From: Alphaproteobacteria bacterium
GTDB lineage: Bacteria > Pseudomonadota > Alphaproteobacteria > DSM-16000 > Inquilinaceae
Length of the DNA stretch: 45,799 nt
Assembly (NCBI GenBank): GCA_009909005.1
Contig: JAAAOG010000024.1
Location: 1-45,799, forward strand
Direction: 5' to 3'
Below the pieces are notes generated by a model. It worked only from the letters and a program-made list of their open reading frames with translations. It made no database searches and was not told the origin of the DNA. Positions 1 through 45,799 of the stretch are shown here, piece by piece (the first letter of the stretch is position 1; every line of letters starts with the position of its first letter). The position numbers were made by a program, and so were the translations under genes.

Positions 1-2
1 AC

Positions 3-119
3 CGTCACACGATCGAGGGCGAGGACGGCATCACCCCGCCGGACCTGCTGCGGCTGTCGATCGGGCTCGAATCGGTCGAGGATCTGATTGCGGACCTGGA
101 GCAGGCGCTGGATTTCTGA
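3..119 (+). CDS. PLP-dependent Cys/Met metabolism enzyme (C-terminal end)
   Basis: Only the last 38 codons are in the window, entering at the left edge and ending with TGA at 117-119. The readable tail (RHTIEGEDGITPPDLLRLS followed by IGLESVEDLIADLEQALDF) has the pattern 'RLSIGLE..EDLI.DL.QAL', which is the usual C-terminus of the cystathionine gamma-synthase / cystathionine beta-lyase / O-succinylhomoserine sulfhydrylase family, fold-type I PLP enzymes of methionine and cysteine metabolism. The pieces that separate MetB, MetC and MetZ (PLP lysine and substrate pocket) lie outside the window, so no symbol is given. Three near-identical 13-14 bp repeats follow directly after the stop. Confidence 0.75.
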   Translation, partial: RHTIEGEDGITPPDLLRLSIGLESVEDLIADLEQALDF

Positions 120-120
120 G

Positions 121-160
121 CCCGTCTTCCGGGCCCGTCTTCCGGGGCCGTCTTCCGGGG
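121..160. repeat. Three tandem copies of a 13-14 bp unit
   Basis: Directly after the PLP-enzyme stop codon the unit CCCGTCTTCCGGG(G) is repeated three times (about 121-133, 134-147, 148-160), with only one- or two-base differences. It lies in a noncoding gap before the small minus-strand gene. A local slippage repeat is the simplest reading. Confidence 0.7.
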
Positions 161-252
161 CCCGTTTAGGAAGGGCGTCACAGGCACGGCGGCGCCCGCC
201 CCGGGGGCGGGGCGGCGGGGAGGCAGAGCCGAGGGCAGGCGCCGGCCGGGTG

Positions 253-507
253 CTACTGGGCCGCCTCGGTGATCGGCTCCAGGTGCTTGGGCGGCCGGCC
301 GCGCCGGCGGGCGCCGTCGGCCCCGCCGTTCTGGCCCGGGGCGCCGTTCATGCCGGCCTTGCCGGCAGGCTGGGCGGTGAGCTCGCGCAGGCATTTGCGC
401 AGCATGTTGACCTCGCGCTTGTCGGCGCGATCCCAGATCTCGATGGTGCTGAGCTTGTTCTCGACAAGGTCGACCAGCGTCTCGACCGACTGTTTCGACA
501 GCTGCAT
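253..507 (-). CDS. Small conserved protein with C-terminal GRP (AT-hook-like) basic motif
   Basis: An 84-residue protein starting MQLSKQSVETLVDLVENKLS and ending TAG. The first 45 residues look like a two-helix acidic/basic segment. I recall small alphaproteobacterial proteins with a similar 'LVDLVENKL' opening, but cannot name a family. Residues about 46-65 are a Gly/Ala/Asn linker, followed by RRRGRPPK, the core of an AT-hook minor-groove binding motif. The start is well supported by GGGAGGGG a few bases upstream on the minus strand. A possible role as a small DNA-associated protein is inference from that one motif. It lies between the PLP enzyme and tRNA-Ser, with no obvious operon partner. 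Confidence 0.65.
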   Translation of the reverse strand: MQLSKQSVETLVDLVENKLSTIEIWDRADKREVNMLRKCLRELTAQPAGKAGMNGAPGQNGGADGARRRGRPPKHLEPITEAAQ

Positions 508-729
508 GATACCCCTCCCAGCCGACAGGCAGGCATGGCGACCGATCCTCCGTCCGCGTTAACCAGTCTCGGGGCCCATTGCTTAATGTTGGCCTAAGCG
601 CCGGCAGAAAAACGCCGGACCGATCGGTCGGTTCCCGCCCCGCCGCCCGCGCCATCTCCGGCAACGACGCTTTTCCCCCTGCGCGAAGGGTTTTCCGGCC
701 CGCTTGGCCATGCTACATAGAGGCGTCAC

Positions 730-820
730 GGACAGGTGGGTGAGTGGCTTAAACCAGTGGATTGCTAATCCGCCGAGCTCCACAAGGGCTCCGAGGGTTC
801 GAATCCCTCCCTGTCCGCCA
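730..820 (+). tRNA. tRNA-Ser (GCU anticodon)
   Basis: The acceptor stem GGACAGG (730-736) pairs perfectly with CCTGTCC (810-816). It is followed by discriminator G and an encoded CCA (818-820). The anticodon loop reads TTGCTAA with anticodon GCT, a long variable arm follows (CGAGCTCCACAAGGGCTCCG region), and the T-loop GGTTCGAATCC is canonical. The length of 91 nt including CCA fits a class II serine tRNA reading AGC/AGU. An AT-rich stretch with phage-like remnants begins directly downstream, as is common where elements integrate at tRNA 3' ends. Confidence 0.97.
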
Positions 821-940
821 TAGGCCATTGATTTTATTGAGTTTTTTGGCCATCTGTGAAAATCACCCACAAGCCCGCATACAAGGCTTGCTTGGCCTTA
901 TGTGGACGACAATGGACGATTGTCTTCAGAGGAGATCGCT

Positions 941-1234
941 ATGCATGATGACGATGGCAGTGAACCGCAAACTCTCGAAGAGTTCTTTATGAATGAATTT
1001 ATGCCGTCATTCGCGCAAATGCAGTCGCGAGTAATGGCAAATCAATTTATTCTTGTTGAGCTAATAAGCGATGTTGCAAAAGCTCAACCAGATTCGAAAA
1101 AGTATCTTGATAGCCTTTACGAAAGAGTAATAGCGCGACAAGAACAACGGCCTCTTAAGGAACAAGGCAAATCAGACGAAAATTTTCGAGAAGCCGTCAC
1201 AAATATGTTTTCGAAAGCAGCGAGAAGACTATAG
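941..1234 (+). CDS. Hypothetical protein, AT-rich, island-like
   Basis: Unrecognised 97-residue protein starting MHDDDGSEPQTLEEFF and ending KAARRL. I chose ATG 941 because AGAGGAG ends about seven bases before it. An in-frame GTG at 902 would add 13 residues but lacks such a site. The protein is acidic at the N-terminus and otherwise predicted helical (many Glu, Lys, Gln and Met), with no signal peptide or membrane segment. Base composition is visibly AT-richer than the neighbouring genes (codons AAA, TTT, ATT, AAT are common), which suggests recent acquisition. It lies 120 bp after tRNA-Ser and just before an XkdF-like phage remnant. Function unknown. Confidence 0.6.
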   Translation: MHDDDGSEPQTLEEFFMNEFMPSFAQMQSRVMANQFILVELISDVAKAQPDSKKYLDSLYERVIARQEQRPLKEQGKSDENFREAVTNMFSKAARRL

Positions 1235-1247
1235 GCGCCGCCTTTTA

Positions 1248-1286
1248 TCAAACAAAAAGCCCCACCTCGGTGAACCGGGCGGGGCT
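1248..1286 (-). terminator. Intrinsic terminator acting on the minus strand
   Basis: AGCCCC at 1258-1263 pairs with GGGGCT at 1281-1286, with an inner CGG-TGAA-CCG hairpin. Read on the minus strand the stem is followed by TTTTTGTTTG, the classic poly-U tail. On the plus strand there is no T run. No intact minus-strand gene lies upstream of it (1290-1860), so it may be a leftover of a deleted gene, or a weak hairpin serving the plus-strand gene ending at 1234. Confidence 0.6.
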
Positions 1287-1320
1287 CATGGTCGGGGTCG
1301 GGGTCAGGCGGACCGTCTGA

Positions 1321-1431
1321 GGGCATCCCACACGCCCGCTGATCTGGCCATGCGCCGCCCTTGAAGCCGCGGACGTCGTCTTCATCGATGCAAACGGGCG
1401 CGGCCCCGGCGTGCGGTTGCGCAGCGAGTAG
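1321..1431 (+). pseudogene. C-terminal scrap of an unidentified protein
   Basis: In the frame of position 1321 the plus strand reads through without a stop to TAG at 1429-1431, giving a C-terminus ALEAADVVFIDANGRG followed by PGVRLRSE. This has protein-like composition and a plausible tail (ADVVFIDANG..PGVRLR), but no start codon or upstream body, and what precedes it is the terminator region. It lies in the same frame as, and just before, the XkdF-like fragment, so it may be the remains of a neighbouring mobile-element gene. I cannot name the family. Overlapping minus-strand and other plus-strand readings look random. Confidence 0.35.
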
Positions 1432-1755
1432 CTTTTTCACCCCTCGCAAACCGGCCTGCAAAGGGCTGACCCGCTCAACGATGGAGCGGGGGCCGAGTTC
1501 ATGCTGTCGACCCGGGTCGCAAAGGCCATGCTTAAGGGCGATCAAGTCGGCGATGTCGTTCACTCTATGCCGCTCAGTCGAGATCTGGCCAAGGAGCTCG
1601 ATATCGACACCAAAGGCCGCGAAGGGTGGATCGTCGGCATGCGCGTCAATGACGGTGCCGCGTGGCAAGCGGTGAAGTCTGGGGAGTTCCAGGCGTTTCC
1701 TATCGGCGGCAGCGCGATCAGAGAGAGCGTGACGGATGAGCCGGCGCAGGAGTAG
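1432..1755 (+). pseudogene. Prophage XkdF-like protein, C-terminal remnant
   Basis: The open frame from 1432 to the TAG at 1755 contains GDVVHSMPLSRDLAKELDI, then REGWIVGMRVNDGAAWQAV and KSGEFQAFPIGGSAIRE. The pattern 'GW.VG..V.D...W..VKSGEF..F.IGG' is the hallmark of the C-terminal part of XkdF-like putative phage serine proteases, found in head-morphogenesis regions of tailed phages. The first ATG is at 1501, well inside the homologous stretch, and no ribosome site precedes it, so it is a 5'-truncated remnant rather than an intact gene. No capsid, portal or integrase gene remains nearby. Family assignment is from memory of the motif. Confidence 0.55.
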
Positions 1756-1862
1756 AGCGGGTCGTGAATCGTGCGGGCGCTTACGCAACTGTGGACAGAG
1801 CGGGCGGGTGGGTATACCCTGCATTAATGTGCTAGCTGGGATGGCGATCTGGGGGAGGGGTT

Positions 1863-3506
1863 GTGGCGGGAAGGCTGATCGTTGCGGCGTGTGTCTTGGG
1901 ATTGGCGGTCCCCTCGCCGGCTTCATCGCAGGATGGCTTTCAGATCGATGTCACGCCGCAAGAAGCCCTTGACGCGTTCTTGACGATGGACACAACGCCG
2001 CGTCTTGGCGACTTGGCTGTTGGGGAGCGAGGGTTCATCTCACCATTTGCAATCTGTTATGGCAATGGAGAGGTCGGAATCTCGGAAGCGACACGGTTAA
2101 GTGATCCGCCGTCAAGATTTATTTGGAATTTGGAAGTCGAGCGGCATCCTGGAAATCAGCTCGCAGTGAGCGTTGCGGTAGAGCACAGCGACAACAGCTA
2201 TTCATCTGACGATCTTTTGGAGTTGGTGTCGTTTTTTGTAGGTACGGATCCATCATTCGGGAGAGAACTCAATAGATGTGCTGATATTGTTTCGGCATTC
2301 CCGGGCAATCAGATTCTATTGGTATCAACGCTCGACGGATACTCAAGTGTGAGCGAATGGCTTGGAGCCTTGCAATCTGGGGAGCACCCTATTGCTGCCC
2401 GTGTAGGATGGGGAAACGCAGAAAACACTGAAAGCGAAGAGACGGCGAATGTCGCAGCTCCACAAGATGATGCTCAGCCGACAACGCAGCCTGCGCATAT
2501 AAACTGGCTCGTAACGCGTGGTAGCGCGGCGATTGACGACAGCCCAGAAGTACTAGCAATAAAACCATCAACCCAAAACGATCAAGCGACAATTGCTGTA
2601 AATTGTATGGAGGGGCAGACTAGAGTTTTGTTTGGATTTGGACAATACATGATAGCTAATCGGAATGATACTCTAAGAGTAGAATATCGTTTAGATGCAG
2701 AAGCGGCAGAGAGAGATTTTTGGTCAATCAGTACAAGTAATCAATACGTTGGTTTGTGGGGTGGCGGTTCAGTTTCTTTCATTCGACGCCTGCTGTCGCA
2801 TGACCAGATTTATATTCGGGTGACAGAACGAAACGGGGAGCGGCATAGCGCTACCTTTGCGCTTAATGGGCTTGATGATATCGCGACTGAGTTGGCGTCC
2901 GCGTGCAGTTGGGATGCGCCGGCGTTGACATCGGATGAAATTCGCCGGGCGCAGCGGGCCTTGGCGGCGAGGGGCTTCTATGGCGGTCTCATTGATGGCC
3001 AGTGGGGGCCGATGAGCCGACGCGCCTTGATTGAATACCAACGGGATCAGGGATTAGAGCCTACGGGCATATTGGACAGCACGACTTGGTCAAGGCTGGA
3101 TGCAGAGACGCCAACGCAAGAATCTGTGTCGCCCCCAACCGCGCCCGCGGCGTCGGTCGATCGTGGTTCGGATGTGGTGGATCAGCCAGCTACAACTGGC
3201 CGCTTAACGCGTGGCCAGCACAGTGGTGTGCTTGCCGCTATTCGACCGTGCTGGAACATCGACCCGGCAGCCCGGGACATCGGCGAGGTGCAGATCCGGG
3301 TGACCCTGCGGCGCGACCGTTCCGTCGTCGATGCCGAGGTCGTTGACCGCGCCCGCTACAACAGCGACCCGGCCTTCCGCGCCGCCGCCAATCGGGCCCT
3401 GCGTGCGGCCCTGAACCCGGCCTGCCAGCCCTGGCCCCTGCCGCCGGAGCGCTGGCCCGACTGGCAGACTATCGTGTTCGGCTTCGATCCCCGCGACGTG
3501 TTTTGA
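1863..3506 (+). CDS. Composite secreted protein: VasI-like domain, peptidoglycan-binding domain, TolA C-terminal domain
   Basis: A 547-residue protein starting at GTG 1863, just after a GGGGGAGGGG ribosome site. Residues 1-23 form a cleavable signal peptide ([19 protein letters not shown]). Residues about 24-185 are unrecognised. Residues about 210-345 resemble the VasI-type beta-sandwich seen in type VI secretion-associated proteins (paired Trp/Cys and '[19 protein letters not shown]'). Residues about 355-415 are a PG_binding_1 domain ([29 protein letters not shown]). Residues about 445-547 match the C-terminal domain of alphaproteobacterial TolA ([43 protein letters not shown], ending FDPRDVF). 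tolB follows 109 bp downstream, the position of tolA. Unlike TolA it has no N-terminal membrane anchor or long helical stalk. The front is AT-rich and the tail from about 3240 is as GC-rich as the core genome, suggesting recombination into the tolA 3' end. Confidence 0.8.
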
Positions 3507-3615
3507 CCCGGACGACCATGATGCGATCGTTCTTCACAGCCAGACCCGACCCGTCCGATGCCCCGATCCCGGGCACGGTCCCGGCTTCGAGAGGCCCATT
3601 TTCCGGAGACTCGTC

Positions 3616-4959
3616 ATGAGCCCTGCCGTCCTTCGCCGTCGGCTGCCCCTCGGCCGGCGAATCCTCCTGGCCGGAGCCGCCGGCCTGGCCCTGGCCGGCG
3701 GCCTGCCGCGGCCGCGCCTTCACGCGGAACTCTACATTCCCATCGACGAGGGCATCCGCGAACCGCTGCCGATCGCCATCACCGACTTCCACGGCGAGAG
3801 CGAGGCGGAACGCACGGTCGGCCGCGATCTCGCTTCGGTGATATCCGGCAATCTCGAGAGATGCGGGTTGTTCCGCCCCATCAATCCGAATTCGTTCATT
3901 CAGGATCCGGCCTCCATCCGGCTGCGGCCGCGCTTTGCCGACTGGCGGATCATCAATGCGCAGGGCCTCGTCTCCGGCACCGTCAGCGCGCTCGGCGACG
4001 GCCGGCTACGGGTCGAGTTCCGGCTCTGGGACGTGATCGCCGAGCAGCAGGTGGCCGGCCTGGCCTATTCCACCGAGCCGGAGAACTGGCGACGCATCGC
4101 CCACATTGTCTCCGATGCGATTTTCACCGCCGTGACCGGCGAGGACGGCTTCTTCGACACCCGCATCGTCTATATCGCCGAAAGCGGCCCGGCGACCGAG
4201 CGCATCAAGCGCCTGGCGATCATGGATCAGGATGGCGCGAATCATCGCTTTCTGACGAATGATTCGTCGCTCGTGCTGACCCCGCGCTTCTCGCCGACCA
4301 CGCAGGAGATTACCTATCTCGCGTACTACAACCGTCAGCCGCGGGTCTACCTGCTCAATATCGACAGCGGCCGGCAGGAGGTGCTGGGCGAGTTCCCCAA
4401 CATGTCCTTCGCGCCGCGCTTCTCGCCCGACGGCAACCGGGTGATCATGAGCCTGGCGCTGGCCGGCAACACCGACATCCACGTCATGGACCTTCGGACC
4501 CGGGCGCTCAGGCGGCTGACCAGCAGTCCCGGCATCGACACCTCCGCCTCCTATGCACCGGATGGCAGCCGGATCGTCTTCGAATCGGATCGGGGCGGCA
4601 GCCAGCAGCTGTACGTCATGAATGCCGACGGCGCGAATCCCACGCGCATCAGTTTCGGCAATGGCCGCTACGCCGAGCCGGTGTGGTCCCCGCGGGGCGA
4701 TCTCATCGCCTTTACCCGCATCGGCCGCGGCGGCTGGGCCATCGGCGTGATGCGGCCGGACGGGACGGGCGAACGCATCCTTCAGGAAGGCTACCAGGTG
4801 GAGGGGCCGACATGGGCGCCCAATGGTCGCTATATCATGTACTTCGTCAGCCGCGGCGAGCCGCGCCTGCGCGCCGTCGACCTGACCGGGCAGCACAGCT
4901 GGACCGTTCCGACACCGGTCAGCGGTTCCGACCCGGCATGGTCGCCCTTGATTCCCTGA
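3616..4959 (+). CDS. tolB: Tol-Pal system protein TolB
   Basis: A 447-residue periplasmic protein with an arginine-rich signal sequence (about 1-38, hydrophobic core [15 protein letters not shown]). Residues 39-175 form the TolB N-terminal domain ([34 protein letters not shown]). Residues 185-447 are a WD40-like beta-propeller with repeated 'P.FSPDG..I' blades ([56 protein letters not shown]). Length and order are typical. TolB bridges Pal and the TolA C-terminus during outer-membrane constriction. GGAG lies about nine bases before the ATG. It sits between the TolA-tailed composite gene and pal, in the standard operon order. Confidence 0.97.
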
Positions 4960-4970
4960 CAAGGGGTGAT

Positions 4971-5044
4971 AAAGTCACGCTTATAGTCGGGCGGAACCCG
5001 TGACTTTCCTGAACTTCTCTCGACGTACGCAATGTTGTACGTCG
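4971..5044. promoter_or_regulatory. Two consecutive perfect inverted repeats in the tolB-pal gap
   Basis: AAAGTCACG at 4971-4979 is mirrored by CGTGACTTT at 4999-5007, with a 19-base spacer. Directly after it CGACGTAC at 5021-5028 is mirrored by GTACGTCG at 5037-5044, with an 8-base spacer. Neither is followed by a T run, so they are not ordinary terminators. They could be operators or RNA hairpins that adjust pal expression relative to tolB. That is inference; the repeats themselves are exact. Confidence 0.6.
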
Positions 5045-5154
5045 GGGCAGGAACGGTCTCGGCATCGTCGCCGGGCGATCGGTAAAACGGGGCAAGGGTC
5101 CGGGGACCGGAGAAACGGTACCCGCGCGACCGTTGCAGCGCTGAGGGGGCGATG

Positions 5155-5649
5155 ATGCGTAAGTTCTTCAGTATGCTGGCCGTCTGTTTGCTGGTGGCGG
5201 CCTGCGCCGGCCAGGAGGAATCGCCAACCGCCGGCACGGGTGGGCCGTCTCCGGGAGCCGGGGCAGGGCCGGCGCCCGGAACCGTGGCGGAGTTCGTCCA
5301 GGAAGTCGGTGACCGGGTGTTTTTCGGATTCGACCGCTATGACCTGACGCCGGAGGCGCGCACGACGCTCGATGCGCAGGCGGCCTGGCTGCAGCAATAT
5401 CCGGCTGTTGAGGTCGTGATCGAGGGCCACGCCGACGAGCGCGGGACACGCGCCTACAACCTCGCACTCGGCGAGCGCCGCGCGACGGCCGTGCGGAACT
5501 ATTTGGTGGCCCTCGGCGTCGCCCCGAACCGCATCGAAACCGTCAGCTACGGCAAGGAACGGCCGATCGATCCGCGCAGCAACGAGGAGGCGTGGGCCCG
5601 GAACCGCCGTGCTGTGACGACAATCACGGAAGGCGCGCCGACGAGCTGA
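5155..5649 (+). CDS. pal: Peptidoglycan-associated lipoprotein Pal
   Basis: A lipoprotein of 164 residues from ATG 5155 (an adjacent ATG at 5152 would add one Met). GAGGGGG ends five bases before 5155, which favours that start. The signal peptide ends in the lipobox LVAAC, so Cys at about residue 17 is lipidated and anchors the protein in the outer membrane. After a Gly/Pro-rich linker comes an OmpA C-terminal peptidoglycan-binding domain (VFFGFDRYDLTPEARTTLD, IEGHADERGTRAYNLALGER, RRAVTTI). The NLALGERRA motif carries the conserved residues of the diaminopimelate-binding pocket. Partner of TolB. A terminator-like hairpin follows the gene. Confidence 0.97.
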   Translation: MRKFFSMLAVCLLVAACAGQEESPTAGTGGPSPGAGAGPAPGTVAEFVQEVGDRVFFGFDRYDLTPEARTTLDAQAAWLQQYPAVEVVIEGHADERGTRAYNLALGERRATAVRNYLVALGVAPNRIETVSYGKERPIDPRSNEEAWARNRRAVTTITEGAPTS

Positions 5650-5697
5650 TAGCTGTCGTCGACAAGCGTCGTCGCATGTTGGTTCTCCGCATATCCT

Positions 5698-5731
5698 GGC
5701 CCCGGCAGGTTTCCCGCCGGGGCCGCTTTCT
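5698..5731 (+). terminator. Terminator-like hairpin after pal
   Basis: GGCCCCGGC (5698-5706) and GCCGGGGCC (5716-5724) form a perfect nine-pair stem around a nine-base loop, followed by the weakly T-rich GCTTTCTG. It lies 49 bases past the pal stop. The short T tract suggests partial termination, consistent with cpoB following in the same direction. Confidence 0.6.
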
Positions 5732-5846
5732 GTGCGACGAGCGTTTTGACCCCGTCACAGTTTCGCCGGTTTGACCGGGCTGACTCGGTCCGTATGTGCG
5801 GGGGAGGCGGGCGACGCCTTTCCGGAGTGCCCGCGATGAGGTCAGG

Positions 5847-6920
5847 ATGACGAGAATTGGGATTGCCCGCCTGGGCGCTGCGGCGCTGTTGATCGGTTGC
5901 GTTGCCGGACCCGCTCCGGCGCTCGGCAGCGGCGCGTCCGAGCTGTCTGACGTGGCACTGGACATCCGGAGCTTGCGGGAGGACGGCCGGGCTCTGGCCG
6001 TCGAGGTCGCCCAGGCACAGCAGCTGCCGCAGAACTATGCGGCGCAGGTGGAAGTGCGGCTGCTGGAGCTGGAACGGCGGCTGCAGGCGCTGACCGGGCA
6101 GATCGAGGAGCTGCAGCACCGGACCGGCCAGGTCGACGACCGGCTCGACCGGGCGCTGGCCGATATCGAGTTCCGGCTCAACCAGCTGGAAGGCGGGGCG
6201 GGGGCCGGCCCCTCGGGACAGGCCGCGCCGGCGCCTGACGCGCCGCCGGAGGCGGCCGGTGTGCCGGGCACGCCCTCGGCGCCGCCGCCGGGGCGCCCGC
6301 CCGGCCGCAGCCCGGACGGCGGTTCGGTCGCCCCGCAGACCTTCGACGACGGCACCGGCACCCTCGGCACGCTGACCTTCCGGACCCCATCCGATGATGC
6401 CGGGGATGCCGGGACGGACGCGCGCGGTTCCGGCTTTGCCGGCCCGACGCGGCTGGCTCCGCAGACCGGCGCAGACGGGTCGGCTGGCGGGCAACCGCCG
6501 CCACGGACCGGGGAAACCGCGGCTTTGCCCGGTGGCACCCCGGCCGAGGACTATCAGGCCGCCTACCGGCTGCTGCAACAGGGCGACTATGCGGCGGCCG
6601 AAACGGCGCTGCAGCAGTTCCTCGCCAGCCATGGCGAGCACCCGCTTGCCAGCAATGCCCAGTACTGGCTGGGCGAGACCTATTACGTCCGCGGCCGCTA
6701 TGACGACGCGGCCTCGGCGTTCGCCCGTGGCTATCAGCGGTTTCCGGACGGCGCCAAGGCCGTCGACAATCTGCTCAAGCTCGGCATGTCGCTCGCCCGT
6801 CTCGACCGCCGGGACGATGCCTGCGTGGCGCTCACCCGCATCGCCACGGAATTCCCGGACGGGCCGATCGCCGTGCAGCGCCGGGCGGAGAGCGAGGCCG
6901 AGCGGCTCGGCTGCCCGTGA
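5847..6920 (+). CDS. cpoB: Cell division coordinator CpoB (YbgF)
   Basis: A 357-residue periplasmic protein from ATG 5847 with a signal peptide (IGIARLGAAALLIGCVAGPAPALG). A longer open frame back to 5796 lacks a good ribosome site. Residues about 45-115 form a trimerising coiled coil with heptad Leu and Gln/Glu (EVRLLELERRLQALTGQIEE). A long Pro/Gly-rich linker follows, then tetratricopeptide repeats from about residue 230 (YRLLQQGDYAAAETALQQFL, NAQYWLGETYYVRGRYDDAA, DNLLKLGMSLARLDRRDDAC). CpoB associates with TolA and coordinates outer-membrane constriction with peptidoglycan synthesis. Its stop overlaps the tilS start by four bases (GTGA), implying translational coupling. Confidence 0.95.
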   Translation: MTRIGIARLGAAALLIGCVAGPAPALGSGASELSDVALDIRSLREDGRALAVEVAQAQQLPQNYAAQVEVRLLELERRLQALTGQIEELQHRTGQVDDRLDRALADIEFRLNQLEGGAGAGPSGQAAPAPDAPPEAAGVPGTPSAPPPGRPPGRSPDGGSVAPQTFDDGTGTLGTLTFRTPSDDAGDAGTDARGSGFAGPTRLAPQTGADGSAGGQPPPRTGETAALPGGTPAEDYQAAYRLLQQGDYAAAETALQQFLASHGEHPLASNAQYWLGETYYVRGRYDDAASAFARGYQRFPDGAKAVDNLLKLGMSLARLDRRDDACVALTRIATEFPDGPIAVQRRAESEAERLGCP

Positions 6921-8326
6921 CGCCGGCGGGTCCGGCCGCAGCGATCGATGCCGAAGCGTTTGCGGCGGCCATGGCGGCTTTCGAGCCGTTCGAACCGGAG
7001 CCGCTGCTGGCGGTGGCGGTGTCGGGCGGGCCGGACAGCATGGCCCTCACTCTTCTGGCCGATGGCTGGGCCCGTGCCCGCCGCGGCCGGGTGGTGGCGT
7101 TCACCGTCGACCATGGCCTGAGATCCGACTCGGGCACGGAGGCGCGCACCGTCGCGGCGTGGATGGCCGGCCGCGGTGTCGCACACCGCATCCTGGCCTG
7201 GGAAAGGACGGGGGGCGGCGCCGGGGAGACGGGCCTGCAGGCTGCCGCCCGCGAAGCGCGCTACCGGTTGCTCGAACAGGCCTGTGGCGCCCAGGACATC
7301 CTGCACCTGCTGCTCGCCCATACGCGCGACGATCAGGCGGAAACCCTTCTGCTGCGCCTGTCGCGCGGCAGCGGCCCGGACGGCCTGGCGGCCATGCCAG
7401 CCTGTCGGGAGCTCCGCCATGTCCGGCTGCTGCGGCCGCTGCTCGGTTTCGCCAAGGCCGATCTGCTGGCGACCTGCCGGGCTCATGGCCAGGACTGGGT
7501 GGAAGACCCGTCGAATGCGTTGCCGCGGTATGCGCGCGGGCGTTTGCGCGCCGCCACGGACGCACTGGCGCGGGAGGGGCTCGGCAGTGCGAGCCTGGCG
7601 CTGAGTGCGAGCCGGGCAGGGGGGCTGCGGGCCTATGTTGACGGCGAGGTGGCGGCGTTCCTGGCCGCCGCGGCGGTGATCCGGCCGGAGGGATACATCG
7701 CCCTCGATGCCGGGCTGCTTGAAGCCGCCCCGCCGGAAATCGCTGCCCGTGGCCTGGCGCGCTGTCTCACCGTCATCGGCGGCGGCGCCTATCCGCCGCG
7801 TCATGCCCGGTTGATGCGGCTGTTGGCCTGGTTGCGGCAGTCCCCGGGGCCGGGCGGCGGCGCCGGCGCGACGCTCGGCGGCTGTCAAATCGTCGCGAAG
7901 CGAGGGGGCAACACGCCGGGACCGGGTGTCCGGCACTGGCTGATCATGCGCGAACCGGCCAAGGCGCACGACCGGGTCCGCGCCGCGCCGGGACACCGTC
8001 TGTGGTGGGACCGCCGCTTCATCGTCGGGCCGCTGGAGCCGGTCGCTGCGGCCGCTGGCGGCTGCAGCGTGCAGCGGCTGGGCCGGCAGGGCGCCGCGCT
8101 GCTTGCCGGGGCTGCAGTCCCGGCTGCCGTCCGCGCCGGCCTGCCGGGGCTGTGGCGAAACGATCGGCTGGTGGGACTGCCGGCAATTGCGCCGCGCGAG
8201 GGCTTGAAGAGGTCGAACCTGCCGCCTTTTTTCCGTATGGTCTTTGTGCCGCCGGAACCGCTGGCGGGGCCGGGCTTCGGCGCGGCCGGGCCGGATCCGC
8301 AATCCGGGTATGGGCCGCGAGCATGA
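6917..8326 (+). CDS. tilS: tRNA(Ile)-lysidine synthetase TilS
   Basis: Starts at GTG inside the cpoB stop (GTGA overlap). The product is 469 residues. The PP-loop motif SGGPDS lies at residues 36-41 and binds ATP. It is followed by VVAFTVDHGLRSDSGTEART and LLAHTRDDQAETLLLRLSRG, the conserved core of TilS. The enzyme adenylates C34 of tRNA-Ile(CAU) and attaches lysine so that it reads AUA; it is cytoplasmic and normally essential. Residues about 165-190 (LLRPLLGFAKADLLATCRA) match the family. The C-terminal half is more variable, with an Ala/Gly-rich region. The tilS-ftsH order is widely conserved. Confidence 0.95.
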   Translation: MTPAGPAAAIDAEAFAAAMAAFEPFEPEPLLAVAVSGGPDSMALTLLADGWARARRGRVVAFTVDHGLRSDSGTEARTVAAWMAGRGVAHRILAWERTGGGAGETGLQAAAREARYRLLEQACGAQDILHLLLAHTRDDQAETLLLRLSRGSGPDGLAAMPACRELRHVRLLRPLLGFAKADLLATCRAHGQDWVEDPSNALPRYARGRLRAATDALAREGLGSASLALSASRAGGLRAYVDGEVAAFLAAAAVIRPEGYIALDAGLLEAAPPEIAARGLARCLTVIGGGAYPPRHARLMRLLAWLRQSPGPGGGAGATLGGCQIVAKRGGNTPGPGVRHWLIMREPAKAHDRVRAAPGHRLWWDRRFIVGPLEPVAAAAGGCSVQRLGRQGAALLAGAAVPAAVRAGLPGLWRNDRLVGLPAIAPREGLKRSNLPPFFRMVFVPPEPLAGPGFGAAGPDPQSGYGPRA

Positions 8327-8449
8327 CGAGATTGTCTGGCCCGTGCGGGACATTATTTACTTGACGTGAGCGCTCGGGCGTTGACACGGCCGGGGAGGGG
8401 ACGAGATCAGAACCCCAAGGGGTGCTTTAGCGAGGAGAGGCTTCGTCCT

Positions 8450-10372
<1,923 letters not shown>

Positions 10373-10398
10373 GCGCGACGGTCATCGGTTTCGGCCAG

Positions 10399-10431
10399 GG
10401 CCCCTCTCCCGCCCGGGAGAGGGGCCGTTTT
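10399..10431 (+). terminator. Rho-independent terminator after ftsH
   Basis: GGCCCCTCTCCC (10399-10410) and GGGAGAGGGGCC (10415-10426) form a perfect 12-pair stem with a four-base GCCC loop, followed by GTTTT. It lies 27 bases past the ftsH stop and separates ftsH from folP. Confidence 0.92.
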
Positions 10432-10495
10432 GCGTTGGGCCGGATTGACCTTACGCGTTCAGACCCGACATGGCGTCCTAGGGATAGCACCGCGC

Positions 10496-11539
10496 ATGAC
10501 CGGCCACACGTCTGACGAACCTCTTCCGCGGCCGGTGCTGGCGGCCGGGGCGGTCGACGCGGCAAAGGCCGTGTCGCTCGGTGGCGGCCCGTTCGCCTTC
10601 AGCCATGTCGAAATCCGGGACCCGGACAGTCGCCGGATCGTCCCGGTCGAGGCGCTGCCTGACGCCCTGCAGCCGGCGCTCGAACGGCTGACGGCGCCGC
10701 GCCCGCCTGTAGCCGGCCTGAACTGGCAGCGGCCGCGCATCATGGGCGTCGTCAACGTCACTCCGGACAGCTTTTCAGATGGCGGCGATGCTTTCGATCC
10801 CGGCGCGGCCGTGGCGCGCGGCTTGGCGCTGGTCGACGCCGGTGCCGACATCCTCGATATCGGCGGCGAATCGACCCGGCCGGGTGCCACCCCGGTCGAT
10901 CCGCTCGAGGAGCAGCGCCGCATTGTCCCGGTTATCGCCGCCCTGGCCGACCGCGGCATCCGGGTTTCCGTCGACACCCGCCATGCCCACACCATGAAGG
11001 CGGCGCTGGATGCCGGGGCGCAGATCGTCAACGACGTCACGGCACTCCGCGGCGATCCCGCGGCGCTGCGCACGGTTTCGCAGGCCCGCATCCCTGTGGT
11101 TCTGATGCATATGCAAGGCGAGCCACAGACCATGCAACGGGCGCCCAGCTATGCCGACGCGCCGCGCGACGTCTACACGTTCCTTGAAGAACGCCTGGCC
11201 GCCTGCGCGGCGGCCGGCATCCCGCGCGCGCACGTTCTGGTCGACCCCGGGATCGGCTTCGGCAAGAGCTTGGCGCACAATCTTCAGATCCTGCATCAAG
11301 TCGGGCTGTATCACGGCCTGGGCTGCCCGGTGGTCGTCGGCGTGTCGCGCAAGCGCTTCATCGCCGCCCTGAGCCGTGACGAGGCGCCGAAGGACCGGGT
11401 GCCGGGCTCGCTGGCCGCGGCGCTTGCGGCGGTGGAGCAGGGGGTCCAGATGGTCCGCGTGCACGACGTCGCGGAAACCGCCCAGGCCCTCGCTGTCTGG
11501 CGCGCCATCCGCCTCGGCGGACTCAATGCGACGCCATAA
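10496..11539 (+). CDS. folP: Dihydropteroate synthase
   Basis: A 347-residue product from ATG 10496. An open frame back to 10430 overlaps the terminator tail and is unlikely to be coding. The TIM-barrel DHPS signatures are present: GVVNVTPDSFSDGGD (pterin site), ILDIGGESTRPGATPV, RVSVDTRHA, IVNDVTAL, VVLMHMQG, VDPGIGFGKS and GVSRKRFI. It joins p-aminobenzoate to hydroxymethyl-dihydropterin pyrophosphate in folate synthesis and is the target of sulfonamides. An N-terminal extension of about 80 residues before the barrel is longer than in E. coli FolP but common in alphaproteobacteria. glmM, which often follows folP, is absent; a convergent gene begins 33 bp downstream. Confidence 0.96.
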   Translation: MTGHTSDEPLPRPVLAAGAVDAAKAVSLGGGPFAFSHVEIRDPDSRRIVPVEALPDALQPALERLTAPRPPVAGLNWQRPRIMGVVNVTPDSFSDGGDAFDPGAAVARGLALVDAGADILDIGGESTRPGATPVDPLEEQRRIVPVIAALADRGIRVSVDTRHAHTMKAALDAGAQIVNDVTALRGDPAALRTVSQARIPVVLMHMQGEPQTMQRAPSYADAPRDVYTFLEERLAACAAAGIPRAHVLVDPGIGFGKSLAHNLQILHQVGLYHGLGCPVVVGVSRKRFIAALSRDEAPKDRVPGSLAAALAAVEQGVQMVRVHDVAETAQALAVWRAIRLGGLNATP

Positions 11540-11572
11540 TTGCCTGCTCTGCCAACGGTTTCCGGGAAATCT

Positions 11573-14530
11573 TCAGCAAAGACGTTCAAGCAGCTGCGTA
11601 AGCCATTGTGGTGGTTCGGAAAATTCTGTCCCGCTGAGAAGGAACGTAAAGGTCTCTGCCTTAAGTCCAATCTCTGCCTCTTCTGCAGCGATTTCAGCCG
11701 GTTGCGGTGCGTCCTTGACAAATCGATAGAGGCCGCCGAACCGACCCACCACCTCCAGGCCGGCTGGAACCGGCCGCCATGACAGCCCTGCCTGGGTGCA
11801 AAGCCGCGCGAGACCATTGGCCTCGTCGGTGGCCGTCATCTGTCCGCAATGTTCGACCAGTGCGGCGGCAAAGCCTCCCGCACCGCTGCACGAGTCCGCA
11901 TCGCCCACGGCATGAAGGCCGCGCTCGGCCGCCGCGGCGGCGTCATGGAACAGCTCGCGATTCCAGGCCAGAGCCTCGGCGGCGCCGGCCGGCATGCCGC
12001 GCTCCAGGCCGGGGACCAGGATCATGATGGCAAGCTCGAGGTCCTGGAACTGCCCCGGCGGTCCGAAGAGCAGGCTCTCTTCGCTCAGGCCTTCGGGGAG
12101 CGCGGCCAGGACGCCGTCCTCCAGGGCGGCGAGCCGGCCGGCAACCGGGACGGCGACCCCGACGGTGACCGGCGCCTCGCCGTCGAAGAGCCCGCCCGCC
12201 GTCCAGCCCTGCAGCAGAGCGAGAATGGCCTGCACCTCGGCCTCGAGTCCGGGGGCGTCTATCGGATGCCAATGCAGGCCTGAAATCCCCGGGTCGGCAG
12301 CCGGTATTCCTGTCGATTCGGTGCCCTGGAGCGACAACCCACCGCCGTGGAAGACGGCGCTCAGATATCGCACGATGGCGGGGTGCTGGCGCATCCGGGC
12401 GGCCAAAGACGCGGTTTTGGCAGTTTCCGAAGCCGCGGCGAGGGAGAAGCCGCTGTTCACCGGCTGTCGGTCGCGGTCGACGGGCGCCAGGACCATGGCA
12501 TGGCGGACACGCAGCAACAGAGGCAGCAGCGCGCCGGCGGTGACTGTGCCGGCATCATCGACGATGGCCATGTCGAACAGGCCGTCGGTCAAGGGGAGGT
12601 GCGACGGCACGAGGTCGGCCGGCGCGGCCCAAAGGGGGTAATTGCGGACCAGCAGCCGCAGGAACTTGGCGAGCTGCTGGTCGCCGGCGGGGTCGGGCCC
12701 GTCCTCTCCGGAATCGTCGACAAAGCGGCGGTCGGATATCGCCTGGAAGACGGCCGCCAGCTTTTCGCCGCTCTTGGCGGCCCCCTTGGCGATGGCGGCA
12801 CGCCAGACATCGCGCAGCAGGCCCTGCGAGTCGCGGGCCAGACGGCTCTCGGCCTGCGCCAGTTGTTCGGCGATCCGGGCCGCCGGCGGCAGCCGCCGAA
12901 CTTCGGCCAGCAGCTCGGTTTCCCGCGTACCAAGCTCGCGCCAGCGCGCAATGGTGCGGAGCTGTGCGAAGGCATCGGCCAGGGCTTCTGCCGTCGCCGG
13001 ATCGCCCAAGGCATTCCGGTCCGGCAGCGGCAGTCCCGCCCAGACCGTATCGGGAAGCCCCGCAACGGCGTCCGTCGCCGTCCCGGCCATGGCCCGAACC
13101 CGGGCCTCTGTTTCCTTGCGGCCGAACAGCCGGCCGAACAGGCCGGGCCGTTCCCCGGTCAGAGCCCGCAATTCGGACTCCGCCGCCGCGGCGGTTTCGC
13201 CGCCGATCGCCAGCTTGTCGGCATGCGCGAACACGGGCTGCCAGGCCGCCTCGACCCCCGCACGCAACCGCTGCCGCTCGGCCCGGCATTCGGCCAGGGC
13301 GCGAATGGCACTGCGTGACGACTCGATCCGTCCCCGGGCCGTCGCCAACTCGCCTTTGGGCTCGGCCAGCGCCCGCTGCCGGGCCTGTTTCGACGGCGGC
13401 GCGATGCCGGTCGGCCGCTCGGCTTCCAGCTCGTCGGCCGTGCGCGACAGCCGTGCCAGAATCTCTTCGCCGCCAAGCCGCGGGATCCAGGTCTGGCGCC
13501 GCGCCAGCAGGCCCTGGAAGCGCTCGACCACCTCATCGGTCATCTCGGCAACCGGGTGGATGTACAGAACGCTCTGGCCGGACACGACGAGATTGGCGAT
13601 GGCGTCGGCGATAAAGGCCTCGCGCTCGCCGCCGGGCGAGGCCTCAACCACGCTCAGACCGGCGGAAAGACAGTGCTCCAGCTGTTGCGACGCCGCTTCG
13701 CTCAGGGGGTCGATTTCCAGCAAGGGCAGCTGGTCGGCTTTCCTCCTGCCGGCGCCGTCTTCCGGACGGTCGCTCCGCCGGGCGACCAAAGCATGCAGCG
13801 CCGTCATATGCGTGGCCGACGCATAGGCGTGGGGCAGGCGCTCAAGCTCGCCAAGTTGGGCCCGCTGCAATGGCGATGACGGACTGACGAACAGGATCGG
13901 GGTGCGGTACCAGCCCGGGCCGGCCTGCGACTCCGGAAAAGCCTCCGTCTGAACCTCCGCAAGCGCTGCTTCCGTCAGGTTCAGATGTCCGGCAAGCGCG
14001 GCCAGGCAGGCCTCCAGCGACGGGAAGCTGCCATGCTCGATCGTCCGGCAGGCCGCATCCGCCATCGCCGGGTCGTGGCCCGATTCGACAAGCGCCCGGC
14101 GACTCAGGCGCGGCCGCCGGTTGGCCGTCTTGCGCAGCTGGGCCGTGTCGAGGCTGAGGCTGACGGTGACCTCGACGAAGAACAGCGGCGTGACCAGACC
14201 GCCTGCGTCGACATGAACCGGATACCCATAGGACAGCGTCTGCATGCTGCGGCCGTCGAGGAAGTCCGGCAAATCCGGGTTGTCCGCGATCCGAAAGCCG
14301 GCGATGCCCTGGCCATCCCGAAAGAACGTCTCTCGTTCGGTCACCAGCGGAACGAAGAGAGTGCCGCGCCGCTCGGCGCGCAGGCTCAGCCCGAACCGCC
14401 CGTCGAAACGCACCTGGTTCCGGGCCCAGGCCACGAGACTTTCCAGCGTCGGCATCGCTTCGCCGTCATCCGGACCGCGACCGGAACGCGGGTCTGCCGG
14501 ATCCTGGCGGTTGGAAAGAGGTGCAGTCAT
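11573..14530 (-). CDS. SF1 (DNA2/NAM7-like) helicase homologue with degenerate ATPase motifs
   Basis: A 985-residue protein; an internal Met at residue 26 (MPTLESLVAWARN) may be the true start. The N-terminal region (about 30-215, LSYGYPV, TPLFFVEV) resembles the lead domain of large bacterial DNA2/NAM7-type helicases. Residues 275-340 align to the first RecA domain (PLSEAASQQLEHCLSAGLSV, IANLVVSGQSVLYI), but the Walker A site, normally GPPGTGKS, is ASPGGERE at about 297-304: no Lys and no Ser/Thr. The Walker B position near 652-660 reads DMAIVDDAG rather than 'IIDEAS'. An Ala-rich helical region fills 360-600. The C-terminus (LHWHPIDAPG, LELAIMILVPGLERGMP, LFHDAAAAAERGLHAVGD) mirrors helicase motifs IV-VI without the usual arginine finger. 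The unbroken length suggests a maintained pseudoenzyme; function unknown. It is convergent with folP and divergent from mazG. Confidence 0.75.
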   Translation of the reverse strand: MTAPLSNRQDPADPRSGRGPDDGEAMPTLESLVAWARNQVRFDGRFGLSLRAERRGTLFVPLVTERETFFRDGQGIAGFRIADNPDLPDFLDGRSMQTLSYGYPVHVDAGGLVTPLFFVEVTVSLSLDTAQLRKTANRRPRLSRRALVESGHDPAMADAACRTIEHGSFPSLEACLAALAGHLNLTEAALAEVQTEAFPESQAGPGWYRTPILFVSPSSPLQRAQLGELERLPHAYASATHMTALHALVARRSDRPEDGAGRRKADQLPLLEIDPLSEAASQQLEHCLSAGLSVVEASPGGEREAFIADAIANLVVSGQSVLYIHPVAEMTDEVVERFQGLLARRQTWIPRLGGEEILARLSRTADELEAERPTGIAPPSKQARQRALAEPKGELATARGRIESSRSAIRALAECRAERQRLRAGVEAAWQPVFAHADKLAIGGETAAAAESELRALTGERPGLFGRLFGRKETEARVRAMAGTATDAVAGLPDTVWAGLPLPDRNALGDPATAEALADAFAQLRTIARWRELGTRETELLAEVRRLPPAARIAEQLAQAESRLARDSQGLLRDVWRAAIAKGAAKSGEKLAAVFQAISDRRFVDDSGEDGPDPAGDQQLAKFLRLLVRNYPLWAAPADLVPSHLPLTDGLFDMAIVDDAGTVTAGALLPLLLRVRHAMVLAPVDRDRQPVNSGFSLAAASETAKTASLAARMRQHPAIVRYLSAVFHGGGLSLQGTESTGIPAADPGISGLHWHPIDAPGLEAEVQAILALLQGWTAGGLFDGEAPVTVGVAVPVAGRLAALEDGVLAALPEGLSEESLLFGPPGQFQDLELAIMILVPGLERGMPAGAAEALAWNRELFHDAAAAAERGLHAVGDADSCSGAGGFAAALVEHCGQMTATDEANGLARLCTQAGLSWRPVPAGLEVVGRFGGLYRFVKDAPQPAEIAAEEAEIGLKAETFTFLLSGTEFSEPPQWLTQLLERLC

Positions 14531-14697
14531 CGATGGACCGTGACGGATGGCCGAAAGCAGAGAAAGCGTTTCGGGACGGTAGCCTATGTGGCGGGTGTTT
14601 GTCCTCAGATTCGAGACGGTTGCGGCGGCGCCCGAGCCTCGTTCCAGTATTTTCCATAATATACCTTATGCGGTAATCCTTCCGGGGTCGATGTGTG

Positions 14698-14753
14698 GGC
14701 TTTGTCCGGCGCCGGCCCTCGCCTGTCTCGGCTTTGTCCGATGCCGGCCATCG
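14698..14753. repeat. Imperfect 24-bp direct repeat upstream of mazG
   Basis: GGCTTTGTCCGGCGCCGGCC plus CTCG at 14698-14721 recurs at 14730-14753 as GGCTTTGTCCGATGCCGGCC plus ATCG. That is 21 of 24 matches with a 32-base period, in the noncoding gap between the divergent helicase-like gene and mazG. It could be a tandem regulator site or chance duplication. Confidence 0.65.
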
Positions 14754-14819
14754 TCTAGAGTGCTGCCGCTTCGGCGGCCTGCCCGCCTGCGCCGCCCCGT
14801 CGCCTTGAGGGAGCCTTCC

Positions 14820-15674
14820 ATGACCGACCCGATGGATGAGACGGCGCCGCCCATGGTCCGGCTGCTGGCCGTGATGGCCCGGCTGCGGGATCCGGAAGGC
14901 GGCTGTCCGTGGGACCTGGAACAGAGCTTCCGCACCATCGCGCCGCACACCATCGAGGAGGCCTATGAGGTCGCCGATGCCATCGAACGCGGCGACATGA
15001 CGGACCTGAAGGATGAGCTTGGCGATCTGCTGTTCCAGATCGTGTACTATGCACGCATGGCCGAGGAAGCCGGCGCCTTCGATTTCGACGATGTCGCCCG
15101 CACCATCACCGACAAGATGATCCGCCGGCATCCGCATGTCTTCGGCGCCGCCGCCGTCGACTCGGCGGATGAAATGACGCAGCGCTGGGAGGACCACAAG
15201 GCCAAGGAGCGGGCCGAAAAGGCCGCCGCCTCCGGCCGGCTGCCCAGCGCGCTCGACGATATTGTCGGCGGCCTGCCCGCCCTGAGCCGCGCGCTGAAGC
15301 TGCAGAAACGCGCGGCCCGGGTCGGCTTCGACTGGAAGGAAGCGGAGCCCATCCTCGACAAGATCGAAGAGGAGATTTGCGAACTGCGCGCGGTGCTGAC
15401 CGAGACCCGCGAGACCGCGATCATGGCGGAGCCCGATACCGCGCGCATCGAGGACGAATTGGGCGACTGCTTCTTTGCGCTCGCCAATCTGGGGCGGCAT
15501 CTCGGGATCGACCCGGAAGCCGCGGCCCGGCACACCAACGCCAAGTTCGAGCGCCGCTTCCGGCGCATGGAAAGCTGGCTGGCGGAGACCGGGCTGGCTG
15601 CAAGCGATCTGACGCTGACAGAGCTGGAGACTCTCTGGCAACGGGCCAAGGCCGAGGAGCCGGGCCGCTCATAA
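14820..15674 (+). CDS. mazG: Nucleoside triphosphate pyrophosphohydrolase MazG
   Basis: A 284-residue protein from ATG 14820, with GAGGGAG seven bases upstream. The open frame extends far upstream, but that stretch is noncoding in character. Two tandem MazG domains are visible. The first has CPWDLEQSFRTIAPHTIEEA and LKDELGDLLFQIVYYARMAE; the second has WKEAEPILDKIEEEICEL and IEDELGDCFFALANLGRHLG. The EExxE and ExxD metal-binding motifs appear in both, as in E. coli MazG (263 residues). The enzyme hydrolyses NTPs to NMP and pyrophosphate and moderates ppGpp-linked stress. The gene ends nine bases before a convergent phosphatase gene. Confidence 0.95.
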   Translation: MTDPMDETAPPMVRLLAVMARLRDPEGGCPWDLEQSFRTIAPHTIEEAYEVADAIERGDMTDLKDELGDLLFQIVYYARMAEEAGAFDFDDVARTITDKMIRRHPHVFGAAAVDSADEMTQRWEDHKAKERAEKAAASGRLPSALDDIVGGLPALSRALKLQKRAARVGFDWKEAEPILDKIEEEICELRAVLTETRETAIMAEPDTARIEDELGDCFFALANLGRHLGIDPEAAARHTNAKFERRFRRMESWLAETGLAASDLTLTELETLWQRAKAEEPGRS

Positions 15675-15683
15675 GGCGAGGCC

Positions 15684-16502
15684 TCAGGCCGGTGGCGGCG
15701 GTCCCATGGCAGCTGCGGCCTCGGTCCAGCTCTGTGGACCCGGAGCCAGCAAGAGCGGGCCTTGGTGAATGGTCGGGGCGTAGTCCCGCCCGTCCAGAAA
15801 GCGGCCCGTGCCGCCCGCAGCCGCGTGGACGAATACGCCGGCCGCGTGGTCCCAGGGATTGAGGCGGTAGAAGAACCCGACATCGGTCTGACCGGCCACA
15901 AGATCGAGATATTCGACCCCTGCCCCTTCGATCCGTCTTTGGGTTTTCAGCCGGTGCGCCAGCCGCCGGGTTGCATCCGTTCGCCAGCCGCCTTTGCGCG
16001 GAATCACGAAAACGCCGGACATGTCGGACAGACGCCGGCCCGCATCGGCCTCTATTCTTAGAGGCCGGCCGTTCATCACGGCGCCGTGGCCCGCCATGGC
16101 CATGGCCAGGACCCGACTCACCGGATGGTAGACCCAGCCGGCAACGGTGCGGCCGTGATGCGCCAGGGCAACCAGGACGGAAAAGCGGTCCTCGCCGCGG
16201 GTGAAGCTGCGGGTGCCGTCAAGGGGGTCGAGGATCCAGACCGGGTCCGGACCGGAGAGACGCGCCAGAATCGACGGATCAGCTGCCGCCGCCTCTTCCC
16301 CGACCGTCGTCGAGCCCGGAAGGAGCCCGGTCAACGCCTCGGACAGCCGGCGTTCGGAGCGCTCGTCAACCACGGTCACAAGGTCGCCGGGACCCTTTTC
16401 CCGGATATCCCGCCGGTCCAGCGTGCCGAAATGCGGCAGGATCTCTTCGTCGGCAACGGCCTCGATGATCGCGGCGACCGCATTCGGGTCGGGAAGCTTC
16501 AT
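15684..16502 (-). CDS. Inositol monophosphatase family phosphatase (histidinol-phosphatase / CysQ-like)
   Basis: A 272-residue cytoplasmic enzyme if it starts at MKLPDPNAVAAII (16502); an upstream extension to 16583 looks noncoding. The metal-dependent phosphatase motifs are intact: DLVTVVDERSERRL, the GEEAA acidic motif, motif A WILDPLDGTRSFTRG and motif B NPWDHAAG. Substrates in this superfamily include inositol phosphate, histidinol phosphate, fructose bisphosphate and PAP, and the sequence alone does not decide between them. It is convergent with mazG and shares its strand with the DUF502 gene upstream. Confidence 0.85.
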   Translation of the reverse strand: MKLPDPNAVAAIIEAVADEEILPHFGTLDRRDIREKGPGDLVTVVDERSERRLSEALTGLLPGSTTVGEEAAAADPSILARLSGPDPVWILDPLDGTRSFTRGEDRFSVLVALAHHGRTVAGWVYHPVSRVLAMAMAGHGAVMNGRPLRIEADAGRRLSDMSGVFVIPRKGGWRTDATRRLAHRLKTQRRIEGAGVEYLDLVAGQTDVGFFYRLNPWDHAAGVFVHAAAGGTGRFLDGRDYAPTIHQGPLLLAPGPQSWTEAAAAMGPPPPA

Positions 16503-16649
16503 GCCAATCTTTGCCCGGCTAATTCGAACCCATGCGGCGGTGGCGGAATTTATACCGCATCTCCCGGGCCGCGATAAGGACATGTCGATCCCGGCGCTCG
16601 CCCGGCAAGGGCTGCCCGTGCCGTGCGGTGCCGGACAAGCCCGTTCGGG

Positions 16650-17504
16650 TCAGGTCTGCGTGCCGCTCACCGGTGCCTTGCCTGCCCCGGCCGGCTCCGC
16701 CTGGCGCCCGCGGGATGGCCGGACGCTGGCCCGGTTGGTGCTGTCGCGGCCTGCGACTTCGTCCGCCCACTCCTCGATCGCCTGGCCCCTGCCCCGCAAC
16801 CGGGTGCTGACCGCCGGCACCTCGCGGTCCGCCGGCGGCCGGCGGTCCGGCGGCGTGACAATACCGCCGGAGACGACCATCTTAATGCCCTCTTCGACCG
16901 TCATATCGAGGACCACCAGATCGTTGCGCGGCACGAACAACAGAAAGCCGGAGGTCGGGTTTGGCGTTGTCGGCAGGAAGATGTTTACCACCTCATCTTC
17001 CGTCAGATGCTGAACCTCCCCTTGCGTGGTGCCGGTGATGAAGCCGATGGCCCACATGCCGCGGCGGGGATATTCCAGCAGCACGACCTCCCGGAACGCG
17101 GAGGATTTGTGGGCCATCACGGTTTCGAGGATCTGCTTGAGCGCGCTGTAGACATTGCGCACCACCGGCGTGCGCGTCAGCAGCCGGTCCTGGGCCTGCA
17201 CCAGGATGCGCCCGACAAAGCCGGCGGCGAACCAGCCGATAAAGACCATGGCTGCGAACACCAGGAGAACGCCGACCCCGGGCACGCCAAACGGGAGGTA
17301 GGGGTGGAAGGTATCCGGAACGAGGCCGGCCACCTGGTCGTCGATAAAGGTGATGAACAGCCACGCCAGGTAGATGGTGATGAACAGGGGTGCCGTGACC
17401 AGAATGCCGGCGAAGAAATAGGCGCGCAGGCGCCCGAAAAGGCCAAGCCCGCGGTGCTGGGGCGTCGGGCCGCGACGCGGCGAACGAGGTTTTCTGGCTG
17501 ACAC
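16650..17504 (-). CDS. DUF502 family inner-membrane protein
   Basis: A 284-residue protein from GTG 17504, preceded at nine bases by GGGAGC on the minus strand. A longer frame to 17567 is possible. Two membrane helices (about 24-47 AYFFAGILVTAPLFITIYLA and 70-94 GVLLVFAAMVFIGWFAAGFV) flank a short loop. DUF502 hallmarks follow: PVVRNVYSALKQILETV, the GMWAIGFITG segment, EVVNIFLPTTPNPTSGFLLF and VVLDMTVEEGIKMVVSGG. The C-terminal 60 residues are a charged low-complexity tail. The family is widespread in proteobacteria and of unknown function. It is transcribed divergently from the polyketide synthase operon. Confidence 0.9.
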   Translation of the reverse strand: MSARKPRSPRRGPTPQHRGLGLFGRLRAYFFAGILVTAPLFITIYLAWLFITFIDDQVAGLVPDTFHPYLPFGVPGVGVLLVFAAMVFIGWFAAGFVGRILVQAQDRLLTRTPVVRNVYSALKQILETVMAHKSSAFREVVLLEYPRRGMWAIGFITGTTQGEVQHLTEDEVVNIFLPTTPNPTSGFLLFVPRNDLVVLDMTVEEGIKMVVSGGIVTPPDRRPPADREVPAVSTRLRGRGQAIEEWADEVAGRDSTNRASVRPSRGRQAEPAGAGKAPVSGTQT

Positions 17505-17669
17505 GACCGGAAAGCTCCCGAACCAGACGGCGATCACGCCGTCATCACATGTCGCCCAATACGGCATGACAAAGACTTACGATACAGCAAAATGCCCGGC
17601 AGTGGCTTGATGGTGGCGTATGGCGAGCGACCCTCTTGGCCTGACGGGTTCCGGAAATCGGGGTCGCCG

Positions 17670-18728
17670 ATGATCGCACTGACCGCCCTGGCCGCGGCCT
17701 CGCCGGCCCATACCATTGGCCAGGACCGCGCCCGCGCGCTTGGCCGGGCGGTCTTTGCCGGTCGCCAGGACGCCTTCGCCCGCATGGGCGAGGTCTATGG
17801 CAATGCCGGCGTTCTGGAACGCCAGTCCTGCGTGCCAATCGACTGGTATGGTGTGGAGCACGGCTGGGGCGACCGCAACCGGCTCTATGTCGACCATGCC
17901 CTCGCGCTGCTCCGCGAATCGGCGAGCCGCTGCCTCGCCGAGGGCGGCCTGTCGCCCGGCGACGTCGACAGCCTCGTCGTCGTCTCCAGCACCGGGATTG
18001 CCACGCCCGGCCTGTGTGCCCGGCTGATGGACCACCTGCCCTTCCGACAGGATGTCGAGCGGCTGCCGGTCTTCGGCCTCGGTTGCGCCGGCGGCGTCCT
18101 GGGGCTGGCTCGGGCCGCCGCCCTCGCCCGCGCCCGGCCCGGGGCGACGGTGCTGTTGCTGGTTGTCGAGCTCTGCGGCCTAACCTTCCGCCGCGCCGAC
18201 ACCAGCAAGAGCAACATCATCGCCACGGCCCTCTTTGGCGATGGTGCCTGCGCGGCCCTGATTCGCAATGTCGACGAGGCCGAGGGCGAGAAGCTGCGTC
18301 CGCTGGCGTCAATCGGCCCGGCCGGCGAGCATCGCTGGCCCGACAGCCTCGATATCATGGGCTGGTCGATCGAGGAGGACGGGCTGGGCGTGATCTTCTC
18401 GCGCGACATCCCTGCCCTGGTTCGCCGCGACCTGCGAGCCGCGGCCGACCGCTTCCTCGGTCGGCACGGTCTCGATACCGCCGATCTTGCCGGTGTCGTG
18501 TGTCATCCCGGCGGCGCCAAGGTCCTCCAGGCGCTGGCGGAGGTCTTCGCCTTGAATGACGAGGCCCTGGAGGGCGAATGGGCCGTTCTGTCCCGCCATG
18601 GCAATATGTCGGCACCGACGGTGTTGTTCGTGCTGGCCGAGAAGATCGCCCGCGGCGCCCGGGGCCGCCATTTGATGACGGCGCTCGGGCCGGGCTTCAC
18701 CGCCGGCTTCTGTGTGCTCGACCTTTGA
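17670..18728 (+). CDS. Type III polyketide synthase (chalcone/alkylpyrone synthase-like)
   Basis: A 352-residue thiolase-fold enzyme from ATG 17670. The catalytic triad is complete: Cys139 in GLGCAGGVLGLARAAALA, His279 in VCHPGGAKV, and Asn312 in SRHGNMSAPTVLFVLA. The GFTAGFCVLDL C-terminus matches the typical 'GPG...' strand. Such enzymes extend a fatty-acyl or aromatic CoA starter with malonyl-CoA and cyclise the chain to resorcinols, pyrones or phloroglucinol. Pairing with a membrane isoprenylcysteine-type methyltransferase matches the BpsA-BpsB arrangement of Bacillus, which makes methylated alkylpyrones, so a lipid-like product is the best inference. The methyltransferase begins five bases after the stop, indicating an operon. 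Confidence 0.9.
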   Translation: MIALTALAAASPAHTIGQDRARALGRAVFAGRQDAFARMGEVYGNAGVLERQSCVPIDWYGVEHGWGDRNRLYVDHALALLRESASRCLAEGGLSPGDVDSLVVVSSTGIATPGLCARLMDHLPFRQDVERLPVFGLGCAGGVLGLARAAALARARPGATVLLLVVELCGLTFRRADTSKSNIIATALFGDGACAALIRNVDEAEGEKLRPLASIGPAGEHRWPDSLDIMGWSIEEDGLGVIFSRDIPALVRRDLRAAADRFLGRHGLDTADLAGVVCHPGGAKVLQALAEVFALNDEALEGEWAVLSRHGNMSAPTVLFVLAEKIARGARGRHLMTALGPGFTAGFCVLDL

Positions 18729-18733
18729 GGACC

Positions 18734-19258
18734 ATGCCTGTGGGCCTGCCGCAGTGGATCATTCTGGCCGTCGCCCTCCAGCGCCTCGCAGAACTCGTCT
18801 ATGCCCGGCGCAACACCAGGCACCTTCTCGCGGCCGGCGGCGTCGAGTCCGGCGCCGGCCACTATCCTCTGTTCATTCTCCTGCATGGCGGCTGGCTTCT
18901 GGCCCTGTTCTTGCTTATTCCCGCTGACGCGGCGATTTCCTGGTGGCTGCTCGGGCTCTTCATTGCCTTGCAGGCCGCCCGTCTCTGGGTCATCGCAAGC
19001 CTGGGCCGTTCGTGGACCACGCGAATCATCGTCCGTCCGAATGCGCCGCTGGTCCGGCATGGCCCTTATCGCTGGATGCGACATCCGAACTACGCCATCG
19101 TCGCCGTCGAGATCATCATTCTCCCCTTGGCCTTCGGTGAATGGGCGATTGCGCTGATCGCCGGCCTTGCCAATGCCGCACTGCTCCGGCATCGGATCGG
19201 TCGGGAGGAGGCCGCTCTGGCGGCAGCACGATCGGGCACGCGGAAAGGGGACCCATGA
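18734..19258 (+). CDS. Isoprenylcysteine carboxyl methyltransferase (ICMT) family membrane protein
   Basis: A 174-residue integral membrane protein with about four helices (PQWIILAVALQRLAELVYA, LFILLHGGWLLALFLLIPAD, WWLLGLFIALQAARLWVIAS and a C-terminal pair). The SAM-binding signature of ICMT/PEMT enzymes is clear: RPNAPLVRHGPYRWMRHPNY. The start is ATG 18734, five bases after the PKS stop, with TTTGAGGA upstream (the PKS stop itself supplies part of the site). By analogy with BpsB/YpbQ it probably O-methylates the hydroxyl of the type III PKS product at the membrane; this is inferred from context. Its TGA overlaps the ATG of the Crp-type regulator, so the three genes are coupled. Confidence 0.88.
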   Translation: MPVGLPQWIILAVALQRLAELVYARRNTRHLLAAGGVESGAGHYPLFILLHGGWLLALFLLIPADAAISWWLLGLFIALQAARLWVIASLGRSWTTRIIVRPNAPLVRHGPYRWMRHPNYAIVAVEIIILPLAFGEWAIALIAGLANAALLRHRIGREEAALAAARSGTRKGDP

Positions 19259-19974
19259 GGCCGGGCGAGAGGCCGGAGCGGCGGGAGAGCGGGCGGACGC
19301 TGGACGCCGTGCCACTGTTTGCGTCCCTGTCACCGGACAGTCGGGCCCGGCTTGCCGCCGCCTGTTCGTGGCACCGCTTCAACGCGCACGAGACCATCAT
19401 CGACCAGGCCGATGAGGGACGGGACGTCTACTTTGTCGTCAGCGGCAAGGTCCGCGTGGTGGTCTACTCTCTGTCCGGCCGGGAGCTGAGCTTCAGCGAT
19501 CTCGGCCCCGGCGGCTGTTTCGGGGAGCTGGCGGCGATCGACGGCCGCCCCCGCTCGGCCGCGGTCGTGGCCCTGGCCGATACCATGGTGGCCGGCTTGA
19601 GCGGCTCGCAGTTCCTTCAGGTTGTCAGCGAGACCCCGCCACTGGCCGTCGCCATGCTGACGCATCTGGCCGGCCTGGTGCGGCGATCGACCGAACGGAT
19701 CGTCGATCTCAGCACGCTCGCCGCCAACAACCGCGTCCATGCCGAGGTGCTGCGCCTCGCGGGGCTGGAGCGCCGCGGCAACGAGGCGGTCATCCGCCCG
19801 ATCCCGACCCATAGCGAGATCGCCGGCCGGGTCAGCACCACACGGGAGACGGTGGCCCGGGTGTTCGGGGATCTCGGCCGCATGGGCCTCGTCGAGCGCC
19901 GCAGCGACCGCCTGGTGATTCGCGATTTCGCGCGCTTGCAGGCGATGGTGACCGAAGTCCGCGGCGATGGGTGA
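19255..19974 (+). CDS. Crp/Fnr family transcriptional regulator
   Basis: A 239-residue protein whose ATG overlaps the preceding stop by four bases. The N-terminal cyclic-nucleotide-binding-like domain spans about 18-140 (PLFASLSPDSRARLAAACSW, VYFVVSGKVRVVVYSLSGRE, GGCFGELAAIDGRPRSA). The FGELAAIDG..RSA cassette is close to the cAMP-binding PBC motif (FGE(L/I)...RSA), so a nucleotide ligand is plausible. There is no FNR-type Cys cluster. A dimerisation helix follows, then a Crp-type winged helix (IPTHSEIAGRVSTTRETVAR). Probably controls the PKS operon or responds to the same cue; that is inferred from coupling. It ends seven bases before the convergent histidine kinase. Confidence 0.9.
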   Translation: MRPGERPERRESGRTLDAVPLFASLSPDSRARLAAACSWHRFNAHETIIDQADEGRDVYFVVSGKVRVVVYSLSGRELSFSDLGPGGCFGELAAIDGRPRSAAVVALADTMVAGLSGSQFLQVVSETPPLAVAMLTHLAGLVRRSTERIVDLSTLAANNRVHAEVLRLAGLERRGNEAVIRPIPTHSEIAGRVSTTRETVARVFGDLGRMGLVERRSDRLVIRDFARLQAMVTEVRGDG

Positions 19975-19981
19975 TGGCGGT

Positions 19982-22138
19982 TCAAGCCGCGTGACTGAGG
20001 GCAGTCTCGCGGTCGCGGCGGTTCTGAACGTGGGGGCCGGCCGGCAGGGTGACGCTGACCGTGGTCCCCTCGCCTTCCTCGCTGACGATGTCGACGCGTC
20101 CGGCGTGAAGCTCGATCAGCGACTTCACAAGGCTGAGGCCCAGCCCGGTGCCGCTCTCGCTGCGGGTATACTCATTGTCCACCTGTTCGAACGGCTCAAG
20201 GACCTTCTGCAGCTTGTCGGCGGGGATCCCGATCCCGCTGTCGGCGACCGAAAGGCGAACGGTCCGGTCCCCCAGCCGGACGATTCGGATGACGATTCCG
20301 CCGCCCCGCGGGGTGAACTTGATGGCGTTTGACAGGAGGTTGAGCAGCACCCGTTTCATGCCCTTCCGGTCCACCACGAGATCGATCTCCTCACCTGCCG
20401 CGTCGAATCGCAGGTCGATGGCTTTTTCCTCGGCCCGGACCGCGACCAGCCGCATGGCATCGCGAACCAGCCTGGAAAGGCTGATCAGTTCGAGGTTCAT
20501 TTTGAACTGGCCGGCCTCGATCTTGGCAATGTCAAGGATATCATCGATGATTTCAAGAAGATGCTGTCCGCTGCGATTGATGTCGCCGGCATATTCCGCG
20601 TATTTGTCGGCGCCATCATTGCCAAACATCTTGTCCCGAATGATCGATGAAAAGCCGAGAATGGCATTGAGCGGCGTCCGCAACTCATGGCTCATGCTGG
20701 CCAGGAAACGGGACTTCGCCCAGTTCGCGGCTTCCGCGGCCCGGCGCGCCGTCACCGCTTCCTGACGGGACTTGTCGAGTTCTCGCGCGACCCGGCTTAC
20801 CGATTCGGACTTCTCCTCAAGCCGCGCATTGGCCTCGACGAGGTCGGCGGTCTGCCTGTCGACCAATTGCCGGAGTTGTCGGGTCGCGACCCGCAGCCCC
20901 GTCAGAAAGAGCAGTTCGATCAGGATAAAGGCGCCAATGGCAAAGGCGACGTTCGTTGCCTGCGTCGCATGAAAGGCTTCGAAAGCCCCGTCGGCGCTTC
21001 GCCAGAGGATGATCCTGCCGATTTCCGGCGGCTCCTCCCCGGCCGGAGCGAAACCATAGAGCGGCAAAGGCGTAACGGAGAGGACCGATCCGCCGTGATC
21101 GACCAGATGGGTGCCATCCTTCAATAATTCTTCGATCAGCTCCGGGTCGCTCAACTCGGCTTGAAGATTGAAGTCAGATGCTGCTTCAAAGACAAAGCCA
21201 TTGATGAATTCACCGTCCAGATACGTCATATTGATGGCGCGGTCGCTGAGAGTATGTCGGAGGTGCTGCTCTTCCAGGAGCACCACGGCCGTGGCGTTGA
21301 TATCTTCGGCGAAACGCGACACGACATCATAGATTGGAGAAACCGTCTCGACGGAGCCGGCCCGGACAAAGGTTCCTTTTTCCGAATCGAAGGCACGAAT
21401 CGGGACGACCGCCCGCATCCCGGAGCGAGTCGCGCCCACCTCGAACCCGGCATTCGACAGATTGCTGCCGGCCGTCGAGGAGATCATCGGCCTGCTCCCG
21501 CAGAGAGACGCTCCGAACTGTGCCGGCTCATGGAAGCGCAGAACGGACAGGCAGTCGGTGAAAAGGTGGAAATGAATCTGCGGGTGCGAAAACCGAGCGG
21601 CGATCACAAAAAGCCGGTCACGAATTTCTTCGAGCCCGGCGGGATCGCCACCCGCCCTGACATGGGTTTCGGCACTCAGGATCAGTTCCTGGATTTCGTC
21701 ATGATCGGCAATCTCTGAGGCAATATCTAACAGCCGTTCCTCTTCATTGTTCTGAAGGACGCGGAAGCCGTTTGCCAGGTCCCGACCCTCATGCTGGATA
21801 TTCTCTAGAAGCGCGTCATACCCCGTCTGGTAATTGATATAAACAAAGGTTATATCTATAAATAAAATTGTACCGGTAATAATCAGGAAAAGCTGTGATT
21901 TTTGACCTTTATTTCTATTCCTCTTTTCTTCATTTGCTAAAGATTTTGTCTTGCTGAAGTTTCTCTTAAAAAATCCGGAAAAATATTGGCGTACCGTCAG
22001 CCAGAACAAGATGTCCGTGCCGGCCCACCTAATTGTTGCCTGTAAACGGCTTTCTTCCGCAGACGTTGACTGGGTCATGCCCAGGAGTCCTTGTTCAATT
22101 TGCTTGGTGACCGTGCGCCTGAGTGAATGCTTCTGCAT
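19982..22138 (-). CDS. Membrane sensor histidine kinase with extracytoplasmic domain
   Basis: Up to 718 residues; Met21 (MTQSTSAEESRLQ) or later starts are possible. A first membrane helix lies near 82-102 (SQLFLIITGTILFIDITFVY), then a periplasmic sensor region of about 290 residues (dCache-like, ending LPLYGFAPAGEEPPEI), a second helix (about 395-417, NVAFAIGAFILIELLFLTGL), and a coiled-coil linker. The HisKA domain has phospho-acceptor His484 in SMSHELRTPLNAILGFSS. The HATPase domain has NLLSNAIKFTP, SVADSGIGIP and GTGLGLSLVKSLIELHAG. No HAMP or receiver domain is obvious and no response regulator is adjacent, so it is an orphan kinase in this window. The first 120 codons (about 21780-22138) are strikingly AT-rich compared with the rest. 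Confidence 0.9.
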   Translation of the reverse strand: MQKHSLRRTVTKQIEQGLLGMTQSTSAEESRLQATIRWAGTDILFWLTVRQYFSGFFKRNFSKTKSLANEEKRNRNKGQKSQLFLIITGTILFIDITFVYINYQTGYDALLENIQHEGRDLANGFRVLQNNEEERLLDIASEIADHDEIQELILSAETHVRAGGDPAGLEEIRDRLFVIAARFSHPQIHFHLFTDCLSVLRFHEPAQFGASLCGSRPMISSTAGSNLSNAGFEVGATRSGMRAVVPIRAFDSEKGTFVRAGSVETVSPIYDVVSRFAEDINATAVVLLEEQHLRHTLSDRAINMTYLDGEFINGFVFEAASDFNLQAELSDPELIEELLKDGTHLVDHGGSVLSVTPLPLYGFAPAGEEPPEIGRIILWRSADGAFEAFHATQATNVAFAIGAFILIELLFLTGLRVATRQLRQLVDRQTADLVEANARLEEKSESVSRVARELDKSRQEAVTARRAAEAANWAKSRFLASMSHELRTPLNAILGFSSIIRDKMFGNDGADKYAEYAGDINRSGQHLLEIIDDILDIAKIEAGQFKMNLELISLSRLVRDAMRLVAVRAEEKAIDLRFDAAGEEIDLVVDRKGMKRVLLNLLSNAIKFTPRGGGIVIRIVRLGDRTVRLSVADSGIGIPADKLQKVLEPFEQVDNEYTRSESGTGLGLSLVKSLIELHAGRVDIVSEEGEGTTVSVTLPAGPHVQNRRDRETALSHAA

Positions 22139-22374
22139 CCTTTTGTGTGGCGGAAATTAAATAGACTCCACTAACAAAAGGCTAATTCTTGAGATTACAC
22201 TTCTATTGCACTTTTTTTCACACGAAATCGGGTAACCGATACTTGGGCCGTGGGTATGGTTTATGGTGCGACTCTCGCGCCGAGATGATTCGGAACCAAT
22301 TCGCCCCGGTCTTGTTTCAGGCTCGGTATGCGATCTGTTTGGATCCCATGTTTTGACGGAAGAAGGGCTCTGTC

Positions 22375-22851
22375 ATGAGCTTTAGCCTGGCATCGGCAGC
22401 ATTCGAGGATGGGTCCACGATCCCTGCGACTTATACCTGTGACGGCACGGATATGTCGCCCCCGCTTTACTGGGCGAACGTGCCGGCGGAGGCCCGCAGC
22501 TTCGTGCTGGTGGTCGACGACCCCGATGCCCCCGACCCGGCAGCCCCGCGCATGCGCTTCGTCCACTGGGTGGTGTACGACATTCCGGCCGACTGCGTCG
22601 GCCTGCCGGAAGGAGTAACGGCGGACTCTCTGCCGCCTGGCGCCCGTGAAGGCGTCAACGACTTCAAGCAGACCGGCTATCGCGGGCCCTGCCCGCCGCA
22701 CGGTCGGCACCGTTATGTGCATACGCTGTACGCGCTGGACACCGCACTCGGCGATATCGGCGCTCCGCCACGGGACGTTCTACTCGAGACGATCCGCGAT
22801 CATGTCCTGTCCAGTGCGACCTTGACCGGTCTCTATGAACGTCGGCCGTGA
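22375..22851 (+). CDS. YbhB/PEBP (Raf kinase inhibitor-like) family protein
   Basis: A 158-residue protein, MSFSLASAAFEDGSTIPATY onward, with all PEBP hallmarks: CDGTDMSPPLYW, VLVVDDPDAPDP, FVHWVVYDIPAD, DFKQTGYRGPCPPHGRHRYV and the C-terminal LLETIRDHVL. It is cytoplasmic (no signal peptide) and of typical length. Bacterial members have an anion-binding pocket but no agreed function. A 236-bp AT-rich gap separates it from the divergent histidine kinase, which probably holds both promoters. A cluster of palindromes follows the stop codon. Confidence 0.93.
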   Translation: MSFSLASAAFEDGSTIPATYTCDGTDMSPPLYWANVPAEARSFVLVVDDPDAPDPAAPRMRFVHWVVYDIPADCVGLPEGVTADSLPPGAREGVNDFKQTGYRGPCPPHGRHRYVHTLYALDTALGDIGAPPRDVLLETIRDHVLSSATLTGLYERRP

Positions 22852-22862
22852 GCCATAAAGAC

Positions 22863-22944
22863 GTACGCGTACACCCCGGTGCTTAATCCCGGCCGGCGAG
22901 AGGTATGGCCGGATGGGGCGCGCCCCGAAGGTCGTACGCGTACG
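22863..22944. repeat. Palindrome cluster: two GTACGCGTAC copies around GGGGCGCGCCCC
   Basis: GTACGCGTAC occurs at 22863-22872 and again at 22934-22943; the second copy is a 12-base palindrome, CGTACGCGTACG, at 22933-22944. Between them lies the perfect 12-base palindrome GGGGCGCGCCCC at 22915-22926. All three sit in the 105-bp gap between two convergent genes. There is no T run, so they are not standard terminators. Operator sites or methylation/protein-binding sites are possible. Confidence 0.65.
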
Positions 22945-22956
22945 GCTTGTGGGCAA

Positions 22957-23400
22957 TCAGAACTGATAGCGGCGCAGCACGGTCAGAGAGGAGATGGCGC
23001 CGAGGAGCTTGTTCGTCGTCGGGTCGACGACGGGTAGGCGAAGGGCACCGCTGGCCAAAAGCTTCAACGCTTCCGCCAAGGGCGTATCCGGGTGCATCAC
23101 CCTGACATTGCGTTCGGCGAAATCCGCCACCCGGCGCATGAGATGCGGCGCGATCCGGTTATCGACATCCTGAACGGTCTCGTCCTGGGCCTCCTCGCGC
23201 GTCTGTTCGCCTTCGGCCTCCGTCGGGAGGAGGAGACGTGCCAGCGTGAACGAGGAAATCTCGCCCGTGAACTCGCCATTCGCATTTACGACCAGCAGGT
23301 CCTGCATGTGGTGCTTGACCATGGTCGCCAGAGCCTGCGCCAAAGTGGCCGTATCGGCCACGGTGGGCACCGACCTCACCATATAGTGGCGGCATTGCAT
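22957..23400 (-). CDS. CBS domain pair protein
   Basis: A 147-residue protein consisting almost wholly of a Bateman module. The first CBS motif runs from about 5 to 60 (MVRSVPTVADTATLAQALAT, HHMQDLLVVNANGEFTGEIS). The second runs from about 90 to 145 (VRVMHPDTPLAEALKLLASG, LRLPVVDPTTNKLLGAISS). An acidic linker with many Glu and Gln joins them. Such stand-alone modules bind adenine nucleotides and regulate partners. No partner domain is fused, and hppA on the other strand is the nearest possible context. The start is MQCRHYMV, with AGGAGATAAAGGC upstream on the minus strand. Confidence 0.9.
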   Translation of the reverse strand: MQCRHYMVRSVPTVADTATLAQALATMVKHHMQDLLVVNANGEFTGEISSFTLARLLLPTEAEGEQTREEAQDETVQDVDNRIAPHLMRRVADFAERNVRVMHPDTPLAEALKLLASGALRLPVVDPTTNKLLGAISSLTVLRRYQF

Positions 23401-23765
23401 GCCTTTATCTCCTCGTCAGCCTATGCCCGAGGCCGACCCGGCTTCCGGGGCCGGCCGGGCCTCGCGGGGGATGGTGCGAGCGGATAGGACGACACCCGCC
23501 GTTGACGGCAACAGTTTCTCTCGCCAACACCGCCGATGCAACACCCGGTGAGAGATGCGGTGCAGCTATGCGCCCGGCTGGACGCGCGGGGCGATTGTCT
23601 GTACAAGGCACTCCGAGGCGTCACCCAGGCCGCAAGGCTTTCAAGAGGCGTCAACTGAAAGTCGCCCGCACCCCCGTCCTGTGAACACACCTCTGGGAGT
23701 CCAACGCGCGTGGGGCCCCGGCAGCGGAGCTGACCGGCGGCCTGCCCCGGCTGGAGGAGAACGGC
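23401..23765. other. Intergenic region between divergent CBS gene and hppA
   Basis: A 365-base gap that should carry both promoters. I see the hppA ribosome site GGAGGAG at 23754-23760 and a weak GC-rich inverted repeat around 23425-23462 (GAGGCC...GGCCTC type), but no convincing -35/-10 pair, tRNA or conserved ORF. Confidence 0.5.
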
Positions 23766-25874
23766 ATGGAATCCGGCGTCAATACCGGGCTCGTGGCGCT
23801 GATCGCGGCAGCGATCGGTCTAATCGTCGCCACCAGCCTCTACTTCATCTCGACCCGTCAATCGACGGGCAATGACCGAATCCGGGAGATCGGCGAACAG
23901 ATCCATCTCGGCGCAATGACCTATCTGCGCTGGCAATATCTGCGGATCGGGGTCTTCGTGGCCGTCGTCGCTCTCCTGCTAACCTTCCAATATGGCCTGC
24001 CTATGACCGGCGCCTTCATCTTCGGCGCCGTCGCATCGGGTCTGGCAGGATTGGTCGGCATGCAGGCCGCGACGAAGGCCAATGTGCGGACCACTGCCGC
24101 AGCGATGGAAAAAGGCGCGCAGGCTGCGCTGCTGACCGCCTTCAACGGCGGTGCGATCATGGGGATCGCCGTATCGGGCTTCGGCCTCATCGGTATCGGC
24201 GTCCTGTTCTATTTCGTCGGCGGTGCCTTCGACAGCGTCACGATCCTGTGGGGCTTTTCGATGGGCGCTTCGTCGATCGCCCTCTTCGCCCGCGTCGGTG
24301 GCGGCATCTTCACCAAGGCTGCGGACGTTGGTGCCGACCTCGTCGGTAAGGTCGAAGCCGGTATCCCGGAAGACGATCCGCGCAATCCGGGCGTCATCGC
24401 CGACAATGTCGGCGACAATGTCGGCGATGTTGCGGGCATGGGCGCCGACATCTTCGAATCCTATGTCGGCTCCATGGTCGCGACGATCACCATCGCGGCG
24501 ACCATGTCGATCGACAACATCATGCGGACCTTCGGGGAATCCGGGATCCCCGATCGCCTGCTTGAAATGGCGGGAGTCCTCAACATTCCGGCGCTGACCG
24601 GCAGCGAGGTCGACACCGCCAAGCTGATGCTCATGGCCTTGCCGGTGGGCATGGCGATCGTCGGTTTCATTGCCTCGCTGATCGGCATTCTCGGCATGCC
24701 GCTGTTCCGGCAGCTGGGGGCGGAGAAGGCGATCGCCATCGCCGAAATGTCCGCCGCCGTGCTGTTCCTGGCCTTCGCCCTGGCGGCCTTCCTGGTGTTC
24801 GGCTTTGGTCTCGGGATCTTTGCGGCGATCCTGGCCGGCAATCTCGCCGGTATCCTGATCGGGCGGGCCACCTGGTATTACACCTCCTCGCGGCCGGTCT
24901 TCAAAATCGCCAACGCCTCGAAGACCGGGCCGGCGACCAACATCATCACCGGCATGGCCGTGGGCATGGAATCCTGCGCCGCGCCGCTGCTGGTCATCGC
25001 CATCACCATCCTGATTTCCTTTGAGGTTGCGGGGCTCTACGGCATCGCGATCGCCGCCGTCGGCATGCTGGCGACTGCCGGCGTGACCATGACCATCGAT
25101 GCCAGCGGCCCGGTCTCGGACAATGCCGGCGGCATTGCCGAGATGGCGGAACTGCCGGACGATGTCCGCGACATCACCGACCATCTCGATGCCATCGGCA
25201 ACACCACGGCAGCGACCGGCAAGGGCTTCGCCATCGGCTCGGCGGCGCTGACCGCTCTTGCACTGTTTGTTGCCTTCAAACAGTCGGTGGAATTGCTGTC
25301 CGACGAGCCGATTACCATGGACCTGACAGACCCGCCCGTGGTTATCGGCGCTCTGATCGGAGCCATGGTCGTCATGCTGGCCGCGTCGATGACCATGACC
25401 TCGGTCGGCCGGGCCGCCGCTGAAATGGTGGCGGAGATTCGCCGCCAGTTCCGCGAAATCCCCGGTCTGCTGCAGGGCGTGGCCAAGCCCGACACGGCCC
25501 GATGCGTCGCGATCTCCACAAGTGCCGCGTTGAAAGAGATGGTGGCGCCGGGCGTCCTGGCCGTCGTTTCTCCGGTCGTCGTCGGCTTCTTCATCGGCCC
25601 GGCGGCGCTTGGCGGCATGCTGCTGGGCGCACTTCTGGTCGGCGTCGTGTTGGCCCTGCTCATGGCCAATACCGGCGGCGCCTGGGACAATGCCAAGAAG
25701 TTCATCGAACGCGGCGAGCTGCAGGATGAGCGGAAGGGCGGCGACGCCCACGCGGCGGCGGTTATCGGCGATACCGTGGGTGACCCCTTCAAGGACACCA
25801 CAGGCCCGTCGATGAACATTCTGGTGAAGCTGCTCTCGATCGTCTCGCTGGTGATCATCCCCTTCATTATCTAG
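23766..25874 (+). CDS. hppA: Membrane-bound pyrophosphatase, K+-dependent type
   Basis: A 702-residue polytopic protein with about 16 membrane helices, starting at ATG 23766 six bases after GGAGGAG. It couples pyrophosphate hydrolysis to ion export across the inner membrane. Active-site motifs are complete: [58 protein letters not shown] and [12 protein letters not shown]. The cation-selectivity segment at about 478-486 reads GNTTAATGK; Ala482 and Gly485 occupy the positions that are Lys and Thr in K+-independent enzymes such as that of Rhodospirillum rubrum. This points to the K+-dependent subfamily. H+ versus Na+ transport cannot be decided here. A strong terminator follows. Confidence 0.97.
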
Positions 25875-25907
25875 ACGGCATCAAGCGAGCGCGGCTGACG
25901 CGATTCG

Positions 25908-25946
25908 GGGCACGGGCGGTCCGCCGTCCGTGCCCTTTCTTTCTTT
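25908..25946 (+). terminator. Rho-independent terminator after hppA
   Basis: GGGCACGG (25908-25915) pairs with CCGTGCCC (25928-25935), followed by TTTCTTTCTTT. It lies 33 bases past the hppA stop and isolates the gene from the trp operon. Confidence 0.9.
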
Positions 25947-26066
25947 GCAGGACCGCGCGGATTGCCTGACCGCTTCCCTTGCATGTCCGCCCTTTGCTAT
26001 GAGCAGAGATCGGCGGCGGGAGAGAACTCCGCCGTCCGGCATCGCTGAGGGAGATTGCACGCGGCC

Positions 26067-27134
26067 ATGCCAGATACCGGACCCGGGGCCACCGCCGGCC
26101 TCAAGCCCTTTCTCGGACGCGTCGCCCAGGGCGAGCGGCTGAGCGAAGCCGACGCCGCCGCCGCCTTCGAAATCATCATGTCGGGAGAGGCCACCGCCGC
26201 CCAGATCGGCGGGTTCCTGATGGCGCTGCGGGTCCGCGGCGAAACAGTCGAGGAAATCACCGGCGCAGCCCGGATCATGCGGGCCAAGGCGCTGACCATC
26301 GACGCGCCGGACCGCGCCATGGATTGCTGCGGCACCGGCGGCGACGCCTCCGGCAGCTACAATGTCTCGACCGCCGTCTCCTTCGTCCTCGCCGCGGCCG
26401 GCATCCCGGTGGCCAAGCACGGCAACCGCGCCCTGTCCAGCCGCTCCGGCGCCGCCGACGTGCTGGCGGCGCTCGGCGTCAATATCGACGCCGATATGGA
26501 GCATGTCCGCCGGGCCTTGTGGGACGCCAATCTCTGTTTCCTCATGGCGCCGCGCCATCACGGCGCCATGCGCCATGTCGGGCCGACCCGCGTCGAGCTC
26601 GGCACTCGGACCATCTTTAACCTCCTCGGCCCGCTCTCCAATCCGGCCGGCGTCCGACGCCAATTGCTGGGGGTTTTTTCTCCGGACTGGCTGGAGCCGC
26701 TGGCCCGGGTTCTTGGCCAGCTCGGGGCCGAGCGCGCCTGGGTGGTGCATGGGGCCGACGGGCTCGACGAGCTGACCACGACGGGGCCGACCGACGTCGC
26801 CGAATGGCGTGACGGCGCGGTCCGGCGATTCGCGGTGAGCCCGGAGGATGCCGGACTGCCGCGGGCCCGCCCCGACACCCTGCGCGGCGGCGATGCCGAG
26901 ACCAATGCCGCGGCACTCAAGGCGCTGCTCGGTGGAGCGCCGGGCCCCTATCGCGACATCGTGCTGCTGAACGCCGCCGCGGCCCTGATCATCGCCGACC
27001 GGGTCGAAACCCTGGCCGATGGCGCGCGACTGGCCGCGCAGCTGATCGACGGCGGCCATGCCCGCGCGGCGCTCGACCATTTCCGCGCCATCACTCTCGC
27101 CCCGATGCCGGCGGCGGAGGCGGAAGATGGCTGA
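26067..27134 (+). CDS. trpD: Anthranilate phosphoribosyltransferase
   Basis: A 355-residue enzyme from ATG 26067; an in-frame TTG at 26055 sits too close to the GAGGGAG site (26047-26053), while the ATG is 13 bases away. Motifs of the fold are intact: the PRPP-binding [46 protein letters not shown] and the late [11 protein letters not shown]. It transfers phosphoribose to anthranilate, the second step of tryptophan synthesis. trpE/trpG are not upstream; hppA is. The gene overlaps trpC by eight bases, starting a tightly packed operon through moeA. Confidence 0.96.
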
Positions 27135-27945
27135 CGTTCTCGACCGCATCTGCGCCGGCAAGCGCGCGGAGGTGGCCGCCCGCCGCGCCGCCCGCCCCTA
27201 TGAGGACGTCCTGGAGGCTGCCCGCGCCGCACCGCCGCCGCGCGGCTTCGCCGGGGCTCTCGTCGCTGCCGCCGCCGCCGGAAGGACCGGACTGATCTGC
27301 GAGATCAAGAAAGCCTCGCCGTCCAAGGGACTGATCCGGGCCGATTTCGACCCGGCCACCCTGGCCCGTGCCTATGCCGATGGCGGTGCCACCTGCCTGT
27401 CGGTGCTGACCGACACGCCCTGGTTCCAGGGGACGGACGCGCATCTGACGGAGGCCCGCAGGGCCGTCGCCCTGCCGGTGCTGCGCAAGGACTTCACGCT
27501 CGACCCCTATCAGCTCGCCGAAGCGCGGGCGCTCGGCGCCGACTGCGTGCTGCTGATCCTGGCGGCCTTGTCGGATGAGGAGGCGGCGGCGCTCGCCGCG
27601 GAGGCGGCGGCGCTTGGGCTCGATGTGTTGTGCGAGGTGCATGACGAAGCCGAACTCGCCCGCGCCCTGGTCCTGCCCTGCCGGCTGATCGGCATCAACA
27701 ACCGCAATCTCAAGACCCTGGAGGTCGATCTGGCGACGACCGAGCGTCTGGCGCCGCTGGTGCCGCCCGACCGGCTGGTAGTGGCGGAGAGCGGCCTCGC
27801 AACCGCCGCCGACCTTGCCCGCATGGCGCGGTTGGGTGTGACCACCTTTCTCATCGGGGAGAGCCTGATGCGCCAGCCGGACCTTGCGGCGGCGACGCGC
27901 CTGATGCGCATTCCGGAAGACGCAGCCCTCCCGGCTTCGTCATGA
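27127..27945 (+). CDS. trpC: Indole-3-glycerol phosphate synthase
   Basis: A 272-residue TIM barrel starting [20 protein letters not shown] at ATG 27127, inside the end of trpD. Signatures: [14 protein letters not shown] with the catalytic Lys, [45 protein letters not shown] and VAESGL. It closes the indole ring from carboxyphenylaminodeoxyribulose phosphate. It is the monofunctional form, not fused to trpF as in enteric bacteria. ATGA overlap with moaC couples tryptophan and molybdenum-cofactor genes, a known alphaproteobacterial order. Confidence 0.96.
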
Positions 27946-28424
27946 CCGGCGGGTTCAGCCATTTCGACGAGGCCGGCCGCGCCCGCATGGTCGATGTCGG
28001 CGACAAGCCCGAGACCGCGCGCACCGCGACGGCCGGGGCCCGGGTCGGGATGAGCGCGGAGACCGTGCAACGCGTCCGCGATGGGGCGATCGGCAAGGGC
28101 GATGTGCTCGGCGTCGCGCGCCTTGCCGGCATCATGGCGGCCAAGCGCACCCCCGATCTCATCCCCCTCTGCCATGTCTTGCCCCTCGACAGCGTCGCCG
28201 TCGACCTGACCTGCGAGGACGACCCGCCCGGTATCGCCATTCATGCGACGGTGACGGTCACCGGCCGCACCGGAGTCGAGATGGAGGCGCTCACTGCGGC
28301 GGCCATCGCCGCTCTCACCGTCTACGACATGTGCAAGTCGGCGGAGCGCGGCATGTCGATCGGCGAACTGCGCCTCCTGACCAAGAGCGGCGGCCGTTCC
28401 GGCCCTTACGAGGCGCCCCCGTGA
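27942..28424 (+). CDS. moaC: Cyclic pyranopterin monophosphate synthase MoaC
   Basis: A 160-residue protein starting at ATG 27942 in the trpC stop (ATGA). Family motifs: [55 protein letters not shown] and CKSAERGM. MoaC converts 3',8-cyclo-GTP to cyclic pyranopterin monophosphate in molybdenum-cofactor synthesis. Its normal partner MoaA is not in the window. It overlaps moeA by four bases. Confidence 0.97.
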
Positions 28425-29638
28425 TCGCGGTCGAGGAGGCGCGGGATCGTATCCTGGCGGCCTTTGCTCCGCTCCCGGGGGAGGTGGTCGGGATTGCCGA
28501 AGCCTTCGGCCGGGTTCTGGCGGGGGACGTGGCGGCGCGGCTCGACCGGCCGCGCGACGCCCTGTCGGCCATGGACGGCTATGCCGTGCGGGCCGCCGAT
28601 ACCGGCAGCGCACCGGTCAGCCTGGAGGTGATCGCCGAAATCCCGGCCGGCGGCCGCTTCGATGGCGAAATCGGCTCCGGGCGCTGTGCCCGCATCTTCA
28701 CCGGTGCTCCCCTGCCCGCCGGCGCCGACGCCGTCGTCATTCAGGAGAACACGGGCGCGCTGCCGGATGGCCGGATTGAAATCCGCGAAGCCGTGGCGCC
28801 GGGACGCCATGTCCGCCCGCCGGGACAGGATTTTCGCCAGGGCGACGTCCTCTTGACGGCCGGCCATTGCCTGACGGCACGTGATATCGGCCTCGCTGCG
28901 GCGATGAACAGACCCTGGCTGAGCGTCAGGCGGCGGCCGCGGATCACTCTGCTGGCAACCGGCGACGAGTTGGTCCGTCCCGGCGAGCCGCTGGGCCGGG
29001 ACGGCATCCTGAGCGTCAACACGCTGGCCCTGGCGGCGCTGGTGACCGCTTGCGGTGGCGTGCCGGTCGATCTCGGCGTCGCGCCGGACGACCGGACGTC
29101 CCTGCGCACTCTGGCGGAGGCCGCCGGCGGGGCGGACGTCCTGGTCACCAGCGGAGGCGCCTCGGTCGGCAAGCATGACCTTATTCGGGAGGTCCTGGGC
29201 GCCGGCGGTGCGGATATCGATTTCTGGCGGATCGCCATGCGGCCCGGCAAGCCGCTGATGTTCGGCCGCTTCGCCGGCGTGCCGCTGCTCGGGTTGCCGG
29301 GCAACCCGGTCTCCGCCCAGATCTGTGCCCTGCTCTTCCTGCGGCCTATCCTTTTCCGGCTCCAGGGTCTGGCCGCCGAACCGATCGCGCCACCGACCGC
29401 CCGCCTCGGATGCGCTCTGCCCGGCAATGACGCAAGACGGGATTTTCTCCGGGCCCGGTTTGCCCGTGACGGAAACGGCAGCCTGCAGGTTACCCCCTTT
29501 CCGGTCCAGGACAGCGCCATGCTGGCCCCTTTGGCGGCGGCGGATGCTCTGATCGACCGGGCGCCGCACGCGCCGCCGGCGGCGCCGGGCGATACCGTCC
29601 CCGTCCTGCTCTTCCCGCCCGGGCACCAGCAGCTGTGA
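28421..29638 (+). CDS. moeA: Molybdopterin molybdenumtransferase MoeA
   Basis: A 405-residue protein from GTG 28421 in the moaC stop (GTGA overlap). A longer frame to 28331 overlaps moaC coding sequence and is rejected. Visible blocks: [83 protein letters not shown] and [13 protein letters not shown]. MoeA inserts molybdate into adenylylated molybdopterin in the cytoplasm. Length matches E. coli MoeA (411). It is the last gene of the trpD-trpC-moaC-moeA run, since lexA has its own control region 109 bases on. Confidence 0.97.
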
Positions 29639-29656
29639 TCGTACTGCAACACTTCT

Positions 29657-29671
29657 GAACAGACAGCGAAC
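29657..29671. promoter_or_regulatory. LexA (SOS) box, GTTC-N7-GTTC type
   Basis: GAAC (29657-29660), seven bases, GAAC (29668-29671). On the other strand this is GTTC-N7-GTTC, the alphaproteobacterial LexA operator. It sits just upstream of a possible -35 TTGACG at 29677-29682 and 77 bases before the lexA start, so lexA is probably autoregulated. Confidence 0.85.
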
Positions 29672-29676
29672 AACGC

Positions 29677-29705
29677 TTGACGTTTTGGTTTTGTTCTGTC
29701 TAACT
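29677..29705 (+). promoter_or_regulatory. Probable lexA promoter
   Basis: TTGACG (29677-29682) with a 17-base spacer to CTAACT (29700-29705) resembles a sigma-70 promoter. It directly follows the LexA box, so bound LexA would touch the -35 region. Confidence 0.5.
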
Positions 29706-29747
29706 GGGGCCCGTACGCACTGCGACGATCGCCGAGGGCTCATCAGC

Positions 29748-30497
29748 ATGTTAACGCGCAAGCAACAAGAACTTCTGGTCTTTATTCACCAGAAATTGAG
29801 CGAGACCGGCGTGTCGCCCTCATTCGACGAAATGAAAGCGGCACTCGGGTTGAAATCCAAATCCGGCATTCACCGCCTGATCAGCGCCCTGGAAGAACGC
29901 GGCTTCATTCGCCGCCTGCCCCATCGCGCCCGCGCGCTGGAGGTGCTGCGACTGCCCCAGGGATCGGAGGGCGAGTTGACCGCAGGCGAGGATATGTCCG
30001 CAGCCGCGCAGACGGCCCCGGCACGGCCCAGCTTTACGCCAACGGTCATCAAGGGGCATTTCCCGCCGCCGCCCAACCGGGCGCCCGCCGAGCCCGCGGC
30101 CGGCGAGGGCGAAACGGTTCAGCTGCCGCTTTACGGCCGCATCGCCGCCGGCACGCCGATCGAAGCGTTGCGCGACCACTCGACTTTTGCGGATGTCCTG
30201 GCCAGTTTGCTGGGTTCCGGCGATTATTATGCGCTGGAAGTGGCCGGCGACTCGATGGTGGACGCCGGCATTCTCGACGGCGACACGGTTGTGATCTGCC
30301 GCACCGAGACGGCCGAAAACGGAACAATCGTCGTCGCGCTCGTCGACGACGCGGAAGTCACCCTGAAACGGCTCCGCCGCAAAGGCAATACCATTGCCCT
30401 GGAGCCCGCCAATGCGGCCTACGAAACCCGGATTTTCGGGCCCGACCGGGTCAAGGTTCAGGGCCGCCTGACCGCTCTCATCCGTCGCTATCGATGA
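29748..30497 (+). CDS. lexA: LexA repressor
   Basis: A 249-residue protein from ATG 29748. The N-terminal winged helix (1-65: [40 protein letters not shown]) binds the operator. The Ala134-Gly135 self-cleavage site lies in [10 protein letters not shown]. The catalytic Ser169 is in [11 protein letters not shown] and Lys207 in [13 protein letters not shown]. It is longer than E. coli LexA (202) because of a Pro/Ala-rich linker at about 80-120, a common alphaproteobacterial trait. RecA filaments trigger its cleavage and SOS induction. Preceded by its own LexA box. Confidence 0.97.
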
Positions 30498-30606
30498 CTT
30501 GCCGGTGCCCTGATTGCGACACGCTGAAGCTGGACACACCGGGAGGCGTGTGATTATTACGTTTTAAGACCAAAGCAGGCTCAGCCTTCCAGCCTCGGAC
30601 ATCGCC

Positions 30607-31782
30607 ATGCTCTCCCTGCCGGTTCGCTCCATTGCTTCTCTCCGGCACGAGCTGGCTCGGGTCTGTGCGGTTGCAGGTCTCGTGGTGATGCTTGCCGCCT
30701 GCGACGAGGCCCCGTCCGAGAACGGCAATCCGGCCGGTACCGCAACGGTCCCGACCGTCACGGTCACGGTGGTGGCGCGGCAGCCGGTCACCGAATCCTT
30801 CAGCTTCGTCGGGCGAATCGAAGCCGTCGACCATGTCGACATCCGGGCCCGGGTGCAGGGCTTCCTGGAACAACGGATGTTTGAGGAGGGGGAGGATGTC
30901 GGGGTCGGCGATCTTCTGTTTCTGATCGAGCCGGAACCGTTCGAGGCGGCCGTTGCACAGGCGGAAGCAAATCTGGAGCGGGCGCAAGCGGCAATCCCCT
31001 TGACCGAGCGTGCCCTGGCCCGCGCGGAGCAGCTGTTCTCGCGCGGGAATGTCAGCGAGGCGGCGCTTGACGATGCCCGCGCTGCGACCGAACAGGCGCG
31101 GGCCGATGTCGCCGCAGCCGAAGCCGAACTGGAGCGGGCGAGGATCGATCTGAGCTATACCCGGATCGCCTCGCCGATCGCCGGGCAGGTGAGCCGCTCG
31201 GTTTACAGCGTCGGCAATCTGGTGGGGCCGGACAGCGGCGTGCTGACGACGGTCACCAGCCTCGATCCGATCTATGCAACATTCTCGGTCAGCGAGCGCG
31301 ACCTCGTCACCTTCCGCCGGCAAAGGCTCGAGGGCGGCCCGGATACAACGGACATCGTCCTTGGCCTGCGCCTGCCGGATGACAGCGCATACGCGCAGGA
31401 GGGCCTGATCGACTATGTCGATACCCAGGCCGATCCGGCCACCGGCACGGTCGGCGTGCGCGGGGTTTTCGAGAATCCGGACAGTCTGCTGCTGCCCGGC
31501 CAGTTCGTCACCGTACTCCTCCGCGGCCGCGAGCCGGAGCAGGTGCTGCTGGTGCCCCAATCCGCCATTCAGCAGGACCAGGCCGGGCGCTTCGTCCTCG
31601 GCGTCGACGCCGAGAACCAGGTCGAGGTCCGGCGCGTCCAGGTGAGCCGTCAGGTCGACACCGCCTGGGTGGTGGAGGGCGGCCTGAGCGAAGGCGATCT
31701 CGTCATCACCGGAGGTTTGCAGCGCATACGCCCCGGGGTGGCCGTAGAACCGGTCTTTGCCGACACGCCGGCCGGGGAGTAA
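30607..31782 (+). CDS. RND efflux periplasmic adaptor (HlyD/MFP family lipoprotein)
   Basis: A 391-residue protein whose signal peptide ends in the lipobox LAAC (VVMLAACDEAP, Cys about residue 35), so it is probably anchored to the inner membrane as in MexA/AcrA. Order of domains: membrane-proximal strand, split lipoyl domain (VDHVDIRARVQGFLEQRMFE and RIASPIAGQVS), alpha-hairpin coiled coil between them (about 115-180, rich in Ala/Glu), then beta-barrel (DPIYATFSVSERD, LLPGQFVTVLLRGRE). It starts the pump operon six bases before the RND gene. No outer-membrane channel gene or TetR regulator is adjacent. Confidence 0.95.
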   Translation: MLSLPVRSIASLRHELARVCAVAGLVVMLAACDEAPSENGNPAGTATVPTVTVTVVARQPVTESFSFVGRIEAVDHVDIRARVQGFLEQRMFEEGEDVGVGDLLFLIEPEPFEAAVAQAEANLERAQAAIPLTERALARAEQLFSRGNVSEAALDDARAATEQARADVAAAEAELERARIDLSYTRIASPIAGQVSRSVYSVGNLVGPDSGVLTTVTSLDPIYATFSVSERDLVTFRRQRLEGGPDTTDIVLGLRLPDDSAYAQEGLIDYVDTQADPATGTVGVRGVFENPDSLLLPGQFVTVLLRGREPEQVLLVPQSAIQQDQAGRFVLGVDAENQVEVRRVQVSRQVDTAWVVEGGLSEGDLVITGGLQRIRPGVAVEPVFADTPAGE

Positions 31783-31788
31783 CGGCCC

Positions 31789-34700
31789 ATGCTCTCGGCC
31801 TTTTTCATCGAGCGACCGAAATTCGCCTTCGTCATCTCGATCGTCATTTCGCTCGCCGGGCTGATCGCTGTGACCCGGCTGCCGATCGCCGAGTTTCCGG
31901 ACATCTCGCCGCCGCAGGTCCAGGTTACGGCAAGCTATCCCGGCGCCAGCGCCGAGGTTGTCGAGGAGACGGTGGCGGCGCCCATCGAGGCGCAGGTCAA
32001 TGGCGTCGACGACATGGTCTATATGTCGTCGACCAGCGCCAATGACGGCAGCTATACGCTGAACGTGACCTTCGAGGTCGGCACCGATCCAGACATCGCT
32101 GCCGTCAATGTCCAGAACCGGGTCGCCCTGGCCATTCCGCAATTGCCGGAAGAGGTCTCCCGCCGCGGCGTGTCGACGAAGAAGCAGTCGACCAATATGC
32201 TCCTCGTGGTGAACCTGTATTCGCCTGACGAAACTTATGACGCGATTTTTCTCGACAATTATGCCCGGATCAATCTGCGCGATGCTCTTGTGCGTTTGCC
32301 GGGCGTCGGCGAAGCGCAGGTTCTGGGCGGGCTCGAATACGGGATGCGGATCTGGCTCGATCCCGACCGGCTGACGGCGCTCGGCCTGAACACGACCGAG
32401 ATAATCGATGCGATCCGCGACCAGAACGTTCAGGTCGCCGCCGGGCAGATCGGGGCGCAGCCGGCGCCGGACAACCAACAGTTCCAGTATACGATCCAGG
32501 CGCGCGGCCGGTTGGCGGATGTGACGGCCTTTGAGAACATTATCGTCCGGGCCAATCCGGGCGGCGCCACCATCCGCATCCGTGACGTGGCCCGCGTCGA
32601 ACTTGGCTCGCAGAGCTATTCCTATTACGGCCGCCTCAATGGCCTGCCCAGCACGGTCGTCGCCGTCTACCAGTCGCCGGGCGCCAACGCCCTGGCAACC
32701 GCCGAGGCCGTCTATGCGCTGACCGAGGAACTGTCGAGCCGCTTCCCCGATGGCCTCGACTACGCGATCGTCTATGATACCACAAATTTTATCAATCAGA
32801 CCATCCAGGAAGTGGTGATCACGCTTTTCGTTGCCTTCGTCCTGGTGGTCTTCGTTGTCTATCTGTTCCTGCAGGATTGGCGGTCGACGCTCATCCCCAC
32901 CATCGCCATTCCGGTGTCGCTGATCGGCACTTTCGCGGTGATGCTGGCGGCCGGCTTCTCGCTGAACACCATCTCGCTGTTTGCCTTGATTCTGGCTATC
33001 GGCCTGGTCGTCGACGATGCCATCGTCGTGGTCGAGAATGTTCAACGGCTGATGAGCGAAGAGGGGCTGGACCCCAAGGCAGCGACGCGGAAGGCGATGG
33101 TCCAGGTGACCGGTCCGGTGGTCGCCACCACACTTGTGCTGTTGGCGGTGTTCGTGCCGACCGGCTTTCTGCCGGGCATCACCGGCCAGCTCTACCAGCA
33201 ATTCGCCGTGACCATCTCGGTGGCGGTCGTCATCTCGTCGATCAATGCCCTGACGCTGAGTCCGGCACTTTGCGCCACGGTGCTGAAGCCGGGCGGAGCC
33301 AGGCCGGGCCTGCTGCTGCGCGGCTTCGAGCATGCGCTGACACGGACCCGAAACGGCTATGTCGGAGCCTGCCGGTTCCTGATCCGGCGCGCCGTCATCG
33401 GGCTCGTGCTGCTGGGCGCCGTGTTCGGCGGCGTGTATTGGCTGGTCGGCGCCGTGCCGACCGGGTTCGTGCCGCTGGAGGACCGCGGCGCGTTCATGAT
33501 CGACGTCCGGCTGCCGGATGCAGCATCCCTCAACCGGACCGAGGATGTGGTCGCCGAGATCGAGTCCATTCTCCTGGAAACCGAGGGCGTCGCCGATGTG
33601 GTGTCGGTCCCCGGCTACAGCATTCTCGGCGGCTCCGTGGCCTCGAATGCGGGGCTGGTCATCGTCGTTCTCGACCATTGGAACGAACGCGACGTGCCGG
33701 CCCTCTTCCTCGACAGCATTCTCGCGCGGCTACGCGGCGAGTTTCTCGCCATCGGCAATGCCAATGTCTTCCCCTTCAATGTCCCGCCGATCCCGGGCCT
33801 GGGCACGACCGGGGGCATTGAGCTGCAGCTGCAGGATCTGGGCGGCCGGCCCGCCAGCGAACTGGCGGCGGCGATGCGCAGCCTGATTTTCGCGGCGAAC
33901 CAACACCCGGTGCTCAACAATGTGTTCAGCACTTTCAGCGCCGATGTCCCGCAGCTCTTCGTCGACCTGGACCGGGAAAAGGCGCAGACCCTCGGCATCC
34001 CGATCCTGGAGGTCTTCACGACCCTGCAGACCAATCTCGGGTCGCTTTATGTCAACGATTTCAATCTATTCGGCCGCGTCTATCGCGTCATGCTGCAGGC
34101 CGAAATGCCATTCCGCGATCGCATCAACGATATCGAGCGGATCCATGTCCGCTCTGCCTCCGGCGAGATGGTCCCGATGCGGACCCTGGCCCGGGTCGAG
34201 TCGATCCTCGGTCCGGAGGTTGTGACCCGCTTCAATATGTTCCGGTCCACCCAGATCAACGGCGAGCCGGCGCCCGGCCACAGTTCCGGCGAGGCGATTG
34301 CGGCCATCGAGGACGTGGCGGCGGAGGCTCTGCCGGACGGCTATGATTTCGAGTGGACCGGTCAGGCCCTCGAAGAGATCAAGTCGGGCGGCCAGGCGCC
34401 GGTCATTTTCGCGCTCGCGTTCATCTTCGCCTATCTCTTCCTCGTCGCGCAGTATGAAAGCTGGTCGGTCCCCATCTCGGTCATGCTGTCGATCGGCGTC
34501 GCGATCTTCGGCGCCCTCTTCGCTTTGTGGCTGTCCGGGCTGGAGAACAATGTCTACGCGCAGATCGGCTTCGTGCTGCTGATCGGCCTGGCGGCCAAGA
34601 ACGCCATCCTGATCGTCGAATTCGCCAAGGAGCAGCGGGAAGGCGGCCTGTCGATTGCCGACGCGGCGCTGACGGCCGCCCGGCTGCGCTTCCGCGCCGT

Positions 34701-34938
34701 CCTGATGACGGCCTTCTCGTTCCTGCTCGGCATCCTGCCGCTTGTCGTGGCGACCGGGGCCGGGGCCGCCAGCCGGCGCGCCATCGGCACCACCGTTTTC
34801 GGCGGCATGCTGGCGGCAACCGTGGTCGGGATTCTGCTGATCCCGGTCCTCTACTTCGTCTTCCAGAGTGTGCGCGAGCGGGTCAAGGGGGCGGTGTCGG
34901 GCCCGGAACCGGCCCCCGAAAGCGCGGCGCGGGAGTAG
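31789..34938 (+). CDS. RND (HAE1-type) multidrug efflux transporter
   Basis: A 1049-residue inner-membrane proton antiporter, usual length for AcrB/MexB homologues. It has twelve membrane helices in two halves and two large periplasmic loops. The proton-relay residues are visible: the Asp pair in [16 protein letters not shown] (helix 4) and the Lys in [19 protein letters not shown] (helix 10). It begins [20 protein letters not shown] and carries [20 protein letters not shown] before helix 10. Substrates cannot be told from sequence; hydrophobic drugs or bile-type compounds are typical of HAE1. It forms an operon with the adaptor (six-base gap). Confidence 0.96.
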
Positions 34939-35007
34939 GATGAGCGGTTGGGGCGGGACTCCGACCCATGGCCGCCGCCCGCCCCGTCTCGACCCGCCCG
35001 GAATGAG

Positions 35008-35439
35008 TCAGTCCACCCGCCGGATTGTGCCCTCCCAGCCGCGCGTTCGGCCGCCACGGCCTGTGCGTATGCCTTCGACGGCGAATTCGCCGTCGCCGAT
35101 CCGCTCGATCCGGCGTTCGCCGCTCGCCGTCCGTCCGCCGGGCCCGGTGCGCGACCAGGACGAAAAGCCGCTGCCCGCCTCGCGATCCCAGCGGCGCTCG
35201 AAGCTGCGGCTGCGCTCGCGGCCCTCAGGCCCGATCACCGTCGTCTCGCCGCTGCGGCTGCCGTCGCCGCCACGCACCGTGCGCTCAAAAGTGCTCTCGC
35301 CGTTCGGGCCGGTGATCGTACCGGTCCAGCGACGTTCCGCCTGAGCCGCGGCGTCGCCGGCGCCGGCGAGAATCAGCATGGCTGCAACGGCAAGGCCGGC
35401 CACACCGCGCCGGCCGTAGGAAAAGGTGGAACTCTGCAT
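35008..35439 (-). CDS. Secreted hypothetical protein with Gly/Arg/Ser-rich repeats
   Basis: Unrecognised 143-residue protein from ATG 35439, with GGGAG eight bases upstream. A signal peptide is clear (RRGVAGLAVAAMLILAGAGDAAAQ), predicting a mature periplasmic protein of about 110 residues. The mature part is Gly/Arg/Ser/Glu/Thr-rich and repeats a loose unit: TGTITGPNGESTFERTVRGG, ETTVIGPEGRERSRSFERRW, SRTGPGGRTASGERRIERI. This suggests short beta-hairpins. No Cys or enzymatic motif. It is convergent with the RND gene and divergent from sucA. Confidence 0.65.
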   Translation of the reverse strand: MQSSTFSYGRRGVAGLAVAAMLILAGAGDAAAQAERRWTGTITGPNGESTFERTVRGGDGSRSGETTVIGPEGRERSRSFERRWDREAGSGFSSWSRTGPGGRTASGERRIERIGDGEFAVEGIRTGRGGRTRGWEGTIRRVD

Positions 35440-35696
35440 GTCCCTGTTCTCCCGTTTGATCAGGCCGCCGCCACCGCGGGACAGGCCGGCCCTTGTCCAT
35501 CCGCATCGCCCCTTTAACGGCGGCTTTCCCCGAACCCGTCGCAGGAATTGGTCATAGGTTTGTTGCACCGAAGACCCTATATTGGGCGAAAATCGTGGGA
35601 CTGGCGCGCCGGAGCGCGGCTCATGAACCACGGGGGGGAACACGCGCAAGGTCCGGCGGAGCAAGGCCGCCGCCGAAATCCGTCAAGAAGGCAGTC

Positions 35697-38654
35697 ATGA
35701 CCACCCAGGCAGAGCTGACATCATTCCTTTACGCACAAAACGCCAGTTTCCTCGCCGACCTCTATCGCCGATACCGCGATGACCCGGGGTCCGTCGACCC
35801 CAGCTGGGCCAGTATCTTCGGATCGCTCGGGCCCGAGGCCGGCGAGATTATCGACGAATTCACCGGTCCCAGCTGGGCGCCCCGCAGAGGCGATGGCAAT
35901 GGGACGCTTCCCGAAGCCGACGGCATGCCCGCGTTCCCCGCCGAAGCGCAGACGCCGAAATCATCGGCGCGCGGGACGGGTGCCGCGACTCCCGCCGGGC
36001 CCGGGACGGGCGCCATGGCGGCTGCCGCGCCGGAAGAGTCCACGGCGATCCCGCCCGAACAGCTGCGCCAGGCCACCATCGACAGCATCCGGGCGCTGAT
36101 GCTGATCCGCACCTACCGGGTGCGCGGCCATCTCAATGCCAAGCTTGATCCGCTCAAGCTGGAGCAGCGCGGCCCTCATCCGGAACTCGACCCCCGCAGC
36201 TATGGCTTTACGGACGCGGACTGGGACCGGCCGATCTTTACCAACAACGTCCTCGGTTTCGAGACGGCGACGCTGCGCCAGATCATGCAGCGCCTCGACG
36301 AGACCTATTGCGGGTCGATCGGCGTCGAGTTCATGCATATCCAGGATCCCGATCAGAAGGCCTGGATCCAGCAGCGCATCGAGAACATTCACAATCGCAC
36401 CGATTTCACCCTGGAGGGCCGGCGTGCCATCCTGCAGCGGCTGACGGCGGCCGAGTCCTTCGAGCGGTTTCTCAATCTTAAATACACGGGCACCAAGCGC
36501 TTCGGCCTGGATGGCAGCGAATCCCTGGTCCCCGGCCTGGAGCAGATCCTGAAGCGCGGCGGTCAGCTCGGCCTGAAGGAGATCGTTATCGGCATGCCGC
36601 ATCGCGGCCGGCTCAACGTGCTGGCCAATGTCATGGGCAAGCCCTTCGCCGCGATCTTCTCGGAGTTCCAGGGTAATCCGGCCAATCCGGAGGACGTGCA
36701 GGGCTCGGGCGACGTCAAGTATCACCTCGGCACCTCGTCGGACCGGGAGTTCGACGGCAATTCCATCCATCTCTCGCTGACCGCCAACCCGTCGCACCTC
36801 GAGGCGGTGAACCCCGTGGTTTGCGGCAAGGTGCGGGCCAAGCAGATGCAGCGCGGCGACTATGACCGGGACGAGGTGCTCGGCGTGCTGCTGCATGGCG
36901 ATGCTTCCTTTGCCGGCCAGGGCATCGTCGGCGAGACGCTGATGCTCTCGGAACTCAAGGGCTATCGCGTCGGCGGCACGATCCACTTCATCGTCAACAA
37001 CCAGATCGGCTTCACGACCACGCCGCAATATTCGCGCTCCGGGCCCTACCCGTCGGAAATGGCCAAGGCCATCCAGGCGCCGATCTTCCACGTCAATGGC
37101 GACGATCCGGAGGCGGTCGTCCATGTCTGCCGCATCGCCATCGAGTTCCGGCAGCAGTTCAAGAAGGACGTGGTCGTTGACATGTTCTGCTACCGCCGGT
37201 TCGGGCATAACGAAGCGGACGAGCCGGCCTTCACCCAGCCGGTGATGTACAAGACGATTGCCCAGCACCCGTCGGTCCGGGAAGTCTATGCCGGCCGGCT
37301 GATCCATCAGACGCTGATCGGCGAGGACGAACCCGAGACCTTCGTCCGCGAGTTCCACGACAAGCTGGAGGGAGAGTTCGAAGCCTCCAATACCTATCGC
37401 CCGAACCAGGCGGACTGGCTGGGCGGAGCCTGGTCGGGCCTGACCATTGCCAAGGCCGGCGACCGCCGCGGCACGACCGGCGTCGGCGAGGATTTCCTCA
37501 AGGAGGTGGGGCACGGGCTGCTGCAGGTGCCGGAGGGCTTCACCCTGAACTCGAAGCTGGTGCGGCAGTTCAAGAACAAGGAGCGGATGCTCGAGACCGG
37601 CAAGGGCATCGACTGGGCGACGGCCGAAGCGCTGGCCTTCGGGACGCTGGTCCGGGAAGGGGTCCCGGTGCGGCTGTCGGGTCAGGATTCCGGTCGCGGC
37701 ACCTTCTCCCAGCGCCACGCCGTGGTCTATGACCAGGAGACCGAGGAGCGGCACGTGCCGCTGAATGCCCTGCACCCCGACCAGGCGGTGTTCGAAGTCC
37801 ATGACAGCCCGCTATCCGAGTTCGGCGTGCTTGGCTTCGAATACGGCGTCAGCCTGGCCGAGCCTTGGGCCCTGGTGGTCTGGGAAGCGCAGTTCGGCGA
37901 CTTCGCCAATGGCGCCCAGGTGATCATCGACCAGTTTATTTCTTCCGGCGAAAGCAAATGGCTGCGCATGTCCGGCCTGGTCATGCTGCTGCCGCACGGC
38001 TATGAGGGCCAGGGCCCCGAGCACTCCTCGGCCCGGCTCGAGCGGTTCCTGCAGATGTCGGGCGAGGACAATTGGCAGGTCGTTTATCCGACGACGCCGG
38101 CCAACTATTTCCACGTCCTGCGCCGGCAGATTCACCAGAACTTCCGCAAGCCTCTGGTGGTGATGACGCCGAAATCGCTGCTGCGTCACAAGGACTGCGT
38201 CTCCGATATCAGCCTGTTCACCGGCGACAGCAGTTTTCACCGGGTGCTGCACGAAGACACGCAAATCGGCCCGCCGGAGGAGATGCGCCGGGTGGTTCTC
38301 TGCGCCGGCAAGGTCTTCTATGACCTGAAAAAGGAACGCGATGAGCGGGGGCTGACGGACGTCACCCTGGTGCGGCTGGAGCAGCTCTATCCCTTCCCCG
38401 ATACGGCGCTGGCCGAAGAGCTGAAGAAACACCCCAAGGCGGATATCGTCTGGTGCCAGGAAGAGCCCCGGAACATGGGTGCGTGGTACCATGTTGACCG
38501 CAAGATCGAGGCGCTGCTGCACCAGATCGGGCATGAGGCCCGGCGGCCGAGCTATGCCGGCCGGGCAGAGGCCGCCTCCCCCGCCACCGGGCTGCTGCGC
38601 CGGCATAATCAGGAACAGGCAAAGCTTGTCGACCAGGCCCTGACCATCGGTTAG
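35697..38654 (+). CDS. sucA: 2-oxoglutarate dehydrogenase E1 component
   Basis: A 985-residue protein from ATG 35697 with AAGAAGG about seven bases upstream; the open frame to 35493 is untranslated-like. The N-terminal helix (ELTSFLYAQNASFLADLYRR) recruits E2. A Pro/Ala-rich linker at 60-125 is followed by the catalytic core: IGMPHRGRLNVLANVMGKP, the thiamine diphosphate site between LLHGDASFAGQGIVGETLML and VNNQIGFTTTP, then the E1 C-terminal part (GQDSGRGTFSQRHAVV, LPHGYEGQGPEHSSARLERF). It decarboxylates 2-oxoglutarate in the TCA cycle and passes the succinyl group to SucB. Length is as usual. Confidence 0.98.
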   Translation: MTTQAELTSFLYAQNASFLADLYRRYRDDPGSVDPSWASIFGSLGPEAGEIIDEFTGPSWAPRRGDGNGTLPEADGMPAFPAEAQTPKSSARGTGAATPAGPGTGAMAAAAPEESTAIPPEQLRQATIDSIRALMLIRTYRVRGHLNAKLDPLKLEQRGPHPELDPRSYGFTDADWDRPIFTNNVLGFETATLRQIMQRLDETYCGSIGVEFMHIQDPDQKAWIQQRIENIHNRTDFTLEGRRAILQRLTAAESFERFLNLKYTGTKRFGLDGSESLVPGLEQILKRGGQLGLKEIVIGMPHRGRLNVLANVMGKPFAAIFSEFQGNPANPEDVQGSGDVKYHLGTSSDREFDGNSIHLSLTANPSHLEAVNPVVCGKVRAKQMQRGDYDRDEVLGVLLHGDASFAGQGIVGETLMLSELKGYRVGGTIHFIVNNQIGFTTTPQYSRSGPYPSEMAKAIQAPIFHVNGDDPEAVVHVCRIAIEFRQQFKKDVVVDMFCYRRFGHNEADEPAFTQPVMYKTIAQHPSVREVYAGRLIHQTLIGEDEPETFVREFHDKLEGEFEASNTYRPNQADWLGGAWSGLTIAKAGDRRGTTGVGEDFLKEVGHGLLQVPEGFTLNSKLVRQFKNKERMLETGKGIDWATAEALAFGTLVREGVPVRLSGQDSGRGTFSQRHAVVYDQETEERHVPLNALHPDQAVFEVHDSPLSEFGVLGFEYGVSLAEPWALVVWEAQFGDFANGAQVIIDQFISSGESKWLRMSGLVMLLPHGYEGQGPEHSSARLERFLQMSGEDNWQVVYPTTPANYFHVLRRQIHQNFRKPLVVMTPKSLLRHKDCVSDISLFTGDSSFHRVLHEDTQIGPPEEMRRVVLCAGKVFYDLKKERDERGLTDVTLVRLEQLYPFPDTALAEELKKHPKADIVWCQEEPRNMGAWYHVDRKIEALLHQIGHEARRPSYAGRAEAASPATGLLRRHNQEQAKLVDQALTIG

Positions 38655-38662
38655 GCTTTTGC

Positions 38663-38742
38663 GGCCCGCCACTTTCGCTCGGCGGGCCAACCCGCCTTGA
38701 CACCGCGCTCTTCCGGCCTGTCTCCGGCCGTCTTCCGGAGAC
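38663..38742. promoter_or_regulatory. Two hairpins between sucA and sucB
   Basis: GGCCCGCC (38663-38670) is mirrored by GGCGGGCC (38681-38688), and GTCTCCGG (38720-38727) by CCGGAGAC (38735-38742). Both are perfect eight-pair stems in the 159-base gap, without T runs. They could stabilise or process the sucAB message, or partly terminate it. Confidence 0.5.
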
Positions 38743-38813
38743 GCGGCGGACGCTGACACGGCCTCCTCGGCTTCCGCCGGCCCGACAGACAATGCGAAGC
38801 AGGATCGTATCCC

Positions 38814-40127
38814 ATGAGCGTTGAAATCACCGTCCCCGCACTGGGAGAATCCGTCACGGAAGCGACCGTCGCCCGCTGGCTGAAAGCCGTGGGCGAGCCC
38901 GTGAAGCGCGACGAGCCGGTCGTCGAGCTGGAAACCGACAAGGTGACGCTGGAGGTCAATGCACCGGCCGAGGGGGTGATCGAAGCCGCCAGCGTCGGCG
39001 AGGGCGAGACTGTCGAGGTCGGAGCGGTCCTCGGAACCATCAGCGAAGGGGCGGCACCCGCGGCCAAGAAGGAGGCGGAGGAACAGAAGCCGGCAGCGGA
39101 GACGTCGAAGAAAGAAGAACCGGCAAAGGAAGCCGCCGAAGGCGCCCCGCCGGAACGGGGCGAGGGCGAGGAACCGCAGCTGATGCCGGCGGCCCGCAAG
39201 CTGGTGGAGGAGCACGGGCTCGATCCGCAGGCGATCCGCGGCACCGGCAAGGGAGGCCGGATCACCAAGGAGGACGTGCTCGCCCATCTGGAGGCCGCCC
39301 CCGAGAAGCCAGCCGGAAAGGAGGAGGCGCCGAAACCTGCCGCCGCCGAGCGCCCCGCCTCCGGCGAAGCCGTCACCATCGATGTTTCTGCGTTCGAACG
39401 GCCCTCGCGGGCGCCCGCACCGGAGCGCGACCGCGAAGAACGCGTGCGCATGACCAAGCTGCGCAAGACCATTGCGAGCCGGCTGAAGCAGGCCCAGAAC
39501 ACCGCCGCCATGCTGACCACCTTCAACGAGGTGGACATGACCAACGCGATGGCGCTGCGCCGCGAATATCGCGACGTCTTCGAGAAGAAGCACGGCATCC
39601 GCCTCGGCTTCATGTCGATTTTCGTCAAGGCGGTGGTTCGGGCGCTGCAGGAGCTGCCCGCGGTCAATGCGGAGATCGACGGCGAGGAAATCGTCTACAA
39701 GAACTATTACGACATCGGCGTCGCCGTCGGCACGCCGCAGGGGCTGGTGGTTCCGGTGGTGCGCGACTGTGACCGGCTGGGCTTTGCCGAGATCGAAAAG
39801 ACCATCACCGGACTCGGCAAGAAGGCGCGCGACGGCAAGCTGACCATGCCGGAGCTGACCGGCGGCACCTTCACCATCACCAATGGCGGGATCTACGGCT
39901 CCCTGATGTCGACGCCGATCCTCAACCCGCCGCAATCCGGCATTCTCGGCATGCACAAGATCATGGACCGGCCGATGGTCGTCGACGGTCAGATGGTGCC
40001 GCGCCCGATGATGTATGTCGCGCTCAGCTACGATCACCGCATTGTCGACGGGGCGGAGGCGGTCACCTTCCTCGTCCGCGTCAAGGAAGGCGTCGAGGAT
40101 CCGCGCCGCCTGCTGCTGGAAATCTGA
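38814..40127 (+). CDS. sucB: Dihydrolipoyl succinyltransferase (2-oxoglutarate dehydrogenase E2)
   Basis: A 437-residue E2 with one lipoyl domain (1-75: [20 protein letters not shown]; lipoylated Lys43 in ETDKVTLEV). A Glu/Lys/Ala-rich linker follows, then the peripheral-subunit-binding domain at about 122-160 ([33 protein letters not shown]). The catalytic domain (about 215-437) has [20 protein letters not shown] and [16 protein letters not shown]; His408 and Asp412 form the acyltransfer site. It carries succinyl from SucA to CoA. lpd (E3) is not downstream; a convergent coq7 ends the region. Confidence 0.98.
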
Positions 40128-40182
40128 TGCCGATCGTCTTGCGCATAGGGCTGCGGATCGACAGTCGCCGGGGGAAACGCCG

Positions 40183-40770
40183 TCAGAAGCGTTCGGCAAG
40201 CCAGATGGCGACGCGGGAGCCGCCCTTGATCGCCGCACTCAGCACCCGGTAGCCGGGGGCCTGCTCCGCCTCGTTCTCGAGGCCGATATCGCGGTGCTCC
40301 AGCTCCTCCGCCCGAAAACGGTCGATGGTCTCCCGGAGTTCGCTTTCCTCCGGACCCAGCTGGCGGGCCTGGCGGGCATAGTGCTCGTCGATCACCTCCT
40401 CGACCGCCACCGTGCAGGCCATGGCGGCCCGCTCGCCGAGCAGCGCCGTGCCGGCGCCGAGTGCAAAGCCGGCAACGTGCCAGACGGGCTGCAGGAGGCT
40501 CGGGCGCACCCGGCGCTCGACCACCAGCCGCTCGAAGGTCGCAAGATGAACGCGCTCCTGCTCAGCCATATGCTGCAGGATCGCTGCCTTGTCGCTGCGG
40601 CCGAGCACGGCCAGCTGGCCTTCATAGATGCGGCGGGCACCATATTCCCCGGCATGGTCGACCCGGATCATGCGCTCGAGCATCGGCGCACCGGACAACT
40701 CGCCCGGCAGCGCCGGCTCCGTTGCCGGGCCCGCCTGCTCCGACGCTCGCCGGTTCCGCGCTCCGTTCAT
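40183..40770 (-). CDS. coq7: 3-demethoxyubiquinol 3-hydroxylase Coq7
   Basis: A 195-residue ferritin-like di-iron protein. Metal ligands appear in the expected order: RVDHAGEYGARRIYEGQLA, MAEQERVHLATFERL (ExxH), CTVAVEEVIDEHYARQARQL and FRAEELEHRDIGLENEA (ExxH). Two amphipathic or hydrophobic segments (WHVAGFALGAGTALLGERAA and VLSAAIKGGSRVAIWLAERF) attach it to the inner membrane. It hydroxylates the benzoquinone ring in the penultimate step of ubiquinone synthesis. The ATG overlaps the stop of the upstream dsbB-like gene (ATGA), so they are co-translated. Confidence 0.96.
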   Translation of the reverse strand: MNGARNRRASEQAGPATEPALPGELSGAPMLERMIRVDHAGEYGARRIYEGQLAVLGRSDKAAILQHMAEQERVHLATFERLVVERRVRPSLLQPVWHVAGFALGAGTALLGERAAMACTVAVEEVIDEHYARQARQLGPEESELRETIDRFRAEELEHRDIGLENEAEQAPGYRVLSAAIKGGSRVAIWLAERF

Positions 40771-41270
40771 CGCCCCCCCTCCTTCAGCAACTGTCGTGCA
40801 ACCGTCAGGGCGGTCGCGCCGAGTCCCAGCGAGATGACAAAATTATAGCCCGCCATGCTGATCCCGAAGAGGGACCACGTCACCACGTCGCAGGGCACCA
40901 CCGGCTCGGCCAGCAGCTGCGCCCGGAGCGCATCGATGGAATTGCCCGCGGCCAGCGGGTCGACACCGCAACCGTCGGTTCCGGCCCACCAGTGCTGCTC
41001 CACGCCCACATGGAACCCGGCGATACCGGCGCCGATCAGCAGGGCGACGCCACACAGGCCGATGATCGCCGCGCGCGCTGCCGGGCGCCGGTCGAGGGCG
41101 AGGCCGGCTGCCGCCAGCGCCGCGACCGCGACATAGGGCCAGCGCTGGTAGATGCAGAGAATGCAGGGCTCCACGCCGCCCACATACTGCCAAGCGAGCG
41201 CCATGGCCAGCACGCCCAGGCTGGCAACCATGAGCCACAAGGGAAAGCGGGTCGTTACCGACGAAAGCAT
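40767..41270 (-). CDS. Disulfide bond formation protein B (DsbB family)
   Basis: A 167-residue membrane protein from Met at 41270 (MLSSVTTRFPLWLMVASLGV); the frame extends to 41333 but the extra residues disturb the membrane start. Four helices are predicted. The first redox pair CILC (Cys36, Cys39) sits after WQYVGGVEP and before IYQRWPYVAVAAL. The second periplasmic loop carries Cys in TDGCGVDPL and VVPCDVVTW. DsbB reoxidises DsbA and passes electrons to quinone, which fits the coupled ubiquinone gene coq7. A dsbA-like gene lies 1 kb upstream. Confidence 0.92.
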   Translation of the reverse strand: MLSSVTTRFPLWLMVASLGVLAMALAWQYVGGVEPCILCIYQRWPYVAVAALAAAGLALDRRPAARAAIIGLCGVALLIGAGIAGFHVGVEQHWWAGTDGCGVDPLAAGNSIDALRAQLLAEPVVPCDVVTWSLFGISMAGYNFVISLGLGATALTVARQLLKEGGR

Positions 41271-41352
41271 ACCGCAGATATAGCCCCTGCCGCCGGCCAA
41301 GGCGAGAGCCATGGCGCCGGTCCGGTGCGGCACCGCGCTCCCGACGCCCGCG

Positions 41353-41970
41353 TCACCCTGTCGCCGGAATCAGGTCCGGATCGACCCCGTCTTCGTTGTT
41401 CAGGTCGAGCTGGTCGCTCAGCCAGCGCCGCGCCTCGGCCAGCGTCGGCAGCCAGAAACCGCCCGCCTCGGCAGGGTTCGGCGGCGTGCAGGGGGCCAGC
41501 GGTCCGGCGACGCCGTGGAGGGCGCCGGGGGCGAGTTCGTGGACCAGCAGCCGCTCCTCCCGTTCGCCCGGCATGACGATGCCCCGGGACGCGGCATGCC
41601 GGAAGCCGAAGCGGCCGTAATAGGCGATATCGCCGACCAGCAGCACCGCGCCGTGTCCGGCTTCGGCCGCCACCGACAGGCTGTGCCGGATCAGGGCGCC
41701 GCCGACGCCGCGGGCGCCGCGCCCCGGGTCGACGGCGATCGGGCCGAGCAGCAGGGCTTCGCGGCCGCCGCCGACGGAGACCGGCCAATAGCGGATCGTG
41801 CCGACCAGCGCGTCATGCTCGCGGGCGACGAAGCGCAGATAGGGTACCGGCGGAGTCGCGACGCGATACTGATAGGAGGTCTTGCGCAGCCGGTCCGGCC
41901 CGAAGGCGGTATCGAGGAGGCTTTCGATCGGCTGCGCGTCGTCGGGACGCTCATGCGTCAACTGAATCAT
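41353..41970 (-). CDS. GNAT family N-acetyltransferase
   Basis: A 205-residue enzyme if it starts MIQLTHERPDDAQPIESLL at 41970; the frame runs to 42021. The acetyl-CoA loop is seen in AVDPGRGARGVGGALIRHSL, with LLGPIAVDP on the strand before it. VLLVGDIAYYGRFGFRHA is a hallmark of the YhbS-like GNAT branch. Substrate unknown; amino acids, peptides or small amines are all possible. It is followed by dsbB 82 bases downstream and preceded by a 307-base gap. Confidence 0.88.
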   Translation of the reverse strand: MIQLTHERPDDAQPIESLLDTAFGPDRLRKTSYQYRVATPPVPYLRFVAREHDALVGTIRYWPVSVGGGREALLLGPIAVDPGRGARGVGGALIRHSLSVAAEAGHGAVLLVGDIAYYGRFGFRHAASRGIVMPGEREERLLVHELAPGALHGVAGPLAPCTPPNPAEAGGFWLPTLAEARRWLSDQLDLNNEDGVDPDLIPATG

Positions 41971-42277
41971 GGGAGCCTGTCCGTCCCTGTCGATCACCGG
42001 ATTGCGGCACCGGATCACCATCCATGCCGCCTCATGCCCGGCGGGACCCGGCTCCCGGCGGCCCGTCAGCGCAGACCTGGAAGCGCCGGACCAAGACCGG
42101 GGCAGCCGCCCGCCGGACGGCCACGCGCCTGACGGCGCGGTCGTCGTCGTCGTCGCGCGGCAGTCTGGATATTAGGAAACGGTGTCATGGACCGTCCGCC
42201 CTCATGGCGTCCTCGCTGTCTGGCGCATGACCTAGCCGACCGGCTGATCGGAAGTCAACGCCGCTTTCACAAGGCTG
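41971..42277. other. Intergenic gap between dsbA-like and GNAT genes
   Basis: About 307 bases, GC-rich. Candidate open frames here are short and have random-looking Arg/Pro/Gly composition. No terminator, tRNA or conserved motif was seen. It presumably holds the GNAT promoter on the minus strand. Confidence 0.4.
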
Positions 42278-43045
42278 TTAACTTCGGTCGCGTTCCCGGT
42301 CGACCAGGTCCTGCAGGGTTTCCAGGTCGACGGCTCCCGGGATGACCATATCGCCGATGATGAAGGCCGGCGTGCCGCGGATGCCCAGCGCGATCGCCAG
42401 GTCGGCGGTGGCGGCGATCTCCGCGTCGACCGCGTCGCTGTCCATGTCGGCGCGCAATTGCGCCGCATCGGCCCCGATCTCTTCGGCCAGGTCGAGGATG
42501 GTCGCCTCGTCATAGCCGCCGCGATGCGTCATCAGGGCGTTGTGCATTTCGGCATAGAGGCCCTGATTGGCGGCCGCCAGGGCGGCGCGGGCCGCGAGTT
42601 CCGAGCTCTGCGCCAGGATCGGGAATTCCTTGAAGACGATGCGCAGGTCCGGATTGTCCTCTGCCAGCGCAAAGACATGGCCGACCACCCGCTTGCAGTA
42701 GCCGCAATTGTAGTCGAAAAACTCGACCAGAACGATGTCGGAGTCGGGATCGCCGATGCTCGGCGAGGTCGGGCTGTCGAAGACCTCGCTGCGGCGCTCG
42801 GCCAGGGTGGATTGCTGGCGTTCGTCGGTCGCCCGTTCCTCGCGCGCCCGCAGGACGGCGACCGCCTCCATGATGATCTCGGGGTTCTCGAGGAGATAGT
42901 TGCGGACGATATCCTCGATTTCGGCCCGTTCACCGCTGTCGAAGCGCATCTCCTGCGCAACGGCCCGATCGCCGGGACCGATCCCGGCGACCATCGCACC
43001 AACGAAAGCCACTGCCGCCGCCAGGCGGCGCCACCGAAAATCCAT
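42278..43045 (-). CDS. DsbA family thioredoxin-fold protein (Com1/DsbG-like)
   Basis: A 255-residue exported protein. Start ATG 43045 is chosen because GGGGAG lies six bases before it; the frame extends to 43162. The signal peptide RRLAAAVAFVGAMVAG is followed by a helical N-terminal region (SGERAEIEDIVRNYLLENPE). The thioredoxin domain has FFDYNCGYCKRV with the CxxC pair Cys114 and Cys117, and the cis-Pro loop IRGTPAFIIGD. It resembles Com1-like periplasmic thiol oxidoreductases of alphaproteobacteria. It lies 134 bp after the M48 protease gene on the same strand, with dsbB two genes on. Confidence 0.93.
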   Translation of the reverse strand: MDFRWRRLAAAVAFVGAMVAGIGPGDRAVAQEMRFDSGERAEIEDIVRNYLLENPEIIMEAVAVLRAREERATDERQQSTLAERRSEVFDSPTSPSIGDPDSDIVLVEFFDYNCGYCKRVVGHVFALAEDNPDLRIVFKEFPILAQSSELAARAALAAANQGLYAEMHNALMTHRGGYDEATILDLAEEIGADAAQLRADMDSDAVDAEIAATADLAIALGIRGTPAFIIGDMVIPGAVDLETLQDLVDRERDRS

Positions 43046-43179
43046 GACCATCTCCCCGCGCCAGGTCGTTTGCGAGCGCTTTGCAGAGTGCCGCCGCGCC
43101 TGCCGGGGCTCAAGCGGCCAGAAGCCCGGGCTTCCGGTCAACACGCGAATGTGACCGTCCACGACACGGCCACGGCCCC

Positions 43180-44517
43180 CTAATCGTCACGCTCCTCCCG
43201 GGCCACCCGGCGGATGTCCTGGGCCCGCAGCCAGCCGGACGAGCCGCGCGCCACGGTTTGCAGAGCGCGCCCGGCCTGTTGTTCGGCGATTTCGTAATCG
43301 CCCTGGGCCAGGGCCTCTTCGGCCAGCGCCACCGCACTCATGCCGAGTTCGCCGGCCCGGCCATAGGCGGTGGCCAGCAGCCGCCAGGCGAGCGGCGAGC
43401 CGCCGCCGGGCTGGGCCGTCGCCCGGGTCAGGTCGTCGATGGCGCTCTCCAGGTCGCCGGGGTTGTCGCCCGCCAGCTTGGTCTGCGCCAGGGCGACCAG
43501 CAGCAGCGGCTCGTTCGGCAGCAGGCGGGTCGCCCGCTGGTAATAGCTCCGCGCCTCCGCCAGCCGGCCATTGTCGAGCAGGATCTGTCCCACGACCTCG
43601 TTGAAATACGGGTTGTCCGGCTCGCGGTCGAGCAGCTGCTGCATGGTGGCCAGCGCCGGCTCGACCTCGCCCTGGCGATAGAGCGCGATGGCGCGGCCAT
43701 ACTGCACGGCGGTGTCGGGATCGTCGGCCGCGTAGCGCCGCAGCGCGATGCGCGGGTGCAGGAAGCCGACCAGCTTGGCCTGCATGCGCTCAAACTGCTC
43801 CTGCAGGCCATCCGGCACCGGCGCGTCGGTGTAGCGCGAGCGGGCGACATGGGCGCGCAGGAAGTCGATGCGGTCGCGGGTCAGCGGGTGGGTGCGGACA
43901 TATTCGACCTGCCGGGAGGCCGGTAGCAGCTCCTGGTCCTCCAGGCGCTGAAAGAAGGACAGCAGGCCGCCGGCGCTCATCCCGACCCGGTCGAGATAGG
44001 TGGCGGCCGCCTGGTCGGCCGCGTTCTCCATGCTGCGGGTATAGCTGAGAAAGGTCCGCTCCGCCGCCATCAGGCCGCCCGAGACGACAGCCGCGCCGGC
44101 CCGGCCGTCGCCGCTGGCCACCGCCGCGGCAATGCCGAGCAGCGTCGTCAGCAGCGCCGTGCGCTGGGCGGACTCGATGGCGTCCTGGCCGCGGGCGATA
44201 TGGCCGCCGGCGATGTGCCCGGTCTCATGGGCGATGACGCCGATCACCTCGCCGGCATTGCGGGCATCCAGCAGCAGGCCGGTGTGGATGAACAGGTTCT
44301 GGCCGCCGGCGACAAAGGCGTTCACCGACGGATCGTTGACCAGATAGATCGACACCGCCCGCGGGCTGACTCCCGCAACCTGGAACAGTGGCTCGGCATA
44401 GGCGCGGATGGTAGACTCGATCTCGGCATCGCGGATCAGCGACAATTGCCGCTGCGCCGCCGCCGGCATGGCGACGAACAGAGCGATGATCAGAAAAACC
44501 GCTATCAGCTTGCGCAC
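43180..44517 (-). CDS. M48 family metalloprotease with TPR repeats (BepA/YfgC-like)
   Basis: A 445-residue protein from GTG 44517 (MRKLIAVFLIIALFVAMPAA), with GGGAG nine bases upstream on the minus strand. The signal peptide ends near AAAQ, so it is periplasmic. The zinc site HETGH at 97-101 follows FIHTGLLLDARNAGEVIGVI, and the third ligand Glu is likely in RSMENAADQAA. The C-terminal half holds TPR-like helices (AIALYRQGEVEPALATMQQL, NPYFNEVVGQILLDNGRLAE, LARSYYQ-type units). BepA-type proteases monitor beta-barrel assembly in the outer membrane. It is divergent from the ggt-like gene with only 43 bases between starts. Confidence 0.93.
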   Translation of the reverse strand: MRKLIAVFLIIALFVAMPAAAQRQLSLIRDAEIESTIRAYAEPLFQVAGVSPRAVSIYLVNDPSVNAFVAGGQNLFIHTGLLLDARNAGEVIGVIAHETGHIAGGHIARGQDAIESAQRTALLTTLLGIAAAVASGDGRAGAAVVSGGLMAAERTFLSYTRSMENAADQAAATYLDRVGMSAGGLLSFFQRLEDQELLPASRQVEYVRTHPLTRDRIDFLRAHVARSRYTDAPVPDGLQEQFERMQAKLVGFLHPRIALRRYAADDPDTAVQYGRAIALYRQGEVEPALATMQQLLDREPDNPYFNEVVGQILLDNGRLAEARSYYQRATRLLPNEPLLLVALAQTKLAGDNPGDLESAIDDLTRATAQPGGGSPLAWRLLATAYGRAGELGMSAVALAEEALAQGDYEIAEQQAGRALQTVARGSSGWLRAQDIRRVAREERDD

Positions 44518-44560
44518 GCGTTCCGGCTCCCGTCCGAATGGCGTCCCGTTTCGCTGCCTG

Positions 44561-45799
44561 GTGAGGCAGCGTAGCAAAAAACTGTCCCGGCTTGTCGGCA
44601 TTCTGCTGCCGGCCATGGCCCTGCTCGCCGGGTGCGCCGGCGCCGACGACGACAGGCTGCCGGCCGCCGAGATCCGCACCCTGCTGGTCGCCGACGAGCC
44701 GCGCGCCGCGCTGATCGGCCGCGACGTGCTGCGCCGCGGCGGCACCGCCGTCGACGCCGCCGTGGCCTCCGCCCTGGCGATGACGGTCACCCTGCCCTCC
44801 CGCGTCGGTCCCGGCGGCGGCGGCGCGTGCCTCGTCTACGACACTCGCCCCGACCCCGATCGGGAATTCCGCCAGATCGGCGAAGCCCCGCCGGAGGACG
44901 AGATCCCGCAGCCCATGGCCGTCGGCTTCCTGCCCGAGGGCGCTGCCGCCGGCGCCGCCGCCCCGGCGCTGCTGCGCGGCCTGCTGCTCCTGCACGCCGA
45001 ATATGGGGTGTTGCGCTGGCAGGAGCACCTGTCCCGGGCCGAACAATTGGCCCGCTTCGGGGTTCCGGTCTCGCGCGCCCTCGCCCGCGACCTGGACATG
45101 GCGGCCGCGGCGGGCATGGCCGGAGCGCCGGCCCTGGCCGCCCTCGCCCGCGGCGCCGGCGGCCGGCTGCCGGCCGAGGGGGAGACGCTGGAACGTCCCG
45201 AACTGGCCGCAAGCCTCGACCGGCTGCGCGCCGCCGGGATCGGCGACCTGCACAGCGGGCAACTGGGTCGGCAGTTTATCGACGGCGCTACGGCCGCCGG
45301 CCTGCCGCTCGACGCCGGGGCGCTGCAGGCGGTCAGGCCGGACCGCGGCCCGCCGCTGGCCGTGTCCTTCGGCTCCGACACGCTGCTCCTGCCGCCGCAG
45401 CCGGGCCTGGGCGGTCCGACCATGGCCGCGTTCTGGCGCGCGGCAAGCGCGGCCGGTTTTCGCGGCAGCACGGCGGGCGAGCGGCTCGACCGCTTGCTGG
45501 CGGCCCGGCGCGCCGTCGACGGGCCGGAGGGGCGCGGGACCTCCGCCTCGGTCGTCGCCATGTCGCGCACCATGACCGTGGCCTGCGGCTTCACCCTGAA
45601 CGGGCTGTTCGGCAGCGGCGAGGTCGTCCGCGGGACCGGGCTGATCATCGCGCCGGGCCGGCCTGATGGCGGCCGCGCGCATGGCGGGCTGGCGCTGCTG
45701 ATCAACGCGCCGCTGACCACCCCGCTGCTGGCCGCGAGCGGTGCCGACTCGCCCGCCGCCCTCGCTTCGCCGCTCGCCGCGCTGCTGCTCGCCGGGCGT
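44561..45799 (+). CDS. Gamma-glutamyltransferase-like lipoprotein (partial at right edge)
   Basis: From GTG 44561 the frame stays open to the last base (413 codons seen, C-terminus missing). Residues 1-25 form a lipoprotein signal peptide with lipobox LLAGC (MALLAGCAGAD). The Ntn-hydrolase pattern is present: GRDVLRRGGTAVDAAVASAL, SRVGPGGGGACLVYD, then near residue 327 the GTSASVVAMSRTMTVACGFT segment, where Thr327 would be the autocatalytic nucleophile (family 'GT(T/S)..SVV..'), followed by LNGLFGSG. Compared with E. coli Ggt the core is short and Gly/Ala-rich, so a degenerate or divergent member is possible. Such enzymes cleave gamma-glutamyl bonds, e.g. of glutathione. Confidence 0.8.
   Translation, partial: MRQRSKKLSRLVGILLPAMALLAGCAGADDDRLPAAEIRTLLVADEPRAALIGRDVLRRGGTAVDAAVASALAMTVTLPSRVGPGGGGACLVYDTRPDPDREFRQIGEAPPEDEIPQPMAVGFLPEGAAAGAAAPALLRGLLLLHAEYGVLRWQEHLSRAEQLARFGVPVSRALARDLDMAAAAGMAGAPALAALARGAGGRLPAEGETLERPELAASLDRLRAAGIGDLHSGQLGRQFIDGATAAGLPLDAGALQAVRPDRGPPLAVSFGSDTLLLPPQPGLGGPTMAAFWRAASAAGFRGSTAGERLDRLLAARRAVDGPEGRGTSASVVAMSRTMTVACGFTLNGLFGSGEVVRGTGLIIAPGRPDGGRAHGGLALLINAPLTTPLLAASGADSPAALASPLAALLLAGR

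Follow-up and report, generated by a model that had tools for sequence, protein, structure and literature searches.

A VasI-like, peptidoglycan-binding protein ending in TolA domain III beside tolB in an alphaproteobacterial draft genome: more probably mobile-element cargo than a rebuilt TolA

The C-terminal domain III of TolA, described for E. coli TolA and solved for Pseudomonas aeruginosa (1LR0, 6S3W), engages TolB through strand addition and also serves as the target of filamentous phage g3p and colicins A and N (PMC7391070, PMC4339652), and the order of the tol genes is highly conserved (PMC7391070). The gene considered here ends in a domain of the same fold and family; unlike TolA, its product is predicted to be exported, and domain III follows a peptidoglycan-binding domain, with neither anchor nor stalk. 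A second group of comparable proteins comprises VasI/TagO of type VI secretion and the VasI/TagO-like proteins of temperate phages. In contrast to the former, the fused gene does not lie in a type VI secretion cluster, its neighbours being tRNA-Ser, a phage remnant and tolB. The temperate-phage proteins are homologous to one of its domains (about 30% identity over 140 aa) but are shorter than the fused protein, and one of them, scanned with Pfam, carries neither PG_binding_1 nor a TolA tail.

The window, a stretch of 45,799 bp, is an entire contig (C116) of a 4.23-Mb draft genome in 230 contigs. It begins within the C-terminal end of a gene (1-119, plus strand) whose product is presumably, by recognition of its sequence alone, a PLP-dependent, cystathionine gamma-synthase-like enzyme, followed by a gene for a small conserved protein (253-507, minus strand) and by tRNA-Ser(GCT) (730-820, plus strand). 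An 8-kb contig of genome G009, free of tol genes, brings together the same enzyme (69% identity across 36 residues at its end), a homologue of the small protein and the adjoining tRNA-Ser(GCT), with one extra gene between enzyme and small protein. By this comparison, positions 1-820 are a chromosomal locus unrelated to tol, in its native neighbourhood as in G009, which casts doubt on the earlier note's view that the fused gene stands where tolQ-tolR-tolA should be. GC content drops directly after the tRNA, opening an AT-richer stretch, delimited by base composition, that reaches the tolA tail (823-3245) and holds a remnant similar to a phage XkdF-type head protease (1438-1755, plus strand; PF14550 at its cut-off, 24.0 bits; phrog_1530 and phrog_3017). 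The region after the tRNA has the look of a tRNA-associated island; a search of the genome for a second copy of the tRNA-Ser 3' end, as an attachment repeat, gave just short matches of 83-86%, and a site other than the tRNA may have been used. Short stretches within 1347-1460 are 81-89% identical to contigs C23 (two sites) and C166 and may belong to a dispersed repeat. On the other side of the fused gene, domain matches confirmed the normal order of tolB (3616-4959), pal (5152-5649; OmpA family match and gene order) and cpoB (5796-6920; TPR and TolA_bind_tri matches and gene order), all on the plus strand.

The fused gene runs on the plus strand from GTG at 1863 to TGA at 3506 (547 codons). 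Its 547-aa product comprises a signal-peptide-like start of 22 residues (1863-1928, by inspection only), an N-terminal region, a VasI/TagO-like domain (2505-2912, plus strand; aa 215-350, Pfam E 8.8e-9), PG_binding_1 (2931-3098, plus strand; aa 357-412, Pfam E 1e-15), a linker of only about 30 residues, and TolA domain III or TolA_C (3195-3503, plus strand; from residue ~445 onwards), the last assigned by homology, profile and predicted structure. The score against the VasI model PF11319 is 35.7 bits (cut-off 26.5), whereas that against NCBIfam TIGR03360 is 19, far below the cut-off of 124. The long periplasmic stalk (domain II) is absent, as is the N-terminal transmembrane anchor that couples TolA to TolQR, its place being taken by the signal-peptide-like start and the VasI and PG_binding domains. 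This domain order had been proposed from the sequence beforehand and was borne out, with the signal peptide recognized by inspection only. In the libraries searched, neither a family model nor a named relative turned up for the combination of VasI-like domain, PG_binding_1 and TolA domain III.

The last ~100 residues have no Pfam match of their own, and their assignment comes from several other lines of evidence. The tail is 55% identical to the TolA of genome G007, encoded between tolR and tolB, and its conserved positions (two Cys, a CW motif and a CQP-PLP motif) match those in TolA of relatives. A profile of 23 such tail domains matches the solved P. aeruginosa domains 6S3W and 1LR0 at about 1e-6. 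An AlphaFold model of the tail has a pLDDT of 84.6, and its top three Foldseek matches (2X9A, 1LR0 and 6S3W) are all TolA domain III, with a probability of 1.00 and TM-scores by query length of 0.57-0.61, at modest E-values of 1.6e-3 to 7.5e-3. Profile, AlphaFold and Foldseek thereby agree on the TolA-type fold that had been suggested for residues 440-547. A model of nearly the whole fused protein reached a pLDDT of 42.6 and is not usable for the front, and a solved-structure search with the protein minus its signal-peptide-like start returned no match.

Judged by its relatives, the VasI-like front appears to be a cargo gene of temperate phages and plasmids. It matches phrog_1848 (1.8e-20), and the domain occurs in 23 phage records, including Klebsiella phage 3LV2017, where the VasI-like gene is the last before attR, Escherichia phage 500465-2, where it is found close to the record's end and host-like genes come after it, and Labrenzia phage vB_LagS-V1, where it is close to the CI repressor gene. 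The fused protein itself had one match only in IMG/VR, confined to its PG_binding part. A Paracoccus sediminicola plasmid protein (WP_271118253.1) has the same core of VasI-like domain and PG_binding_1 (36% identity over 204 aa), and a 461-aa relative in genome G004 likewise has VasI-like and PG_binding parts and no TolA tail; both stop after PG_binding_1, whereas the window fusion goes on into the TolA tail. On the P. sediminicola conjugative plasmid p2 (L084, 1-4633), this VasI-like and PG_binding_1 protein adjoins BREX genes (WYL regulator, DUF1819, DUF1788 and brxC).

A search with the front in 17 genomes of the order gave matches at E 1e-15 or better in four, full-length only in the genome of the window and in G003 (MAG PL25a_bin.146), which belongs to a different genus. 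The G003 protein (567 aa, on JANQKE010000160.1) has the same domain order and full architecture and is 41% identical; it differs in location and in having a tail close to G003's own TolA. Its gene adjoins unrelated genes, away from tolB and with no visible prophage around it, and G003 also possesses a complete tolQRA-tolB. Next to it are a metallophosphoesterase gene matching the PADLOC candidate PDC-S60 and a MoxR-FGE gene pair, homologues of which lie on contig C78 in the genome of the window (50% and 41% identity).

Other arrangements of these domains were also encountered. In genome G010, a 1060-aa protein (L052, contig C311, 9122-12304, minus strand) has PG_binding_1 followed by a TolA domain III-like C-terminus, as in the fused protein, but its front is a Ser/Thr protein kinase, unlike that of the window fusion; the recurrence suggests that PG_binding_1 and the TolA-like end form a reusable module. 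Two small proteins, of 145 aa (L046, 8446-8883) and 188 aa (L049, 3018-3584), have signal-peptide-like starts and are made up for the most part of a TolA domain III-like domain; the latter also has a short VasI-like start. Also in G010 (L045, contig C51, 4852-7119, minus strand), two tandem TolA domain III matches follow tolR; the one farther downstream belongs to a complete TolA of 312 aa that has an anchor of its own, an arrangement that may reflect a tandem tolA duplication. Fragments of 30 aa on G004:C28 and G012:C134, considered as phage-borne tolA ends, were dropped; they lie among ordinary metabolic genes with no phage genes there.

The fused gene is compositionally divided. The best single change point of third-position GC lies at 3246, with values of 0.50 before and 0.90 after it (Fisher p 9e-13, an optimistic figure, as the split was chosen as the best one). 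The neighbouring genes from tolB to ftsH have values of 0.82-0.88 and the tolA start on contig C108, described below, 0.88, so that the host-like tolA 3' end, by composition and by the tree given below, is the segment 3246-3506 on the plus strand. An AT-richer foreign front, a native tail and a recombination-type joint near 3240 had been read from the letters, and the measured composition upholds that reading. A chimeric assembly at 3240, which had been raised as a caution, was judged unlikely: since the front occurs only once in the genome and a false join needs 99 identical bases (k = 99), the joint at 3246 is probably real and should occur in reads. The ambiguous point lies instead where the tail ends, at 3502/3503, with the path forking to tolB or to a prophage.

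The upstream tol genes missing from the window were located by MotA_ExbB and ExbD searches of the same genome. The series ybgC-tolQ-tolR-tolA, the last with its first 72 codons, closes contig C108, whose last position, 15246, falls within the proline-rich tolA stalk. The tolA frame there starts MGLNFGISLLLHLLLLAFLLLDLPWW and matches positions 4-70 of the tolA_full model. A full TolA query retrieved only three convincing pieces from the genome, namely the beginning on C108, the tail in the window and, where contig C216 ends, a piece of 33 residues; no other tolA middle was detected in the genome, and the sequence at the C108 end occurs nowhere else in it. The statement that tolQ and tolR are absent therefore holds for the window contig only and fails genome-wide, a true loss of tolQR being rejected, and the accompanying suggestion that tolQRA lies elsewhere proved correct. 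In the relatives G003, G007 and G008, tolQRA and tolB are continuous, and in G007 the locus reads ruvB and ybgC, then tolQRA-tolB, then pal-cpoB.

On contig C216 (6750 bp) there are genes for terminase, portal, protease/capsid, cement and head-tail proteins. When reversed, the right end of this contig matches window positions 3404-3502 (plus strand, 99 bp) without a single difference, after which the two run into unrelated DNA. The tail ends in FDPRDVF in both contexts, with different codons: TTT TGA before tolB, TTC TAA before the phage genes. The left end of C216 and the right end of C78 likewise have exact 99-bp identity with other places. Three exact 99-bp overlaps point to a de Bruijn graph with k = 99, which makes 3502 a branching point from which the path leads to tolB or to the prophage. 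The capsid genes of C216 would be linked to the fused gene through the common 99 bp, and an XkdF-type remnant lies upstream of that gene; the exact C216 end sequence had no match in IMG/VR. The MoxR-FGE homologues on C78, which shares the other end of C216, lend modest support to a path fusion-C216-C78; MoxR-FGE genes may have paralogues.

Contig C78 (L054) has further features of its own. At 7758-13690 on its minus strand it encodes a trypsin-like protease, a MoxR-type AAA ATPase and a double FGE-sulfatase-domain protein, a set that is partly homologous to the one beside the G003 fusion and has no clear PADLOC name; we take it to resemble known MoxR conflict systems. A stretch of about 100 bp occurs twice on this contig in opposite orientation (1593-1693 and 17943-18045), one copy soon after an IS transposase gene and the other at the contig end, and the same stretch begins C216.

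The history of the tail follows the host rather than the rest of the protein. In a tree of TolA domains, the G003 fusion tail stands with G003's own TolA (support 92/100, rising to 100/100 without one long-branch row), and a grouping of the window and G003 fusion tails is rejected (p-AU 0.00116). Within G003, the fusion tail and the tolA tail share 61-64% DNA identity; between the two tail copies in the genome of the window, identity is established for 99 bp. Because the tree is host-wise and the G003 pair has so diverged while the window genome's own copies are identical over at least 99 bp, TolA domain III appears to have been acquired lineage by lineage, or rewritten there from the resident tolA, and more recently in the window genome than in G003.

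The reading that we favour, at a probability of roughly 0.64, is that the fused gene is mobile-element cargo beside tRNA-Ser rather than a rebuilt TolA, and that its join to tolB is a wrong exit taken by the assembly. The gene would be carried by a prophage or island at tRNA-Ser, and its 3' end from codon 462 would have been copied recently from the domain III sequence of the resident tolA, over about 260 bp by composition and over at least the last 99 bp by identity. The genome would hold two identical tolA tails, one before tolB and one before the prophage capsid genes. By parsimony, the native tolA body belongs before the tail that leads to tolB and the fusion before the tail that leads to the prophage, since tail-tolB is the native tolA-tolB order. 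The GC-rich tolA stalk would have been lost from the assembly; with the path through the tolA body absent, the fusion is the only visible entry to the tail, and the contig would enter it from the cargo gene and leave it to tolB. In the cell, tolQ-tolR-tolA-tolB-pal would then be intact, and the cargo gene would be followed by the prophage. The position beside tolB is thus probably an assembly artefact rather than the locus of the gene, and we infer both its membership of the element and a periplasmic action of its product.

Among the alternatives, a true rearrangement has the best standing, though we consider it unlikely. The identical tails would have recombined by inversion or translocation, leading the fusion into tolB-pal and tolQRA-tolA into the prophage, with all proteins complete, the tol operon split and tolB-pal stripped of its upstream genes. 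The deposited contig does join the fusion to tolB, both exits from the tail are present in the assembly, and both proteins stay in frame either way. However, this course needs one event more than a wrong exit, and it departs from a tol order that is highly conserved (PMC7391070) and intact in the relatives examined. Its plainest form, a single crossover between diverged tails, was rejected, as the tails in the genome itself are identical over 99 bp, against 61-64% in G003.

Some phages insert in gene ends and restore the gene. A site-specific prophage insertion at the tolA 3' end, which would restore tolA (tolA body-tail-C216) and give the cargo a host tail (fusion-tail-tolB), would agree with the identical stretch stopping at the last codon of the gene, with the VasI-like cargo adjoining attR in phage 3LV2017, and with an integrase gene on C78, which has the other end of C216 in common. 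Yet what immediately precedes the fusion is a chromosomal tRNA-Ser locus and not a phage interior, so that an extra rearrangement would be needed, and the G003 fusion is not at tolA; this course of events seems less probable still than a rearrangement. A bin composed of two strains, with and without the element, would also give a forked graph, and the estimated contamination of the 230 contigs is 3.0%, but tolQ and tolR were not seen a second time on any other contig and a mixture alone leaves the G003 fused gene unexplained, which makes it very improbable as the source of the join. The gene order in the contig and the complete TolA domain III of the protein might suggest a native redesign of Tol-Pal, as the earlier note had proposed, with a soluble peptidoglycan-binding module replacing the TolA anchor and stalk and working with TolB/Pal, but tolQ, tolR and the tolA anchor are present on C108, so that the proposed swap is unsupported, the homologous G003 fusion coexists with a complete tolQRA-tolB, and a protein with no transmembrane anchor cannot couple to TolQR, which leaves this the least credible of the readings.

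With the fused gene read as mobile cargo, its product would be exported and held on peptidoglycan by PG_binding_1, offering a second periplasmic TolA domain III that could bind partners of TolA (TolB) or TolA-using invaders, with no coupling to TolQR. By analogy with what domain III is known to bind, the protein could divert TolA-dependent invaders as a decoy, or modulate TolB-Pal. A more specific proposal, which we regard as speculative and on balance doubtful, is a mobile peptidoglycan-tethered decoy, in which proteins of phages or islands repeatedly copy the resident TolA domain III and so divert phages or bacteriocins that need TolA, or modulate TolB-Pal in the lysogen. If this were true, acquiring the tail anew in every host would hold the decoy in step with the TolA of that host.

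Were the window right as deposited, the organism would have a Tol-Pal system with no anchored TolA, which is very probably not so, and for draft genomes in general the locus is a caution that short identical gene tails can create the appearance of a rearranged operon. In two genera, the TolA part of the protein tracks the host instead of its companion domains, which points to repeated capture or conversion, by mobile cargo, of an envelope domain of the host. Such capture of a host domain gives a testable idea, namely that these proteins may serve the exclusion of TolA-dependent phages or bacteriocins.
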